Source of the DNA: Fibrobacter sp. UWB10 | GTDB lineage: Bacteria; Fibrobacterota; Fibrobacteria; Fibrobacterales; Fibrobacteraceae | Reading direction: 5' to 3' | Assembly (NCBI RefSeq): GCF_900182935.1 | Contig: NZ_FXUE01000007.1 | Location: 1-64,000 of the forward strand | Length of the DNA stretch: 64,000 nucleotides | Shown here: positions 1 to 64,000 of the stretch, in pieces | Layout: every line of letters starts with the position of its first letter | Position numbering within the stretch: the first letter of the stretch is position 1 | The notes under the pieces: model-generated | Databases searched by the model: none | Told to the model about the DNA's origin: nothing | What the model saw: only the letters and a program-made list of their open reading frames with translations | Position numbers and translations under genes: made by a program

Positions 1-91
1 TTCGCCGCTATGTATTGCTACACCGCTCGACTTGCATGTATAAGACACGCCACCAGCGTTCGTTCTGAGCCAGGATCAAACTCTTCATTAA
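1..91 (-). rRNA. rrs: 16S ribosomal RNA, 5' end only
   Basis: The minus strand reads the universal 27F site (AGAGTTTGATCCTGGCTCAG) at 84 down to 65, followed by normal 16S 5'-domain sequence to the window edge. By analogy with E. coli numbering, where this site starts at nucleotide 8, the mature 5' end lies near 91. The rest of the gene lies outside the window. The fragment is too short to place the organism reliably. Confidence 0.97.
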
Positions 92-264
92 TTTTCTAAA
101 GTCTTGGTCCCGTTAATCACGTTCGTATCATTGACTATTCCAAGAAATTTCTTGGACCCGTCACTAAGCACATCTCCGATTCCTTCAATCTTCCCGGCGG
201 CCTCGCGGGCCTCCGTTTCGCGTTCGTTTGAGCTCTTCAGCCCTCTCGTTCGCGGGTGAGGCCA

Positions 265-293
265 ATTATAGAACTTTACGCCGTGTCCGTCAA
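265..293 (-). promoter_or_regulatory. rRNA operon promoter, sigma70-like
   Basis: On the minus strand there is a -35 TTGACG (293-288), a 17-bp spacer and a perfect -10 TATAAT (270-265). This predicts transcription starting near 258 and a leader of about 165 nt before the 16S gene. The leader carries an 18-bp perfect palindrome at 139-156. A clear boxA was not found. Confidence 0.8.
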
Positions 294-442
294 GGGGTTA
301 AGGCAAAAAATTTCACTTTTTTTTCGATTTTTTTGAAATAACGGTATTCCGCCCGATTGCCCGCCATTCTATCAACACATTATCAACTTTTGCCACAAGC
401 AAAAATCATTTTTTATATTTCGGAGGGAGAGGAAAACTGTTT

Positions 443-787
443 ATGGTTAGGAAAATTCAAGTCTTTATAGCAACAATTTTGACGGCCGCAGCTTTTTGCC
501 AAGCGCAGATGGCTCTAAAAAAGAGTCAAAACGAGAAAATTCCCGTCATTAACAAGGAATTCTTGCTTTATAAAGGCTCAAAAGCAGACGCAGAAGCCCA
601 GGAATCCCGCGAAGAACACAAGGACAGCGAAATTTCTGCCATAAATAAGGGATCTCAATTAAATCTCAGCAATCGTCAAGTTTCTGTTGCACAAATAGGA
701 TTATGCTTAGCAGCATCTATAATCAAATCCGCTACAGGCTCCGCAGAATCCGTTAACTGCGACTACACCCATTACGGAACACACTAG
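443..787 (+). CDS. small secreted protein of unknown function
   Basis: This 114-residue ORF is not recognised. It starts with a basic n-region and hydrophobic stretch ending in an AxA-like site (ATILTAAAFCQAQ), so a Sec signal peptide cleaved near residue 21 is likely. The mature part is polar and charged. Two cysteines remain after the predicted cleavage site, at about residues 88 and 105, and could form a disulfide. A purine-rich GGAGGGAGAGG lies 5' of the ATG, though with rather long spacing. It stands alone between the rRNA promoter and a convergent hydrolase gene. The signal peptide and ribosome binding site favour a real gene; the function is unknown. Confidence 0.5.
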   Translation: MVRKIQVFIATILTAAAFCQAQMALKKSQNEKIPVINKEFLLYKGSKADAEAQESREEHKDSEISAINKGSQLNLSNRQVSVAQIGLCLAASIIKSATGSAESVNCDYTHYGTH

Positions 788-822
788 CCGCAGACAAATT
801 GCAAACAAATTCCCTTATTGAG

Positions 823-1662
823 CTAAAGCTCTATAGTCATACCGCAGCGCATTTGTTCGGCGCGGTCGCCCAAAACTTCGTGCAGAATTTCAAACGCGCG
901 ATTTCCGGTGCAGTGCCCGGTATAAATCTTTTGGACATCTAGTTCGCGCAGGCGTTCGGCAAAGGCGCGTACCACTTCGTCTTTATAGCGGAACAAATGG
1001 AATCCGCCGAGAATCGCATAAATCTTTTTGCCGGGGAACGTAGCCTCGATTTCTTTTACGATGTTGTCTGCGCCGCCGTGGCTGCAACTGTTCATGACAA
1101 ACAAGCCCTTAGGCGTATCGAATACGAGACTTTGTTCGTGATCAAAACTATCATAGTGGTACTTGCCGTTTTCTTTGACCGAAAGATGCGCACGTTCGCC
1201 AATCGCAGAGAGGCCCGGAGTCTTGTGCGGCACCAGATACACATTCGGCGCTATCTGCATGTCGCCTTCGGCAAAGCGGATGCGGTCTGCAAAGCGCTTT
1301 AAAAAGCCCTTGTGAATTCCGATGTATTCGTGGTAAGTAAATCGGCCCAGCAATTTGTGTGTATGATAGCAGTTTTCGCCCGCGCCCTTGCGCAAGTAAA
1401 AAGGCGCAATCTTGTTCGCATGAAAGAACTTGGCCATGCCATCGCTATGGTCAAAATGCGCATGACTCAAAATGCCCACATCAACCTTCGAAAGGTCCAC
1501 GCCCATCACGCCCGCGTTTTTCGCGAACAAATGCGACGCTCCCGTATCGAGCAGGTAACGCTTGCCCTCGAATTCCACATACACCGACAAGCCCCATTCG
1601 CCAAAGAGCTTGCGGGAGCCACAGCAACTAGCGATATTATCTATCAGGACCTGAATCTTCAT
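823..1662 (-). CDS. MBL-fold metallohydrolase (COG1237-like)
   Basis: Cytoplasmic metallo-beta-lactamase-fold protein of 279 residues. The metal-binding motif is SHAHFDHSDG near residues 66-75. A conserved LLDTGAS strand precedes it, a further metal-site region is SCSHGG near 193-198, and a C-terminal GGFHL and TGHCTGN follow. This arrangement matches the COG1237 family, often annotated as methanopterin-pathway phosphate synthase-like; the substrate in bacteria is unclear. It has no signal peptide. The gene runs convergently with the small secreted protein and has a lipoprotein gene immediately upstream with a 15-bp gap, so the two may be cotranscribed. No strong Shine-Dalgarno precedes the ATG. 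Confidence 0.85.
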   Translation of the reverse strand: MKIQVLIDNIASCCGSRKLFGEWGLSVYVEFEGKRYLLDTGASHLFAKNAGVMGVDLSKVDVGILSHAHFDHSDGMAKFFHANKIAPFYLRKGAGENCYHTHKLLGRFTYHEYIGIHKGFLKRFADRIRFAEGDMQIAPNVYLVPHKTPGLSAIGERAHLSVKENGKYHYDSFDHEQSLVFDTPKGLFVMNSCSHGGADNIVKEIEATFPGKKIYAILGGFHLFRYKDEVVRAFAERLRELDVQKIYTGHCTGNRAFEILHEVLGDRAEQMRCGMTIEL

Positions 1663-1677
1663 ATTACAAAAGCCGGA

Positions 1678-2313
1678 TTATTTGCAGTCAAGGCAAGTCC
1701 ATTCTACGATACCGGAACCGTAGTTATTGAAACGAGCACGAGTGTAGCTTTCAATATCGATTAAGAATCCGATTTTGCCAGCATTTTTAGTGCAGCAGCC
1801 ATCGCAATCGCTATCGGCGCACTTGTCGTAAACAACGGCATCAATCGTGTAGCCGCCCTTGCGAAGCCTAAAGGTCTTTAGTTTGTACGTATCCCAATCT
1901 TTTTCATGGATGGCGATAATGTTATGTTCGCTAACCCATTCTTCGGTCTGCTGATCTTCGAGGCCCGCAAACCAGCCCGCCCAAGTGCAGCCATTATAGT
2001 CTTCACATTCTTCGCTGCCGGGTTCCGGCCAAGAAGTATACCATGTAAGAGCGGCCCTATTCCATACGGTATCGGTAGAAGATTCGCTAGATTCAATTTC
2101 GGCACTTGACTCTGGCGCAGTTTCTGCGCTACTCGATTCTAGAACAGTTTCGGAGCTACTCAAAACAGCTTCTTCTGAGCTACTAGATGCGACTTCGGAA
2201 CTGCTGAGTTCCTGAGCAGACGAACTTTCCGGTGCCGGCGAACTAGAATTATCGTCACTGCATGCGGCGAGCAATGCAATCGCAAGAATTGCACCACACA
2301 AATAGAATTTCAT
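1678..2313 (-). CDS. lipoprotein with Ser-rich linker
   Basis: 211 residues. The signal peptide ends in a lipobox, LLAAC, with Cys at about residue 18, so the protein should be lipidated and anchored in an envelope membrane. Residues 20-80 are a linker of Ser/Glu repeats of the SSSSE type, typical of Fibrobacter lipoproteins. The remaining 130 residues form a small Cys-rich domain with closely spaced cysteines (CADSDCDGCC) that could bind metal or form disulfides. No family was recognised for that domain. It lies just upstream of the MBL hydrolase in the same direction. Confidence 0.8.
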   Translation of the reverse strand: MKFYLCGAILAIALLAACSDDNSSSPAPESSSAQELSSSEVASSSSEEAVLSSSETVLESSSAETAPESSAEIESSESSTDTVWNRAALTWYTSWPEPGSEECEDYNGCTWAGWFAGLEDQQTEEWVSEHNIIAIHEKDWDTYKLKTFRLRKGGYTIDAVVYDKCADSDCDGCCTKNAGKIGFLIDIESYTRARFNNYGSGIVEWTCLDCK

Positions 2314-2340
2314 AGAGCCTCCTTTTTGCCCAAATACTTT

Positions 2341-2898
2341 TTAAAGCAATTTTCCGTCGCTAAAGGCGTTACCCACACGGCGCTCCATGACATAATAGCC
2401 ATGACCCGCAGAGTCGTAGCACACGGGAGCGAGCTTTTCTACAGAAAGTTTGCCGGATTCATCGAGTACGGAATCGTCGACAGACACATTCACGATTTCG
2501 CCGAGCAAAAGTTCCGAATCTTCATTGTAGCTTACGAACTTGCATTCCAATGCGAGCGGGAGTTCAGCAATCAGCGGAGCATCCACATGAGCGCTCTTGA
2601 CAGAGGTCAAGCCGGAATGAGCAAACTTGTCGGCGACCTTGTTGCCTGAGGTCACGCCCAGGTAATCAATCGCCTTGATGTTCTTGGCCGTCGCCATGCT
2701 GACGGTAAAAGCCTTGCGCGCAAGAATATTCGGCATGGTCTTATGGCTGTGAGCCACGTAAATGGCGACCTGGTTCGTGTCGCTGATAGAGCCCCAAGCG
2801 GCTACCATGGCATTCGTAGAACCGTCTTCGTTATACGTCGCAATCACCAATGTAGGCTGCGGGTACAAGTAAGCTTTAACACCGAGATCTTTGCGCAT
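2341..2898 (-). CDS. flavin reductase-like FMN-binding protein
   Basis: 185 residues resembling the flavin reductase/NADH:FMN oxidoreductase split-barrel family. The N-terminal part has the usual pattern: a proline-containing strand (YPQPTLVIATYN), NAMVAAWGSISD, then a strand with SHKTMPNILARKAFTVS. The middle holds the DYLGVTSGNKVADKF motif of proteins in this family that bind FMN. No signal peptide is present, so it should be cytoplasmic. An AAAAGGAGC ribosome site precedes the ATG. It is followed after 27 bp by the Ser-rich lipoprotein gene and is divergent from the TIGR02147 gene. The exact substrate is not evident. Confidence 0.85.
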   Translation of the reverse strand: MRKDLGVKAYLYPQPTLVIATYNEDGSTNAMVAAWGSISDTNQVAIYVAHSHKTMPNILARKAFTVSMATAKNIKAIDYLGVTSGNKVADKFAHSGLTSVKSAHVDAPLIAELPLALECKFVSYNEDSELLLGEIVNVSVDDSVLDESGKLSVEKLAPVCYDSAGHGYYVMERRVGNAFSDGKLL

Positions 2899-2967
2899 TG
2901 TTTGCTCCTTTTAAGTTCTTGATTTACAAGATATAAAAATTTTCCGATTTCATCGCTAATTTTCTCT

Positions 2968-2986
2968 ATAACACAAAGCGTGTTAT
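2968..2986. promoter_or_regulatory. inverted repeat in divergent intergenic region
   Basis: ATAACAC, 5-nt loop, GTGTTAT: a perfect 7-bp inverted repeat between the divergent flavin reductase and TIGR02147 genes. The half-site GTGTTAT recurs at 3052-3058. This is consistent with an operator, but no binding protein is known. Confidence 0.45.
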
Positions 2987-3015
2987 TTAGAATTAAAAAC
3001 TTGAACTAACCGGCT

Positions 3016-3053
3016 AAAATTCGGCGATTTTCGTAAAATTCAGCGATTTTTGT
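3016..3053. repeat. 19-bp tandem direct repeat upstream of TIGR02147 gene
   Basis: Two adjacent copies of a 19-bp unit, AAAATTCGGCGATTTTCGT at 3016-3034 and AAAATTCAGCGATTTTTGT at 3035-3053, differ at two positions. They lie about 50-85 bp upstream of the start at 3102 and directly before a -10-like TTATAA. Placement suggests a regulatory site. Confidence 0.55.
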
Positions 3054-3101
3054 GTTATAAGAACATTGACTTTTGTAATTGCAGAATCTAGTTTTATAAA
3101 T

Positions 3102-3935
3102 ATGAAGTCGGTCCTCGAATACAGAAATTACCACGCATTTATGCAGGATTACTACGACTCCCGCAAAAAAAGCGGAGCGTTTTCATGGCGTGAATTCAGC
3201 AAGAATGCCGGTTTTTCGTCTTCAAACTACCTGAAACTGGTTTGCATGGGCAAAAGCAAACTGAGCAAGGTCAAAACAGCCCAAGTTGCCAAAGCCATGG
3301 GGTTGATTGGTCACGAAGCCGAATACTTTGAACAACTCGTTATTTTCGGAAATGCCATAAAGGATAGCGTCAAAAAAACAGCTTTCTTGGAAATGTCAAG
3401 GATTGCCCAAGAGCACAAGGTTCGCGTTATCGACAGCGATGCATTCCAGTACTACGAATCCTGGAAATACCCCGTCATTCGCGAACTTGCCCCAATGATG
3501 CCCGACGCTCAGCCACGAAAAATCGCCGACGAATGCAAAGAGTATGTTTCGGCTGAAGAGGTCCGCGACATTCTCGCTTTCTTAGTGAAAGCAGGATTCC
3601 TCAAGAAAGACGGCGATAAAGTCTATTCGCAAACTGAAAAAGCAGTCGTCGGTTCGCCAGAAGCCCTCCCGATCGCCATTCGCGAAATGCACAAGGAAAT
3701 GGGCAGCATGGCCGTGCGTGCAGTAGACCGATACAACGCAAGCGAGCGCTACTTTACAGGAATGACTATCGGTGTTAACGAAGAAACCTATTCACGAATT
3801 ATCGACGAAATCAACATTTGCGCCAAGAAGATTGCCGCCATTGCAAACGAAAGCGACAACCCAAATCAAGTCTACGGATTGAATTTTCAACTTTTCCCTT
3901 TCACAAATAAGATTGAAGGAGAAAGCCATGCTTAA
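3102..3935 (+). CDS. TIGR02147 family protein, probable transcriptional regulator
   Basis: About 277 residues, matching the TIGR02147 family (F. succinogenes paralogous family). It starts with the typical VLEYRNYHAFMQDYYDSRKK, then an FSWREFSKNAGFSSSNYLKL segment that reads like a helix-turn-helix. After this comes a long helical region and a C-terminal block with YFTGMTIGV. I chose the ATG at 3102 rather than the upstream TTG at 3066 because family members begin at this motif. No signal peptide. The 3' end overlaps the next lipoprotein gene by 8 nt, so the two form an operon; TIGR02147 genes commonly sit beside lipoprotein genes in Fibrobacter. A DNA-binding role is inferred, not shown. Confidence 0.85.
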   Translation: MKSVLEYRNYHAFMQDYYDSRKKSGAFSWREFSKNAGFSSSNYLKLVCMGKSKLSKVKTAQVAKAMGLIGHEAEYFEQLVIFGNAIKDSVKKTAFLEMSRIAQEHKVRVIDSDAFQYYESWKYPVIRELAPMMPDAQPRKIADECKEYVSAEEVRDILAFLVKAGFLKKDGDKVYSQTEKAVVGSPEALPIAIREMHKEMGSMAVRAVDRYNASERYFTGMTIGVNEETYSRIIDEINICAKKIAAIANESDNPNQVYGLNFQLFPFTNKIEGESHA

Positions 3936-5220
3936 CATTAAACAGAATTTCTACATGGCGGGAGCAATTGCCCTTATTACGCTTGCAGCCTGCTCCTCGG
4001 ACAGCCCTACCACGGCTGGCTCCACGACTATTCCGAATGCGACTGCCGAAATCAGCAGTTCTTCGGACGAGGTGACAACAAGTTCCTCGGACAACGCAAT
4101 TACTAGTTCAGCAGGCGAAGAAATAAATAGCAGTTCCTCGAACAACGAAACCATTGGAAAACAGGATATCATTTTCACCACTACGCCCACAGCAAAAAAA
4201 GCAATCTCCCAAGGCGAGGTCGTTGTTTACGGTAATGAAAATGGAGCGGAAGCAAGTTGTTCCGCAGGCAAGTACGCCAGCACGAAGAAATACCTGGCGA
4301 GAATCAGCATTGCCGACGGTGAAACCATGGAACGGACAATCGGGTTATACAACTTCGGAAGTGCCTGCAACGATATCTACAAGGCTTTCCAGGAATCGTG
4401 CAATTCCGGCTTGGTAGATGTCGCACCAGATGCAGTATGTAGCGGGAACGGAGACTTAAAGGCTTTCTGCTACGCTTCCAAAACTGATTCCGTTAGGACA
4501 TGCAATGCAAGAGGCGAATGCATCACAGCAGGGCCGGATTCCACAATCAACTTCGACACGCTTCTTGAAAGTTTCACCAAGGAATCCAACGACATCTGCG
4601 GCACCATCGCAGACGGTGTAGACACGACAGAATACGACATTCCCAAATCGGAACCCGATAGCAGCACCAAGGCAAATTCCGGCAGGGTATTCATCCTTGA
4701 ACCTAATACAGATAAACTAGATGTTACCGATGAAGAACGCGCAGTTCTAGATAGTCTTGCTGCGGCGTTCCCTGAAAAATACAGAATAGATGAAATCGAC
4801 GGCATGACCTTATTCCTCAACTACGATGCCGAATACCGTTTTATGACAGCAGGCAAGAAGTTCATCCTTAACGAAGATGACAACACCTGTACCGGAAACA
4901 TCTATCAAGAAGAATCCGGCGTAACGCGTTATATTTCAAAGTACGGAGATTGGCGTTCCACACACACGACAGTTCTTGTATCTAACAACGCAATCGTGTA
5001 TTTGGTCAATGACGGTACCGGTTCCGCCAAGGAAGTTTTCCAAGCGGAATGCGAAGCGACAAACGGTTCTTACTATGAATATATCGAGAAGGCATTTGGA
5101 TGCGCCGTAAAGAACTTCACGGAAATCCCATTCGCAACCATCGTCAGCGAACAGGAATCCATGAGCAGAAACAATTTCGATATTCTTCCAGAATTCACTC
5201 CAAGGACGTTCGCTAATTAG
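3928..5220 (+). CDS. lipoprotein paired with TIGR02147 regulator
   Basis: 430 residues. The ATG at 3928 has an AAGGAG site and overlaps the end of the upstream gene by 8 nt, indicating translational coupling. The signal peptide ends in LITLAAC, a lipobox with Cys at about residue 21, followed by a Ser/Thr-rich linker with several SSS clusters. The rest is a soluble domain with many cysteines and no recognised family, so it is presumably exported and disulfide-bonded. The stop lies inside a 16-bp palindrome (5209-5224) shared with the convergent ATPase gene end. A surface or periplasmic role is likely; the function is unknown. Confidence 0.75.
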   Translation: MLNIKQNFYMAGAIALITLAACSSDSPTTAGSTTIPNATAEISSSSDEVTTSSSDNAITSSAGEEINSSSSNNETIGKQDIIFTTTPTAKKAISQGEVVVYGNENGAEASCSAGKYASTKKYLARISIADGETMERTIGLYNFGSACNDIYKAFQESCNSGLVDVAPDAVCSGNGDLKAFCYASKTDSVRTCNARGECITAGPDSTINFDTLLESFTKESNDICGTIADGVDTTEYDIPKSEPDSSTKANSGRVFILEPNTDKLDVTDEERAVLDSLAAAFPEKYRIDEIDGMTLFLNYDAEYRFMTAGKKFILNEDDNTCTGNIYQEESGVTRYISKYGDWRSTHTTVLVSNNAIVYLVNDGTGSAKEVFQAECEATNGSYYEYIEKAFGCAVKNFTEIPFATIVSEQESMSRNNFDILPEFTPRTFAN

Positions 5221-5226
5221 CGAAAC

Positions 5227-6918
5227 CTACCTAGAGCCTTCCCTCAGTCTGAACGCCACGCAGGCGATGTCGACGACACGCGGGAGGCTCATTTCGCGGC
5301 TCATGCCCTGCGGCAGGTTACGGAAGCCTACGTTCTGGATTTTTTCGTGAAGCTTCTGGATAGTCGCGGCGACAGAATCACCGGCAGCAGAGGTATCGGA
5401 CGATTCCGAATTGCTGGCGGCGTTCTGCAACAAGTTCAAAAGCACAAAGCCCGCCCCCAGGCGCTGCTGCTTGTCGACAAGCGTATTGAGGCGCGATGTG
5501 TCGGACACTAGGAACCCGATTTGCAACAAAGTATCGCCGGAAAGTTTTACCTTGACTTGGCGCTCGACCGCAGAGGTGGGGCGCACCGATTTTTGCAAAG
5601 GTTGCATGTAGGCTACAAACGGGCGCGCGCTTGAGGCCGCGGCTGTAGACTGTTGCGATTCCGGCGACTGCGAAGACTTTGCACATTCAGCCTTGTAGTT
5701 TGCCATGATCACGATGTTGTCGGCAAGGTCGAGATAGTCGCCGCAAGCGCCTGCCACCAGAATAAAGCTGTAGCCCTGAGCCGAGATTTCGCGGATGCGG
5801 TCGGTCAAGGGAATTAGCGGTTCGCGGTCATCGCCCAAGAGCTTGCGCACGCGAATGTCGCGAATCAAGAAGTTCACCGCCGAAGAATCCTCGTCGATCA
5901 AGAAGGTGCTGGCCCCCGCTTCCATAGCCTCGAGCAAGTTTGCAGCTTCGCTTGTTGAGCCCGACGCCGAAAGCGTATTGAAATTCTTAGTCGAAACGCC
6001 GCCCGGCAAGTCGCGCACGAACTGCGACAAGTCTGTGCCGCGCACGCTGCGGCCGTCTTCGACGCCCACGCGGAGTGCCGATTCGTCAATCACGATTCCT
6101 TCGCGGCCGTCGCCCGGAATATGCGGGTAGACCGCGCGGGTCAAGGCCTGCAGCAAAGTCGACTTTCCATGGAAGGCGCCACCCGTAATCACGGTGATTC
6201 CCTTCGGGATTCCCATGCCGCGAATTTCGCGACCGCACACATTCAAAGTCACCGCCATCTGTTCGGGAGCGGTAAACGGCACCGCACCTTCCAGCGGCAA
6301 TTCGCTCAAGCCAGAGGCTCGCGGAAGCACTGCGCCATCGGGCACGAATGCACACAGCCCGCGACTTTCGAGCTGGGCCAAAATCTCCTTGCGTTCGGCG
6401 AGCACGCGGAAATGTTCCTGCAACGCGGCCTCGTCGGACTTGCTGTAATAAAGCCCTGCCGACACCAGGTCCGGCAACACCATCGTCAAAATTTCGGCAG
6501 CGACTTCGGCCTGAATCTTGCGGCCTTCGCCTGGGAGCCTTACCTGCAGGCAGGCCCGGAGCTCGCCGTTATCAATCCACAGGGAATTTCGCACCAGCAT
6601 CTCGGGTCCAGCCGTATCGAATACAATGGCGGCATCCTTATCGGGATACTTTTCTTTAACCAGTCGCGAAAGTTTGCGGTGCAAGAAATCGCTTAACGCC
6701 AAGCGGCGTTCAAAAGAGCCACCCCATTCGCCCGCGTAACCGAGCATCGAAAGATTCGCCTTGATTACGACTCTAGAAGCCGGCGCATACGGGTCGCCTT
6801 GCACATGCAGGAATTCCAACGCAAAGTCGCCAAAATCCCATGGTTTGTCTGCAAGAGACTTGTAGAGACCATAATTTTTGCCATTTAAAGTGCGAATTTT
6901 CTGGTAAAGGGCTTTCAT
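5227..6918 (-). CDS. ABC-class ATPase (PF09818/COG3044-like)
   Basis: 563 residues, cytoplasmic, without membrane segments. The Walker A motif is GGAFHGKST (residues 246-254), preceded by an N-terminal domain rich in RLPG and IVFDTAGPE patterns. The Walker B-like acidic end is STFLIDEDSSAVNFLIRD, and a signature-like region lies just before it (TLSASGSTSEAANLLEA). This order fits the PF09818 family of predicted ABC-class ATPases, whose biological role is unknown. Length is as expected for the family. It is transcribed alone, convergent with the lipoprotein and divergent from the PEGA gene. Confidence 0.9.
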   Translation of the reverse strand: MKALYQKIRTLNGKNYGLYKSLADKPWDFGDFALEFLHVQGDPYAPASRVVIKANLSMLGYAGEWGGSFERRLALSDFLHRKLSRLVKEKYPDKDAAIVFDTAGPEMLVRNSLWIDNGELRACLQVRLPGEGRKIQAEVAAEILTMVLPDLVSAGLYYSKSDEAALQEHFRVLAERKEILAQLESRGLCAFVPDGAVLPRASGLSELPLEGAVPFTAPEQMAVTLNVCGREIRGMGIPKGITVITGGAFHGKSTLLQALTRAVYPHIPGDGREGIVIDESALRVGVEDGRSVRGTDLSQFVRDLPGGVSTKNFNTLSASGSTSEAANLLEAMEAGASTFLIDEDSSAVNFLIRDIRVRKLLGDDREPLIPLTDRIREISAQGYSFILVAGACGDYLDLADNIVIMANYKAECAKSSQSPESQQSTAAASSARPFVAYMQPLQKSVRPTSAVERQVKVKLSGDTLLQIGFLVSDTSRLNTLVDKQQRLGAGFVLLNLLQNAASNSESSDTSAAGDSVAATIQKLHEKIQNVGFRNLPQGMSREMSLPRVVDIACVAFRLREGSR

Positions 6919-7038
6919 GCGTTGAAAAGTAGTTTTTTAAGGGCGCTTTTTTAGCACGCGTTTCCAAACTTTTGCACAAAAAAAAATTAAATTCCATAAA
7001 AACTTTATATTTTTAGAACAAACAAACAGGAGAAATCC

Positions 7039-7575
7039 ATGAAAAAGCTTTACGTTTTTGCGCTTTTGGTCGCATTCCTCTTTACCGCCGCCGTCGCTGA
7101 CGACGATCCACCTCCGCGCGGTAAGGCTGCAACTATTACCATCATTACCAACCCGCCTAACAGTGATGTGTTCCTCGGTGGCGAACCTCTCGGCAAGAGC
7201 CCGATCGAAAACATGAACGTGAAGTCTGGCCGCCAGACCCTCGTGGTGATCGACCAGGGTTACGAACTGGTGAACCAGCGCGTGAACATTTGGCCGGGTA
7301 ACGATAAGCGCAACGTGTTCGACTTCGGCACCAAGATTCCTAAGGGTGCTATCAAGGTGACCACCATTCCGGGCAAGTGCCTTATCTACATTGACGGCGA
7401 CAATGCCGACAAGACCGACGGCGCAGCTCTCACCATCAACAACCTCGATGCCGGTGACCACGTGATTCGCGCAGAATGCTCCAACCGCAAGTCTGCTGAA
7501 GCTCTCGTGACCGTGAAGGGCGAAGAAACGGTCGAAGTGACCCTCGACGCTTCTGGCAAGAAGAAGAAAAAGTAA
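7039..7575 (+). CDS. secreted PEGA-domain protein
   Basis: 178 residues with a Sec signal peptide (KKLYVFALLVAFLFTAAVA). Two PEGA domains follow: the first has TNPPNSDVFLGGEPLGKSP, the second TTIPGKCLIYIDGDNADKT; both end with the GRQTLVV or GDHVIRA strand typical of the fold. The C-terminus is a Lys-rich tail. PEGA domains are small beta-structures found in exported proteins, often associated with surface or cell-wall layers. An AGGAG site precedes the ATG and a strong terminator follows at 7603, so it is a single-gene unit. Confidence 0.9.
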   Translation: MKKLYVFALLVAFLFTAAVADDDPPPRGKAATITIITNPPNSDVFLGGEPLGKSPIENMNVKSGRQTLVVIDQGYELVNQRVNIWPGNDKRNVFDFGTKIPKGAIKVTTIPGKCLIYIDGDNADKTDGAALTINNLDAGDHVIRAECSNRKSAEALVTVKGEETVEVTLDASGKKKKK

Positions 7576-7602
7576 TTTCTCTCTCAGTGGTTTATACCAT
7601 AA

Positions 7603-7632
7603 GCCTCCGACATAAGTCGGAGGCCTTTTTAT
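7603..7632 (+). terminator. rho-independent terminator after PEGA gene
   Basis: GCCTCCGAC, ATAA loop, GTCGGAGGC (9-bp perfect stem, 7603-7624) followed by CTTTTTATTT. Confidence 0.9.
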
Positions 7633-7666
7633 TTATATTTAAAACATACTTAAGAAGGGAACACTC

Positions 7667-9064
7667 ATGAAACGCCTCATATTGCTTGCCTTATCTGCAC
7701 TGCTACTTTGCTCCTGCGCCAACAAGTCTCTTACCCGCTACGAGACTCTCGCCCCCGTGCTCAAAGAAGAGGGCTTCGAAGGCACCATCAAGAAAATCGA
7801 AAAAGAAAAGGACGACATTTACGGTGAAAAGAGCGCCTTCCTTTACCACTTCGACGAAGGCATGCTTTACCACTATGCCGGCAAGAACAAGGAAAGTATC
7901 AAGCACTTTGAACAGGCCGAACAGATTTACGAAGACTTGTACACCAAGTCCGTGACTAACGAAGCCGCGGCCCTTGCCACCAACGACAACATGCGCCCCT
8001 ACAGGGCCCGCCCCTTTGAATTGCTGCTGATGTATCAGTACCAGATTTTGAACTATCTCGCCGTCGGGGATTTGGACGGGGCACTGGTCGAAGTCCGCAG
8101 GGCGCAAATCGCATCCGAAGCCCTTTACCAGAAAGACAAGGACAAGGTGAACGACAACGGCTGGCTGCGCTACCTGAGCGCACTCGTTTACGAAATGTCC
8201 GGCGAAGAAGATGACGCCGCCATCGCCTACCTAAAAGCCGCCAAGGCATTCGAAGAAGGCAACGTGAAAATGCCCAAGGAAGTCTGGGAATACATTAACG
8301 AAAGCCTCCGCAAAATGGACCGTGCAGACGACCTGAAGGCCTTAAAGACCCCGATGCTTGCCCAAACCCCTAAGGCCACGCAATCCCGCGAAAAAGGCCA
8401 GGAAATCATTGTGGTGGGCTATGCAGGCCACAGCCCCATTCTCGGCGAAATGTACCTGTCGGGTACCTTCGTAAGCGCAGGCGCCATCAACCTGACCTAC
8501 AAAGACGGCGAAACCGGCAAAATTGAATCCTTCACGCTCGTTGCTCCCCCGGTGGCAGGCGCCGGCAGCAACACCTTCCATATCGGGTTCGCGCTCCCGC
8601 AAAAGAAGAAATTGCCCCAGCACACGAACATGTTCACCGTAAGCCTCGATGGCAGCAAGCACACCCAGATCGAAAAGGTGGCCAACATCGATGCCGAACT
8701 CGATAAGAACATGAAAGACGAAAACGCATCGACCATGATTCGTACCGCCACCCGCGTCGTGATTCGCACCATTGCCGCCCAGCAGGCCAAAAAGGCAACC
8801 AACACGGGCAACGGAATCTTTGACTTGGTGAAAAACATTGCCGTAGACGTGGGTCAAACCCAGCTGGAACAGGCAGACCTTCGAGTCGGTCTCTTTATGC
8901 CCAATTCAATCAACGTGACCCGCATTCCGGTCGACGCTGGCACCCACGAACTGGTCATTTCGGCCCTGGACAGCCAAGGAAGAGTGGTCGGAGAATACAA
9001 ATTGGGCAAAGTTAAAGTCGCTAAGGGGCAGAAAAAAATTGTTCTCGTTCCATCTATTGAGTGA
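7667..9064 (+). CDS. COG3014-like lipoprotein
   Basis: 465 residues beginning with a lipoprotein signal whose lipobox is LLLCSC, Cys at about residue 18. The N-terminal half is helical and TPR-like (LYHYAGKNKESIKHFEQAEQ, later DDAAIAYLKAAKAFEEG). The C-terminal half is beta-rich and contains TRVVIRTIAAQQAKKA followed by a DLRVGLFMP segment, the pattern of the uncharacterised COG3014 family. An AAGGGA site precedes the ATG. The gene follows the PEGA terminator and precedes the barrel-like gene in the same direction; all three products are predicted to be exported. The function is unknown. Confidence 0.75.
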   Translation: MKRLILLALSALLLCSCANKSLTRYETLAPVLKEEGFEGTIKKIEKEKDDIYGEKSAFLYHFDEGMLYHYAGKNKESIKHFEQAEQIYEDLYTKSVTNEAAALATNDNMRPYRARPFELLLMYQYQILNYLAVGDLDGALVEVRRAQIASEALYQKDKDKVNDNGWLRYLSALVYEMSGEEDDAAIAYLKAAKAFEEGNVKMPKEVWEYINESLRKMDRADDLKALKTPMLAQTPKATQSREKGQEIIVVGYAGHSPILGEMYLSGTFVSAGAINLTYKDGETGKIESFTLVAPPVAGAGSNTFHIGFALPQKKKLPQHTNMFTVSLDGSKHTQIEKVANIDAELDKNMKDENASTMIRTATRVVIRTIAAQQAKKATNTGNGIFDLVKNIAVDVGQTQLEQADLRVGLFMPNSINVTRIPVDAGTHELVISALDSQGRVVGEYKLGKVKVAKGQKKIVLVPSIE

Positions 9065-9146
9065 TTTTAGTATTTTATGAAAAAATAGTATCCGCTTTTT
9101 GAAATAATAATGTAGTTTCAAAGGCAAACTTTAAGGAGCACTACTC

Positions 9147-9947
9147 ATGAACTTAAAAGCATTAGTCGCTGCTGGCGCACTGCTCGCCACCCAATCCTTC
9201 GCTATCGTGGGCGTCGGTTTCCATTATGCACCCGGCCTCGGCACCTCGATGAAGTCCGCCGAACCGGCAAGCATCGCCAACAAGATTGAACTGAGCCACG
9301 AAGGCTTTGACGGCGTTATGCAAGGTTTCGGTTTCAAGGCATGGGTTGACCTGCTCCCCATCGTCGACATCGAAGCGACCATGAACATCCAGTTCGGCTC
9401 CTACGACGCTTCTCTCTGGGTTGAAGACCCGCTCAACGACACTAAGACCGAAATTCCCATGGAAATCGAATTGGGCGGTACTCCGTTTGGCAAGGCAAAT
9501 CCCAAGTTTGTTGCCATGACGCTTGACTTCTCTGTCACTTACCCCATTACGTTCTTGCCGATCATTCGCCCCTACATTGGTGGCGGTCTTTCGGTCCACA
9601 TGAACAGCTTCGTCCTGAACCAGGAGTTCGCCTCTAGCTTTGTCGAAGAGAGCACCCTCGACGAAGTAGCCGAAATCGTACTCGACCAGACCATGGACGA
9701 CAAGGCCAAGTCCGAAGCTCTCAACAAGAAGGGCCAGGATATGAAGAAGCAGATTCAGGACAAGGCTGTTAAGGAAGGCTTGGAAAAGAGCGTTGGTGGC
9801 CACATTCTTATTGGTGCCCGCGCCAAGCTCCCGGTTATCCCGATTGCCGCATACGCAAACTTCAAGTACTACATTGGCGGCGACTATCCGGAAGAAATCG
9901 ATGCCGGCAACATGACTGCTGAACTCGGTATCGGCTTTGCTCTTTAA
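9147..9947 (+). CDS. predicted outer-membrane beta-barrel protein
   Basis: 266 residues. A signal peptide (LKALVAAGALLATQSFA) is followed by alternating hydrophobic/polar strands rich in glycine, including PIIRPYIGGGLSVHM, which is typical of a small outer-membrane barrel. A charged helical insert of about 60 residues (LDQTMDDKAKSEALNKKGQD region) interrupts the strands near residues 165-215. The last residue segment, ELGIGFAL, ends like a terminal barrel strand but with Leu rather than Phe. A TAAGGAG site precedes the start. It lies 26 bp upstream of the two-component system and could be cotranscribed with it. No specific family recognised. Confidence 0.6.
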   Translation: MNLKALVAAGALLATQSFAIVGVGFHYAPGLGTSMKSAEPASIANKIELSHEGFDGVMQGFGFKAWVDLLPIVDIEATMNIQFGSYDASLWVEDPLNDTKTEIPMEIELGGTPFGKANPKFVAMTLDFSVTYPITFLPIIRPYIGGGLSVHMNSFVLNQEFASSFVEESTLDEVAEIVLDQTMDDKAKSEALNKKGQDMKKQIQDKAVKEGLEKSVGGHILIGARAKLPVIPIAAYANFKYYIGGDYPEEIDAGNMTAELGIGFAL

Positions 9948-9972
9948 TCAAAAAAAATCCTAGGTAAAATAA

Positions 9973-10698
9973 ATGACGACTGAAAATACTAGCACCACAA
10001 AGATTCTTATCATCGAAGATGAAATCGCCATTGCTGAAGGCCTGATCGACCTCTGCAAGTTGAATGGTTACAATGTCAAGCACTGCGCCGACGGCGAAAG
10101 CGGTCTTGCCGAAGCCCTCACCAAGCAGTACAACCTCGTTCTTTTGGACTTGATGCTCCCGGGCATGGACGGCTTTACCGTTTGCGACAAGATTCGCGAA
10201 CAGGACAAGAGCCTCCCGATTATCATTCTTTCTGCAAAGAACGCAGACGACGACATCATCAACGGTCTCAAGTACGGCGCCGACGACTACATTCCGAAGC
10301 CGTTCTCCGTTCCGATGCTCTTGGCCCGTATCGATGCCGTGCTCCGTCGCAGCCGTCAGACCATGGAAAACGAAGGCAAGCTCGTTGCTGGCAGCCTGCG
10401 CGTGAACTTCCGCGAATACACCGGCACCCGCGGCACCGAAGAACTCGCCTTTACCCGTAAGGAAATCGAAATTCTTGAATACCTGTGGCGCAACCGCGAC
10501 CACGCCGTTCCCCGTTCCGAACTGCTCCGCAAGGTCTGGGGTTACGAAAATGCTGATTCTGTGGACACCCGTACCGTGGACATCCACATTACCAAGCTCC
10601 GCAAGAAAATCGAAGACGATCCGTCGCACCCGAAACTCTTGGTCACCTTCCGTGGAGAAGGCTACCAGATGCGTTCTGCACCTGAATGCGACAAGTAA
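9973..10698 (+). CDS. OmpR/PhoB-family response regulator
   Basis: 241 residues. The N-terminal receiver domain shows the acidic pair (IIEDE), the phosphoacceptor Asp59 in LVLLDLMLPGMDG, the Thr/Ser switch region (IIILSAK) and the Lys in DDYIPKPFS. The C-terminal half is a winged helix of the OmpR/PhoB type with FTRKEIEILEYL, then VDTRTVDIHITKLRKKIE and FRGEGYQM. It should bind DNA when phosphorylated by the kinase encoded next, whose start overlaps this gene by 13 nt. The genes it controls cannot be told from the sequence. Confidence 0.95.
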   Translation: MTTENTSTTKILIIEDEIAIAEGLIDLCKLNGYNVKHCADGESGLAEALTKQYNLVLLDLMLPGMDGFTVCDKIREQDKSLPIIILSAKNADDDIINGLKYGADDYIPKPFSVPMLLARIDAVLRRSRQTMENEGKLVAGSLRVNFREYTGTRGTEELAFTRKEIEILEYLWRNRDHAVPRSELLRKVWGYENADSVDTRTVDIHITKLRKKIEDDPSHPKLLVTFRGEGYQMRSAPECDK

Positions 10699-12563
10699 AA
10701 GTCAAACTAGCTGCGGCTTTAACGTACTTCAAAAAACACCAGGCAATCATCATGGAGCGCCTGGTGTTTATTTCCATTTTCTTGGTCATCGCAATTCCCT
10801 TGACCATCTTGTTCGTCAAGACATACGAGCAATCCACGGCGCTCGAAGAAAAGAAAGTTGAAGAACGCATCGACGCCGCCTACGAAAGTCTCAAACTCAG
10901 ACTCTCTTCGGACTTTAATCTGGAAAACAGCCGTTCCTATAAGGACTACGGCATTCTGAACTCGATTACCGTGATTGGCGGTAACAGCCGACTCTTCTCG
11001 GAATTCTTCTCGTTCCCGGATTCTAGCGGACCGTACTGCGACTTCGACTCGCTGTTCCGCCAGTGTCGCAAGGGTTTGCTCGGGCATTTCCAGATTTCGC
11101 ATAGCGGCGAACTTTTGACGCCTTTCTACCCCGACACGAGTACCGGCATCGGTAAATCCATGTGGGACAACTTCTCGTTTGACGACCAGGAACAGCGCAA
11201 AAAAACCCGCGACCTGATTCAGTACCTGCTCATAAAGCTCGACATTCGAAACGGACTCCCCAAGCGCACGGTGCAGACGGTCGACTCGACCGAAGCGATT
11301 GACCAACTGTACGACGAAATTCCAGACCTGCAGATTCCCACCCGCGTGGAACTCACCTCTGAAGAAGAAGCTTTGACCTACATGGCTGAAACGGCCAAGA
11401 ACGATACGACCGTTACGCCCGACATTCCGATTTTCACCGGTAGCAACACGAACGTCAACATTACGGACCTCAAGATTCGCATGACGACGGACTACATCGT
11501 GTTCTTCCGTACGATTTATATCGGCATGCTCCCGATTGTGCAGGGCTTTGTCGTCGACAAGAATATCTACCTGAACTACATGACTCAGGAAGAACAGCTC
11601 GCCTACGCCAAGTTGCCTTACGCGATTGAATTGGTGTACGAAGACACAGTGCTCTTGACTATCGGCAAGAACAACGCCGAATACGAGCTTAGGACCAAGC
11701 GCCCGCTGCCGCCGCCCTACGACAAGATTGTCTTCAAGATGTACTCCAGCGAAATCAGCGGATCTGCAGACTTGACCATTCTGTTTAGCGGCTTGATTCT
11801 GTTGATTGTGATTGCGGTATGCCTGATTACGATTTACCGTTTTACGCAGAGCAAGGTGGCACTTGCCGCCAAGCGTCAGGACTTTGTGTCTGCCATTACG
11901 CATGAACTTAAAACGCCGCTGACCGCCATCAAGATGTATGCAGAACTGTTGCAGAATTCTTGGGTGGCAAGCGAAGAAAAGAAACAGCGTTACTACGGCC
12001 AGATTGCAAGCGAAGCCGACCGACTTTCGCGCCTGATCCAGAACGTGCTTAACTTGTCCAAACTCGATGGAAACCGCTGGAACGTACAGTTGCGCAAGGA
12101 ACGCCCGAAGGCTGTGCTTGACGACTTTGTAGCGACCTACAGCAAGAACATCGAAAAGCAAGGATTCGAGCTCACTGTGTCTACCGACACCGATGCCGAT
12201 AACGTGGCACTCCTGATCGACCGCGACGCCGTGATGCAGATTCTGATGAACCTGGTGGACAACTCGCTTAAGTTCTCGAAAAACGCAAGCTACAAGATGA
12301 TTAGCATCGAGCTGCGCGTGAACAACGGCGACATGTACCTTGCCGTGCGCGACTACGGCCCAGGCATTCCGGCATCTGAAATGAAAAAAGTGTTCCAGGA
12401 ATTCTACCGTGTCGAAAACGAAATGACGCGTTCTACAAGCGGAACGGGTATCGGTCTTTCGATGGTGAAAAAACTCTGTACGCTCACCAACATGAAAATC
12501 GATATCGAAAATGCAGGCCCTGGTCTCAGAACCAAGATTCACTTCCCGCCGCTCGACATTTAG
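10686..12563 (+). CDS. membrane sensor histidine kinase
   Basis: 625 residues. A transmembrane helix near residues 20-40 and a second near 355-380 enclose a large extracytoplasmic sensor domain of about 310 residues without a recognised fold. The cytoplasmic part has a HisKA dimerisation helix with phosphoacceptor His406 in ITHELKTPLTAIKMYAELL, and an ATPase domain with the N-box (MNLVDNSLKFS), DYGPGIP and TGIGLSMVKKL. It is the partner of the response regulator just upstream, with which it overlaps by 13 nt. The large sensor domain suggests detection of an envelope or external signal; the ligand is unknown. Confidence 0.95.
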   Translation: MRQVKVKLAAALTYFKKHQAIIMERLVFISIFLVIAIPLTILFVKTYEQSTALEEKKVEERIDAAYESLKLRLSSDFNLENSRSYKDYGILNSITVIGGNSRLFSEFFSFPDSSGPYCDFDSLFRQCRKGLLGHFQISHSGELLTPFYPDTSTGIGKSMWDNFSFDDQEQRKKTRDLIQYLLIKLDIRNGLPKRTVQTVDSTEAIDQLYDEIPDLQIPTRVELTSEEEALTYMAETAKNDTTVTPDIPIFTGSNTNVNITDLKIRMTTDYIVFFRTIYIGMLPIVQGFVVDKNIYLNYMTQEEQLAYAKLPYAIELVYEDTVLLTIGKNNAEYELRTKRPLPPPYDKIVFKMYSSEISGSADLTILFSGLILLIVIAVCLITIYRFTQSKVALAAKRQDFVSAITHELKTPLTAIKMYAELLQNSWVASEEKKQRYYGQIASEADRLSRLIQNVLNLSKLDGNRWNVQLRKERPKAVLDDFVATYSKNIEKQGFELTVSTDTDADNVALLIDRDAVMQILMNLVDNSLKFSKNASYKMISIELRVNNGDMYLAVRDYGPGIPASEMKKVFQEFYRVENEMTRSTSGTGIGLSMVKKLCTLTNMKIDIENAGPGLRTKIHFPPLDI

Positions 12564-12616
12564 TAATTACGGAATTTGAACAAATCCAAATAATATTTAA
12601 CAACCTTTGTAAAATT

Positions 12617-12644
12617 CGCCCCGGATTTAAGTCCGGGGCGTTTT
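12617..12644 (+). terminator. rho-independent terminator after kinase gene
   Basis: CGCCCCGGA, TTTAAG loop, TCCGGGGCG followed by TTTT, 54 bp past the kinase stop. Confidence 0.88.
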
Positions 12645-12745
12645 AAGTAACAATTATCTAAAGAAAATGTTTCATCGCGGCGGTCCATTTTTTAGTATTT
12701 TTAGGTCGCTTAGATGTATTCTAAAGGTAATACGAGGAGCATGTC

Positions 12746-14080
12746 ATGACGCAAGAAGACATCTTGAATAATCCGGAAAAATACGACCTCTCTATTGAGA
12801 CGGTTGGAAAGGGGACTTTAAAATCGCCCATGAAGGGAGTCCCGTTCGTATCGGAAGCTGACCGAGTGAGCCTTACGGCCGACGTTAGCCGCATTCAAGA
12901 TTTTTGCAAGCGCGGGCTTGAAATTCCGTCGCTCGAAGCAGCCGGCCCCCGCGAAACGATTTTCCACGACCCCGCCTGGACGCGTGCAGGTATTGTGACT
13001 TGCGGCGGTCTTTGCCCGGGCTTGAACAACGTAATCAAGGGTCTTGTGCAGGTGCTGTGGTTTGACTACGGCGTGCGCAACATCTTTGGTATTCCGTACG
13101 GCTACCGTGGTTTGAACCCGGCCTACGGTTATTCCCCGATGATCTTGAACCCCGACGTGGTGGACGCCATCCAGGAAGACGGCGGTACCATTCTCGGAAG
13201 CTCCCGCGGAAACCAGGACGCCAAGATCATGGTCGACACCTTGATGCGCCTGAACATTAACGTGCTGTTCTGCATTGGCGGCGACGGCACGCTCCGAGGC
13301 GCCCACGACATTGCCCAAGAAATCAAGAAGCGCAAGCAGCCTATTTCGGTGATTGGCATTCCGAAGACAATCGACAACGACTTGAACCTGATTGACCGCA
13401 CCTTCGGTTTCGAAACTGCCGTGCTCAGCGCCACCGACGTGATTACCAGCGCCCACAACGAAGCTAACGGCGCCTTTAACGGCCTTGGCCTGGTGAAGCT
13501 CATGGGTCGCGATTCCGGCTTTATTGCCGCCTACGCAGCGCTCGCCACGACGGTCGTGAACATTTGCCTGGTACCCGAAGTACCCTTTACGCTCGACGGG
13601 CTCTTCAAGGCCCTGGAAAGCCGCTACAGCAGCGGTAAGACGCATGCCGTGGTGACCGTTGCCGAAGGTGCCGGTCAGGAACTGTTCAAGGACCAGCCCG
13701 AACGCAGGGATGCTAGCGGAAACATCTTGAAGAACGACATTGGCGAATTCCTGACGCGTAAGATCAAGGAACACTTCGACAAGGTCGGCAAAGAAATCAA
13801 TATCAAGTACTTTGACCCGAGCTACATGGTGCGTAGCATTCCGGCTCAAGGTACCGACGCTATTTTCTGTTTTCAGCTCGCCGAAGCCGCCGTACATGCA
13901 GGTATGGCCGGCAAGACCGACATGGTCGTGGGCAGCATGAACAACGCTTTCTCGCACGTGCCTATCGAATACGCCGTCAGCGAACGTAAGAAGATTAACC
14001 CGAACGGTGCGCTCTGGCACGCCGTTCTCGGTATCACGCGCCAGCAGGATTACTTCTCCGGTAAGGGGAAGGGGAAGTAA
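12746..14080 (+). CDS. pfkA: 6-phosphofructokinase
   Basis: 444 residues, cytoplasmic glycolytic enzyme. It has CGGLCPGLNNVIK, GGDGT at 178-182, PKTIDND near residue 210, and GRDSGFIAAYAAL. The Gly after the first Asp of GGDGT is the residue that in this superfamily usually goes with ATP rather than pyrophosphate as donor, and the Lys in PKTIDND is shared by both longer-chain ATP and PPi enzymes. The N-terminal extension of about 75 residues and overall length match the long, plant/spirochaete-like group rather than E. coli PfkA (about 320 residues). ATP use is therefore inferred. CGAGGAG precedes the ATG. It is followed by a 47-aa ORF and a secreted TPR-like protein. Confidence 0.93.
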   Translation: MTQEDILNNPEKYDLSIETVGKGTLKSPMKGVPFVSEADRVSLTADVSRIQDFCKRGLEIPSLEAAGPRETIFHDPAWTRAGIVTCGGLCPGLNNVIKGLVQVLWFDYGVRNIFGIPYGYRGLNPAYGYSPMILNPDVVDAIQEDGGTILGSSRGNQDAKIMVDTLMRLNINVLFCIGGDGTLRGAHDIAQEIKKRKQPISVIGIPKTIDNDLNLIDRTFGFETAVLSATDVITSAHNEANGAFNGLGLVKLMGRDSGFIAAYAALATTVVNICLVPEVPFTLDGLFKALESRYSSGKTHAVVTVAEGAGQELFKDQPERRDASGNILKNDIGEFLTRKIKEHFDKVGKEINIKYFDPSYMVRSIPAQGTDAIFCFQLAEAAVHAGMAGKTDMVVGSMNNAFSHVPIEYAVSERKKINPNGALWHAVLGITRQQDYFSGKGKGK

Positions 14081-14111
14081 CCCTTAAACTCAAAAGAGGA
14101 AACAAAAAGCA

Positions 14112-14255
14112 ATGCTAAAACAAGAAGATAAAGTCCTTATTCGCACTGCACTCATGGAATATCGCTATCTTTTATTCAAGACTTACCACGGTACCGACGA
14201 CGAAAAGGTACGCATCGCCCAGTTGAATAAAGTCTTGCAGAACTGGAAAGTGTAG
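14112..14255 (+). CDS. 47-residue hypothetical protein
   Basis: A short ORF between the phosphofructokinase and TPR-like genes. It encodes 47 residues, starting MLKQEDKVLIRTALMEYRYL and ending VLQNWKV; it is predicted helical, charged and cytoplasmic. AGAGGAAAC lies 5' of the ATG at somewhat long spacing. It is 31 bp downstream of the kinase stop and 18 bp upstream of the next start, so it fits an operon. No family recognised. The amphipathic composition and position make it a plausible small protein rather than noise. Confidence 0.5.
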   Translation: MLKQEDKVLIRTALMEYRYLLFKTYHGTDDEKVRIAQLNKVLQNWKV

Positions 14256-14273
14256 TTTGGCAAAAAGGGGAAA

Positions 14274-15032
14274 ATGAAACGATTCTTGGCAACATTGCTG
14301 GTGTTTGCATTTAGCGGAACTGCATTGGCAAACGAAGACTTGCGTATTGCAGATTCCTGCTATACAGCACGCGCCGAGCGTGCCATTGGCGACAAGGCAA
14401 ACGCCAAGAACGCAACGCTCATGATCGATAGCTACCGCAAGGCAATGAAGGACCCCTCTGTCGAAGAGAAGGCCACCGAAGGCTACGTGAAGAGTTTGTT
14501 TTTCTCTTTCCGCTTTGTGCACTTTGAAAAGCACCAGCGCAAGGCCAAACTGGACAGCCTAAAGACTATCAGCGAGTCCGCCTACCAGAAGTTCCCGAAA
14601 AACCGGGAAATTGCGCACGTGTACGCGAGCGCCCTTTCTATGTGGGGTAACGAACGCGGCGCCCTTACCTCGGTCAAGGAAGGCGTTGCCACCACCGTGC
14701 GCGACGTGGCCATTATGGCCGAAGACTACCAGGTGCTTGGCCGTGCCCACTTTGTGTTGCCCTACGTGCCGCTGGTGCTGTCGTGGCCCGACAAAAAGCT
14801 TGCCGACAAATACTTGAGCCTTGCGCTCGAAAAGAATCCGCGCGACCTTTACAACTACTTCTTTTTAGCGGAACTGCGCTTTGACCAGAAACGCTATGCC
14901 GACGCCTTGAACATTATCGACCGCGGCCTTTCTCGCGGAATCCGCACCAACTTCTTCTTGGAAGACAAGCGTGGCCGTTGGCAGCTCAAGGAACTGCAAA
15001 AGAAAATCAACGCCAAGCTCGACAAGAAATAG
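14274..15032 (+). CDS. secreted TPR-like protein, possibly TatT-related
   Basis: 252 residues with a signal peptide (KRFLATLLVFAFSGTALA) cleaved near residue 19, so periplasmic. The mature protein is helical with TPR-like spacing. The middle (DYQVLGRAHFVLPYVPLVLSW) and the following ADKYLSLALEKNPRDLYNYF resemble the TatT component family of TRAP-associated TPR proteins, but the match is by eye and weak, and no TRAP transporter genes lie nearby. It ends with a Lys-rich helix. It probably shares a transcript with the genes upstream and is followed by a bidirectional terminator. Confidence 0.6.
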   Translation: MKRFLATLLVFAFSGTALANEDLRIADSCYTARAERAIGDKANAKNATLMIDSYRKAMKDPSVEEKATEGYVKSLFFSFRFVHFEKHQRKAKLDSLKTISESAYQKFPKNREIAHVYASALSMWGNERGALTSVKEGVATTVRDVAIMAEDYQVLGRAHFVLPYVPLVLSWPDKKLADKYLSLALEKNPRDLYNYFFLAELRFDQKRYADALNIIDRGLSRGIRTNFFLEDKRGRWQLKELQKKINAKLDKK

Positions 15033-15065
15033 TCTTTAGCCTAAAAATTTTTGGGATATAAAAAA

Positions 15066-15090
15066 GCACCGCGTTGAGCGGTGCCTTTTT
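15066..15090. terminator. bidirectional terminator between convergent units
   Basis: GCACCGC, GTTGA loop, GCGGTGC with CTTTTTATGG on the plus side and T-rich TTTTTTATA on the minus side. It can end both the TPR-like gene transcript and the minus-strand surface-protein/peptide transcript. Confidence 0.85.
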
Positions 15091-15122
15091 ATGGTTTTAT
15101 GGTTTCTAAAGTTGGAGAATTA

Positions 15123-15263
15123 TTACTCGTCTTGATATTCCGAGCCAAAAGATTCTTCATCTGCTGTATCTGTACAGCAACTGGCTTCCAAAATGCTCGG
15201 GCCATAATCCATTTCAACGACTTCCATGACGGGCTTGCGATACACTTTCTTTTCGTTATTCAT
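15123..15263 (-). CDS. 46-residue peptide downstream of surface protein (copy 1)
   Basis: This short ORF follows the 579-residue secreted protein by 17 nt and has its own CAGGAG ribosome site before ATG 15263. It can also be read in frame from an ATGATG that overlaps the upstream TGA stop. The peptide has KKVYRKPVMEVVEM, then SILEASCC and an acidic C-terminus. The first motif matches the two peptides encoded at 17236-17543, giving a consensus KKxYxxPxMxV followed about ten residues later by a Leu-containing xLxxS. It has no signal peptide. The function is unknown; peptides with a similar YxxP pattern near large surface proteins are familiar to me from gut Bacteroidota, which is recollection rather than a search result. 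Confidence 0.7.
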   Translation of the reverse strand: MNNEKKVYRKPVMEVVEMDYGPSILEASCCTDTADEESFGSEYQDE

Positions 15264-15280
15264 TTTAAACTCCTGCTGCA

Positions 15281-17020
15281 TCATTTGGCAATCCCCTTCT
15301 TGTTAAAGAATACGCCCTTGGTGGTAGGCTTGTGGTTTGTGCTGCGGCCCTTGAGGTCAATCCAGCGGTTAATCTTAATTGCACCCGTGACCGTGTTCAT
15401 ACGGCCAATGGCCATCGGCTTTTCGCCTTCGTCAACAAATTCGACATCGATAACTTCGGGCATATCTTCAATGGAACTTACTTCACCCTTGGCTAACGGA
15501 CGGCTAAGACGAACATCCGCATTTACCTTGCGCACATAAGCGCGCATCGGATAGGCATAAGCGCCTGCGCCAACCTTGACATATTGGCCAGCAGTGTAAT
15601 TGGCGCTATTTTCGCTAGCAAGAGCGTAGGCAAGCCCAATTTCTTCATCATTAGAATTCCAAGTCTTATATTCATAGGTTCCCTTGAAAATCCACTTATG
15701 ACTATCATCTTCTTGTTCTGCAATAGTGGCAGTCTGGAATTCAGCCTTACCACCATTCAGATTGAACGTAAGTTCGCTTCCATCCTCAACGATAACTGCA
15801 TAAGGAGTATTAGCATCCGGGAGTGCATTCGGATTCGGTTCCTTCAACTTAATATTTCTGAAAATAGCCTTCCATTTGCAATTGTTATCAATCTTAACAA
15901 CTTCCTTAAGGTAGTAGAACTTACCGTTTGTCGTAGCACCTTCAGGCAGCTGGAACGGCAACACGATGGTAGCCGGAGTTCTTGCGGTAAACACGCGATC
16001 GTATACAACCGCATCCACTTCAATGGGGTTCGAAATGCTAATAGCGTCTTCTTGAGCATCACTGATCTTAGCAACAGTATAGCCAGTGGCTTCATTTTTA
16101 TAGAAATCAACTCCCGCAGTGGGCAGTGTAGAATTCTTCGTTAAGACTCGTGCATACGCTCTCAAAATATCGTCCAAGCCATTGTCATTTGTATTGACGC
16201 AAATGGTCGCCTTATTGCTTGAAACATACACAACATCATTATTGGTTGCTTTCGTCACCTTTAAAAGCGTATCGGTGCTGTTGCTTTCTCCATTCAAAAC
16301 GGCCACTGTATCACCTTCTGCAAGCACATCATCGAATGTAACATACATCATGGTTCCTGCGGGAGATGTCAAAGTTGTCGTTTTATTAACCTTGCTTGCT
16401 GAAGGAGATGCATGCATTTCAAGGTAGTCTACGCCATCAGTAAACGAATAAGCCCCCGGCCCGTCAGTACCGATATCCATAGCAACGTCTATAGTCAATT
16501 CAATGTCTTTGCCGCCAGACGGACGCTTTTCCCAAAACTCAATTTGCATCGGTTGATTATAAGTCCATGCCTTGAGATCTGATGATGTTGTTTCTACATA
16601 TATCGAATGCTTACTACTAAGATTGACACGTTCAGTTCCTGGATCAACAATGAGACGCATATTGTTTCCAGTAACAAATCCCGACAAATGGAGAAAATCT
16701 CCATTCTGGGGCGTCACAATAAGTCTTACACTACAGTTTCTATTATCATCGCAAGGAAATTCAGAAGCAGATCCAGTTACCCCACCATCATCGTACACCT
16801 TGAAAGATTTCACTCCTACAGGAATCGTCAAATTAGCAGTTATCTTTTCAGTTGTGCTTGTCTCCGATGGTTTCGGCAGATTCACATAATAACCATTAAT
16901 ATCATCCCCTTGAAGTTCAACTAAAATTGTTTTCTCTGTATTGGCGGCCCAGGCAGAGGTTGTTGCCATGCCCATTGCAAGCAAGGCAGGAAGGCTCAAA
17001 AATTGGCTTTTGAGATTCAT
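15281..17020 (-). CDS. secreted surface protein with conserved C-terminal block
   Basis: 579 residues with a signal peptide ending TSAWA near residue 25. The N-terminus (GYYVNLP, then IPVGVKSFKVYDDGG) closely parallels the 1298-residue protein at 17540. A CUB-like stretch follows, but the Asp/Gly core is weaker than in the larger protein. From about residue 335 comes a block shared with that protein: ARTPATIVLPFQLPEGA, GKFYYLKEV, ANTPYAV, YEYKTWNSNDEEIGLAYALA, and a final region with GRMNTVTGAIKINRWIDLKG and NHKPTTKGVFFN. The end resembles C-terminal regions of exported proteins in Bacteroidota and Fibrobacter that may serve in sorting; this is inference. AGAAGGGAA precedes the ATG. A coupled peptide ORF follows. 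Confidence 0.8.
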   Translation of the reverse strand: MNLKSQFLSLPALLAMGMATTSAWAANTEKTILVELQGDDINGYYVNLPKPSETSTTEKITANLTIPVGVKSFKVYDDGGVTGSASEFPCDDNRNCSVRLIVTPQNGDFLHLSGFVTGNNMRLIVDPGTERVNLSSKHSIYVETTSSDLKAWTYNQPMQIEFWEKRPSGGKDIELTIDVAMDIGTDGPGAYSFTDGVDYLEMHASPSASKVNKTTTLTSPAGTMMYVTFDDVLAEGDTVAVLNGESNSTDTLLKVTKATNNDVVYVSSNKATICVNTNDNGLDDILRAYARVLTKNSTLPTAGVDFYKNEATGYTVAKISDAQEDAISISNPIEVDAVVYDRVFTARTPATIVLPFQLPEGATTNGKFYYLKEVVKIDNNCKWKAIFRNIKLKEPNPNALPDANTPYAVIVEDGSELTFNLNGGKAEFQTATIAEQEDDSHKWIFKGTYEYKTWNSNDEEIGLAYALASENSANYTAGQYVKVGAGAYAYPMRAYVRKVNADVRLSRPLAKGEVSSIEDMPEVIDVEFVDEGEKPMAIGRMNTVTGAIKINRWIDLKGRSTNHKPTTKGVFFNKKGIAK

Positions 17021-17160
17021 AGTATTTTCCCTTCTAGATTAAAAAGGCACACCCCGTTATGAGAGTGTGTCGAAAAATTTGCCATATGGCAAGTTTTAAG
17101 CATGGTCAGGAAGATCATACCCGTACAACATGAAAATAAACTTACCGTAATCATATAGTA

Positions 17161-17189
17161 AACTTAATTTTTACTATACAATCCGTCAA
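17161..17189 (-). promoter_or_regulatory. predicted promoter/operator of 579-aa surface protein gene
   Basis: On the minus strand: TTGACG (17189-17184), 17 bp, then TAAGTTTACT. The same TTGACR-N17-TAAGTTTA arrangement precedes the paralogous gene at 21495-21523, and both are followed about 20 nt later by CGGTAAGYT. A GTAAAC-N4-GTTTAC palindrome abuts the -35 at 17190-17205. The hexamer at -10 is not canonical, so this may be an operator or alternative-sigma site. Confidence 0.45.
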
Positions 17190-17235
17190 GTAAACTTCCG
17201 TTTACAATACAGCTATTTTCATGCCAATCTTAGAG

Positions 17236-17388
17236 TTAGACCAGCGGGTCAGGTCCGTCAACCAGATTTTCGCCAATGGGCCCGTGGATCACTGGCGTTT
17301 TATCGCCATCGCTACTCTGCAAAAGGGTAGAACGCTGTTCCAAACGGAACACCTTCATTTCAGGGGCATTATATTCTTTTTTCATCAT
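17236..17388 (-). CDS. 50-residue peptide, second in coupled pair (copy 3)
   Basis: The ORF begins at an ATG that overlaps the stop of the preceding peptide ORF (ATGA arrangement, 4-nt overlap), with GGAG about 10 nt upstream. The peptide starts MMKKEYNAPEMKVFRLEQ, continues STLLQSS and ends in a Gly/Pro-rich tail. It aligns with the peptides at 17385-17543 and 15123-15263 over KKxYxxPxMxV and LLxxS. It has no signal peptide and no cysteine. The promoter of the next minus-strand gene begins 46 bp further on. Overlap, ribosome site and similarity to two neighbours make it likely a real gene of unknown function. Confidence 0.7.
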   Translation of the reverse strand: MMKKEYNAPEMKVFRLEQRSTLLQSSDGDKTPVIHGPIGENLVDGPDPLV

Positions 17389-17543
17389 GGGTAAGTATCT
17401 CCAAAAACAGCTTCAACTTCATCGTCAGGATTACAGCCACTTTGGCATAATAATTCCTCCTGTCGATTCATCACAATCACATCCATCTCGGGCTTGCAAT
17501 ACACCTTCTTTTCACAATATACCATTATTTTTCGTTGTATCAT
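17385..17543 (-). CDS. 52-residue peptide coupled to the 1298-aa surface protein (copy 2)
   Basis: The start codon ATG (17543-17541) overlaps the TGA stop (17542-17540) of the giant secreted protein gene, an arrangement typical of translational coupling; AAGGGTG lies about 9 nt upstream inside the larger gene. The 52-residue product contains KKVYCKPEMDVIVM, LLCQSGC and an acidic C-terminus. Compared with the other two copies it has three cysteines near the motif. An internal ATG at codon 7 is an alternative start. The function is unknown. Confidence 0.72.
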   Translation of the reverse strand: MIQRKIMVYCEKKVYCKPEMDVIVMNRQEELLCQSGCNPDDEVEAVFGDTYP

Positions 17544-20500
17544 TTGACAATCACCCTTTTAAAATTGTTAATATACATTCCTTTCGTCGTAGGCTTGTGA
17601 TTAAGACGGCGGCCCTTGAGGTCATACCAACGGTCAATTTTAAATTCACCTGTCACGATGTTCATCCGCCCAACAGCAGTCGTTTTTCCGTCATCAAGGA
17701 ATTCCACATCAATCGTTTCGGGCATATTTCCCATAGAACTTAAGTAGTGATTTTCACTCTTGGCAACTGGACGGCTAAGCGGTTGAAGACGCACATCAGC
17801 ACTCTTTTTCTTGAGATACGCTCGCATCGGATTCGCAGACGAGCCTGCGCCAATTTTTCCAAATTTACCTTTTGCAATTGTCTTTTCATGGTTTCCAGCA
17901 AATGCGTATGCAAGCCCAAGTTCAGAATCATTTTCATTCCAAACCTTATATGAATACGTACCAACAAATTCCCAATTTCCGCTCAAATCGTCCTGCTTAA
18001 CAATTTCAGTTGTCTGAACAGTTGCTTTCTTACCATAATTCCAATCAAACATTAACTGATGATCATCACCACTAGTCACCACCGCATAAGGTTTGTTTGC
18101 TTCAGGAAGATTTCCTTCACCAATCCAGGTCATATACGCTTTCCAAGAATTTCCTTCTTGTTTAACCTCTGAAAGTTTATAGAACTTCGCATTGACCGAA
18201 GCCCCTTCTGGCAAACTGAACGGCAACACAACTGTTGCTGGCGTATATGGGGTAAATTCACGCGCATATAGAATTCCCTCCACTTGCAATGGTTCAGGAA
18301 TGCTTACTGTCTCCGCACCATTATAATCACCATTAATGTAAGCAATTCTATCTCCATATTCATTGTCATAAACAACAACAGCGGGCGATCCGTAATTTTT
18401 TATAACAGAAACATACAAGTTGATTCCTTCATCATTACTTCCATCTTCGTTAGTTTTGAATCGGAATGTAAGACTTCTTCCCGAGCTAAACATTTGACCA
18501 ATTTCACCGTCAACGGACATTTTTACAATTGATTGCGCATCTGTATTTTCACCATCATAAATATACAGAGAATCGCCCTCATCCGCCATCGAAAGCCAAC
18601 CTTCTACGCGGAGCGAATATCCCTCAGGAGCTGTTAGCACAAGCGTTCCATCATTATTATTGAAATAATAATCTTGATCATCTTTCTTAGCAAAAACACC
18701 TATAGAGGCCTTTTCATTTTGAATATTTATCTTTAATTCATCAGTATTCGGAATAAATACATCAAATCTGCCACTTTCTCTAACAAAATCTGCAGTCAAT
18801 ACAACATCCCCTGCAGGCATCTCAAATAGGGCTTCATTACTAGTATACCACGAACCATCAATCATATCAATTTTGTGTTCGTTATGGTCTTCATCTTTCC
18901 ATATACCCGTAATTTTATTAAGCGAACAACCATCCTCTGGATACGCCGTCAATACAATTTTTTCTCCTGGCACAGCAAGTTCTGTATTAGACACTAAACT
19001 ACCACAATACGAATAATCTAAAATAACAGGATACTCTCCACTCTCATTAACAAGTTCTAGTTCTAAATAAACACCATAATCATTTCCCACGTCATCAGTC
19101 GTAAAACGGAATGCCAAGCTTCTTCCTGTACTACGCAATTCCTCTATTTCATCCCCAGAAGAAATCCCTGCAATTTTTGAAGAATTGGCATCATTCCCAT
19201 CATAAACAACTAAGGAATCTCCGTTATCAGAAATCGCTACTTCGCCTCCGATAACATGGAATTTATAACCTTCGGGCGCAGTCAGAACAAGAGTTCCATG
19301 GCTATTGTTATAATACAACCAATCATCACCATAAGCACTATTAAAGATATTGATTTTTTTTATTCCTACAGGAATATTAATTACACGTTCACCTTCCTTG
19401 GGAATCTCGCTACCAATTTCATTTGTTCTATTAAAATAAGCCTCAACATAAATATCTTTATTCGGCATTATAAACTGAGTTTTATTAGTATACCATGATG
19501 AATCATTTTCTGCATAAAATAAACTATAACCATTATCATCATTAATAACTTCAAGGCTACTAAAGATATATCCAATAGCTGGAGATGCTATCACAGAAAC
19601 AACTTCTCCTGGAGCTGCGCTTTCTGTACTTGCAACAATTGTTCCGCCATACAGATGATTGACAACCCTTACATTATATTTTTTATTAGGATTTACAACC
19701 GTCACAATTAAATTGAGCGATTCGTAAGTTTTTCTAGACACATTTTTTATCGTAAGAATGTTCCCGGAACTATTTAAATGAACATCTCCACCTTGACTCA
19801 TCTTCAAAATTTCAGTAATTTCTTTATCCGCACCATCATAGATAGTTATGGCAGCATCCTCGCCGTCAAATTCTATGGAACCGGACAGTTGGAACCTTAG
19901 CCCTTCGGGCGCCGCCAATACAAGCGTTCCCTTGCAATTCCCCCCATCACAACCGCCCGTAACATTAAACGATTCAACATCTTCAGGAATAGTGGCAATC
20001 ACGGAATCCCGTTTCGGCATCTCTATGAAGAGACCTTCTTCAGCAGTAGTCATCTTCTCAACAAACTCGACATCTACCTCGACATTCGCATAGGGCATGG
20101 TGAAGGAGTAATCATTGCTCGTATACCATGTACCGCCAGTTATAGGGACAGGCCACCAACTACCATATTCTGATATAGCATTCGCAGAAATTCGACCAAT
20201 CATGTAACCATCGTCCGGAGTCGCGGTCAGCTTAATCGTATTCCCAGCTGATGCCGAGGACAAGCCATCTTCGACATATCCATCCCCTTTGTAACTCACT
20301 TCAACACTGTGCGTAACACTCGCATCGAGAAGTCTAATCCCCATTTTGCCATACGCTTCACATGTCGGTCTATGAACTAGCGTCAGTTTTCTTCCCGAAG
20401 TAATCCCCCTTTCATCCATCTGTTCAGCAAAGGTTCCTATAGGATCTTCAAAATCGCCATCGAATGCATAAAAACCAGAATTTGACCCATAATACTGACC

Positions 20501-21436
20501 ACCTATTTTTTCACGCAATAAAAAAACATATCCCTCGGGAGCTGTCAATACCAAAGGACTGCTAAAATCTCCACAGTCAAAATCTTCCGAGAACTGATAA
20601 TCATAGACGCCAAATACTGTCAATCCACCGGATATCGTATACCTAGCTATACCATTCCAAGGCATATCTACACGTGGTCCAACATTTTCTGCTACAAATA
20701 CAGGCGTGACAACAGCATTCGTTGCGGGCATAACAAACGAGCCTGTTGCACTAGTAAGCCAAGTGCCACCAGTTACCGCAATCGGATTTCCTCTCTCATC
20801 ATAAACCTCAATATGATCAAACGCATAGCCTTCTGCCGGAGTAGCCGTCACAGAGACCAATGCTCCCTGCAAAACATTCGTCACTGAGCTCACGGCATTT
20901 CCGCCATCAACAGGAACTATATCGACCAAGAACGGATCACTCGAACTCACAAAGGATACAGTCAAGTCCAACCCCGCAGAGGGTGTTCTGCTATCGAAAT
21001 TCTTGAAACCAAGAATCAAAGTATTCCCGTCGCTAAGCCATTTGATTGTGGCATTTCCATATTCTTCGAATACCTTATTGCTTTGAGATATCTCACTATT
21101 GTACAAAGCGAGGCTGCCACTTGACATGCCATTAAGCTGAACAGCCACCATCGTACCATTCAATCTGACAAAATGGTTTTCGGGCGCAACAAGAACAAGA
21201 TTTCCGTCGCAATTTAACGAAAAATTTTTATTAAGGCCACCATCATCGTACACCTTGAAGGTCGTCACCCCTTCCGGGATGTTTACCAGGGTATTTGTTC
21301 CTGTCGCGGGCATATTGACATAATAGCCACCATTTCCATCAGAAGTCAGTTCCACTTCTCCTGCCCAAGCGGATGTTGCAGCCATGCTCAGTGCGAACAT
21401 GGCGAAAATGCTCAAAAATTTGCTTTTGAGTTTCAT
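17540..21436 (-). CDS. giant secreted protein with CUB-like and InlB B-repeat domains
   Basis: 1298 residues, exported (signal peptide ending TSAWA). Two domain types alternate. One resembles eukaryotic-type CUB domains: LVLTAPEGYKFHV, then DNGDSLVVYDGNDANSSKI, SSGDEIEELRSTGRSLAFRF and a closing strand; several copies are visible. The other is the divergent InlB B-repeat: VSVTATPAEGYAFDHIEVYD, GGTWLTSATGSFVMPATNA and variants with WYTSN and MPxxDVxxxADF. From about residue 1060 it shares a C-terminal block with the 579-residue paralogue, ending WYDLKGRRLNHKPTTKG and a basic tail. The architecture suggests a surface adhesin or substrate-binding protein. The base composition is visibly more AT-rich than in the flanking fibro-slime genes. 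Two short peptide ORFs are coupled to its 3' end. Confidence 0.85.
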   Translation of the reverse strand: MKLKSKFLSIFAMFALSMAATSAWAGEVELTSDGNGGYYVNMPATGTNTLVNIPEGVTTFKVYDDGGLNKNFSLNCDGNLVLVAPENHFVRLNGTMVAVQLNGMSSGSLALYNSEISQSNKVFEEYGNATIKWLSDGNTLILGFKNFDSRTPSAGLDLTVSFVSSSDPFLVDIVPVDGGNAVSSVTNVLQGALVSVTATPAEGYAFDHIEVYDERGNPIAVTGGTWLTSATGSFVMPATNAVVTPVFVAENVGPRVDMPWNGIARYTISGGLTVFGVYDYQFSEDFDCGDFSSPLVLTAPEGYVFLLREKIGGQYYGSNSGFYAFDGDFEDPIGTFAEQMDERGITSGRKLTLVHRPTCEAYGKMGIRLLDASVTHSVEVSYKGDGYVEDGLSSASAGNTIKLTATPDDGYMIGRISANAISEYGSWWPVPITGGTWYTSNDYSFTMPYANVEVDVEFVEKMTTAEEGLFIEMPKRDSVIATIPEDVESFNVTGGCDGGNCKGTLVLAAPEGLRFQLSGSIEFDGEDAAITIYDGADKEITEILKMSQGGDVHLNSSGNILTIKNVSRKTYESLNLIVTVVNPNKKYNVRVVNHLYGGTIVASTESAAPGEVVSVIASPAIGYIFSSLEVINDDNGYSLFYAENDSSWYTNKTQFIMPNKDIYVEAYFNRTNEIGSEIPKEGERVINIPVGIKKINIFNSAYGDDWLYYNNSHGTLVLTAPEGYKFHVIGGEVAISDNGDSLVVYDGNDANSSKIAGISSGDEIEELRSTGRSLAFRFTTDDVGNDYGVYLELELVNESGEYPVILDYSYCGSLVSNTELAVPGEKIVLTAYPEDGCSLNKITGIWKDEDHNEHKIDMIDGSWYTSNEALFEMPAGDVVLTADFVRESGRFDVFIPNTDELKINIQNEKASIGVFAKKDDQDYYFNNNDGTLVLTAPEGYSLRVEGWLSMADEGDSLYIYDGENTDAQSIVKMSVDGEIGQMFSSGRSLTFRFKTNEDGSNDEGINLYVSVIKNYGSPAVVVYDNEYGDRIAYINGDYNGAETVSIPEPLQVEGILYAREFTPYTPATVVLPFSLPEGASVNAKFYKLSEVKQEGNSWKAYMTWIGEGNLPEANKPYAVVTSGDDHQLMFDWNYGKKATVQTTEIVKQDDLSGNWEFVGTYSYKVWNENDSELGLAYAFAGNHEKTIAKGKFGKIGAGSSANPMRAYLKKKSADVRLQPLSRPVAKSENHYLSSMGNMPETIDVEFLDDGKTTAVGRMNIVTGEFKIDRWYDLKGRRLNHKPTTKGMYINNFKRVIVK

Positions 21437-21494
21437 ATCCCATTCCCTTCTATTTGATAGGTGTACGATAATAGCTTACCGCATACATACGATA

Positions 21495-21523
21495 AACTTA
21501 CATAGAATAGCTTAATTTGTCAA
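21495..21523 (-). promoter_or_regulatory. predicted promoter/operator of 1298-aa surface protein gene
   Basis: On the minus strand: TTGACA (21523-21518), 17 bp, then TAAGTTTATCG, with CGGTAAGCT about 20 nt further. The order and spacing match the element upstream of the 579-residue paralogue, suggesting joint regulation. Confidence 0.45.
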
Positions 21524-21555
21524 CAAGTCCGGCTGCAAAAGGCGCCATAAAGCAA

Positions 21556-21585
21556 GAAGGCCGCACCCCCAAAGGTGCGGTCTTC
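21556..21585 (-). terminator. terminator after 1259-aa fibro-slime gene
   Basis: GAAGACCGCACC, TTTGGG loop, GGTGCGGCCTTC on the minus strand (one G-T pair), about 40 bp past the stop. The downstream tract TTGCTTT is a modest T-tail in this direction; the plus side has TTTTT. Confidence 0.75.
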
Positions 21586-21623
21586 TTTTTGCCGAGAGAG
21601 ACTCTTTATTCTAGAACCAGGAC

Positions 21624-24600
21624 CTAGAGACCTAAATCAAGTGCGTTGGCCTTGCCGCGGCGCACGCCCCACAAGAAGTCCTGAGTGCGGTTCACCATGG
21701 TCTTGCTGCCGACCTTGATGCGGTATGCAAGTCTTGCGATGTACACGCCGGTCGAGACCAGGCGACCGTTATTTGCGCGCATGTTCCAGGCGAGGAACAG
21801 CTTGCCGTTGTTTTCGAGGCAGGTGCCCTGGCCATGTTCCTTGAACACATCGTCGTTACAGGTAATCACGTTCGAGTAGCTGTTCACGAATTCACCGAGG
21901 CTAGAGTAGTAGGTGGCCTCGTAGCGCAGTTCCGTGCTCTGGGCGACCGCTTCTACAATCTTCTGGACATCGGCTTCGGTGCCGCGCGAGAAGTTGCTGA
22001 CGTTTTCGTTGGTAAGCACGTTGTTCTTGTATGCGTCTACGATAATCGGGTCGAGGTCGAACTTTTTCTTGGCCTCGTTGATCGACATTTGACCAGAACT
22101 TACCTGAGCGATAATTTCTTCGATGGTGTAGGTGGTCTTTTCACCCTTCGAAGCGTCAGCCTTCTTGTCGGTATACACGGGGTTACCCTGTATAGCCTTC
22201 ATGATGTCTGCGATTTCGTTTTCGACAAGTTCAGCCATATTCAGGTCGCCCAAGAAATGGCCCTGCGTGCCGTATGCGGCTGCAGCCTGTTCTGCCGTCA
22301 AGATAGAAGGATCCTGAACGATTTTCGGCACAGTGGCAGATTCGCTCGTAATAATCGTCTTTGCGCTGTCGTATGCAGGCGTTCCCGGATTGAGCGTCAC
22401 AACGCCCGGGCTGGTAATGGTCACGCGCTGTTCGCCGGTAATGCGAATCCAGGGGTTGTTTGCATGCGGAGGCACGTACATCAAGTCGTTCACAAGCGAA
22501 ACTTGCGGCGGTGCCGTAAAGCGCACGGAGTCGCCCACGGCCGGAATTATGTCGGTATCGGTACCCTTCGGGAAAATCAGTTTCCACTGGTTGGTAGCAG
22601 CTGCCGAGATATCGCTTGCCTGCTTGACATCGGTGCTCATGATTCCATTTTTCCAGACATGGAACTGGAACATGTCAGAGGTCTTTTCGCCATTCTGGAG
22701 GCCTTCACTGAAGGTGAGCAAGAGCTGCGTGTTACCGTCGCTCATGTAAGACACTTCAGCTGCGGTAATGACCGGACCAATCTGGTCTTGCAACTGGCCC
22801 TGAGCCGGGAAGAACGAAGTCTTGCCATTATCAGAATAAGTGTACCACACCGTAATCTGACCGGTATAGACTTTATCGACTCCGCCGGTAAACACGGCGC
22901 CGCCAAAGCCACTGCCCGAGGCAACGATCGTTGCATGCGTACCGCCGTCCCTATAGGTCAGCTTGTAAGCATCCTGGAATTTGGTGCCAAAGGTGAACTT
23001 GGCAGAATCGAGTCTGTTCTTGCCACCAAGCGTTCCATCAAATTCAATCCAAATACTGTCGCCACGGCCATCGCCATCGCGGTCAAAGATTTCAGCAAGT
23101 TTGATTTGCGGTACAGGCGGCAAGGCAAAGTTGATGCCGTTCCAGACAGCGGTATTGCCCGAAGCCTGGCCCTTTACATACAGCGTGCCGCCCCAAAGTT
23201 CGCCAACAGCCTTCACGTAGAACGAACCCTTGCCGTTCACGAGCTTGACTTCGGTAATCGGGTTGCCGAGCGAGTCGCAAGGAATCAAATCTTCGAAGTT
23301 TGTCGAGGGATAAACCACTTCGTCGCTAGCCCAGTCTTCGGCATACTGCACGTAAACCTTATAAGACTGGCCCACCCACATGGTAACGTCTTTGTTCATG
23401 TTGAGCGGCAAGGTGTCGCTGCGAACGGTAGAACCGAGGTTCTTGCCAGTAGAATCGGCAAACACAATGTTCGGCAGTTCGTAGGCGCCCACCACAAAGT
23501 ACACATCCTTGTACTGGGAATTGTCGGAGCGGAGCGTTACGCGCAGGTAGTACACACCCGGAGCGAGGCCGCGATTGTCCTTGATCGATTCCTTGTCGAT
23601 TCTGAAGGAGTCAAAATCACTGTTCACGGTAATGCCACCGAACCACATGCCGGCCGTATCGAGTACCACACCGTTAGAGGGCAGGTTACCACCAAACAGC
23701 GTGAAGATAGAAGGACCGCGTTCAAGCGAAAGTTCCTTTTCGCCTTCGGTGAAGTCGCAGGCAAGCTTGTTCTTACGAATCTTCTGCCAGACTTCTCTGT
23801 CGATCATGCTCGGGTCGTTATTCGGGTTCTTGAGCAAGATGCTAGCTTCGGTCTTCAAGTCGATCGAAGTATGCATACGGAAGTTCGAAGAACTCGTATG
23901 GCGTTCGGCATAGAAAATGTGGAAGTTGTAGGTTTCGCCCGGAGTAAGGCCGAGGGTGTCCAGGTCTACGGCACCCGCGACCTGAGCGTGCTGGCCACCG
24001 ATGTCTACCACCAGTTTGTTATTGATGAACACCCACACGTCGTCGTCACCCAAGAAGTCGAAGTACTGGCCCGGAATGTATTCGAACGTGGCCTGCACCT
24101 TCATGGTAAAGCCGAAATTATGGTTTGCGTTATCTTTACCACCTCTCTGCTGATCATAATACGGGTTCGGAATAGTACCTGCTTCGTCAAGATACTTGAA
24201 ATCGTCCAACAGGAACATACCGCCACGGTTGGCTTCGTTACCCGTAGAAATAGCATCCTTCGAAATTTCGGCCAGCCAGAAACCTGCACTATCCATAGAG
24301 ATGTACAGGTCGCGGCAAGTCATGTTGGTAAGCTTGTTGCCCTGGGCATCGACAGCCAAGGATTCCGGGAGAAACCAAGAACTCAAGTGTTCAGTAATCT
24401 TGCAGTTTTCGGGGAACGGAGTCGCAGGAACCGGCACACCGTTTGCCCCCAACTGGGTTTCGACCATGCCGCGCATGGGGCTACCGCTACAGCCGCCAGA
24501 ACCGAAGTCTGCGCTAACACCATATTCGGGGTTACCGTTACCGTTTACGCCATCACCCTTGTTACCATGCAGCCAGTCGAACATCATGACCGGAAGCTTT

Positions 24601-25397
24601 TTCAAGGGGCATTCACCCAAAACGCCAGCAGGGTGTTCTGCATAAACGCCAGGTTCGCCTTCTTGGTTGCCCTTGACCCAAACGGTGTCGCTAAGGGCGG
24701 CCACGGAGTCAAGCTTGATTTCGGCGGTAATGTCGGGCTGAGAAGAGGTAAGACCTTGTGCGCCCACAAAGTTTTCGCCAATGGTCTGCTTAAAGTAAAC
24801 AGTGAAGTTTTCAGTGGGGGCCTTGACTGCAGCAATGAACCATCCGCAGTAATTGTCCAGCGGAATCATGGCGGTGGGGGTACCATCTACAAATACCTGT
24901 GCGTTGGTATTGGTCCAAGGCGTAAAGAAGCTGATAACCTTCATGCCCTCAGCAAGCTTACCCGGATTGTCTTTACCAGGGTCACCGGGATTGTCACCAG
25001 CACCTGGGCCACCCGGATTTGTCGGGCCACCGGGGAATCCACCTTGAGATGTGAATTTCCAAGTACCATCGTTAGAAATGGTGATTCTTGCCTGCTGCGA
25101 AGTCGGGTACAAATCGCTAAACGAAATGCCTTCCGAAGTCAGGAGGTTCTGGCAGCTAGCGTCAGTAAAGACGTACAAGTCGTAATTGGGCAAGACCCTA
25201 CGACTTTCGATGTTGAAACTCACGCTACGGTTCGGAATGCTAGAGCAGCCCGTAGCCCATTCATCTTTGGCATTGTTGTAAATAGCGTAGTAGAGTTCGC
25301 CTTCGTGAGTAGCTGTAAGCGTATACGTCGCCGCGAAAGTCGCGGGAACTAGTAAAGCGAGCAACTGAGTTGCTCTCTTGATCAAATTACACCTCAT
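21624..25397 (-). CDS. fibro-slime domain protein, paralogue 1
   Basis: About 1257 residues. I start at ATG 25397, 6 nt after AGGAG, rather than the ATG directly against it. A signal peptide ends near PATFAA. A beta-rich module (VISFFTPWTNTNAQVFVDG) is followed by a conserved LPVMMFDWLHG and the fibro-slime domain (TIGR02148), with FDFLGDDDVWVFINNKLVVD, IGGQHAQ and FHIFYAERH, a PA14-like fold. Later come a series of beta domains (AYIFDRxGxGxxDSIWI-type, VTSAEVxYxxDGNTQL-type), a linker with PxxLTAEQAAAAYGTQGHFLG, and a C-terminus with YIARLAYRIKV and DFLWGVRRG. Fibro-slime proteins are outer-surface proteins implicated in cellulose adhesion in F. succinogenes. It is the closest paralogue of the gene upstream. 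Confidence 0.93.
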   Translation of the reverse strand: MRCNLIKRATQLLALLVPATFAATYTLTATHEGELYYAIYNNAKDEWATGCSSIPNRSVSFNIESRRVLPNYDLYVFTDASCQNLLTSEGISFSDLYPTSQQARITISNDGTWKFTSQGGFPGGPTNPGGPGAGDNPGDPGKDNPGKLAEGMKVISFFTPWTNTNAQVFVDGTPTAMIPLDNYCGWFIAAVKAPTENFTVYFKQTIGENFVGAQGLTSSQPDITAEIKLDSVAALSDTVWVKGNQEGEPGVYAEHPAGVLGECPLKKLPVMMFDWLHGNKGDGVNGNGNPEYGVSADFGSGGCSGSPMRGMVETQLGANGVPVPATPFPENCKITEHLSSWFLPESLAVDAQGNKLTNMTCRDLYISMDSAGFWLAEISKDAISTGNEANRGGMFLLDDFKYLDEAGTIPNPYYDQQRGGKDNANHNFGFTMKVQATFEYIPGQYFDFLGDDDVWVFINNKLVVDIGGQHAQVAGAVDLDTLGLTPGETYNFHIFYAERHTSSSNFRMHTSIDLKTEASILLKNPNNDPSMIDREVWQKIRKNKLACDFTEGEKELSLERGPSIFTLFGGNLPSNGVVLDTAGMWFGGITVNSDFDSFRIDKESIKDNRGLAPGVYYLRVTLRSDNSQYKDVYFVVGAYELPNIVFADSTGKNLGSTVRSDTLPLNMNKDVTMWVGQSYKVYVQYAEDWASDEVVYPSTNFEDLIPCDSLGNPITEVKLVNGKGSFYVKAVGELWGGTLYVKGQASGNTAVWNGINFALPPVPQIKLAEIFDRDGDGRGDSIWIEFDGTLGGKNRLDSAKFTFGTKFQDAYKLTYRDGGTHATIVASGSGFGGAVFTGGVDKVYTGQITVWYTYSDNGKTSFFPAQGQLQDQIGPVITAAEVSYMSDGNTQLLLTFSEGLQNGEKTSDMFQFHVWKNGIMSTDVKQASDISAAATNQWKLIFPKGTDTDIIPAVGDSVRFTAPPQVSLVNDLMYVPPHANNPWIRITGEQRVTITSPGVVTLNPGTPAYDSAKTIITSESATVPKIVQDPSILTAEQAAAAYGTQGHFLGDLNMAELVENEIADIMKAIQGNPVYTDKKADASKGEKTTYTIEEIIAQVSSGQMSINEAKKKFDLDPIIVDAYKNNVLTNENVSNFSRGTEADVQKIVEAVAQSTELRYEATYYSSLGEFVNSYSNVITCNDDVFKEHGQGTCLENNGKLFLAWNMRANNGRLVSTGVYIARLAYRIKVGSKTMVNRTQDFLWGVRRGKANALDLGL

Positions 25398-25586
25398 CCA
25401 CATCTCCTGGGTTTTAAGCCCAACTTACCTAACTTTATAACGTATATAGTAGAAATAAATTTTTTTTGCACAAAAATCAACTAGGCCCTACCCGAAATCC
25501 GTTAATTCTGCGTAACAATCGTGTAAATCGCGCTTTTTGGGGGTAAAATTCCCGAAAAACCGGCTATTTTCCCCCTAAAACAGAAA

Positions 25587-25604
25587 GGCGCCCTTATGGG
25601 CGCC
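25587..25604 (-). terminator. terminator after 1304-aa fibro-slime gene
   Basis: GGCGCCC, ATAA loop, GGGCGCC (7-bp perfect) followed on the minus strand by TTTCTGTTTT, 24 bp past the stop. Confidence 0.8.
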
Positions 25605-25627
25605 GTGCAAAAAAGCGTGTTTTTTGT

Positions 25628-28600
25628 TTAAATTCCGAGGTCGATGGCGTTCACCTGACCGCGACGCACACCCCAGAGGAAGTCCTGGGTGCGGTCGGTA
25701 ATGACCTTGGTGTTCACCTTGATACGGAACTTGAGGCGGGCAATGTAGACACCTGTCGATGCAAGGCGACCGCTATTGGAACGCATGTTCCAAGCCAAGA
25801 AGAGTTTGCCGTCGTTGTCGAGGCAGTTCTGCTTGCCACCTTCCTTGAAGATGTCGGCGTTACAGGTGATGATGCCCGAATGGCTGTTCACGTAATGACC
25901 GAGGCTCGAATAGTAAATCGCTTCGTAGCGCAGTTCGGTCTTGTCGGCCACAGAGCTCACAATCTGCTGGATATCAGCCGGAGTGCCGCTCTGGTAGTTT
26001 TTCAGGTTATGACTGGTCAGCAGGCCATTTTCGTAAGCGTCAACAATGACTTCGCTCAAGCCATATTGCTTTTTAGCTTCCTTGATGGACATTTGACCGT
26101 TATCGACCTTAGCAATGACCTCTTCCAAGGTGTAGGTTTTCGGAGTGGTGCCAGCTTCTTCAGCAGCCTCGGCTTCGTCCTTATCCACAAGCATGTTGGA
26201 TTCTTTTACGACCTTCGAAATTTCGGCGATTTCGTTTTCCACGAGTTCGGCCATGTCGAGGTCGCCCAAGTAGTGCCCCTGCGTGCCGTATTCAGCGGCC
26301 ACCTGTTCAGCCGTGAGCACGGTTTCGCCACCTACCAACTTGGGAACGGTTGCCACTTCGTTTCTGATGATTTCGCGGGCCGTTTCGAAAGCGGGAGATT
26401 CCGTAGAAAGGCTTACCACCTTCGGGCTCGTGACAGTCACCTTCTGTTCGCCAGTCACGCGAACCCAGGGGTTCAATTCGTGCGGGCCTACACCCACAAG
26501 GTCAAGAGCCAAGCCCAACTGAGACGGCGGCATAAAGCGCACGGAGTCACCCACAGCCGGAATCACGTCGGTATCGAGACCCTTCGGGAAAATCAGCTTC
26601 CATTCGTTTTCAGGCGTTGTCAGAATGTCGCTTGCACTCTTGACAGCGCTATCCTGCACGTTGTTTTTCCAGCAATGGAATCGGAACAAGTCGGTAGTAG
26701 CATCGGTGCCGCTAACGCCTTCGCTGAACTTCATGGTCAGCTGGGTGTTACCGTCTTTGAGGTACTTGACTTCGGCAGAGGTGATTACCGGGCCCACCTT
26801 ATCGGTCAAGGCGCCTTCGACCCAGAACGGAGACTTTTTGCCTTCTTCGTCGGTATAGGTGTACCAGATGGTATCGATCTTGCCCAAGTACTGGGCGTCG
26901 GCAGTTTCCTTACCAGTATAAATGATAGAGCCAAAGCCAACTCCAGTTGCCGTCACCGTTGCGGTCAGTTCGCCATCCTTGTAGGTTGCCTTGTAAGAGC
27001 CGAAATCTTCGGGACCGAACGTGAACGTGAGCGAGTCCAGAACACTCTGGCCACCAAGCGGCTTGTTGAACTTGATCCAAATACTGTCGGCGCGGCCTTC
27101 GCCCGTGCGGTCAAAGATATAGGCGGTTTCAACCTGCGGTACCGGCGGCACAGCAATGTTGATGTTTGTCCAATGAACTTCTTTGTTCTTTGCACCGTAG
27201 CAATTAAGAGTAAGCGTTGCGTTAACAACTTCGTCGGTTGCCTTGACAAAGAACGAAGCGCGGCCTTCCATGAGCACCACTTCGCTAACGGGGTTACCCA
27301 TAGAATCGCATACGACAAGGTTCGGAGTCGAGGTCGTAATCTTGACTGCAATGCCGCTGTAAATGGAGGCCCATTCTTCGGCGTACATCACGTGAACAGG
27401 ATAAGAACGACCGGCCCAGAGCTTTTCGGTTTTGTCGAGGTTGATGGGCAGGGTATCGCTCGAAATATCGCGACTGAGTTCGTCACCAAATGCGTTCCAG
27501 TACTTGTCGAAGTGTATTGTATCCTGCGTATCGAAGTCTACGATAAAGTAGGTCGAATCCTTGACGCTTGCAAATGCAATGTTCGGCAGTTCGTAAGGTT
27601 CAATGGTGAACGGAATATCCTTGTAGTCATCCGGGTTGCTCTTGAGGCGCACGCGAACGTAGTAGTTTCCCGGCGGCAGAGCTTGAGCCTTCGTGATAGC
27701 CTTGGTGTCGATGGTAATCATCGTGAAATCGTTGCTTACCGTAATGCCGCTGTAGTAGGCGGAATCGAGCGTCTTGAGAGCGACACCGTTCTTGTCGAGG
27801 CTCTTGCCGTAAAGCGTAAAGTTAGACGGGCCGCGTTCCGTGTGCTGCTTTTCGGGGCTTGCAGAGAAGTCGCAAGCGAGAACCGTTTCGCGCACCAGTT
27901 GCCACACTTCCTTGATAATCAACTTCGGGTCATCAGACAGGTCCGTAAGGAACATGCTTGCTTCGGCCTTCAAGTCCATAGAAGTGCGCATCTTGAAGTT
28001 CGATTCGTTGCGGTGACGTTCCGCGTAGAAAATGTGGAAGGAGTATGTTTCGCCAGGAATTAGCTTGTCTGCAGGATTGTTCTTGCCAATGGTATCAAGC
28101 TTGACTTTACCTTCAATCTGCGTATGCTGACCACCGATGTCCACCACCAGTTTGTTGTTGATGAACACCCAAACGTCGTCGTCACCCAAGAATTCAAAGT
28201 ACTGACCAGGCACGTATTCGAAGGTAGCCTGGATCTTCATGGTGAAGCCGTAGTTGTGCGTACCATAGTCAGAGGTGATGTTGTCGTACATGGGGTTCGG
28301 GATGGTGCCAGCTTCATCGAGGTACTGGAAGTCGTCCAAGAAGAACAAACCTCTTTCGGGGCTTTCGGTATTCTTCTGACCGAACCAGAAACCATCGTCG
28401 GTCAAGGAAAGTTCCAAGTCGCGGCAAGTGGCGTTGGTGTACATGTTGCCGTCGCTACCTTGAATAGCTTCGGGCAAGAACCAGTTGCCGAGGTGTTCTG
28501 TCACCTTGCAGTTGCTCGGGAAATTGGACGCCGGAACGGGAACGCCGTTGGGGCCCAGTTCGCGTTCGACCATGCCCTTCATAATCTGGTGGCCATTGTC

Positions 28601-29512
28601 GTTCTTGCATCCGCCCGTACCGAAGTCCTGGCTTGTAGTGCCGGCCTGGGCAATTGTGTTTTCTTCGTCAGAACCATCGCCATGCAACCAGTCGAACATC
28701 ATGACCGGGAGCTTTTTGATGGGGCAGTCGCCGAGTTCGCCGGGGAATGCCGTATAAAGTTCGGGTTCGTTGTACTTGGAGCCGACAATCCAAACGGTGT
28801 CAGAAATCTGGAGCAAGGAATCCAGTCGGATTTCCTGTTCCACAGGGATTTCTTCCTTGGAGGCACCTTCGGCGCCGATATGCAAATCACCAATCGTTTG
28901 CTTGAACGAAACGAAGGCGTCCTTGGGTGTCAGTACGGCGCGATATTCGAACCAACCGCAGTAGGGGCTACCCACCGGAGTGGTATAGTCGGCCTTGCCG
29001 TTCAGCATAATGACCACGCCCGTGTTGCTCCACGGAGCCAAGAAGCGAATCGTCTTTTTTGCGGGTTCCACGATTACCGGTTTGGTCGTCGTGGTGGTAA
29101 GCGTACCGTCGGGATTGATCTGAATCCAGACCTGGTAGACCTGCTGGCTGTCGACACCGTTCTTGTATTCGGGGAACAGCTCGGCGAGGAAAGGTTCATG
29201 GCCTTCGTTCAAGTACGTGGTGCAGGAATCCTTGCCTTCGACGCAGAAAGAACCGAAACGCAGTTGGCGCACGTCTTCTCTACCCTGTCGGTCGGAACCT
29301 TCAAGACGTTCCTGAGTGAAGCAGACTTTAAACGTACCGTCGTCTTCTTTGCTCAGTTGTTTATACTTGAAATTGGCTTCGTTATCGGCGTAGAAAAGGT
29401 TATTGCCATCGTAAATAACATGGGCTATGGCAACACAGTCCTGCGCAAATGTGTTAACAACTAAAAGGGTCAAGCATAATGCCAAACCCCGGAAAAAGTT
29501 TTTGCACTTCAT
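25628..29512 (-). CDS. fibro-slime domain protein, paralogue 2
   Basis: About 1294 residues from ATG 29512, which has GGAGAG at good spacing and begins a proper signal peptide (KNFFRGLALCLTLLVVNTFA). The layout follows paralogue 1: the TIRFLAPWSNTGVVIMLNG module, LPVMMFDWLHGDGSDEE, the fibro-slime domain (FEFLGDDDVWVFINNKLVVD, IGGQHTQ, FHIFYAERHRNESNFKM), repeated beta domains, a helical linker (LTAEQVAAEYGTQGHYLG) and C-terminal ARLKFRIKV and DFLWGVRRG. It lies 230 bp upstream of paralogue 1 with a terminator between, so each has its own transcript. It is likely a cellulose-adhesion or slime-layer surface protein. Confidence 0.93.
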   Translation of the reverse strand: MKCKNFFRGLALCLTLLVVNTFAQDCVAIAHVIYDGNNLFYADNEANFKYKQLSKEDDGTFKVCFTQERLEGSDRQGREDVRQLRFGSFCVEGKDSCTTYLNEGHEPFLAELFPEYKNGVDSQQVYQVWIQINPDGTLTTTTTKPVIVEPAKKTIRFLAPWSNTGVVIMLNGKADYTTPVGSPYCGWFEYRAVLTPKDAFVSFKQTIGDLHIGAEGASKEEIPVEQEIRLDSLLQISDTVWIVGSKYNEPELYTAFPGELGDCPIKKLPVMMFDWLHGDGSDEENTIAQAGTTSQDFGTGGCKNDNGHQIMKGMVERELGPNGVPVPASNFPSNCKVTEHLGNWFLPEAIQGSDGNMYTNATCRDLELSLTDDGFWFGQKNTESPERGLFFLDDFQYLDEAGTIPNPMYDNITSDYGTHNYGFTMKIQATFEYVPGQYFEFLGDDDVWVFINNKLVVDIGGQHTQIEGKVKLDTIGKNNPADKLIPGETYSFHIFYAERHRNESNFKMRTSMDLKAEASMFLTDLSDDPKLIIKEVWQLVRETVLACDFSASPEKQHTERGPSNFTLYGKSLDKNGVALKTLDSAYYSGITVSNDFTMITIDTKAITKAQALPPGNYYVRVRLKSNPDDYKDIPFTIEPYELPNIAFASVKDSTYFIVDFDTQDTIHFDKYWNAFGDELSRDISSDTLPINLDKTEKLWAGRSYPVHVMYAEEWASIYSGIAVKITTSTPNLVVCDSMGNPVSEVVLMEGRASFFVKATDEVVNATLTLNCYGAKNKEVHWTNINIAVPPVPQVETAYIFDRTGEGRADSIWIKFNKPLGGQSVLDSLTFTFGPEDFGSYKATYKDGELTATVTATGVGFGSIIYTGKETADAQYLGKIDTIWYTYTDEEGKKSPFWVEGALTDKVGPVITSAEVKYLKDGNTQLTMKFSEGVSGTDATTDLFRFHCWKNNVQDSAVKSASDILTTPENEWKLIFPKGLDTDVIPAVGDSVRFMPPSQLGLALDLVGVGPHELNPWVRVTGEQKVTVTSPKVVSLSTESPAFETAREIIRNEVATVPKLVGGETVLTAEQVAAEYGTQGHYLGDLDMAELVENEIAEISKVVKESNMLVDKDEAEAAEEAGTTPKTYTLEEVIAKVDNGQMSIKEAKKQYGLSEVIVDAYENGLLTSHNLKNYQSGTPADIQQIVSSVADKTELRYEAIYYSSLGHYVNSHSGIITCNADIFKEGGKQNCLDNDGKLFLAWNMRSNSGRLASTGVYIARLKFRIKVNTKVITDRTQDFLWGVRRGQVNAIDLGI

Positions 29513-29606
29513 CCGTTCTCTCCATAAATGTCCCACACACAAGACACAACCGGAGTAAATAATAGTTTATTTTGCGCTATCTTAAAGCAAACATTCCTTT
29601 ACTATG

Positions 29607-29667
29607 TAGGGTTTTTATAAGAAAAAGGAGACTTATGGAGAGAATTTCAATAAAAACCCCTAAATAA
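29607..29667 (+). promoter_or_regulatory. pta leader: hairpin enclosing a ten-residue ORF
   Basis: TAGGGTTTTTAT (29607-29618) can pair with ATAAAAACCCCTA (29650-29662) with one bulged C. The loop holds AAAAAGGAG and the ATG (29635) of an 11-codon ORF ending at 29667. Further on, CCTAATTTTTAGG is a second small hairpin ending in a TAGGAGG site before pta. The layout suggests a translated leader or attenuator. Confidence 0.35.
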
Positions 29668-29742
29668 ATACAAAAAGCGAGGCCTGCGGGGTATCAAAAT
29701 CCTAATTTTTAGGAGGAATTTACAAATCAACAGGAGTTTTTT

Positions 29743-31131
29743 ATGAATCGAGTGTATTTGGTCGCCTCCGCCAATATGGAAGCCAAAGTCAAAGAAGTCA
29801 TGGACGCTGTAGCCGCCGCCGGCCTGATTGGCGCGACCTACAAGCCCTGCGTGAATGGTGCCGAAGCTGTCAAGGAACTGAAGGCCCACAATTCCGCCGT
29901 GCTCATGGAAAAGATTGCAGCCGACTTCCTTTCGCAGGACTTTGATTCCGTAGACGCCGTGGTGGTCGAAGGTGCACAGGGCATGAGCGACGTGATGGCC
30001 CAGAAGTACAATGACTCTTTGGCAACCGCCCTCGATGCTAAGATTTATTCTGACGGCGAAGACGCTGACTTGTTCTGCCCCAAGCGCCTGCTCGCTTGCT
30101 GCAAGTGCCTCGCCAAGGATTTGGCTGAAGCCCCGGCCGAACGCAAGACCAGCCAGGCCATGTTCCGCGCTGGATTGCTCTTGAAGGCTTCTAAGGCTAA
30201 AAAGCGCATCGTGCTCCCTGAAGGTTCTGAACCGCGTACCGTGCAGGCCGCAAAGCTCGTGATTGACCGCAAGATCGCAGTGCCGGTACTCATCGGCAAG
30301 AAGGACGAAATCTTTGCTGTGGCAAAGGAACAGGGCGTTGCTCTCCCGGCTGACATTGAAATTATTGAACCGTCTGCAGAACTTGCTGAAAAGTATGTGC
30401 CGACTCTCGTGGAACTCCGCAAGTCGAAGGGCATGACCGAAGACCAGGCACGCGCAGCACTCGCCGACAACGTAATGCTTGGCACCATGATGCTGAAGAT
30501 GGGCGAAGTCGATGGCCTTGTTTCTGGCGCTATCCACTCTACCGCCGACACCTTGCGCCCCGCTTTGCAGGTGATCAAGTGCGCTCCGGGCGTGAAGTCC
30601 GTGAGCTCTGTGTTCTTTATGTGCATGCCGGACAAGACTTACATTTACGGCGACTGCGCCATTAACCTGAACCCGACCGCCGAAGAACTCGCTGGCATCG
30701 CTCAGCAGTGCGACGACACCGCTAAGGCCTTCGGCCTCCCCAGCCGTGTCGCCTTGCTCAGCTACAGCACCATGAACAGCGGCAAGGGCCCGGATGCAGA
30801 CCTGGTTCGCGAAGCTACCAAGATTGTGAAGGAAGCCCGCCCCGAAATGCTGGTGGATGGCCCGCTGCAGTACGACGCCGCGACCGTGCCGAGCGTTGGT
30901 TCCCTGAAGGCCCCGGGCAGCACCGTCGCCGGCAAGGCTACTGTGTTCGTGTTCCCGAGTCTTTCTGCCGGTAACATTGGCTACAAGGCTGTGCAGCGCA
31001 GTGCCCATGGCACGATTGCTATTGGCCCGATGTTGCAGGGCTTGGCTAAGCCGGTGAACGACCTTAGCCGCGGCGCCCTCGTGGAAGACATCGTTTACAC
31101 GATTGCCCTCACAGCGGTACAGGCTAATTAA
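29743..31131 (+). CDS. pta: phosphate acetyltransferase
   Basis: 462 residues. The catalytic C-terminal PTA_PTB domain starts near residue 140 and shows [66 protein letters not shown] and [13 protein letters not shown]. It interconverts acetyl-CoA and acetyl phosphate for acetate formation. The N-terminal part is only about 140 residues, far shorter than in E. coli Pta (about 714 in all), but longer than in the compact Pta of some Gram-positives; it looks like a reduced regulatory domain. AACAGGAG precedes the ATG. No ackA is adjacent. Confidence 0.95.
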
Positions 31132-31330
31132 GACCGCGCGGCTCTATCGCATTAACAAGAATGTGATATCGCCTCGCTCTCGCCGACACGACTCGTTAAT
31201 ACGAGTCGCTTACGGCTCACGGTAAGACCGCGCGGCTCTATTGCATCTACAAGAACGTGATATCGCCTCACTCTCGCAACCACGCCTCGTTAATACGAGG
31301 CGTTTGTTGCTCACGGTAAAACCGCTCGAG
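31129..31330. repeat. 94-bp tandem repeat with covarying hairpins
   Basis: Two full copies, 31129-31222 and 31223-31316, and the start of a third share TAAGACCGCGCGGCTCTAT. Each full copy contains a two-part hairpin. The inner stem is CGACTCG/CGAGTCG in copy 1 and CGCCTCG/CGAGGCG in copy 2; the outer stem is GCCG/CGGC versus GCAA/TTGC. All three differing pairs are compensated, and the loop TTAATA is unchanged. This supports conserved base pairing, so the element may act as RNA. It overlaps the pta stop codon by the first three bases. Confidence 0.8.
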
Positions 31331-31356
31331 TCTAAATTCGAAACTATATACAAGAA

Positions 31357-31384
31357 GCGCCTCGTCTAACGAGGCGCCTTTTCT
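31357..31384. terminator. terminator with same stem as the tandem hairpins
   Basis: GCGCCTCGT, CTA loop, ACGAGGCGC with CTTTTCTTTTT on the plus side. The stem repeats that of copy 2 of the tandem repeat. It can end the pta transcript and, in the other direction, the GLUG-protein gene. Confidence 0.85.
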
Positions 31385-31398
31385 TTTTCAAACAGTTT

Positions 31399-33966
31399 TT
31401 ACTTTACGGAAATGGTTCTTGTGATTCCGCCGATAGAAATCAGGTAGCGGCCCTTGTTCGGCAAGCTTATTTCAAAATCGGGCGTATTGATTCGCGAGTT
31501 TGCAAATCCTGCGACAGGAATATTTCTGCCCTGAATATCGAATACGTGGAACGGCGCACCTACGGCAGCGCCCGTGATCTGAACCTTTCTACCCTGAGTT
31601 GCAATCGTAAAGGAATTGACGCTCGGCTTGAACGCAACCGAGGTACGTCCGCCATCGTAGCCTTCAACACCGGCACCATTCAGGAGCGGATACGGATCGG
31701 TGCCGACCTTCTGGCCCCATACGTGGCCGTCTACGCCTTCGGCGCTATAATTGTACAACGCCCAGGCAACAGAACCGTCAGCGAATTCTTCGGGCGAATT
31801 CTTGCTAACTGAACCTTCGCAAGTCGATTGGTTGCGGAAAAAGACATTAGCCATCACTTTGGGAAGCGCTTGGCAAACGTCGAAAGCATTTTCGCTCATA
31901 TTGTAAGAATTGATGATGGAAAGACTTTCCGTTTTTGTTGAGAATCCACCACCCTGTATGGTTTTCTTATTGTATGAGTCGTAGATTTCAATCTGGCCTA
32001 TATTGTACGAATTGATTATCGAAGTATTTTCATTAATACCAATTAAACCACTAGCATTGCACCTAGATGCCATACTGTGTGAATCAGACTGAGTTTGAAT
32101 TTTTCCATCATTATGAGAAGTCGATATAGTCAGTTTGTAGCCACTTGCTTCAGCAATAAGGCCCGATGCAATGTCGGCGGTAATTGAAGCACGGTTATAA
32201 GAACCAGATACTTCCAGTGAATCGACAAAAGAGAGACCTAATAAACCTCCAGCCATATTATTGCAATATCCCCCAGAGCTCAAGTCGATATCTCCCGCGT
32301 TGTACGAATTCGATATTACTACATGCCTGGAAGCTATTCGACCAATTAATCCTCCGACCTCTCTTCCGGCGGAATATTCGTTATATTTGTTTCCAGTTAT
32401 TCTTGCCGCATTGTAGCTTTTGTCTATAGTAAATGCAGTCATTTTTTCCGCAGTTCCTATCAACCCGCCTGCATCGACCAATATATAATCCGCGATATCT
32501 ATAGTTCCCTTGTTATTGGAATTGGATATGGCAATGGATGATTCGCTTCCGGCACGTGCCATCAAGCCACCCATAATGGCTTTGTCACGAATTGATGAGT
32601 TAGGATACATTTTCCCTGAATGATAAGAATGGTCAATAGAGATTTTCACGGAATCATTATTTCCGCCTACAAGCCCGCCAATTTCGCGTCCAACAATGGT
32701 CATGTTAACATACGAGTGAGTTATAGACAAATTCGTCTTTTCTACGACTGCACCAACAAAGCCTCCTACATGTTCCTTTCCTTCAATGTAAGAATCAATA
32801 ACGCCCACACTGTCAATAGAAACAACCTTATTTTCTTCGCTTTGTACTTTGCCAAACAAACCGACGTCGTTTCCAGCAGAATTCTTCAGGTAAAGTCCGC
32901 TAATCGTATGTCCCTTGCCGTTGAACTTTCCCATGAAGGGCTTGGCAGCCGTTCCAATCGGTACCCAGTACAGCAAATGGTCGGCATCCTTACGGAGTGA
33001 ATCGGTTGCAGTCAACACGTTTTTGTTCACGACAATGTCGGCAGAGAGTTCGCCACAGGCATCCTGTTCTATTTCATAGCCGTCCTTGCCGCTAACAAGG
33101 TAGGAGAATCCATAGAGTTCGTTTGCACTGCCAATCTGGTAGCATCCGTTAACCTTTTGGGGAACCTTCGCCTCGAACCATTTTGCATACATCGTGACAC
33201 TGTCCCATTGTAGTATCGAAAGCGGTTCCGTAAACATGGCAAACGGAATAAAGAAGGTGTCTTGAGCGTCTTTTTCCAACATCCAACCCTGGAAAATATG
33301 GCCGTCCCAATGTGTCGAATCTTTCCAAAGATAACAGAAATCGAAAGTTGAACAGACTCTGTCGAAGTATACGTCGGGGCCACCATTCATGTCTGCAACA
33401 ACACGGTAAGTGTTATAATCGAATTCCGCTTCCAATGAAAGGTTCATGTCGGGCATTTCAAACACGTACACGCTGTCTTCTGTTTTAATTTCAGTTCTTG
33501 AAGAACCGCTGCGGTCGTACCATTTTTTCCAATGGTAACGTTCTACCGGCATAGGAGTCATTTTAACGGAGTCGCCAACGGCCGCCGCAAGCAGAAACTT
33601 GGTCTGCTCCGGATCGGTTACAATGGCATAACCATGAACAATATTCTGAAGTCCGAATCCCGTTTCAAGCCATGAAATTTTGCGGACGTTTTCGGATTTT
33701 GCATATTCGGCATTGAATGTTACGTCGCCCTTGATGTCTGCCACGCAACTGTCAGGAACGCAATACCTGATTGAAGAACCTTCACCTTTTAAAGAGGCGC
33801 TCGCCCAAGTATATCCGCTAGGCGCAGAACACTTGACGCTAACAGAATCCTTAACTCCAGACGCGGTGCAAGAACCGCCTTCGGCTCCTGTATAATTGTA
33901 TGTGATGGTATATGCATTGGCTAGCGTTACAAGCGTAGCAATAGTGAAGAACAACCACTTAAACAT
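31399..33966 (-). CDS. secreted GLUG-repeat surface protein
   Basis: About 855 residues, starting at ATG 33966, 5 nt after AGGAGG. A signal peptide is followed by an InlB-like beta region (GYTWASASLKGEG, then MNLSLEAEF) and a Cys-containing YGFSYLVSGKDG segment. From about residue 360 there are at least seven GLUG-type repeats, seen as IGGLVGxxx, ITHSYV, SNSYNAGDI, GGLIG and SYNxxxI patterns, which form a beta-helix-like stalk in other surface proteins. Then comes FADGSVAWALYNYS and GHVWGQKVGTDPYPLLNG, a common Fibrobacter module. The last 70 residues (VFDIQGRNIPV, then KGRYLISIGGITRTISVK) look like a C-terminal sorting domain of the type IX kind; this is inferred by pattern. Confidence 0.85.
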   Translation of the reverse strand: MFKWLFFTIATLVTLANAYTITYNYTGAEGGSCTASGVKDSVSVKCSAPSGYTWASASLKGEGSSIRYCVPDSCVADIKGDVTFNAEYAKSENVRKISWLETGFGLQNIVHGYAIVTDPEQTKFLLAAAVGDSVKMTPMPVERYHWKKWYDRSGSSRTEIKTEDSVYVFEMPDMNLSLEAEFDYNTYRVVADMNGGPDVYFDRVCSTFDFCYLWKDSTHWDGHIFQGWMLEKDAQDTFFIPFAMFTEPLSILQWDSVTMYAKWFEAKVPQKVNGCYQIGSANELYGFSYLVSGKDGYEIEQDACGELSADIVVNKNVLTATDSLRKDADHLLYWVPIGTAAKPFMGKFNGKGHTISGLYLKNSAGNDVGLFGKVQSEENKVVSIDSVGVIDSYIEGKEHVGGFVGAVVEKTNLSITHSYVNMTIVGREIGGLVGGNNDSVKISIDHSYHSGKMYPNSSIRDKAIMGGLMARAGSESSIAISNSNNKGTIDIADYILVDAGGLIGTAEKMTAFTIDKSYNAARITGNKYNEYSAGREVGGLIGRIASRHVVISNSYNAGDIDLSSGGYCNNMAGGLLGLSFVDSLEVSGSYNRASITADIASGLIAEASGYKLTISTSHNDGKIQTQSDSHSMASRCNASGLIGINENTSIINSYNIGQIEIYDSYNKKTIQGGGFSTKTESLSIINSYNMSENAFDVCQALPKVMANVFFRNQSTCEGSVSKNSPEEFADGSVAWALYNYSAEGVDGHVWGQKVGTDPYPLLNGAGVEGYDGGRTSVAFKPSVNSFTIATQGRKVQITGAAVGAPFHVFDIQGRNIPVAGFANSRINTPDFEISLPNKGRYLISIGGITRTISVK

Positions 33967-34015
33967 CATTTCCTCCTTTTCTCTCAAATATAAAATCCCA
34001 TTTACAAAAAAGCAA

Positions 34016-34035
34016 GGCCGCTCGGTTGAGCGGCC
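34016..34035 (-). terminator. terminator after RNase E/G gene
   Basis: GGCCGCTC, AACC loop, GAGCGGCC on the minus strand, followed by TTGCTTTTTTG; 24 bp past the stop. Confidence 0.85.
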
Positions 34036-34059
34036 CTGTTCAATTGTATGACGAACAAA

Positions 34060-35595
34060 TTACACGAACTTGTAGAGGTCGGTAATGTCTTCGTTGTTCT
34101 TGTCGTAGAACCAGAACTGGTTGATGTGGGCGTGCTCGTCTTCGACCAGGCTGATGCTCATGCCATGCTTGTATTCCAAGTAGTTGAACATGCGGTTGTG
34201 GTCCTTGCAGAGCACGTCGATCACCTGAGCGCTTACCACGAGAGTGACTTCGCGGAGCTTGCCCTTGGCCTTGGCGCGTGCCATCCAGCGGTCGATCATG
34301 CCGAGCGTGGATTCGAGCGTTGCAATGCGGCCGTCGCCGTCGCACACCGGGCAGCGTTCGGTCTTTTCGGTCATCAGGTTCACGCGGACGCGCTTACGGG
34401 TGACTTCCATGAGGCCAAACTGGCTGATGGGAGCGGGGCTAATCGGGGCCTTGTCGCGGCGGATTGCCTTGCGGAATTCCTGGAAGACCTTTTCGTTGTC
34501 TTCTTCGGTTTCCATATCGATAAAGTCGATAATAATCAGGCCGCCCACGTCACGCAGACGCAGCTGCTTTGCGATTTCGTAGCAGGCGTCAATGTTGGTT
34601 TCGAGGATAATCTTGCCCTGGTCCTTGCCATGCACCTTCGGACCGGTGTTCACGTCGATAGACACCAATGCTTCGGTCTGTTCGATCACGAGGTTACCAC
34701 CACGCGGAAGCGGTACCTGACGCTGCAGGGAACGTGCGTAGTCGTTTTCGATCTTGAAGTATTCGAACAGGCTTTCGTTGGAACTCCAGAGCTTCACCTT
34801 GTCGAGCTTGTCCGGCGAGAGCACCTTGAGGTATTCGCGCAGAGCAAAGTATTCGTCGCGGTTATCGATATACACGTAGTCGGTGTTATCGCTGAAGTAT
34901 TCGCGGACAGTCTGTTCAATCGAATCGGATTCTTCGTAGATGCAGGTTTCGGCAGGCTGGTTTTCGAAGTTGTACTTCGTCTGTTCCCACTTGCTTTCGA
35001 GTTCACGCATCTGCTTGTTGATTTCGAATTCGGATTCGTTCAAACCGTTGGTACGAACGATATAGCCCACGTCGCGACCCTTGAGGCGGCGGACCACCTT
35101 CTTGAATTCGCGGCGCTTGGCCGGGTCGCGTTCACGCTTGGACACCCCAATGAAGTTGGTGCCCGGCATGCACACGAGGAAACGACCTGCAAAGCTCAGG
35201 TGCGTGGTCAGACGGGCACCCTTGGTGCTAATCGGTTCCTTGACCACCTGAACCATGATTTCCTGGCCTTCTTGCAGAATTTCGTCAATCGAGACTTCCT
35301 TGGAAGAACCGCCTTCATCATCGTCGTCGCCATATTCGCGACGGAGGAGTTCGTTTCGGTCCATGGCGTCTTCTTGATGCAAAAAGCCTGCCTTTTCGAG
35401 GCCAATATCAATGAACGCAGCCTTGAGTGCCGGAAGCACCTTCTGGACCACGCCCTTATAAATATTGCCCAGAACTCGATTAGAAGATACACCCTCGACG
35501 ACAAGTTCAACGAGTTCGCCGTCTTCCATGATGGCGATACGTTTTTCGTAAGGGGTCTTACTAATCAAAATTCCGCGCTTGCACTTATTTGCCAT
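34060..35595 (-). CDS. rng: ribonuclease E/G family endoribonuclease
   Basis: 511 residues from ATG 35595, which has AGGAGC; an upstream in-frame extension lacks family sequence. The N-terminal S1 RNA-binding part contains NIYKGVVQKVLPALKAAFID and VQVVKEPISTKGARLTTHLS. The catalytic domain has VSIDVNTG with the metal-binding Asp and IIIDFIDM with a second Asp. The Zn-link is CPVCDGDG near residue 405. Length and the short C-terminus fit RNase G rather than RNase E with its degradosome scaffold. It matures rRNA and cleaves mRNA in the cytoplasm. Confidence 0.93.
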   Translation of the reverse strand: MANKCKRGILISKTPYEKRIAIMEDGELVELVVEGVSSNRVLGNIYKGVVQKVLPALKAAFIDIGLEKAGFLHQEDAMDRNELLRREYGDDDDEGGSSKEVSIDEILQEGQEIMVQVVKEPISTKGARLTTHLSFAGRFLVCMPGTNFIGVSKRERDPAKRREFKKVVRRLKGRDVGYIVRTNGLNESEFEINKQMRELESKWEQTKYNFENQPAETCIYEESDSIEQTVREYFSDNTDYVYIDNRDEYFALREYLKVLSPDKLDKVKLWSSNESLFEYFKIENDYARSLQRQVPLPRGGNLVIEQTEALVSIDVNTGPKVHGKDQGKIILETNIDACYEIAKQLRLRDVGGLIIIDFIDMETEEDNEKVFQEFRKAIRRDKAPISPAPISQFGLMEVTRKRVRVNLMTEKTERCPVCDGDGRIATLESTLGMIDRWMARAKAKGKLREVTLVVSAQVIDVLCKDHNRMFNYLEYKHGMSISLVEDEHAHINQFWFYDKNNEDITDLYKFV

Positions 35596-35852
35596 TAAAG
35601 CTCCTAAAAGTAAGCAAAACTTGTTGGACGTCCCTAAGAAGCTTTCCAAAAGTATGGACGCTTCCGAACCCACGTGCTTCTCTTACGGAAAGTACCGCAT
35701 TTCCACAGCGTAAAGTCTAGGGAACATAAATATAATAAGTCCGTATTGCAATTCCGGCTTTCAAAAAATGAAATAAGGCGTAATTTAGAGAAAAAAAGGC
35801 AAAAAAGACAAATAATTACATATATTTAAAATCAATAAGAAGAGAGGAATAT

Positions 35853-38309
35853 ATGGGATTTAATTTCCGCGGGCTCGCTTTTAAGCAGTCCATGATGATT
35901 CTTGCAGCCATTACGGTCGTATTCGGTCTGATCTTTGGCATCATGAGCTACAAGACTCAGGACATGCTGAACAAAATGACCACCGAAAACGGCGAAGAAA
36001 TCAGCCGCGCCAACGTCAACTACATCGACAAGCTCTTTAACGCGGGCAAGGTCATTGGCGAAGACCTTTCCAAAAAAGTGAGCGAGCACCCCATGACCAA
36101 GGCGGACATGGATGACTTTTTGATGCAATCGCTCTTTAATGCCCGCAACCTGATTCCCCAAGTGGTTGCCGTGGTGGTCGCCTACGAACCGGGAATGGGC
36201 CCCGAAACCCCGGAAGGCGAATACATGCGACTCGCCCGCTTTGACCACGTTGATACCAAGCTTGTATCTGGCGCGAACTACCAGGACAAGGAATGGTACT
36301 ACAGCGTAAGGGACGGCAAAAAGAGCCGCTGGCAGGAACCCTTCATTGGCGAATTTGTCCCGGAACCGATTGCAGTCTATACAGCGCCTATTTTCAAGAA
36401 AGGCAATAATGGCGAAGACGTGCTGATTGGTGTGCTTGCCGTAGACATGTCAATTGAATTCCTTAAAGACGAAGTCGGGTCTATTCCTGTTTCGAACTCG
36501 GGATACGCCATGATCACCACAACCAAAAACGTGGCTGTCGCCTACCCGAAAAGCATTGCGCAGGGCAAAAGGAACCGCGATATCGTTGTCAGAGAAAAAC
36601 GGGGACAAAAGCAAGTTAATTTTGACCGCAATGGCCGTGATAGCAGCGGACTGTTTATAGGCTCGGTTGCCGGCGGCGAAGAATCAGCTATTTACTACAC
36701 CACGATTCATTCGACCAACTGGACATTCATGGTCGTGTGGCCCATTCAAAAATACTTGGAAGACCAAAGCGCCATGCGCAAGCTGTTCCTGATGATGGCT
36801 CTCGGTGGCTATGTCATTATACTCATCATTCTCTTGCTGATTTCGTTCCGTGTAGCAAAGCCGCTCAAGGACTTGGCCATTGCCGCCCGCAAACTTGGAC
36901 ACGGAAACTTTGATGTTGCAATTCCGCATATTACAGGCCACGACGAGGTGGCTGAATTTGCATGGGCATTCTCGAACATGTTGACCGAACTCAAGGACAA
37001 CATTGAAAAGCAGAAGGACATGAAGCGTATCGAGCGCGAACTGGACCTCGCCCGAAACATTCAACTTTCGATGCTGCCCGGCGAAGAACGCGAAGAAAAT
37101 TCCGACGACGACCGCCACGAGCTCGCTCCGTTCCTGCTCCCTGCCAAGGAAGTGGGCGGCGACTTCTACGACTTCTTTAAAATCGACAACGATCATTTGT
37201 GCGTCGTGATTGCAGACGTGTCTGGCAAGGGCGTGCCCGCAGCACTATTCATGATGGTATCGCGCATTATCTTGCGCACCATGACCAAGAACTTGAAGTC
37301 GATCAACGAAGCGTTCAACAAGACGAACTACGCTCTTGCAAAGCGCAACCGCTTGAACATGTTCGTAACCGTGTGGGCAGGCATTATCGACTTGCGCACG
37401 GGACACATTGACTTTGCATCGGCTGGACACAATCCGCCTGTTGTACGACACAACGACGGCACCGCCGAATTTATTCCGAGCAAGTCGGGCATTGTCATGG
37501 CCGCCATGGATGATACAATCTACAAGCAACAGAGTTACGACCTTAAGCCGGGTGACACCCTGTTCCTTTACACCGACGGCGTCACCGAGGCGACCAACAA
37601 CAACAATGTACTGTTCGGCGACAACAGGCTCCTTGAAATTATAAGAAAGGGTGGCGAACAAAGCCCCGCCGACACCTGTGCGTTGGTCAAGAAAGAAATC
37701 GACAACTTTGTACAAGACGTTCCGCAATTCGACGACATCACCATGCTCGCCGTCAAGTTCAACGGAATTGACGAACCCGTTTGGGAACGCTACGAAAAGA
37801 CTATCGATGTTTCCGACAACGGCAAGAGCCATGCGCTCAAGACGTTTGTCGAAGACATCCTTACACCAATGGATGGAGCAAAGAAAATGCAAATGCAAGA
37901 CGCCTGGGAGCGCTATGAAAAAATTGTGGATGTGATTCCCGAAAACCAAGACATCTTAACGGCATTCGTCGAAGGAATCTTGGCTCCTATGGAAGGATCC
38001 ATGAAATCGCAGATGCAAATTAACATTGCGATTGACGAAATCTATAGTAACATTGTGAAGTTCTCGGGAGCAACCGAAGTGACACTGATTGTGGAAATCC
38101 GCAAGGCAACGCTTTCGGCAAGACTCACCTTTATTGACAACGGTAAACCTTACGACCCGATCAAGCAGGCCGACCCCGATATTACGCTGTCTGCCGAAGA
38201 ACGTGAAGTCGGCGGTCTTGGAATATTCATTGTGAAGAAAACCATGGACAGCGTATGTTACCGCAGAAACGGGGACCACAACGAATTGGCAATCACCAAG
38301 ACCTTGTAA
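35853..38309 (+). CDS. Cache-HAMP-SpoIIE phosphatase fused to anti-sigma-factor kinase domain
   Basis: 818 residues, inner membrane. A TM helix near 11-31 and one near 305-328 flank a Cache-like sensor (YQDKEWYYSVRDGKKS, VLAVDMSIEFL). HAMP follows, then a helix (ERELDLARNIQLSMLP) and a PP2C/SpoIIE domain with EVGGDFYDFF, VVIADVSGKGVPAALFM, SAGHNPP, LYTDGVTEA and FDDITML. The C-terminus is an RsbW-like HATPase with IAIDEIYSNIVKF, FIDNGKPYDP and GGLGIFIVKK. So both a phosphatase and a kinase for the STAS protein encoded 45 bp downstream sit in one chain. Residues 644-684 and 685-725 form a tandem duplication of the start of the kinase domain (WERYEKxxDV repeated). AGAGAGGAAT precedes the ATG. 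Confidence 0.93.
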   Translation: MGFNFRGLAFKQSMMILAAITVVFGLIFGIMSYKTQDMLNKMTTENGEEISRANVNYIDKLFNAGKVIGEDLSKKVSEHPMTKADMDDFLMQSLFNARNLIPQVVAVVVAYEPGMGPETPEGEYMRLARFDHVDTKLVSGANYQDKEWYYSVRDGKKSRWQEPFIGEFVPEPIAVYTAPIFKKGNNGEDVLIGVLAVDMSIEFLKDEVGSIPVSNSGYAMITTTKNVAVAYPKSIAQGKRNRDIVVREKRGQKQVNFDRNGRDSSGLFIGSVAGGEESAIYYTTIHSTNWTFMVVWPIQKYLEDQSAMRKLFLMMALGGYVIILIILLLISFRVAKPLKDLAIAARKLGHGNFDVAIPHITGHDEVAEFAWAFSNMLTELKDNIEKQKDMKRIERELDLARNIQLSMLPGEEREENSDDDRHELAPFLLPAKEVGGDFYDFFKIDNDHLCVVIADVSGKGVPAALFMMVSRIILRTMTKNLKSINEAFNKTNYALAKRNRLNMFVTVWAGIIDLRTGHIDFASAGHNPPVVRHNDGTAEFIPSKSGIVMAAMDDTIYKQQSYDLKPGDTLFLYTDGVTEATNNNNVLFGDNRLLEIIRKGGEQSPADTCALVKKEIDNFVQDVPQFDDITMLAVKFNGIDEPVWERYEKTIDVSDNGKSHALKTFVEDILTPMDGAKKMQMQDAWERYEKIVDVIPENQDILTAFVEGILAPMEGSMKSQMQINIAIDEIYSNIVKFSGATEVTLIVEIRKATLSARLTFIDNGKPYDPIKQADPDITLSAEEREVGGLGIFIVKKTMDSVCYRRNGDHNELAITKTL

Positions 38310-38354
38310 GGTCCTGTAAACTTTTATAAATTTAAGAGAAAGAGGGAAAAAATT

Positions 38355-38651
38355 ATGCAAATCAACAAGACTACCGAAAACGATAAGCTGACCATTGCAC
38401 TCGAAGGTCGCCTGGACACCCTGACCGCCCCGCAGCTCGACGCTGAAATCCAGGGCAAGCTCGACGGCGTGAAGTCGCTGGTGTTCGACTTCAAGAAACT
38501 CGCTTACATTTCTTCTGCAGGCCTGCGCATTCTGCTCATGGCCCAGAAGATTATGAACAAGCAGGGCTCCATGGTCGTAAAGAACGCAAGCTCCGAAATC
38601 AAGGAAATTTTCGAAGTGACCGGTTTCTGCGACATTCTGACCATCGAATAA
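38355..38651 (+). CDS. STAS-domain anti-anti-sigma factor
   Basis: 98 residues, a single STAS domain (RsbV/SpoIIAA type). It has the strand KLTIALEGRLDT, LVFDFKKLAYISSAGLRILL with the phosphorylatable Ser at 53 or 54, and a closing helix EIFEVTGFCDIL. Its phosphorylation state would be set by the SpoIIE/HATPase protein encoded upstream in the same operon, a partner-switching module. The downstream target, perhaps a sigma factor or another regulator, is not in the window. A strong terminator follows. Confidence 0.95.
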   Translation: MQINKTTENDKLTIALEGRLDTLTAPQLDAEIQGKLDGVKSLVFDFKKLAYISSAGLRILLMAQKIMNKQGSMVVKNASSEIKEIFEVTGFCDILTIE

Positions 38652-38676
38652 CCGATTTACACAATTTAAGCTATAT

Positions 38677-38713
38677 TCCCCGACCTTTGGCACATTCAGG
38701 TCGGGGATTTTTT
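38677..38713 (+). terminator. rho-independent terminator after STAS gene
   Basis: TCCCCGACCT (38677-38686), 11-nt loop, AGGTCGGGGA (38698-38707), then TTTTTT. Confidence 0.9.
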
Positions 38714-38745
38714 ATAACCCGAAATAGCCTTATTATATTTAGGGA

Positions 38746-40482
38746 ATGAATTTATCAGCAATCAAAAAATATCCGAGCCAAATTTCGAGTGCGTTCAAGC
38801 GGTTTCCGCTGGCATCGTCATTCACCGTTCTCACGTTCCTTGCGCTCGTTATTGACACCGAATTCGCGAATTTCTTTAGCACCAGTTTTGCTCGACTGTT
38901 CTTGTGGCTGGGCATTTACCCCATTGCTGCTACAATCATTGCCCTCACAACAGCGCTGGTGCAGGAATCTCGAAAAAATACAAGCCAGGCGCCCCAAGCC
39001 ATTGCAAGCGGCTCATGGTTTGCGCTTTCTATCATACTCGTTTTTGCCAACTTAGAAGAAAATACAAATAGTGCTATCACTTTTGTAAGCACCATTTCTC
39101 TTGTCTATATAGTCTCGTCTTTTGGATTTTTGCTTGCCCCCTTCTGGAAACAGAAAAACGAAAACGGATTCTGGGTGTTCCTGCAAAAGAACATCAAAGC
39201 CCTCCTCGCAGCCATTGTCGTATCGGCCATATTGCTTGGCGCCATCGAAGGTCTTGTCTTTGGATTTTCAGAACTGTTCGACGCAGACCCTGACGAAGAC
39301 ATTTACCTTTACATCTTCTATTTCTGTTCAAGCATTGTTGCCCCCATCTTGTTCTTTTCTGGAATTCCTTCTATCGATGAATGCCTTGAAGAACCGCCTG
39401 CTCTGAGCAAGTTTGCATCGAGCACCATCCGATTCCTTTTTATTCCGGTGCTTTCTATTGGAACGCTACTCTTTTACGGCTACATTTTCAAGTTCATTGC
39501 CTTGTGGGACTTGCCGCTCACCACAGCGTCTTACTTTGTCACGGGATTCATGATTTACCTGCTGGTACTTATCACCGTCATGTACCCTGCGCGCCTCGTT
39601 CCAAAGCCGACTATTGAAACTAGGCTCCTGAAAATATTCCCTGCCGCCTGCATTCCTCTTGTTGTCCTGATGTCTATTGACATCTATAACATGATAGAGC
39701 TATTCGGCATTGAAATAGAATACGTTTACGCCATCGCCATTAACATTTTCTTTTACGCCATTATCGCAGTCTTCTTGATTGACAAAATCAAACGCAAGTC
39801 CCGATTCATCGCAATCATTTTCTGCGCGCTGTTCTTTGTTTCAACAAATTCGCCCATCAATGCTTTCAAGATTACCCACCACGTCTGGATGAACAACATC
39901 AAGAAGGAACTTGCCAATCAAGGCTACAACAAGTTCCCGCTAAACGAAGAAGACACTAAGAACTTCATTTATACACTCAAAGGCCGCAAAGACAAAGAAT
40001 CGGAACAAATCTTAGGAGAGCTGTTCTCGATAGAGGAATCAACGACTAAAGAATTGCAAGAGTTCTTTACGACTACCAAAAAATCTCTAAAAGACCTCGA
40101 TCACTCCTACCAATTGGTGTCCGATCCGGAAGATGATGATTCATTCGATCCATTCAGGGCATACATCAACCTGCCCGACAATACGCCGCTCACGGTACCT
40201 ACATGGGCAAAAAAGGCGCTAATTGTAGACCATTTTTATAATCATGATGAATTTGAATTCAGTGAAGACTCGTTATTCTTCCGTTACAAGCCGGAACACG
40301 AGGAAGAAGACGCCGATACCACTGTCTACAGCTTCAAAATCAGCCGAGAAGAACTGAAAAAAGCCGAAAAAACGACCATCGAATCCAACGAAGCGACCTT
40401 GGAGCTACAATATCTGGCTACCGAAGAATGGTCCAAAGACAACCGTTCGCTCCAGATGCGTGGAATTCTGTTCCTAAAATAA
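38746..40482 (+). CDS. DUF4153 multi-pass membrane protein
   Basis: 578 residues. About ten to twelve hydrophobic helices fill residues 20-370, including FLALVIDTEFANFF, PFWKQKNENGFWVFL and FATGF-like segments; the last ~200 residues are hydrophilic and mostly helical, containing NIKKELANQGYNKFPLNEED and YINLPDNTPLTVPTW. The membrane half with YPARLVPKP matches the DUF4153 family, common in Bacteroidota and of unknown function. No clear ribosome site was seen. It is independent of the STAS unit because of the terminator. Confidence 0.75.
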   Translation: MNLSAIKKYPSQISSAFKRFPLASSFTVLTFLALVIDTEFANFFSTSFARLFLWLGIYPIAATIIALTTALVQESRKNTSQAPQAIASGSWFALSIILVFANLEENTNSAITFVSTISLVYIVSSFGFLLAPFWKQKNENGFWVFLQKNIKALLAAIVVSAILLGAIEGLVFGFSELFDADPDEDIYLYIFYFCSSIVAPILFFSGIPSIDECLEEPPALSKFASSTIRFLFIPVLSIGTLLFYGYIFKFIALWDLPLTTASYFVTGFMIYLLVLITVMYPARLVPKPTIETRLLKIFPAACIPLVVLMSIDIYNMIELFGIEIEYVYAIAINIFFYAIIAVFLIDKIKRKSRFIAIIFCALFFVSTNSPINAFKITHHVWMNNIKKELANQGYNKFPLNEEDTKNFIYTLKGRKDKESEQILGELFSIEESTTKELQEFFTTTKKSLKDLDHSYQLVSDPEDDDSFDPFRAYINLPDNTPLTVPTWAKKALIVDHFYNHDEFEFSEDSLFFRYKPEHEEEDADTTVYSFKISREELKKAEKTTIESNEATLELQYLATEEWSKDNRSLQMRGILFLK

Positions 40483-40486
40483 GGCC

Positions 40487-40515
40487 TTGACGCTTTTTAT
40501 GCATATAACTATATT
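40487..40515 (+). promoter_or_regulatory. ahcY promoter with internal direct repeats
   Basis: TTGACG (40487-40492), 17-bp spacer, TATATT (40510-40515). TTTATGCATA occurs at 40496-40505 within the spacer and at 40514-40523 across the -10, 18 bp apart. This could be an operator controlling S-adenosylhomocysteinase. Confidence 0.65.
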
Positions 40516-40553
40516 TATGCATAAATAAGAATTTTTGAAAAGGATATATTAAT

Positions 40554-42014
40554 ATGGAATACAAAATTAAGGACATTAACCTTGCGATTGAAGGCCGCAA
40601 GGAACTCGACCTCGCTGAAACTGAAATGCCGGGCCTGATGGCTCTCCGCAAGGAATATGCAGGCAAGAAGCCGCTCGCTGGTGCCCGTATTATGGGTAGC
40701 CTCCACATGACCGTGCAGACCGCTATCCTCATCGAAACGCTCGTGGACCTCGGTGCCGACGTGCGCTGGGTGAGCTGCAACATCTTCAGTACGCAGGACA
40801 ACGCTGCCGCCGCCGTGGTGGTGGGCAAGAAGGGCACTGTGGAAAATCCGCAGGGCGTGCCTGTGTTCGCCTGGAAGGGTGAATCCTTGGAAGACTACTG
40901 GGAAAACACCGCCCGCGCCCTCGTGTGGCCCGACGGCAAGACCCCGGACCTGATCGTGGACGACGGTGGCGACGCTACCATGCTCGTGACCTGCGGTGCC
41001 GAATTCGAAGACGCCGGCAAGGTGCCTGAATTCAACCCGGCTACCGACAGCGAAGAATGGGGCGTGTTCCTCGCTACTTGCCGTAAGATTTTCGAAAAGG
41101 ATCCGAAGCAGTGGACCCGCGCTCGCGAAGCTTTGAAGGGCGTTTCCGAAGAAACCACTACCGGCGTGCATCGCCTTTACCAGATGGCTCAGGCTGGCCG
41201 TCTGAAGTTCCCGGCAATCAACGTGAACGATTCCGTGACCAAGTCCAAGTTCGACAACCTCTACGGCTGCCGCCACTCCTTGATCGACGGTATCAACCGC
41301 GCCACTGACGTGATGATGGCTGGTAAGATTGCTGTGGTTTGCGGCTACGGCGACGTGGGTAAGGGCTGCGCCCAGTCTCTGCGTGGTCAGGGCGCTCGCG
41401 TGATCATCACCGAAATCGACCCGATTTGCGCTCTGCAGGCTGCCATGGAAGGCTACGAAGTCAAGACCCTCGACGAAGTCGTTAGCTACGCCGACATCTT
41501 CGTGACCACCACCGGTAACACCGGCATCATTAGCGCCGCCCAGATGGAAAAGATGAAGAACCGCGCTATCGTGGGCAACATCGGTCACTTCGACAACGAA
41601 ATTGACATGGCCGGCCTCAAGAAAATTCCGGGCATCAAGCGCAACGAAATCAAGCCGCAGTACGACGAATGGATTTTCGCCGACGGTCACAGCATCCTTA
41701 TCCTCGCTGAAGGCCGCTTGCTGAACCTCGGCTGCGCTACTGGTCACCCGAGCTTCGTGATGAGCGCAAGCTTCACGAACCAGACCATCGCTCAGATTGA
41801 CCTGTGGCTCAACGCTCAGGGCAAGCAGACTGTCGCTGGAATCAAGTACGAAAGCGGTGTCGTGTACACGCTCCCGAAGATTCTCGACGAAAAGGTCGCA
41901 CGTCTGCACCTCGAAAAGCTCGGCGTTCACCTGACGACCCTCACCAAGGCCCAGGCCGACTACATCGGCGTGCCTGTTGAAGGCCCGTACAAAGCTGATC
42001 ACTACCGTTATTAA
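40554..42014 (+). CDS. ahcY: adenosylhomocysteinase
   Basis: 486 residues, cytoplasmic, NAD-dependent. It hydrolyses S-adenosylhomocysteine to adenosine and homocysteine in the methyl cycle. Diagnostic parts: [58 protein letters not shown], the NAD loop [15 protein letters not shown], and the C-terminal YKADHYRY. The length and insert near residues 150-190 match the longer bacterial/eukaryotic type. The ATG has AAAAGGA upstream and the gene has its own promoter and terminator, so it forms a single-gene unit. Confidence 0.97.
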
Positions 42015-42057
42015 TAGGTATCGCGCGCGGCAAGCCGCGAAACCCCGAATATCAAAA

Positions 42058-42087
42058 TCCCCCGGTTCAAAACCGAGGGATTTTTTT
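42058..42087 (+). terminator. terminator after ahcY
   Basis: TCCC-CCGGTT, loop, AACCG-AGGGA with one mismatch, then TTTTTTT, 44 bp past the stop. Confidence 0.85.
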
Positions 42088-42128
42088 CATACACTTTTTA
42101 AAAAGAGGCTCAAGATCAACTCTGGCAT

Positions 42129-43028
42129 TTACTGCGAGACTACAAAGTGATAAACAAGATATCCCAAAGCAAGAAAGAAAAGGATTAAATATTTTGCAGA
42201 ATCCAGGAATGAGTACAATATTCCCATTCCCTTTTTTACTTTTTTCTGATAGTTTAGAAGATATACGCAAATACATACCTCGCCTGCAACCAATGCAAAC
42301 GCAGGCATTACAGAAAATCCCTCACTTGCAAAAATCATAAAAGCAAACAGCAGAGGAAAAAGAGTCGATATTCCCACCACCCCTTCCATAAATGTCGGAA
42401 GAACAGGTTTTACGGACGGTTCAGATTGTTTCTTGCCTCCGAACATTTCATTTGCAATTTCAAATAAAGACGCCAGACCACCTATAACACAAAAAATTCC
42501 TCCCTTATTCCCCGACACAAGCATTGCCACACCACCCATCACGGCTACAATACCGATTACAGCATTCATAGTAATGATAAAGGCATTCCTCTTTTGACTG
42601 TTCGGATAATCCTTTAATTTATCAACCATTTTCGAAAGATCCGCAAACGCTTCATTTGAAAATCTTACTGGTAATAAGCCTGTACTAAAAGAAATTACCC
42701 ACCCACCATCAGTATAAAGTTGAATATTATAAGCACAATTCTCTGTAAGAGAAACAACCTTTTTCCCATAAAAAAGATGGCATATCAAAGAATTTTCATT
42801 TTCCTCAATTTTAAGAGGTTCTGAAAAAAATGGGCTCAGCAAAACCATAAATAAAACAAAGGAACAAAGAAGAAATATGACAACGGACGCATCAAAGGGA
42901 AGGTCTGTCATATAGATCAAAATGAATAGACCTAAAACTAAAAGAATAAAAATCAATGGTGAAAAGAAAAGCAACTTTCTTTTATTCTGATGGATCTTGC
43001 TATTGCCGTTTTCAAATGAATTATTCAT
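42129..43028 (-). CDS. membrane protein of unknown function
   Basis: About 299 residues from ATG 43028; a TTG at 43052 would add eight. Two hydrophobic helices near residues 15-60 (LLFFSPLIFILLVLGLFILI and FLLCSFVLFMVLL) are followed by a soluble beta segment with GGWVISFSTGLLPV, then four more helices in the C-terminal half. No ribosome site is obvious. The sequence is markedly more AT-rich than its neighbours ahcY and the SGNH hydrolase, which may indicate transfer or relaxed selection. No family recognised. Confidence 0.6.
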   Translation of the reverse strand: MNNSFENGNSKIHQNKRKLLFFSPLIFILLVLGLFILIYMTDLPFDASVVIFLLCSFVLFMVLLSPFFSEPLKIEENENSLICHLFYGKKVVSLTENCAYNIQLYTDGGWVISFSTGLLPVRFSNEAFADLSKMVDKLKDYPNSQKRNAFIITMNAVIGIVAVMGGVAMLVSGNKGGIFCVIGGLASLFEIANEMFGGKKQSEPSVKPVLPTFMEGVVGISTLFPLLFAFMIFASEGFSVMPAFALVAGEVCICVYLLNYQKKVKKGMGILYSFLDSAKYLILFFLALGYLVYHFVVSQ

Positions 43029-43109
43029 ATTGGCCAATAATAACTTAATCAAATTTTAAACATTCATCGCCCTCTAGAAAAACAGTACTGAATTAGCTAT
43101 CTTTGGCAT

Positions 43110-44264
43110 ATGCCAGAGAACTATTCGAAATGGGTGGCTTGCTGGGGCAACGCTACCTCTATTACCGACCGCAAAGAAGCCACTTACGCAAAAGACTTAA
43201 CGCTTCGCTACCCGATTCGCGCATGCTTTTCGGGCAACAAGTTGCGGTTTCATTTTTCGAACCTCACCGGCACAGAACCCGTGACCATCAGCGAAGCGTA
43301 TGTCGCACACGCCGCTTCGAATTCGCCGGATTATTCTCCGGTTGCAATCACGTTCTGCGGCAACACTTCTGGCACCATCCCCGCTGGCGAAGAAATCTTG
43401 AGCGACGAAATCGCATTCAATGTATGCGCAGGCGACACGCTCGATGTCAGCCTGTACTTCGCAGGCTTTACGCAGATGAACGCAGGCACGGCAATCACGG
43501 GCCCGCTTTCGGGCGGCAAGTATAGCTACGGCAATTTTGCGAAGTCGGTCGCACTCCCCGATGATTTAACGCGCAATACAAACTGGATTTATTTCCTGAA
43601 CACCATCGACATTTTCACCGAAGAAAAGAATTTTGCTTTGGTGTGTTTTGGCGATTCGATTACGGCGCAAGACTGGCCCGACTACCTGACGCTGCGTTGC
43701 GCACGCGATGGATTCAACAATGTATCCATCATTCGCCGCGCTGTAAGTGGCACCCGCATTTTGCGCGAATACAGTTGCATTACTTACGCCGCTTATGGAC
43801 TCAAGGGCGCTACGCGATTCCCGATTGAAATGAATGTGGCAGGCGCCAAAAGCGTCATTATTCAGCACGGCATTAACGACATCATTCACCCGGTCGGTGT
43901 CGAGGTCAACAAGTTCCGCCCGTGGAGCGACATGCCCACCGCAGACGACTTGATTAACGGTGTGCGTACGCTTTACGTGTCGCATGCACGTAAACTCGGG
44001 CTCAAGATTTACAGCGGAACGCTGCTCCCGATTTTAGGCTGGCGCACTTACAACGAAAACCGCGACATTATTCGCATGGCATTCAATGAATGGCTGCGCA
44101 CCGCCCCGGATTTCGATGGCTGCGTTGATTTTGACAAGGCCGTGCGCGGTTACGACAACCCGAAGGCATTCGCAAACAATTTTGATTCGGGCGACCATTT
44201 GCACCCAAGCGCCAAGGCTTACGAAGCCATGGCGGAATGCGTTCCCGAAGAATTGTTAAAGTAA
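43110..44264 (+). CDS. SGNH/GDSL-family hydrolase
   Basis: 384 residues without a signal peptide. The first 160 residues are a beta-rich region (LRFHFSNLTGTEPVTI, then SLYFAG), as in two-domain SGNH esterases. The catalytic domain has block I CFGDSITAQDWP with the nucleophile Ser, a Gly region AVSGTRILREY, block III HGINDI with Asn, and block V SGDHLHPSAKAYEAMA with Asp and His. The activity is probably acyl or acetyl ester hydrolysis, perhaps on plant polysaccharide or sugar esters. A transcription unit of its own is likely. Confidence 0.88.
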   Translation: MPENYSKWVACWGNATSITDRKEATYAKDLTLRYPIRACFSGNKLRFHFSNLTGTEPVTISEAYVAHAASNSPDYSPVAITFCGNTSGTIPAGEEILSDEIAFNVCAGDTLDVSLYFAGFTQMNAGTAITGPLSGGKYSYGNFAKSVALPDDLTRNTNWIYFLNTIDIFTEEKNFALVCFGDSITAQDWPDYLTLRCARDGFNNVSIIRRAVSGTRILREYSCITYAAYGLKGATRFPIEMNVAGAKSVIIQHGINDIIHPVGVEVNKFRPWSDMPTADDLINGVRTLYVSHARKLGLKIYSGTLLPILGWRTYNENRDIIRMAFNEWLRTAPDFDGCVDFDKAVRGYDNPKAFANNFDSGDHLHPSAKAYEAMAECVPEELLK

Positions 44265-44389
44265 TTTTATCTAATTTGGCGTTTTTCGCCGAAATAAGTT
44301 TTTCGTATGTAAGCGATATCACACCGTTTACAACTGTAACATTATTCGTTCCTTACATTATAGCCTTCAGTATTCGATAATTGTATTTT

Positions 44390-44479
44390 ATGGACATGAA
44401 TTCGAAAGAACTACAAATCGTAAAGCAGATCGTGCTGTTGGTTGCTGTGGCCGTTACACTCGGCTTCATTTACGGCTAA
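44390..44479 (+). CDS. 29-residue single-helix membrane peptide (tentative)
   Basis: ATG at 44390 or 44396 opens an ORF encoding 29 residues: a charged MDMNSKELQIVKQ followed by a hydrophobic IVLLVAVAVTLGFIYG ending at a TAA. This looks like a small membrane protein, but there is no clear ribosome site and no homologue known to me. It lies between the SGNH hydrolase and the DUF3392-like gene. Confidence 0.3.
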   Translation: MDMNSKELQIVKQIVLLVAVAVTLGFIYG

Positions 44480-44506
44480 TCGCAGACGATTTTATATATT
44501 TACGGC

Positions 44507-44830
44507 ATGCAGCCTTATATTCATCAGTTTGCGAATTATCTACGCTTTCACATGGATTCGATTTCTGTGGGGCTTGTCGCCACACTTTTGATTATTTACG
44601 GCGGCTACATCAACAACTACTTCAAAAAAATCACCCGTAGCATTCCCTTTTTGGGGCGCTTTGTCTTATTTGTAATTCTGTGTAGCGCAGGCTATGCATT
44701 CTTGACATCGCAATTGGTGAAACTCTTGAAAATGTTTTTGCGCGGGCAGCCCGACTTGCCGCTTATCGGCATTGTCGCCACCGCATTTCTTATTCTTGCA
44801 TTTTGTGCCCGCAGCGGGAAAGACATCTGA
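44507..44830 (+). CDS. DUF3392-like small membrane protein
   Basis: 107 residues with three predicted helices: SVGLVATLLIIYGGYI, GRFVLFVILCSAGYAFL and LIGIVATAFLILAFC. The pattern with NNYFKKITRSIPFLGR and the spacing of helices resembles DUF3392 (PF11872), described mainly from Gammaproteobacteria; the assignment is by memory and moderate. The stop is 2 nt from the next start, so it is coupled to the HTH/ImmA-like gene. The function is unknown. Confidence 0.6.
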   Translation: MQPYIHQFANYLRFHMDSISVGLVATLLIIYGGYINNYFKKITRSIPFLGRFVLFVILCSAGYAFLTSQLVKLLKMFLRGQPDLPLIGIVATAFLILAFCARSGKDI

Positions 44831-44832
44831 TT

Positions 44833-45903
44833 ATGGCTGTCGAAATTTTTAATTCCGCCGTCCGCAAGGCAATGAGCCGCGCAGGACTTTCGCAAGAAGA
44901 TCTTTTTGCGCGTCTCGGGTATTCTCGCCGTTCGCTTTTCGATCATTTTTCGACAACCAAGATGTGCGAAATAGCATTCTTGCTTGACACGCCGGCAGAC
45001 ACGCTCTGGGACCTGAGCGGTGACCAAGACAAGCGCGATTACGACTGCGCCATCATGAATTTTGAGCAGCGCTTTTGCTCCGACGAGGTGATTGCTTGGG
45101 CAAAGCAATTCCCAATTCGCGATTTGCAGCGACTGGGCCACATTCAAAGCACCGAGGGCATATCTTTCAATAAGCGTTTCAAGTCGGGCTTTATCCCGCG
45201 AGAAATCATGAAGTTCATGAACGTGGTTTCGATTGACGGCTGGAAAAAGACATACGCTACAGCTCTCGGTACGCAGAATCCGCAAGTTTATTCTGCATGG
45301 ATTCGCTTGGGAGAATTGCAGACAGAACGTTCTGCCGAAGAAATTCCCCTGTTCCGCGAAGTGATTGCAAATAATCTGATGTTCTTGAGAAGGAACGCCG
45401 TGCCGCTCAAATACAACTTGCGGCAAATCGTTATCGACACGCTCCAGAAATGCGACATTACCATTCTGCAGGTGCCCGCATTCATTACAGCGCCCGCACC
45501 TAAGGTAGCAAGCTACTGGCGCGGTTTAAGGCCCGTCATTCAACTGCCAACAACAAAGGTAAGCGACAGCGAATTCTTGGAATCGGTATACCATGCAATG
45601 GGCCACATTTTGCAGCCGCACAGCAAGCGCCCTTGCCTGCTTGCACCCCGAAAAATTCCGGGCCTGTATCACAGTGCCACAGACGAACACTGCAAAGAAG
45701 CAACTCGCATTGCCGAAAGTCTGCTTTTGAGCGAAGCTGAGGAATGCGAAATTATTTGCTGCGGACACTTTGCCGAGAAAAAATGCATTGAATTCTTTTC
45801 GCGCAAATTCCAAGTGCGCCCGGGCGTGATTGTGTCACGCTTGCAACAGCAAAATAAATTGCGTGGCAACAGTTCGCTGAACGCTTTTAAAATCGCAGTA
45901 TAA
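44833..45903 (+). CDS. HTH protein with inactive-looking ImmA/IrrE domain
   Basis: About 356 residues from ATG 44833. The N-terminus is an XRE-type helix-turn-helix (VRKAMSRAGLSQEDLFARLG, then RSLFDHFST). The second half resembles an ImmA/IrrE metallopeptidase, with PVIQLPTTKVSDSEFLESVY and VYHAMGHILQP. In active members the helix reads HExxH; here it is His254-Ala-Met-Gly-His258, so the catalytic Glu is missing. Later parts resemble the family as well (CEIICCGHFAEKK, then VRPGVIVSRLQQ). This suggests a regulatory, non-proteolytic protein or an antitoxin-like regulator. The start is 2 nt after the DUF3392-like stop. Confidence 0.7.
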   Translation: MAVEIFNSAVRKAMSRAGLSQEDLFARLGYSRRSLFDHFSTTKMCEIAFLLDTPADTLWDLSGDQDKRDYDCAIMNFEQRFCSDEVIAWAKQFPIRDLQRLGHIQSTEGISFNKRFKSGFIPREIMKFMNVVSIDGWKKTYATALGTQNPQVYSAWIRLGELQTERSAEEIPLFREVIANNLMFLRRNAVPLKYNLRQIVIDTLQKCDITILQVPAFITAPAPKVASYWRGLRPVIQLPTTKVSDSEFLESVYHAMGHILQPHSKRPCLLAPRKIPGLYHSATDEHCKEATRIAESLLLSEAEECEIICCGHFAEKKCIEFFSRKFQVRPGVIVSRLQQQNKLRGNSSLNAFKIAV

Positions 45904-45954
45904 AAAATAGCGCGGGATTGCCGCGCCATTCTTAATTTCACTCACAAAGAGCAA

Positions 45955-46953
45955 TTAATAGTTGATTGCAATGTAAAGGCTGCCGGCACCAAAGCGACGG
46001 TCAAAACCGTTAAATTCATCCCACAAGGCATCCCAAGCCAAGCCCACTTCAAGCTGAGCCGAAGAATTGCGGAAGAAAATGACACCCAGTTCTACACCTG
46101 CAGTAAGACCGAAAGCAAAAGCTTCGTCGTCGTCATTATAGTGAGCGTCAAGCTGCAATCCCAAACCTGCACCGGCTCCCACGAACGGAGTGATGACTCC
46201 TGTACTCGGGAAGTATCGACCGCCCAGCAAAAGGACATTATGCCACTGCCAATCACCGCTAAAAGACATATTCGTATTGTACGTAAGAGTAATGGCTGCC
46301 TGCGGAACTACTTCGAATATACGCGCGTAATGGAATACGAAGGCCTTGTCCCAATCTCTATCGACATCGTATTCTGCATGACAGGCGGAAGGCTTTTCTG
46401 CATTCTTGCAAGATTCATCTTTGTAGTCGTAATCGTGCCAAAGAGCGGCTCCCACGCCAATGCTCCTGTAATTACGGGTGGGGCGCTTGTGGGCAAAGTT
46501 GTCGTTCGGGTCGCCTTCGTTCTTTTCAGTAGACACAACCATCACGACATCAGCATCTGAAAAACTGCTTGCCGAAGAGGCATACGGACCATAATTTCCA
46601 TAATCGCCCTCCACATTGGAAAGGGCCGACTTTACAGCGCCTTCAATAGCCACATCCAAATCATCGATTGAACCGGCTTTTTGCTTGCCACTACCAACCA
46701 CAGCACCGTCCTTGACCTGTTCGCAAACCACCACGAAGCTTGAGCCCATGGCAATCACGTTGGTACGCAACTGAATGTTCGCATCATTTTCGACCGGGGT
46801 ATTGCCCGTTTCGCTCACAGAGGCGCGCACAAGGGACTGCACCATATTCGGAGCATCAGGCGAAAATTCGGCACCCGTGGGAGCAAGGACTTGAATATTT
46901 GCCGCCAGCGAGAAGGCCGCCATAGAAAGGATAGTAGAGAAAATCTTTTTCAT
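45955..46953 (-). CDS. predicted outer-membrane or periplasmic protein
   Basis: 332 residues with a signal peptide (KKIFSTILSMAAFSLAA). Residues 40-115 look like the CsgG/TolB-type periplasmic segment seen in other Fibrobacter barrels (NIQLRTNVIAMGSSFVVVCEQ, then IDDLDVAIEGAVKSAL). The C-terminal 170 residues alternate beta strands rich in Gly and aromatics (HNVLLLGGRYFPSTG, PFVGAGAGLGLQLDA, AGVELGVIFF) and end in INY, typical of an outer-membrane barrel. It is convergent with the HTH/ImmA-like gene. No family name can be given. Confidence 0.6.
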   Translation of the reverse strand: MKKIFSTILSMAAFSLAANIQVLAPTGAEFSPDAPNMVQSLVRASVSETGNTPVENDANIQLRTNVIAMGSSFVVVCEQVKDGAVVGSGKQKAGSIDDLDVAIEGAVKSALSNVEGDYGNYGPYASSASSFSDADVVMVVSTEKNEGDPNDNFAHKRPTRNYRSIGVGAALWHDYDYKDESCKNAEKPSACHAEYDVDRDWDKAFVFHYARIFEVVPQAAITLTYNTNMSFSGDWQWHNVLLLGGRYFPSTGVITPFVGAGAGLGLQLDAHYNDDDEAFAFGLTAGVELGVIFFRNSSAQLEVGLAWDALWDEFNGFDRRFGAGSLYIAINY

Positions 46954-47026
46954 GCCATAAAGATAACAAAAATGCTAAATTCAAACCAATCCTAACCACT
47001 ATTCATTTAATACTGTCTACAAACCT

Positions 47027-48619
47027 ATGAACAAAGCCGCTATTATCGTTGCCGTTTCAATGCTCCTGAGCCGCGTACTCGGAATTTTCCGCGAAATGCT
47101 TTTGGCGCATGCCGCGGGCGTGTCACTCGAAAAAAACGCGCTTGACCTTGCGTTCATGATTCCAGACATTTTGAATCACGTGGTGAGTACCGGATTTTTG
47201 TCCATCATTTTTATCCCGATTTTTACGGGTTACAAGGTAGCCGGCGACGAGAAAGGCGGTTGGAAATTCTTCAGCAATGTGCTGAATACTTTCGGAATTG
47301 CTCTCCTGATTTTGGTGGTGCCCGCATTTATTTGGATGAAGGAACTTTTGCAGCTCTTGACAGTCGAGGGAGCCACGCCGGAACTGATTGAGCGCGCCGC
47401 TTACTATGGCCGCATCATTTTGCCGGGCCAGGTTTTCATTTTTGTCGGAAGTATTTTGGTCGCGGTGCAGCACACACGTAAGCAGTTCTTGATTCCGTCA
47501 CTGACGGGCCTGATTTACAACGTGGCAATTGTGGGCGGCGGCGCTTTGGGACTCGCGCTCGAAAAGTTCACCGGCACGGAATACGGCTTGGAAGGTTTTG
47601 CCTGGGGCGTGCCGGTAGGCGCCTTCATCGGATTCTTTGCCTTGCAAATTTTAGGCGCCCGGCGTGGCGGCGTGCATTACGAACTTTTGGTGCAGCCCAC
47701 TCACCCCGATATCGTTCGCTACTTCAAGATGATGCTTCCGATGTCGCTTGGCGTGGGTTCCATGTTCGGCCTTGAATTTATTATCAGAAGCTTTGGCGCA
47801 AACTTCGGCACCAGCGGCATTTCGAGCTTGAACTATGCATACCGCGTGATGTACACGCTGGTCGCAGTCTTTGGATTCTCGGTTTCTGTCACGAGCTACC
47901 CTGACATGGCCCGCCTTGTTAAGGAAGGCGATTTCGGCCAGCTGAATCGCAAGATTTGGAAGAGCCTTTCGCGCATGTTCTGCATCTTGATTCCGGCCGT
48001 AGTTGCTGTGTGGGCTTTGAGTTTTCCGGCGGTGCGAATCCTGTTTGAACGCGGAGCCTTCCAGCGTGAAACCACCGAAGCAATTTCCGAAATTCTGCGC
48101 TGGTATTTGCCGGTGAGCCTTGGCCTTTGCTTGCAAGCCGTGCTTGTGCGTAGCTTCTATGCCTGCGAACGCATGTGGGTGCCGACGCTTTTGAATACGG
48201 GCATTTTTGCCGCGACCATTCCTGCCTACATTCTGCTAGGCGCGCCTGAAGTGGGTCTCGGCATCAAGAGTGTGCCGATTATCGGCGCCACCGGCGCCTT
48301 GTTGCAAGTGATTTCGATGATTTTCATGTGGGCTAAAAAGAACGGCACAGACGGCATGAAAGACGCCCTCTTGAATATGGCCCGCGCCTTGGTCGCCTTC
48401 GGTATCATGATTGCAGCCGCTGTCGGACTTGACCGCGTCTCCGGCGCATTCGTGCGCGAAGCAAACTTCGTCGTACTCGTTGTATACGCCTGCGCCGCTG
48501 GCATTTTACTCTTCACGCTCACGCTGATTATCCAGCGTTACCTCGGAAGCAAAGATGCCAAGGATATTCTCAACGAACTCCTTGGCAAAGTTTTGCGTAA
48601 GCTACATCTCGCTCACTAA
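47027..48619 (+). CDS. murJ: lipid II flippase MurJ
   Basis: 530 residues, about 14 membrane helices, matching the MviN/MurJ family. It begins AAIIVAVSMLLSRVLGIFREM, with the conserved basic loop of family members. Further patterns include FMIPDILNHVVSTGFLS, FEGF-like positions, SLGLCLQAVLVRSFYA and ILFERGAF. It transports lipid-linked peptidoglycan precursor across the inner membrane and is usually essential. No obvious ribosome site; the region upstream is short. It is convergent with the phosphomannomutase gene, with one base between the stop codons. Confidence 0.95.
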   Translation: MNKAAIIVAVSMLLSRVLGIFREMLLAHAAGVSLEKNALDLAFMIPDILNHVVSTGFLSIIFIPIFTGYKVAGDEKGGWKFFSNVLNTFGIALLILVVPAFIWMKELLQLLTVEGATPELIERAAYYGRIILPGQVFIFVGSILVAVQHTRKQFLIPSLTGLIYNVAIVGGGALGLALEKFTGTEYGLEGFAWGVPVGAFIGFFALQILGARRGGVHYELLVQPTHPDIVRYFKMMLPMSLGVGSMFGLEFIIRSFGANFGTSGISSLNYAYRVMYTLVAVFGFSVSVTSYPDMARLVKEGDFGQLNRKIWKSLSRMFCILIPAVVAVWALSFPAVRILFERGAFQRETTEAISEILRWYLPVSLGLCLQAVLVRSFYACERMWVPTLLNTGIFAATIPAYILLGAPEVGLGIKSVPIIGATGALLQVISMIFMWAKKNGTDGMKDALLNMARALVAFGIMIAAAVGLDRVSGAFVREANFVVLVVYACAAGILLFTLTLIIQRYLGSKDAKDILNELLGKVLRKLHLAH

Positions 48620-48620
48620 T

Positions 48621-50159
48621 TTACTTGCGCCAGCCTTCCATAATTTTCATGCAACCAGCGAGTAGCTCGGCGGAGCGGTCCTTGGCTTCGGTTTCCACGT
48701 AGCAGCGGAATTCCGGAGCGTTGCCGCTCGGGCGCAAGTGCACGATATCGCCGGAATCGAATTCCATGCGATAGCCGTCAGTTTCATCGATCGAAACGAC
48801 TTCGCCGTGGAACGGCTTCGGAGCCGGGCCATCCTTGGGCTTGAACTTGGAAGGCTTTGCGGTGAGCGCACCGAACAATTTGGCACCAAGTTTCTTTTCG
48901 CGGATTTCGGCGAGCTTTGCCTTCGACACTTCGGTCGGGAATTCCTTGAGGCGGTCGCTAAGCGTAAAGCGCTTCGGGAGTTTCTTGAGCAAGTCGACCA
49001 CGCACATTTTCTGTTCGCGGACCATAACCATCACGGCAATCATCGGGAGCAATGCATCGCGGGTCGGCAGCGCCGGAAGCGTGCGAGTCGCGCCGTCTTC
49101 AAAAGAACGCGTGAGGTTTGTCTGCAGCAGGAATCCACCGTTTGCTTCGTAGCCTGCAACAGAGACGCTTGCGTCGTTTGCATCTACCAAGCTTTCCATG
49201 CCGGCGATTACATACGGGCTTCCGATTCGCGTGCGGCAGATTTTCTCGAAGCTGCCAGATTTTTCGAGCGACGTGTTGCAACTCACCGGAGTTGCAATGC
49301 GCTTGATACCAAGCGCCTGGGCAGCCAAGATGCCCAGCACGTCGCCACGGAGCCACATGCCTACATCGTCTGCCAAAAGCGGGCGGTCGCTATCGCCATC
49401 GGTACTGAAGATTGCATCCACGAAATCCTTGTGCGCAAATTCGCGGGCCAAGTCTTCGTCTTCTTTACGGATTGCTTCGGTATCCACCGGAATAAAGGTT
49501 TCGCTGCGGGCGAAAGGCTTGACTGTTGCGCCCAAGCTTTCGAGCACCTTCACCACAATGTCGCGGCCCACGGCGGAATGCTGGTACACGCCAATGGTCA
49601 GGCCCGAAAGAGCCTTGGTGCCAAAGAAAGCCGGATAACGCTTCACGTAATTTTCTTCGGCTTCCGCTTCAACAGCCGGGAGCGCGGGGGCATTCTTCAG
49701 CATGCCCTTCGCATCGAAAATCGATTCGTCGAAATCCACCGACTGCGAAACAATTCCCTGTTCGTCTTTCTTGGTGATTTCGCCCTGCGGGTGGTTAAAC
49801 TTAATGCCGTTGCGGTCAGCCGGAATGTGGCTACCCGTCACCATGATGGTCGGGAGCGCTTTATCGATACCGTACAATGCGATTGCCGGGCTCGGAATGC
49901 GGCCGCAATAAATCACTTTCCAAGAGGAATCTTCACCAGCCTTTACCAAAGCCTTCAAAATGCGTTCGGTACTGGGGCGCAAGTCGCCAGCAATTGCAAT
50001 CGTATGATCGCACTTGTAGCTAGCCTCGCAGTACTTGATAAACGAGCGCGCATACACATAGCACACGCGATCCGTCATCGCTGTCACCAAGCCGCGGGCA
50101 CCGCTAGTACCGAATGCCACGCCGGACTGTTTCATTACTTCTTGCATCGAAACGCTCAT
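48621..50159 (-). CDS. phosphomannomutase/phosphoglucomutase family protein
   Basis: 512 residues of the alpha-D-phosphohexomutase family. It has FGTSGARG at the N-terminus, the phosphoserine loop TGSHIPADRNG (Ser110), the metal loop STDGDSDRP, the sugar-binding GYEANGGFLLQT and the phosphate-binding RPSGNAPEFRCYVE. The loop TGSHIP, rather than the usual TASHNP, occurs in a subset of phosphomannomutases. The enzyme converts hexose-6-phosphate to hexose-1-phosphate for nucleotide sugars; mannose versus glucose preference cannot be told. It lies 12 bp after a FISUMP lipoprotein gene in the same direction. Confidence 0.92.
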   Translation of the reverse strand: MSVSMQEVMKQSGVAFGTSGARGLVTAMTDRVCYVYARSFIKYCEASYKCDHTIAIAGDLRPSTERILKALVKAGEDSSWKVIYCGRIPSPAIALYGIDKALPTIMVTGSHIPADRNGIKFNHPQGEITKKDEQGIVSQSVDFDESIFDAKGMLKNAPALPAVEAEAEENYVKRYPAFFGTKALSGLTIGVYQHSAVGRDIVVKVLESLGATVKPFARSETFIPVDTEAIRKEDEDLAREFAHKDFVDAIFSTDGDSDRPLLADDVGMWLRGDVLGILAAQALGIKRIATPVSCNTSLEKSGSFEKICRTRIGSPYVIAGMESLVDANDASVSVAGYEANGGFLLQTNLTRSFEDGATRTLPALPTRDALLPMIAVMVMVREQKMCVVDLLKKLPKRFTLSDRLKEFPTEVSKAKLAEIREKKLGAKLFGALTAKPSKFKPKDGPAPKPFHGEVVSIDETDGYRMEFDSGDIVHLRPSGNAPEFRCYVETEAKDRSAELLAGCMKIMEGWRK

Positions 50160-50171
50160 AAAAACCTCAAG

Positions 50172-51560
50172 CTAGTTGTTGTAAATGCATCGAATATAGG
50201 CTGCCGTATATTTGTGCGCATTATCTCTGCCCACGGAAAGATCCTTACGGTACGCCCAAAGATACGCATATTCAAATTTGTGAGACGAACCCGTCACATC
50301 GTATTCTGTCGAACTCCAGAAAAGCGCCTGTTCTCCAATCTTGACATACTGGCCGTAATACTCGTACTCGCCCCCAAGCTGATTTGTAAAGTTGGCTGCT
50401 GCATCGGGGTTTTCCAAAACATAATTATAAAGGGCAAGCCATTCATCCTGACTCGGAATGTGCGTTCCTTCAGGGCAAATTCCACGGTACGGCAATTCAA
50501 TTTCGCCCAACTGTTCGCGGTCATACTTCGTACTCACCGCCATCGCCGTCGCCCAAGTATACAGCCTGCCGTATTTTTCGCAATTCTCTTCTTCATCTGC
50601 ATAGCAGTGGCTGTTCTTCATGGGAACTTCCAAATTCTTGGTGGTCCATACCTGGTCACCAATCTCTACGCGCCCCAAGTCGGGATACTCATAGTCCTTC
50701 CACGAATCGTCTACAACCTCTTCGCTAGAAGAAGATTCAACGCTAGACGAAGACTCGGCACTGGAAGACGATTCTGAGCTTGAGGATTCAGATTCCGAAC
50801 TAGAAGATTCCGGTTCAGAAATAATCAAAACCATTCCATCACCCTTGACGCAACGAACGTACGCTCCCATGTACTTGTGCGGGTTGCTCCTTGCAATAGA
50901 ACCGTTCTTGCGATACGCCCAAATCCAGGCGAATTCAGGTTCATAGTACGATCCTGTCGCATCGTACTCCGTCGCAGTCCAGAAAACCGTTTCTACACCT
51001 TCGTCCCTATAGAAAGCCATCCAATCATACGCACCGCCAATCTGGTTCGTAAAATAGGCCTTGTATTCAGGATTCTCATCGATATACTCTTTAAGCTCCG
51101 TCCATTCACCATCCGTCGGCAAGTGCGAACCTTCGGGGCAAATTCCACGATACGGCGTTATCAAGAAACCAAGTTCTTGGTGGTCGTATTTCGGGTCAAT
51201 GGCCATAGCCTGAGACCACGTATAAATCCTTCCATATCGGGTACAATTTCCAAGTTCATCGTCGTAGCAGCGACTTCCTTCCACAGGAGTATTCAGATTC
51301 TTGGTCATCCATTCTTGATTTCCAATCTTGACAAATTCCCCAGTTTCAAGCACAAAGTCTCGGCTGCTAGAACTATTCGTTTTCGACGAAGAAGATCTTG
51401 CGAAATAATCAATAGATGAACTTGAGACTTTCTTTATAGAGGAACTGGACTCAATCGGCTCAATCACCATGATAACCCTGACGCTGGAATCATCTCCGCA
51501 ACCATAAATAAACAGTGCTACCATGGCCAAAAGCAGAAATTTCACAATGTTCCTCTTCAT
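50172..51560 (-). CDS. lipoprotein with two FISUMP domains
   Basis: About 462 residues from ATG 51560; an upstream ATG would extend the signal. The lipobox is LFIYGC with Cys near residue 20. Two FISUMP (TIGR02145) domains of about 150 residues are joined by a long Ser/Glu linker. Each domain has QEWMTKNLN or QVWTTKNLE, CYxDExxNCxxYGRLYTW, LPYRGICPEG, and LFWSSTEYD or VFWTATEYD, ending in YIRC or YVRC. FISUMP proteins are exported and expanded in Fibrobacter; their role is unknown, perhaps surface binding. Cotranscription with the following phosphomannomutase gene is likely. Confidence 0.92.
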   Translation of the reverse strand: MKRNIVKFLLLAMVALFIYGCGDDSSVRVIMVIEPIESSSSIKKVSSSSIDYFARSSSSKTNSSSSRDFVLETGEFVKIGNQEWMTKNLNTPVEGSRCYDDELGNCTRYGRIYTWSQAMAIDPKYDHQELGFLITPYRGICPEGSHLPTDGEWTELKEYIDENPEYKAYFTNQIGGAYDWMAFYRDEGVETVFWTATEYDATGSYYEPEFAWIWAYRKNGSIARSNPHKYMGAYVRCVKGDGMVLIISEPESSSSESESSSSESSSSAESSSSVESSSSEEVVDDSWKDYEYPDLGRVEIGDQVWTTKNLEVPMKNSHCYADEEENCEKYGRLYTWATAMAVSTKYDREQLGEIELPYRGICPEGTHIPSQDEWLALYNYVLENPDAAANFTNQLGGEYEYYGQYVKIGEQALFWSSTEYDVTGSSHKFEYAYLWAYRKDLSVGRDNAHKYTAAYIRCIYNN

Positions 51561-51671
51561 AAAAATAAAGGTAGAAAAGATATCGACATCAAACATTCCG
51601 AATTCCGAAAACTGAAATCCGAATCAGAGTAACACTTGATACAGCCGTATACAAAATCACTATTTTAGAGC

Positions 51672-51715
51672 TAACATCCCCTAAAAAAAGAGGATATTTT
51701 CTACTTTGGATGTTA
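51672..51715. promoter_or_regulatory. inverted repeat upstream of xylanase gene
   Basis: TAACATCC (51672-51679) and GGATGTTA (51708-51715) form a perfect 8-bp inverted repeat with 28-nt spacing, ending 15 bp before the xylanase start. It could be an mRNA hairpin or a regulator site controlling a hydrolase gene. Confidence 0.4.
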
Positions 51716-51730
51716 AAATAAGGGATGATT

Positions 51731-53365
51731 ATGCTCAAAAAGATCTTGACCGCAGGCGTTTTCAGCGCCGTAGCACTCAGCGCAGCCCCGCTCCTCACCA
51801 ACGGCGACTTGTCTTACGGTGATGGGGGCTGGTATGTTTGGAACAACCCCGATGGCCCCGCCAAGTACGAAAGCAAGATTGGCGTCGAAGGCCTCGGCGT
51901 AAACGGCAGCGAAGGCGTAAAGCTCACGGTGACCGAACTTCCGAACCCCTCCTGGGGCCTGCAGCTGCAGCCGCCCAAGTGGCTCGCTGACTCCGCCTAC
52001 TACAAGCTCACTTTCAAGGCCAAGGGTAACGTACCCATCAACGCAATTGTCCAAGGTGGCGCTCCGGACTGGCGCCAGAAAGAAAGCGCCTCGTTCATGC
52101 TGACCAAGGACTGGAAGGAATATTCCATGATCTTCCTTGCCGACCAAAAGGGCTACGGCGTCAATAACATCACCTTCCATGTGGGACTTGCCAAGGGTTG
52201 GCTCCAGATGGACGATGTTGCCGTCGAAAAAGTCGAAGGCATGGATGACATGACCTGGTACAACAATTCCGCCGCACGCATCGACAGCCTGCGCAAAAAG
52301 GAATTGACCGTGAAGGCTACCCCCGGCGCCCAAGTGAAGGTGGAACTCATGCGCCACGCATTCCCCTTCGGCACAGCCCTCGCACTCTACCCCAGCAAGG
52401 ATAGCGTTGAAACCTGGTACCGCAAAACCGCCAATAAGTACTTCTGGTACGGCGTTCCCGAAAACCAATTCAAGTGGCCGGAATACGAACCCAAGAAGGG
52501 CAAAATCCGCCGCGACGAATTCAAGCAGTACCTTGACTACGTGAAGGACTACAACTGGGGATTCCGCGCACACGCCCTCATGTGGGGTATCCAGGGTTAC
52601 GGCTACGACAAGCATTTCAGTTTCAAGGGTAGCTGCAAGGATATCGGCGAAAAGCTCAAGGCACGCATTACCCGCGACATGACAGAATACAAGGGCCGCA
52701 TCAAGGAATACGACGTATGGAACGAAGTCTTCCACGAACCCTTCGTATTCAACAAGTGCGGCTGGGACCTGCTGGATAGCGCCCACATTTGGGCTCACAA
52801 GGCTGACCCAGAAGCGCGACTCTTCATCAACGAATACAACGTCGTCGTCGCCGGCGAAACCGACCGCCTCTACGACATCGTGAAGGGAATGCTCGACCGC
52901 AAGGTGCCCGTACACGGAATCGGTGTGCAGTGCCATTTCGGCGATCGCCAGCTGAACCCGGCATTCATCAAGGCCCGCCTTGACAAGCTCGGCTCCCTCG
53001 GGCTCCCCATCAAGGTGACCGAACTCGACTTTGGCGACTGGCAGAAGGGCATGTACTTTGGCGAAGAAGAACAGGCCCGCCGCTACGAAATGTTCCTGCG
53101 TATCGCCTTCAGCCACCCGGCTGTCGAAGGTATTGTACTGTGGGGCTTCTGGGATAACCGCCACTGGGTTAAAAACGGCGGTATCATCGCTGCCGACGGC
53201 CGCGAAAAGCCCGCCGCCAAGCTCATCTATGACTTGTGGCACAAGGTGTGGACCACCAACGGAACGTTCAAGGCCGACGAAAACGGTGTCGTGAAATTCC
53301 GCGGCTACCCCGGCAAGTACAAAGTAACCATCGACGGCAAATCTGAAATGGTTGAACTGAAGTAA
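51731..53365 (+). CDS. secreted GH10 endo-1,4-beta-xylanase
   Basis: 544 residues from ATG 51731 with AAGGG at 6-nt spacing. The signal peptide (LKKILTAGVFSAVALSAAP) leads to an N-terminal carbohydrate-binding module-like domain (GGWYVWNNPDGPAKYES, then WGLQLQPP), similar to CBM4/9. The GH10 barrel has FRAHALMWG, acid/base Glu332 in YDVWNEVFHEP, nucleophile Glu431 in KVTELDF, INEYN and VLWGFWDNRHW. It degrades xylan outside the cell. The last 60 residues form a short beta domain. Unlike several neighbours it lacks the surface C-terminal block. Confidence 0.95.
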   Translation: MLKKILTAGVFSAVALSAAPLLTNGDLSYGDGGWYVWNNPDGPAKYESKIGVEGLGVNGSEGVKLTVTELPNPSWGLQLQPPKWLADSAYYKLTFKAKGNVPINAIVQGGAPDWRQKESASFMLTKDWKEYSMIFLADQKGYGVNNITFHVGLAKGWLQMDDVAVEKVEGMDDMTWYNNSAARIDSLRKKELTVKATPGAQVKVELMRHAFPFGTALALYPSKDSVETWYRKTANKYFWYGVPENQFKWPEYEPKKGKIRRDEFKQYLDYVKDYNWGFRAHALMWGIQGYGYDKHFSFKGSCKDIGEKLKARITRDMTEYKGRIKEYDVWNEVFHEPFVFNKCGWDLLDSAHIWAHKADPEARLFINEYNVVVAGETDRLYDIVKGMLDRKVPVHGIGVQCHFGDRQLNPAFIKARLDKLGSLGLPIKVTELDFGDWQKGMYFGEEEQARRYEMFLRIAFSHPAVEGIVLWGFWDNRHWVKNGGIIAADGREKPAAKLIYDLWHKVWTTNGTFKADENGVVKFRGYPGKYKVTIDGKSEMVELK

Positions 53366-53390
53366 CACCCGATTGACAATCTCCTTTTTC

Positions 53391-53420
53391 AAGTACTCCC
53401 CAAAAAGGGAGTACTTTTTC
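53391..53420 (+). terminator. terminator after xylanase gene
   Basis: AAGTACTCCC, CAAAAA loop, GGGAGTACTT followed by TTTC, 25 bp after the stop. Confidence 0.88.
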
Positions 53421-53453
53421 TATTATATGAAAATAAACCTCAGCGGGGAGACT

Positions 53454-54206
53454 ATGAAGAATCTCTATAAAATCGCAATCGCATCTTTCGCCCTGGCATT
53501 CACCGCCTGCGACGACTCCACATCGGCCAATGATGATTCTACGGCCTGTAACGATGCCGTGAAGGCAGAATGCCCAGCAACGCTTGCTGCAGGTACCATC
53601 TGTGACAGCCGCGACGGACATGTCTACAAGATTACGACGGTCGGATCGCAGGTTTGGATGGCCGAAAATTTGAACTACTATTCCTGCAGCATCAAGGATG
53701 ACAGCTGGTGCTACGATGACAAGGCTGCAAACTGCGACAAGTACGGCCGTCTTTATAGCTGGACCGCTGCAATGGGAGTTGACAAATCCTACCAGACGCA
53801 GTATACAAACCTGACCGGAGTGCAGCGCGGCAACTGTCCCGAAGGATTCCACATGCCGTCGGAAGGAGAATGGAGCGACTTCTACGACTATGTACGGGAA
53901 TACGCCGTCGAACAGGGCAACGACGAAGGCGCTGTCGTCCGCGCCAAGGGTATGTGGCCCAACGATTCGTATTTCCCGGCAACAGACGATTTCGGATTTG
54001 CGATGCTGCCTGCTGGTAGAAAATCCTTTACTGGCTATACGAAACTTGACGAAGAGGCTCTTTTCTGGTCGGCAGACGAAGACTATAGTGAACCGCTTGG
54101 CGGCCCGCGCAATGTCGGCATCTGGACCGTAACAAGCATGTTCGGCTTCGGCGGCGGCTCCATCATGAAGGATGAAGGCGTCTCCGTCCGCTGCATAAAG
54201 GACTAA
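53454..54206 (+). CDS. FISUMP-domain lipoprotein
   Basis: About 250 residues from ATG 53454, which has GGGGAG; the longer upstream reading lacks a signal. The lipobox FALAFTAC places the lipidated Cys near residue 19. One FISUMP domain follows: QVWMAENLNYYSCS, CYDDKAANCDKYGRLYSWTAAM, NCPEGFHMPSEGEW, AMLPAGRKSF, LFWSADEDYS and VSVRCIKD. Its last four bases overlap the end of the convergent antitoxin gene. It is probably a surface protein of unknown role. Confidence 0.92.
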   Translation: MKNLYKIAIASFALAFTACDDSTSANDDSTACNDAVKAECPATLAAGTICDSRDGHVYKITTVGSQVWMAENLNYYSCSIKDDSWCYDDKAANCDKYGRLYSWTAAMGVDKSYQTQYTNLTGVQRGNCPEGFHMPSEGEWSDFYDYVREYAVEQGNDEGAVVRAKGMWPNDSYFPATDDFGFAMLPAGRKSFTGYTKLDEEALFWSADEDYSEPLGGPRNVGIWTVTSMFGFGGGSIMKDEGVSVRCIKD

Positions 54207-54703
54207 GATTTTTTCTTAGGTCCCTTCGCCCCGCTCAAATATTTAGCTCTCGGCTCACTGACATTATTCAAAACTAGCGCGCGATTTAAGTAATTCGCGC
54301 GTTCTAGTTCTATTGCATCGCGAATGATTCTATCCAAGTATTCATTCGTAGACTTGTGTTCGGATGCAGCCAATTTACGCACGGTTTCCTGCAAATCCGT
54401 TGGCACCTGAACAGTCATGTCCTTCATCGGCGTGACAAGTAAGTTTCCCCCAACAGCTTCCGACATCTTGAGCAACTGCTTGTAAGACGGATTCGTCTTT
54501 AACGACTCTATTCGCGAAATAGCACTCTGCGTTGTTCCCATCTTGTCGGCAACATCCTTTTGCGTGAGCCCCAAAGACTCTTTCAAGAAATCAAAATCTG
54601 TCAAGAACGAAGACAATGCCTCGTACATCTTCACGTACGATTCCAGACCTTCGTCTTCTTTTTCAAGCGAATCCATGTAATCCAAGACTTGATCTTTTTT
54701 CAT
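54203..54703 (-). CDS. HTH antitoxin of HigBA-like toxin-antitoxin pair
   Basis: 166 residues. The central XRE-type HTH reads LGLTQKDVADKMGTTQSAIS with RIES following, then a linker and a C-terminal segment with DLQETVRKLAASEHKSTNEY and a basic tail KGPKKKS. The second part resembles ribbon-helix-helix or HicB-type C-termini, so the protein may have two DNA-contact parts. The start codon overlaps the toxin stop by 4 nt (ATGA), so it is translated from the same mRNA; toxin first is the HigBA order. It is predicted to neutralise the toxin and to bind the 55127-55152 palindrome. Confidence 0.88.
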   Translation of the reverse strand: MKKDQVLDYMDSLEKEDEGLESYVKMYEALSSFLTDFDFLKESLGLTQKDVADKMGTTQSAISRIESLKTNPSYKQLLKMSEAVGGNLLVTPMKDMTVQVPTDLQETVRKLAASEHKSTNEYLDRIIRDAIELERANYLNRALVLNNVSEPRAKYLSGAKGPKKKS

Positions 54704-55122
54704 AGCATGACTCCTTGTTTAACGAGTTCTTTATATTGCTTTAGCTTTTCAACGGCATTGCCAAGTTTCATAGGCTCTTTTTTATGCTTCAACTCTGCAC
54801 AAAGCAAAATAAGTGTCTGTAATTCAGTTATCGAAAAACAAAAGTAAATCCTAAAGACACCAGCATGCGCCTGCTTTGGAATGCGCATTTCATAAAGCCC
54901 CTCTTTATCCTTCTGGAATTTATACATCTGTTCATTTTTCAAATAAGGCAAAATATCTACAACATTCAACAATGCCATCAAGAAGGATTTTACGCGCAAA
55001 TACAAATCTGGTCGCCGCTTAGATAAACCTTTCTGTTCTTTCCCGACATCGCCTGCTAAGTCTTCGAATTTCGCCTTTTGCGGATCAAAGAATTCTGTAT
55101 CAGGAAAGAACTTTAACTTCAT
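54700..55122 (-). CDS. RelE/HigB-family toxin (Gp49-like)
   Basis: 140 residues, resembling the HigB/phage Gp49 family of mRNA-cleaving ribosome-dependent toxins (PF05973): KSFLMALLNVVDILPYLKNE, then MYKFQKDKEGLYEMRIPKQ, GVFRIYFCF, LLCAELKHKKEP. The Arg in GVFRIYF and Lys-rich end fit the active-site region of the family. The promoter places the transcript start at or next to the ATG, and no Shine-Dalgarno is present, so the mRNA may be leaderless. The antitoxin gene follows with a 4-nt overlap. Confidence 0.85.
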   Translation of the reverse strand: MKLKFFPDTEFFDPQKAKFEDLAGDVGKEQKGLSKRRPDLYLRVKSFLMALLNVVDILPYLKNEQMYKFQKDKEGLYEMRIPKQAHAGVFRIYFCFSITELQTLILLCAELKHKKEPMKLGNAVEKLKQYKELVKQGVML

Positions 55123-55126
55123 ATTT

Positions 55127-55157
55127 TAAATATAGCATATATGCTATATTTAGTCAA
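55127..55157 (-). promoter_or_regulatory. toxin-antitoxin promoter overlapping a 26-bp palindrome
   Basis: On the minus strand: TTGACT (55157-55152), 17-bp spacer, TATATT (55134-55129). A perfect 26-bp palindrome at 55127-55152, built of ATATAGCAT/ATGCTATAT arms, covers the spacer and -10. Six bases separate the -10 from the toxin ATG at 55122, which implies start of transcription at the start codon. It is a likely autoregulatory operator. Confidence 0.8.
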
Positions 55158-55204
55158 TAGGGATTTTAGGCAATTTTTCCGCAACTTGCGGAAATAATCA
55201 TCAG

Positions 55205-55320
55205 GTTTGATTTGGGACGGGTGGGCGGGGTAAACGGGGGTTTTAGGGGTACGCCCCTAGGCGAAAGGGTAGCGAGCAACAACGCGTGCGTTGTGCGAGC
55301 GAGGGGAAGGCTTGCCCCTT
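55205..55320. repeat. G/C-rich intergenic element with hairpins
   Basis: No gene was seen. Hairpins: TAGGGG/CCCCTA at 55244-55259, ACAACGC/GCGTTGT at 55279-55294, and GGGG/CCCC at 55303-55318. The composition differs sharply from the AT-rich operator just upstream. It resembles repeated intergenic elements I associate with Fibrobacter genomes, which is recollection only. Confidence 0.45.
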
Positions 55321-55332
55321 CAAAAAAATAAA

Positions 55333-55355
55333 TGCCCCAGGTTCAACCTGGAGCA
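55333..55355 (-). terminator. terminator after rubrerythrin gene
   Basis: On the minus strand GCTCCAGGT, TGA loop, ACCTGGGGC (one G-T pair), then ATTTATTTTTTT; about 105 bp past the rubrerythrin stop. Confidence 0.75.
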
Positions 55356-55457
55356 CTTGTCATAATCGATTAATTATTGATTAGTAGTTGCGCAAAGCGC
55401 ATTACTTTTCGCCTCAGCCATAAAGACATGCAAGCACGTCTTTGCGGCATTCGGCTC

Positions 55458-55997
55458 TTAGTAATTTTCAGCAGTGACTTCGAAGAAGGACTGCGGGTGA
55501 GCGCACACGGGGCATGCGGCCGGAGCCTTGGTGCCAACGACAATGTGACCGCAGTTGCGGCATTCCCACACCTTGACTTCGCTCTTTTCGAACACGGCTG
55601 CAGTTTCCACGTTCTTGAGGAGTGCGCGGTAGCGTTCTTCGTGGCGCTTTTCGATTGCGGCGACCATGCGGAACTTCTTGGCGAGAGCGGCAAAGCCTTC
55701 GGCTTCGGCGGTCTTTGCAAAGTCTTCGTACATGTCGGTCCATTCGTAGTTTTCGCCGTCGGCAGCAGCCTTGAGGTTTGCAGCAGTATCGCCGAGACCA
55801 TCGAGTTCCTTGAACCACAGCTTGGCGTGTTCCTTTTCGTTTTCAGCAGTCTTCAAGAAGATTTCTGCGATCTGTTCGAAGCCTTCTTTCTTGGCGCAGC
55901 TTGCAAAGTAGGTGTACTTGTTGCGAGCCTGGGATTCGCCAGCGAAGGCGGCCTGGAGGTTCTTTTCGGTTTGGGTTCCGGCATACTTGTTTGCCAT
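55458..55997 (-). CDS. rbr: rubrerythrin
   Basis: 179 residues from ATG 55997 with AGAGGAAT. The diiron four-helix part shows [35 protein letters not shown] and later IEKRHEERY. The C-terminal rubredoxin-like domain holds two CxxC pairs (CRNCG and CPVC). It reduces hydrogen peroxide in the cytoplasm and protects anaerobes from oxidative stress. The gene stands alone; it has a terminator and lies divergent from the dicarboxylate transporter gene. Confidence 0.97.
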
Positions 55998-56127
55998 AAA
56001 TTCCTCTCTTGGTTGAAGTGTCTCGGAAAGAATATACACTTTTTTAGGTCGGCCTAGGCAAAAATAAATCTAATTGGAGCCTTTTTCTGCAAAATAATAT
56101 ATATCTAAATAAAAAAGGAGGCCTTTT

Positions 56128-57498
56128 ATGACCCTCATGATTATTCAGCTTTTGATTGTACTATTGGCACTTTACGTGGGCTCGCGATACGGGAGCCTCG
56201 CCCTCGGCGCCATTTCAGGAATTGGTCTTGCCATTCTGGTGCTCGGGTTCGGCATGCAACCCGGCAAACCGCCTACCGACGTCATTTACATCATTATCGC
56301 GGCAGTCACCTGCGCGGGCATTATGCAGGCTTCGGGCGGTATGGATTGGCTGATTCAAATTGCGGAACGCCTGTTGCGCAAACACCCGAACCACATCACG
56401 ATTCTCGCTCCGCTCTGCACGTTCTTCCTGACAGTGCTCGTGGGTACCGGTCACGTGGTCTACACCTTGATGCCGATCATCTGCGACATCGCCCTCAAGA
56501 AGGGTATTCGACCGGAACGCCCCTGCGGTGTAGCATCCATTGCTTCGCAGGTGGGTATTACCTGTTCACCGATTGCTGCCGCAGTGGCATCGTTCGTTGT
56601 CATTTCGAATGCAAACGGATTTGATATTAACAACCTGCAGGTGATTGCAATTACCATTCCCGCCTGCGTTTGCGGTATTATGGCCGCAGCCGCCGTCTCT
56701 TACAAGCGTGGGCTCGACCTCGACAAAGATCCCGCCTTCCAGGCGCGCCTCAAAGACCCGCAAATGAAGGAATACATGTACGGAAGCACCGCCTCGGTAC
56801 TCGACAAAGAAGTCCCGAAAGAAGCAAAGCGCGCCGTGTTCATCTTCCTCGGCGCCCTCGCCGTCATCGTGCTCTTCTCCGTATTCCAGATTATCGGCCA
56901 CGACATCCGCCCCCAATTCCCCACCGGCAAGGTTATCGATGGTGTCGCCCAAATGAAACCGCTCGCCATGAATATCATCATTCAAATTGTGATGATTTCG
57001 GCCGCCGCATTCATGATTCTTTGTTGCAAAGCAAATCCCAAAAAAGCTGTGGCAGGGGCCGTGTGGCAAAGCGGCATGGTCGCCGTGGTCGCCATTTACG
57101 GAATCGCCTGGCTTGCCGACACTTACTTTGCAAACTACATGGATGTAATGCAAGGTGGTCTCAAGGACATTGTGCAGCATTATCCGTGGGCCATCGCATT
57201 CGCCTTCTTTGCGGTGAGCGTGCTGATTAACTCGCAAGGTGCCGTGGTGGTTGCCATGCTCCCGCTTGCCTACAGCCTCGGCATCGAAGGCCCCGTACTC
57301 CTAGGCGTGCTCCCGAGCGTATACGGCTACTTCTTTATTCCGAATTACCCCTCGGATATTGCAACCGTGAACTTCGACCGTTCGGGCACCACCGTCATTG
57401 GCAAGTACCTATTAAACCACAGCTTTATGCGCCCAGGCATGGTGAGCGTTATCGTCTCGACCATCGTGGGCACCATCTTGGTGAAAATTTTCTACTAA
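56128..57498 (+). CDS. dcuB: anaerobic C4-dicarboxylate transporter (Dcu family)
   Basis: 456 residues, about 10-12 inner-membrane helices, matching DcuA/DcuB: LIVLLALYVGSRYGSLALG, VIYIIIAAVTCAGIMQASGGMDWL, VGTGHVVYTLMPIICDIALK, GIRPERPCGVASIASQ, SPIAAAVASFVV, and FFIPNYPSDIATVNFDRSG. It would exchange or export succinate, the major fermentation product expected here. DcuA versus DcuB cannot be decided by eye, though length is as expected for either. AAGGAGGCC precedes the ATG. Two hairpins follow in the intergenic region. Confidence 0.92.
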   Translation: MTLMIIQLLIVLLALYVGSRYGSLALGAISGIGLAILVLGFGMQPGKPPTDVIYIIIAAVTCAGIMQASGGMDWLIQIAERLLRKHPNHITILAPLCTFFLTVLVGTGHVVYTLMPIICDIALKKGIRPERPCGVASIASQVGITCSPIAAAVASFVVISNANGFDINNLQVIAITIPACVCGIMAAAAVSYKRGLDLDKDPAFQARLKDPQMKEYMYGSTASVLDKEVPKEAKRAVFIFLGALAVIVLFSVFQIIGHDIRPQFPTGKVIDGVAQMKPLAMNIIIQIVMISAAAFMILCCKANPKKAVAGAVWQSGMVAVVAIYGIAWLADTYFANYMDVMQGGLKDIVQHYPWAIAFAFFAVSVLINSQGAVVVAMLPLAYSLGIEGPVLLGVLPSVYGYFFIPNYPSDIATVNFDRSGTTVIGKYLLNHSFMRPGMVSVIVSTIVGTILVKIFY

Positions 57499-57523
57499 AA
57501 AATCACTCATTTGCAACAAATGT

Positions 57524-57581
57524 CGGATAAACGATGTTTTATCCGCACATTTTGCCGTTCGTCGCAAACCTATTTGCGACG
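57524..57581 (+). promoter_or_regulatory. paired hairpins between dcu and lipoprotein genes
   Basis: CGGATAAA/TTTATCCG (57524-57545, 6-nt loop) and CGTCGCAAA/TTTGCGACG (57560-57581, 4-nt loop). Neither has a clear T-tract directly after it, so they may be a 3' mRNA end, a leader structure or operators. Confidence 0.45.
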
Positions 57582-57618
57582 TATTGAACTTTTTGACCAA
57601 AAACTTATTTTTTTTGAT

Positions 57619-58425
57619 ATGAAGTTTAAACATGCGGCATCATTTGCATTCTGTATTATATTCGCCCTGCTTTCCACAGGGTGCGTTACAACAAATGTTC
57701 ATAAGTTTCGAATGACTGTTTCCGAAGCCCCAGAAGTCCATGGAGCAAACACTGAACAAAAAGCCCATTCCGGTTCGTGGAGATTCACGGGGAAGGTCTA
57801 TCACAACGCCAAAAAGAACGTAGACATCACCGACAACACTTCAGAATCAGCAAGTCTCGATAAGCTTTTTGATAAAAAAGCAGAGTTCAAATCTGCTAGT
57901 TACGAAATGGGCGGCAACGACTTCAGCGGGAAAGTGGAATACCTCCGTAAAACAAGAGGTTTCGTATTCGGAGGTGGCCTAGGTTATAAAGACGGGCTCT
58001 TTACACATGTTACATTAGGCGCCAATTTTTCGCATTTTGAATTCGGCGGTTTCTTCGGAACGTACGCTCTATACAGCAATGTTGAATATTGGGGAGAAAC
58101 TGGAGAAGAATGCGGAGATTCTGATAGTGAATGCAGCTTCTTCAGCGACCACAGTTACCATACCTACTTGAGTATTTTTGCAGGAATGTACGCGGGGCTT
58201 TATTTTGACAATCTATTCTTTAATTTGAGCGTCAGTTCTTACGAACCAAACCCCAAAATAGAAGATTCCGATCTAAATGTTCCAGGCATTGCAACCGCCT
58301 ACCTCACCATAGGCTACAGGTTTACTCAACAGTTTGAATTCAGCATAGGAGGCATCGCCACCATTGTTGACGCTCCTGCCGGTACTAATGTAGGCGTTAC
58401 TAGTGGCATAAGCCTTTACCTGTAA
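57619..58425 (+). CDS. lipoprotein, barrel-like C-terminal part
   Basis: 268 residues from ATG 57619; the open frame upstream lacks signal features. The lipobox LLSTGC puts the modified Cys near residue 21. The middle is polar; from about residue 110 beta-strand patterns with Gly and aromatics appear (FVFGGGLGYKDGLF, FEFGGFFGTYAL, TAYLTIGYRF, QFEFSIGGIA) and the chain ends ISLYL. It may be an outer-membrane-associated lipoprotein with a small barrel. A terminator follows at 58484. No family recognised. Confidence 0.65.
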   Translation: MKFKHAASFAFCIIFALLSTGCVTTNVHKFRMTVSEAPEVHGANTEQKAHSGSWRFTGKVYHNAKKNVDITDNTSESASLDKLFDKKAEFKSASYEMGGNDFSGKVEYLRKTRGFVFGGGLGYKDGLFTHVTLGANFSHFEFGGFFGTYALYSNVEYWGETGEECGDSDSECSFFSDHSYHTYLSIFAGMYAGLYFDNLFFNLSVSSYEPNPKIEDSDLNVPGIATAYLTIGYRFTQQFEFSIGGIATIVDAPAGTNVGVTSGISLYL

Positions 58426-58483
58426 ACAGTTGGACCAATGCGAAGGCTTCCTGTTTCCTGCGAGAACCCAAAAAACTCTTTTT

Positions 58484-58506
58484 AAAGGACGAGCAATCGT
58501 CCTTTT
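58484..58506 (+). terminator. hairpin terminator before DXS gene
   Basis: AAAGGACGA (58484-58492), GCAA loop, TCGTCCTTT (58497-58505) followed by TGTTGT, with T-rich sequence in the stem; about 60 bp past the lipoprotein stop. Confidence 0.7.
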
Positions 58507-58551
58507 GTTGTATATTTGTAGAAAAATCTCCTACCTTAAAGGCGGTATTTT

Positions 58552-60300
58552 ATGCTGATGGAAAAGATTGCATCCCCTGCCGATGTGAAGAAGATGGACA
58601 CAGAAAGCCTGAAGGCGCTCGCGGGCGAAATCCGCACGGCGCTTTTGAACAAAATTTCAAAATGCGGCGGACACCTGGGCCCGAACCTCGGATTCGTGGA
58701 GCCGACCATCGCACTGCACTATGTATTTGAATCGCCCAAAGACAAGATTGTCTACGACGTTAGCCACCAGAGTTACACCCACAAGATTTTGACAGGCCGC
58801 GCCGAAGCATTCCTAAATCCGGACAAGTATTGGAGCGTTACAGGCTACACTGAACCTTGCGAAAGCGAGCATGACCATTTTATGATTGGCCACACCTCGA
58901 CTTCCGTGAGCCTTGCACTCGGGCTTGCAACCGCCCGCGATATCAAGGGCGAAAAGGGCAACGTCATCGCCGTCATCGGCGACGGTTCGCTCAGCGGCGG
59001 CGAAGCGTTCGAAGGCCTCGACAACGCCGGCGAATACGCCACCAACTTTATCGTGGTCGTGAACGATAACGAAATGTCCATCGCCGAAAACCACGGCGGC
59101 CTTTACGGGAGCCTCGCGGAACTCCGCAAAACGCAGGGCAAGAGCGAAAACAATTACTTCAAGAGCCTCGGCTTTGACTACCTATATGTAGAACAGGGTA
59201 ACGACATCGAATCGCTCATCGCCGCATTCAAGCAAGTGAAAGATTCCACAAAGCCCGTGGTCGTACACATTCACACGCTCAAGGGCAAAGGCTACAGCTT
59301 CGCCGAAAATTCCAAAGAAGGTTTCCACTGGGCAGCACCCTTTGACATTCCGACCGGTGTCGTGAACTGGGGTAACGGAGAATCGTACGGCAACATTCTC
59401 GGCGAATACCTGATGAAAAAAATCAAGGCAGACCCGAAAGTCGTCGTAATCCATTCCGCGGTGCCCGCAGGTATCGGCTTCTTTGCCGAGCAGCGTAAAG
59501 CGGCGGGCAAGCAATTCATTGACGTGGGCATCGCCGAAGAGCACGCTGTCGCACTCGCATCCGGGCTCGCGAAGGGCGGCGCAAAGCCCGTGTACAGCAC
59601 GCACGGCACGTTTATCCAGCGCACTTACGACCAGCTTTCGCAAGACCTTTGCGCGAACAACAACCCGGCAACGATTCTTGTGACCATGTCGGGCGCCGAT
59701 GGCATGAACGATACCACGCACCTCTGCATTTTCGACATCGCGATGATGAGCAACATCCCGAACCTGGTGTACCTCTGCCCCACCTGCGTAGAAGAAGCCA
59801 TTGCCATGATGGATTACGCAATTGATCAGAGGTCACACCCGATGGCCATCCGCATCCCAAACGGAGTCGCACACCGCAGCGTGAAATTCGACACCGACTA
59901 CTCCAAGCTGAATACATATAAAGTAGATAAGCGCGGAAGTAAAGTCGCCCTAATCGGTCTTGGCAGCTACTACGCTCTCGCCGAAGAAGCCGCAGCGGAA
60001 CTTGCCAAGCAGGGAATCGACGCCACCATCATCAACCCGCGATTCGCAACAGGCATCGACTGCGAAGTGTTGGAAGGCCTGCGCGCCGACCACCAGGTTG
60101 TCGTGTCGCTCGAAAACGGCGTCATCGATGGTGGCTTTGGCGAAAAGATTGCACGTTTCTACGGCAACACCGACATGCGTGTGCTCGTGAAGGGCCTCAA
60201 AAAGGAATTCTACGACAAGGTGCCTTACGGCGAACTCATGGAAAGAAACCGCCTCACGCCCAAGCAGATTGTGGAAGATGTGATGGCGGTGCTGAAATAA
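58552..60300 (+). CDS. dxs: 1-deoxy-D-xylulose-5-phosphate synthase-like transketolase
   Basis: 582 residues. TPP-binding first domain: CGGHLGPNLGFVEPTIALHYV, YDVSHQSYTHKILTGR, and GDGSLSGGEAFEGLDNAG with the VNDNEMSIAENHGGLYG that follows the usual GDG(x)nN motif. Then come the pyrimidine-binding domain (FIDVGIAEEHAVALASGLA, with the catalytic Glu) and a C-terminal transketolase domain with RIPNGV and VVSLENGVIDGGFG. It is somewhat shorter than typical DXS (about 620-640) and the HQ region reads SHQSYTHK rather than GHQAYPHK, so a DXS-like paralogue is possible. AAAGGCGG precedes the ATG. It makes the precursor for isoprenoids, thiamine and pyridoxal if genuine. Confidence 0.85.
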   Translation: MLMEKIASPADVKKMDTESLKALAGEIRTALLNKISKCGGHLGPNLGFVEPTIALHYVFESPKDKIVYDVSHQSYTHKILTGRAEAFLNPDKYWSVTGYTEPCESEHDHFMIGHTSTSVSLALGLATARDIKGEKGNVIAVIGDGSLSGGEAFEGLDNAGEYATNFIVVVNDNEMSIAENHGGLYGSLAELRKTQGKSENNYFKSLGFDYLYVEQGNDIESLIAAFKQVKDSTKPVVVHIHTLKGKGYSFAENSKEGFHWAAPFDIPTGVVNWGNGESYGNILGEYLMKKIKADPKVVVIHSAVPAGIGFFAEQRKAAGKQFIDVGIAEEHAVALASGLAKGGAKPVYSTHGTFIQRTYDQLSQDLCANNNPATILVTMSGADGMNDTTHLCIFDIAMMSNIPNLVYLCPTCVEEAIAMMDYAIDQRSHPMAIRIPNGVAHRSVKFDTDYSKLNTYKVDKRGSKVALIGLGSYYALAEEAAAELAKQGIDATIINPRFATGIDCEVLEGLRADHQVVVSLENGVIDGGFGEKIARFYGNTDMRVLVKGLKKEFYDKVPYGELMERNRLTPKQIVEDVMAVLK

Positions 60301-60368
60301 CGTCACCGAAATAACATCGCCGAAACCAGAATCGTGCCTTTCGCCTGAAATAAGTATATATTTCGGGT

Positions 60369-61495
60369 ATGTCCATCTCGCAGCACATATTCCGACTTAT
60401 GCTCCCCGCACTCTTGTGGGGAGCTGTCGGCGCAAACGCGGCTGGAATCGCAGGCGTGTTCGATGCTGGTTGGACAACCGCCTACCAGTCGCAAGATTCC
60501 ATTACGCACATGCACCAACGCCTGCATGCGCTCGGCATGGAGCAAGTCGTTTTGCAATACGCCGCCGTCGAAGCAACACATTTGTATTACCCCTCGCAAC
60601 TGGACTTTCTGCAAGACACGCAGTACAAAACAATCAACTGTTCCCGAAAAGCATCGAGGCCGCCAATACAGCCGGAACCAAACTTTGGCTTGGACTCTAT
60701 TACAATGGCGAAAACTGGTACACCCCACCGAACGCTGAGCAGCTCGATACGCTTACATCAAGAAACCTGAAAGTCCTCGAAGAAATCCATTCGCTATACG
60801 GCAGCGAGAGCGTTATCGAAGGCGTTTACATTCCGCAAGAAATCGCGCGCTACTACTGGGATGGCCTTCGCAATGACGCAACGCCGGAAATGCTCACAGA
60901 ACATTTCTTGAAGCTAGTCACCGAAGCCGCACAGGCGAAGGGCTGGAAAGTCATGGCCGCCCCGTTCTACAACCAGAATCTGGAAACACCCGAGAAGTTG
61001 CAATCATTTTTCGAGAAACTCTTTGCCGCCGGATTCAAGCCCGACATTATCGCCATGCAAGACGGCATCGGCGCAAACGATGCAGGCAAACTCCACGCCG
61101 AAATTGCAACCGTAGGCAACTACGAACGTGCCGTAGCACAAGCCTGCAAAAAATACGGAATCGAATTCTGGGTCGACATGGAACTGTTCCGCACCGACGA
61201 TTCGCACGCGCTCGCCGACAGCGCAAGAATCTCCGCACAGCTTGACACCGCATACGCTGCAGGTGCCGCAAAAGTCATTGCCTACGACCTCGCCGTCCTC
61301 GGAAACGCAGGCCTAGACTCGCTTGAAAAATGGAACCTCAGTTCCGAAAGCAACGCATCAAGCATCATCAAACGCCGCAATGCTAAAACAAGCCCGCGTC
61401 CCAGCGACCGCAAGCAAGCTCCGCTCAAATACTACAAGCCGGACGGAGCAAGAGCCCAGCCCGGCCAGAGAGTGAAAAAATTTTTCCTATTTTAA
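60369..61495 (+). pseudogene. DUF4434-like secreted protein, frameshifted
   Basis: The first part (60369 to about 60640) has a signal peptide (LMLPALLWGAVGANA) and a barrel start GIAGVFDAGWTTAYQ, HALGMEQVVLQYAAVEA. The continuation lies in the frame starting at 60416: SIEAANTAGTKLWLGLYYNG, then VIEGVYIPQEIARYYWDGL, KPDIIAMQDGIGAND and FWVDMELFR, which is DUF4434 (a glycoside-hydrolase-like barrel). The join near 60630-60650 needs one lost base or a -1 shift. Both halves are otherwise intact, so it is either a recent mutation, a sequencing error or programmed frameshifting; no canonical slippery heptamer was seen. The C-terminus is basic. Confidence 0.75.
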
Positions 61496-61513
61496 CCACA
61501 GGAGCATATTAAT

Positions 61514-61852
61514 ATGAAAAAAATTCTTCTCACAAGTCTTATCTGTTCCATGTCTGCATTCGCTTGGATTCCAGGCGTATGCGATATTGGAGACGCACGT
61601 CAAGACAGTTTTGGAAAAGCACAAGACTATTTCATCATAGATGAATGCGCCAAAGGACAATCTACAGAAATTAGCTTGCCCGATTTCACACATAAAGTTT
61701 ACTGGTGTTCCTGCTACACAGGCGCCCTAGCCTGCTATTTTGGGAAAGACATCGAAAAACTTAAAAAAGCAAACTCCGAAGAACTAAAAAAAGCAGATGA
61801 AAAAGCAACAAAATTGGCCGACAAATGCTACCTGAAGATGATAAAGCAATAA
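61514..61852 (+). CDS. small secreted protein of unknown function
   Basis: 112 residues with a signal peptide (KKILLTSLICSMSAFA) cleaved near residue 17. The mature part has several cysteines (GVCDIG, DECAKG, WCSCYTGALACYF), probably disulfide-bonded, and a helical Lys/Glu-rich C-terminus. ACAGGAG precedes the ATG. Its 3' end overlaps the next ORF by 28 nt. No family recognised. Confidence 0.6.
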   Translation: MKKILLTSLICSMSAFAWIPGVCDIGDARQDSFGKAQDYFIIDECAKGQSTEISLPDFTHKVYWCSCYTGALACYFGKDIEKLKKANSEELKKADEKATKLADKCYLKMIKQ

Positions 61853-62274
61853 ATGACATTAAAAAACAGCATGCCGAAATCGTTAAGAAAATTGACGATT
61901 TCATTGCTGAAAATAAAGATCTGAATTTTAGAACAAATTCTGCAAAGCTAACCTCATTCGGGTCGCTCGTCAAGGAGTATGAACAAAATCGCTCAAAAAA
62001 ATCGACCGTTTCCAAAAACAATAAAGAATGGCACAGGGAAGACAAGACACTAGAAAACTTCAAGAAATACCGTAAGAGGCCTAGCGAAAATTCTATTGCG
62101 CAACTTACTGATTTCTACAATTTCTTGCTTTCGTTCAAAGGCGATATCATTCCGCCGTCAAAAAGAATTCCAAAAGAAAAGCATCCCCTGGGTTCGGAGA
62201 CGCTTGTCAGTTTCTTGAGAAAAAAATCTGCAATGATTCAAATTCCAAAGGACTTATCAGAAGACGATTCCTAA
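61825..62274 (+). CDS. hypothetical charged protein
   Basis: 149 residues, no signal peptide, helical and very Lys/Glu/Asp-rich. It begins inside the 3' end of the secreted protein gene (28-nt overlap) in another frame; a later start cannot be excluded because no ribosome site is clear. The C-terminal third (RIPKEKHPLGSETLVSFLR) looks folded. It ends convergent with a minus-strand gene, overlapping by 4 nt. No family recognised. Confidence 0.45.
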   Translation: MLPEDDKAINDIKKQHAEIVKKIDDFIAENKDLNFRTNSAKLTSFGSLVKEYEQNRSKKSTVSKNNKEWHREDKTLENFKKYRKRPSENSIAQLTDFYNFLLSFKGDIIPPSKRIPKEKHPLGSETLVSFLRKKSAMIQIPKDLSEDDS

Positions 62275-62591
62275 GCTTCGTCAGAGTTAGAGGTTTCGCT
62301 TTCAGACGTATTGGGCCGTGCCACGTGGACATCATAATAGCAGTTTCGGATTTCGGTAATCAGCAAATCAATCTGATCTAACTGGTGCGGAATCCGACGA
62401 ATCTTTTTGCGTTCCCGTTCAACCTTCCGTCCATATTCATGATTCATCTTTTGAAGCGCAGAATCGAAATCTCTTTTCAGCAAATAATACCGAGCTGCAA
62501 ACCACGTTGCTGTCGCAGTCAATGCAATAAAAAGCAAAAACACAAAAATAGCTTCTGCAGAGATTGTCGAAGGGACGAAGTAGTCATTCAT
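62271..62591 (-). CDS. single-pass membrane protein of unknown function
   Basis: 106 residues. One transmembrane helix (AIFVFLLFIALTATATWFAA) near residues 13-33 is followed by a basic, coiled-coil-like cytoplasmic part (YGRKVERERKKIRRIPHQL) and an acidic Ser-rich end. No ribosome site stands out. The gene begins the minus-strand group of short genes leading to the right edge. Confidence 0.5.
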   Translation of the reverse strand: MNDYFVPSTISAEAIFVFLLFIALTATATWFAARYYLLKRDFDSALQKMNHEYGRKVERERKKIRRIPHQLDQIDLLITEIRNCYYDVHVARPNTSESETSNSDEA

Positions 62592-62645
62592 GTTTGAAAC
62601 ACTCTGTTAAAGGTCTTCTCTAGTTCAATATAACAAAAGATTGCC

Positions 62646-62993
62646 TTATATGCTTCTTCCGCTTTTTCGAATCTCAGCTCTTACGGATTCCGCAATTATC
62701 TTACAATTATCATTGTGAGCTTTAAAAACAATCCAATCCGTTGGTCCCTTAAAACACGTATCAACAATTCCTGTTGCGCGATGCGCCAAATGCTTACAAA
62801 GGCACACGATAACACCAAAATCTCTCATGTGTGTGCCATTCCATAACGCACGTAATTTTGAACACGATTTAGCATTACGTTCAACAAGAATTTGCCGGAC
62901 TACATACCCCAATTCTTTTTCAAGCGCTTTCTTTTTCGAAGCATTGCCGCCAACTAAGATGATATCAATGCTATCCTTCAAATAATCATTCAT
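62646..62993 (-). CDS. DUF2325-like hypothetical protein
   Basis: About 115 residues; the start at 62993 or 62999 follows AAAGGAG. The sequence IDIILVGGNASKKKALEKEL, then FGVIVCLCKHLAHRATGIV and FKAHNDNCKIIAESVR resembles DUF2325 proteins, with a GG loop near the N-terminus and a conserved His/Lys region. It is a moderate match by eye. The ORF upstream ends at 63020, 27 bp before this start. The role is unknown. Confidence 0.5.
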   Translation of the reverse strand: MNDYLKDSIDIILVGGNASKKKALEKELGYVVRQILVERNAKSCSKLRALWNGTHMRDFGVIVCLCKHLAHRATGIVDTCFKGPTDWIVFKAHNDNCKIIAESVRAEIRKSGRSI

Positions 62994-63019
62994 AACCATT
63001 TCTCCTTTATAGCTCGTTA

Positions 63020-63337
63020 TTAGCATTCATGCCCCAAAAAGACAACGTTCCTGAGGCCAATATCAGCTCTAAGCTGCTTGACGGCCTGGTGACGGTAAAC
63101 GCCCTTGATATAGCGATAGGGCTCTGCCGAGAAAAAGACCCTTTCGCCCCTTTTGAACGAAACTCCGTTCAGACTAAAATTGCTATCCTGAATCCATACA
63201 TGGTCCGTCAGCGAATTGCCCTGTTCGTCCATAACATTCGTCAAGACCGCAACCATCTTGTTGCTAGCAGTCATGCTAATGCGGCCAAAATTGGCGCTGT
63301 AAGAATGACGGGTGAGTGTACTGCCGAGATTTCTCAT
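63020..63337 (-). CDS. hypothetical protein, accessory type
   Basis: 105 residues without a signal. The core VLTNVMDEQGNSLTDHVWIQ, then FKRGERVFFSAEPYRYIKG reads as a small beta-rich fold. Similar short proteins occur in integrated elements and plasmids, as I recall, but I cannot name a family. It lies upstream of the DUF2325-like gene and probably shares its transcript. Confidence 0.45.
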   Translation of the reverse strand: MRNLGSTLTRHSYSANFGRISMTASNKMVAVLTNVMDEQGNSLTDHVWIQDSNFSLNGVSFKRGERVFFSAEPYRYIKGVYRHQAVKQLRADIGLRNVVFLGHEC

Positions 63338-63457
63338 AATTCTGTCCTTTTTTTGTTGTGACCGCGACTGCGGAAGTTTTAAAGGTAAGGGGTTTCCCCC
63401 TTACGATTACAGATTTAGATTTTGGTTCAGGGACAAAACGGGACAAAAAGAAGGGGG

Positions 63458-63607
63458 TTATTTTGCCCCCTTGAAGAGCCTGCTTGTCGGATTCTTCTGA
63501 ATCGATCGATTCTTTTGAACCGCAAGGTACTGCTTGTTAAAACCACTAGTACCCTTGTTAGCGTTCTTCTGGTTTGCGTGATTGTCACGCGGCGAGAGTT
63601 TGGACAT
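63458..63607 (-). CDS. 49-residue basic protein
   Basis: A short ORF with AAGGAG before ATG 63607. It encodes 49 residues beginning MSKLSPRDNHANQKNANKGT and ending RLFKGAK; it is Asn/Lys/Gln-rich and probably disordered. I recall small proteins with SPRDNHANQxN-type starts from integrative elements and plasmids, but cannot place it firmly. It sits between the 63020 gene and the edge gene, in the same direction. Confidence 0.6.
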   Translation of the reverse strand: MSKLSPRDNHANQKNANKGTSGFNKQYLAVQKNRSIQKNPTSRLFKGAK

Positions 63608-63627
63608 AGAAGTCTCCTTGTTAAGGT

Positions 63628-64000
63628 TTAAAATCCGTTGTCTTCGTCATCATCATCGTCCATGAGGTACGACTTGAGTTCATCATCAATTTGGAAGGTC
63701 ACTTCGAAGGACGCAAGCGATCTCAAAGCAGGCGTTCCAAAAACCTTGACCATACCATTCGACTTCAAGTCTGCCTTGAACTCCATCTTGGTATAGGTGG
63801 AGCAGAACGTCTTGCCAGTAGACACAAGTTTGGTCTTATCGGAACAGACCGTCAGGTTCTCCATGTTCTTGCCATATTCCTCCGGAATTTCCTCGGGGTC
63901 ATTCTTGGCGTTATCATACCAAGAGTCAGGAACAGGCTGGACATCAAGGATATAAGGCATATCCCCCATCGGATTCCATAGGGTCAGAAGGAAGGCACCT
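63628..64000 (-). CDS. hypothetical protein, runs off the window edge
   Basis: The frame is open from the window end to the stop at 63628, so the internal ATG at 63969 need not be the start; at least 124 residues are visible. Contents: LWNPMGDMPYILDV, a Lys/Asp-rich middle, CSDKTKL and FCSTYTKMEFK, VFGTPALRSLASFEVTF, and an acidic end DDDDDEDNGF. No family recognised. It is 20 bp upstream of the 49-residue gene. Confidence 0.55.
   Translation of the reverse strand, partial: GAFLLTLWNPMGDMPYILDVQPVPDSWYDNAKNDPEEIPEEYGKNMENLTVCSDKTKLVSTGKTFCSTYTKMEFKADLKSNGMVKVFGTPALRSLASFEVTFQIDDELKSYLMDDDDDEDNGF

Follow-up and report, generated by a model that had tools for sequence, protein, structure and literature searches.

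The closest described counterparts of the locus analysed here are the Linear Polyphosphorylated Peptides (LPP) of the lpp cluster of Paenibacillus alginolyticus (Popov et al. 2026, PMC13381572) and the phosphorylated lasso peptides of the paeninodin and Bsf type (PMC8498205, PMC10368454). In the LPP system, LppB binds the YxxP motif of the precursor leader, a role demonstrated by mutation of N33 and D70; LppK phosphorylates core Ser3, and LppS (S29/H68/D93) removes the leader. LPP were described as a family of unknown role that, according to the authors, is restricted to Bacillota (PMC13381572). In the Bsf lasso system, BsfK phosphorylates core Ser3, and the RRE enhances this phosphorylation (PMC10368454). 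Here we report the LPP gene set in Fibrobacterota and Bacteroidota, with scattered precursors that are paired with surface proteins.

The window, a 64,000-nucleotide stretch of DNA from Fibrobacter sp. UWB10 (contig NZ_FXUE01000007.1), contains two units in which a surface-protein gene is followed by short ORFs. The features of these units are as follows.

17540-21436, minus strand: surface protein A (1298 aa), with a signal peptide, InlB-type B-repeats and a C-terminal domain ending RWYDLKGRRLNHKPTTKGMYINNFKRVIVK
17385-17543, minus strand: putative precursor peptide 1 (52 aa as annotated; conserved part from near EKKVYCKP), with YxxP at residues 15-18, "LL" at 31-32 and the conserved Ser35 (codon 17441-17439)
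17236-17388, minus strand: putative precursor peptide 2 (50 aa), with YxxP at residues 6-9, "LL" at 22-23 and the conserved Ser26 (codon 17313-17311)
15281-17020, minus strand: surface protein B (579 aa), a paralogue of A with the same C-terminal domain
15123-15284, minus strand: putative precursor peptide 3 (53 aa as annotated), overlapping surface protein B by 4 bases, with YxxP at residues 15-18, "IL" at 31-32 and the conserved Ser35 (codon 15182-15180)
15066-15084, minus strand: GC-rich hairpin followed by a T-tract, a likely terminator after peptide 3 (the scan lists the plus-strand reading)

The initial annotation had described A, peptide 1 and peptide 2 as three minus-strand ORFs joined by ATGA-type junctions, with two mutually similar peptides. 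All three ORFs were confirmed at their positions, both junctions are 4-base overlaps, and K, K, Y, P, M, V, L, and S were invariant when peptides 1-3 were aligned. The two-peptide arrangement is real but incomplete; peptide 3 and paralogue B, which form a unit 2.3 kb beyond the A/peptide 1/peptide 2 unit, had been missed. Surface protein B shared 45% identity with A in its C-terminal part. The proposed CUB/InlB character of A held for the InlB-type B-repeats, which matched PF18998 in four stretches above the gathering cut-off (97.1 bits, 5.8e-28), but not for CUB, as PF00431 reached only 19.5 bits in this protein against a gathering cut-off of 21.4. Translational coupling had also been proposed, and the overlaps at the window junctions do exist. 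However, a second ATG inside peptide 3 (15263) follows an AGGAG at a distance of six bases and appears a likelier start than the overlapping ATG, and most homologous peptides in the genus begin roughly 5-40 bases past the stop of the surface gene, or behind the first peptide in a tandem. The 4-base overlap is a local feature and not a general one, and strict translational coupling is therefore not established.

Peptides of this family were present in 57/61 Fibrobacter genomes, with up to 13 per genome and often as tandem pairs. Peptide 2 differed from its copy in the same species by 5 substitutions, all of them synonymous, leaving the protein identical. Across 96 close pairs, pN/pS was 0.21 in the leader and 0.48 in the core. 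The peptides are under purifying selection. Frame conservation and synonymous/nonsynonymous rates were the two checks named in the initial annotation; the peptide frames proved to be conserved in relatives, and the rates point to selection. That the ORFs are short, and that each window copy overlaps the preceding stop, might suggest chance ORFs or decayed remnants of duplication behind surface genes. This reading is already refuted by purifying selection and by the genus-wide conservation of frame, leader, and Ser, and we give it practically no weight; the original argument against chance is borne out by the spread of the family in the genus and by the codon comparison.

Among 118 distinct peptides, the Tyr and Pro of YxxP were invariant, Met was found at Y+5 in 81%, Leu at Y+16 and Y+17 in 92% and 89%, and Ser at Y+20 in 92%. 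The leader pattern, KKxYxxPxM...LLxxS, was fixed across the family, and the core, with a median of 18 residues, was variable, with a high content of Asp, Glu, and Gly (D+E about 26%). At the sequence level, a fixed YxxP leader joined to a variable acidic core is the pattern of a leader-plus-core precursor. When 45 members were scanned singly against 18,950 NCBI models, the sole recurrent matches were lasso precursor models, namely, the paeninodin family (6/45 peptides, best E 6.7e-4) and cyanobacterial lasso precursors (5/45 peptides, best 0.11).

In the UWB10 genome, the C-terminal surface domain was found at seven places, and the peptide profile also gave seven matches. Besides those of A and B, the genome has five copies of the domain, and four of these are each immediately followed by one of the four peptides encoded outside the window. 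The same domain was present in 56/61 Fibrobacter genomes. The peptide alignment was too divergent for scanning the genome collection. The 62 peptides that could be assessed in the genus came from the peptide search alone; a gene with the C-terminal surface tail lay at most 350 bases upstream of 56 of them. Peptide-core similarity and surface-tail similarity were correlated (Mantel r = 0.50, p = 0.001), a value that includes shared descent and so is by itself no proof of functional matching. The peptide-surface units are inherited as pairs. The earlier proposal that conserved short peptides travel with a surface protein is thus strongly supported. At one place in the UWB10 genome (L013/L014, G000:C4:156162-159085), tandem surface-protein copies each carry an in-frame stop in the matched stretch, and the first copy has no peptide behind it; units that have lost their peptide may therefore exist. 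The Fibrobacter partner tail, DLKGR...KGxYxxNGKKVIVK, looks similar to the T9SS type A sorting domain (TIGR04183 / PF18962). This assignment was rejected, as 0/12 tails scanned matched TIGR04183 or PF18962 even at E = 10.

A search for PqqD-type RREs gave essentially a single match in each Fibrobacter genome, in many cases at a distance of 2-4 kb from a surface-peptide unit. It gave no RRE in two genomes, G014 and G041, both of which are without peptides. In UWB10 the RRE belongs to an operon on contig C2, a different contig from that of the window, with the order surface protein, peptide, nucleotidyltransferase (PF14907, 4.8e-41), HprK-like kinase, S24/S26 signal-peptidase-like protease, RRE (PF05402, 7e-12), and ABC exporter (ABC, 3e-26). 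The HprK-like and S26-like assignments go back to matches below the curated cut-offs (TIGR04352, 4e-4, and TIGR02228, 4e-6). Each of the 12 Fibrobacter loci read contained the five genes, always next to one or more copies of the surface domain; in three loci the operon was not continuous, being interrupted by a surface copy in L116 and L117 and split in L125. In the protease, S27, H65, and D80 were invariant in 12 sequences, and in the RRE, N35 and D74 were invariant in 14 sequences from two phyla. AlphaFold models of the C-terminal domain of the surface protein and of the HprK-like kinase were unusable (mean pLDDT 38 and 35, respectively). A radical-SAM "FibroRumin" candidate was dropped, the operon having no radical SAM gene and the idea no match in the literature.

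The occurrence of the peptides follows that of the operon. Across 168 Fibrobacterota genomes, peptides were found in 75 and the HprK-like kinase in 73, with both in 71, peptides only in 4, the kinase only in 2, and neither in 91. For the 80 genomes within the genus, the corresponding counts were 70, 4, 2, and 4 (Fisher p = 6e-4), and the single positive genome outside the genus has both peptide and kinase. The six discordant genomes possibly reflect incomplete assemblies. Two Fibrobacter genomes, G040 and G032, carry the kinase with neither a recognised peptide nor a recognised surface domain, which could mean either diverged precursors or loss of the substrates. The tight pairing with surface genes (56/62) and the core-tail correlation would also be expected if the peptides served the neighbouring surface protein in unmodified form, as accessory subunits or chaperones, and the RRE operon had some other function. 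We regard this as improbable, since peptide presence tracks the maturation operon over the 168 genomes, the Fibrobacter operon itself often begins with a peptide-surface unit, and the combination of a fixed YxxP leader and a variable core is typical of a precursor and not of a folded chaperone.

The leader and the RRE lead to the same structure. The best PDB match of the RRE profile was TfuB1 (6JX3 chain B, E 1e-4), and the sole match of the peptide profile was the TfuA leader MEKKKYTAPQL (6JX3 chain A, E 0.21), which is weak alone; 6JX3 is one co-crystal that holds both. N35 and D74 of the RRE align with Asn and Asp of TfuB1 and with Gly and Gln of PbaB1, a WxxP-binding RRE, and they correspond to N33 and D70 of LppB. 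The LppB structure (9x8z) was not among the PDB matches of the RRE profile at E up to 10.

Compared with LPP, the Fibrobacter system has the same five-enzyme set, consisting of an SpI-like S/H/D leader peptidase, a discrete RRE, an HprK-like kinase, an NTP transferase, and an MsbA-like exporter. It also shares the YxxP leader, a variable core with a conserved Ser close to its beginning, the Asn/Asp pair of the RRE, and, in the operons read, the lack of a cyclase. S27/H65/D80 of the protease correspond to S29/H68/D93 of LppS by motif order, not by direct alignment. The hosts differ, being Fibrobacterota and Bacteroidota here and Bacillota for LPP. One operon is accompanied by up to about 13 scattered precursors, whereas LPP clusters contain one to three, and the precursors are paired with surface-protein genes, whereas LPP genes are found in capsule loci. 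In the leader, LLxxS at Y+16 to Y+20 takes the place of FETxxS at Y+13 to Y+18. Because the published Bacillota consensus, YxxPxVLxHQxIxFETxxS, is not exactly matched (Tyr-Ser spacing of 20 versus 18, and LL for FET), we classify the system as an LPP-like variant and not as a member of the family.

The paeninodin- and Bsf-type phosphorylated lasso peptides resemble the system as well. Their leader, too, carries YxxP or WxxP and binds to a discrete RRE, a core Ser is modified by an HprK-like kinase and a nucleotidyltransferase, and an ABC exporter is present. The YxxP motif and the discrete RRE, two features of lasso systems, are present here, and lasso precursor models were the only families matched repeatedly, so that the peptides might be seen as true lasso precursors matured by the same RRE. 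However, the B2 cysteine leader protease of lasso systems (PF13471) was found in 0/61 Fibrobacter genomes, while a control genome gave a match, and this absence largely refutes the lasso reading; the systems are therefore not classed as lasso systems. Furthermore, no Asn-synthetase-like macrolactam cyclase occurred in any operon read, and the peptides have no invariant Gly1 with a ring-closing acid at a fixed spacing. With a signal-peptidase-type leader peptidase in place of B2 and no cyclase in the operon, the product is expected to be linear, and a lasso product is highly improbable.

Counterparts were also found in Bacteroidota. A tblastn search against plasmids led to a Phocaeicola massiliensis locus, in which a peptide, MKENSIETYEAPKVEIIEVEVEKGFATSGGGENGNWTD, precedes a large signal-peptide protein and the five genes come next. 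In a Bacteroidaceae MAG (G170), 7/7 peptides lie directly in front of an ORF with a surface-lipoprotein-like N-terminus, and one of these ORFs weakly matches the Mfa1 fimbrillin. The kinase profile matched 39/295 Bacteroidales genomes. All of 20 fetched Bacteroidota loci contained the kinase. The protease, RRE, and exporter were missing from few of them, and over half had the nucleotidyltransferase; YxxP peptides were found beside 5/20. In two Bacteroidales loci (L202 and L203), a T9SS-sorted giant protein with a genuine T9SS domain is directly followed by the RRE and kinase genes, and in L203 by a YxxP peptide as well, which suggests that the pairing is kept even where the partner protein takes a different secretion route. 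One Bacteroidales locus (L184, G225:C101:8500-21308), with the operon order RRE-ABC-NT-HprK-S24, has a kinase that matches the Fibrobacter profile at E 1.2e-113, far above other Bacteroidales, which could be due either to recent transfer or to assembly contamination. The Fibrobacter peptide profile gave weak matches only in Prevotella oral taxon 299, and the annotation around nucleotidyltransferase matches on Segatella copri plasmids contained no module.

Taken together, the short ORFs are very probably LPP-type precursors of modified peptides, which would be matured in trans and whose product would act with or on the adjacent surface protein. The modification is probably phosphorylation, judging from the enzymes encoded. 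By homology with the described systems, the leader KKxYxxPxM would be bound by the discrete PqqD-like RRE, which is encoded once per genome and would present the peptide to the HprK-like kinase for phosphorylation of the conserved Ser at Y+20. If cleavage takes place after "LL", this Ser would be core residue 3, as in the Ser3 of LPP and Bsf cores. The PF14907 nucleotidyltransferase may attach a further group to the phosphate, the archaeal-type signal-peptidase-like Ser/His/Asp protease would cut off the leader, and the MsbA/type-I-like ABC protein would export the linear acidic core. Action in trans is inferred because the operon sits on another contig. Judging from the pairing of the genes, the product would then work at the surface of the cell, either together with the protein encoded next to its precursor or on that protein. 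The initial annotation had offered four roles for the peptides. The modified peptide is favoured by the maturation operon elsewhere in the genome, and the chaperone-like role found no support; the mature product could possibly be a signal or a secretion partner.

The peptides might also be modified in the same way and the product serve as an antimicrobial or a signal, in which case the surface protein might confer resistance to it, be its receptor, or provide a platform for its delivery. Conflict-type genes would fit the variability of the exported cores, the presence of several precursors in one genome, and the patchy distribution in Bacteroidales (39/295). On the other hand, the units have no immunity-like small membrane protein, nearly all sites carry the same surface domain, and the cores, with about 26% D+E, are acidic and polar. 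We consider this unlikely but conceivable. Action with or on the surface protein, which we prefer, allows a wider proposal that we put forward only tentatively. Fibrobacterota and Bacteroidota might have in common a system for surface assembly or decoration, in which each large adhesin-type protein is coexpressed with a small phosphopeptide of its own. A single central operon for RRE, kinase, protease, and exporter would mature all of these phosphopeptides, and each of them, once exported, would bind or anchor its surface protein or modify it covalently.

These results place the LPP gene set in two Gram-negative gut/rumen phyla and show that it is nearly universal in Fibrobacter. As the precursors are tied to particular surface-protein genes, the role of LPP becomes testable, in that the peptide would act with the neighbouring surface protein. 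LPP-type precursors would also account for many short unannotated ORFs behind the surface genes of Fibrobacter and in front of some surface genes of Bacteroidaceae. From the arrangement it seems that a single maturation operon can act on many precursors scattered over the genome, and such precursors would escape genome mining that looks for clusters.

Two further observations were made around the units in the window. Directly upstream of them, two large paralogous secreted proteins are encoded on the minus strand (21624-25403 and 25628-29542), which share a conserved FEYVPGQYFxFLGDDDVWVFINNKLVVDIGGQH stretch and which we take to be of the fibro-slime / PA14-like type; no peptide gene of the precursor family was found behind either. 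Between peptide 2 and surface protein B, a terminator-like hairpin (17048-17069, minus strand) lies 28 bases before the start of B and is accompanied by several GTAAACTT-type repeats at about 17140-17215. The hairpin and repeats could possibly form a terminator, an attenuator, or a regulator site.
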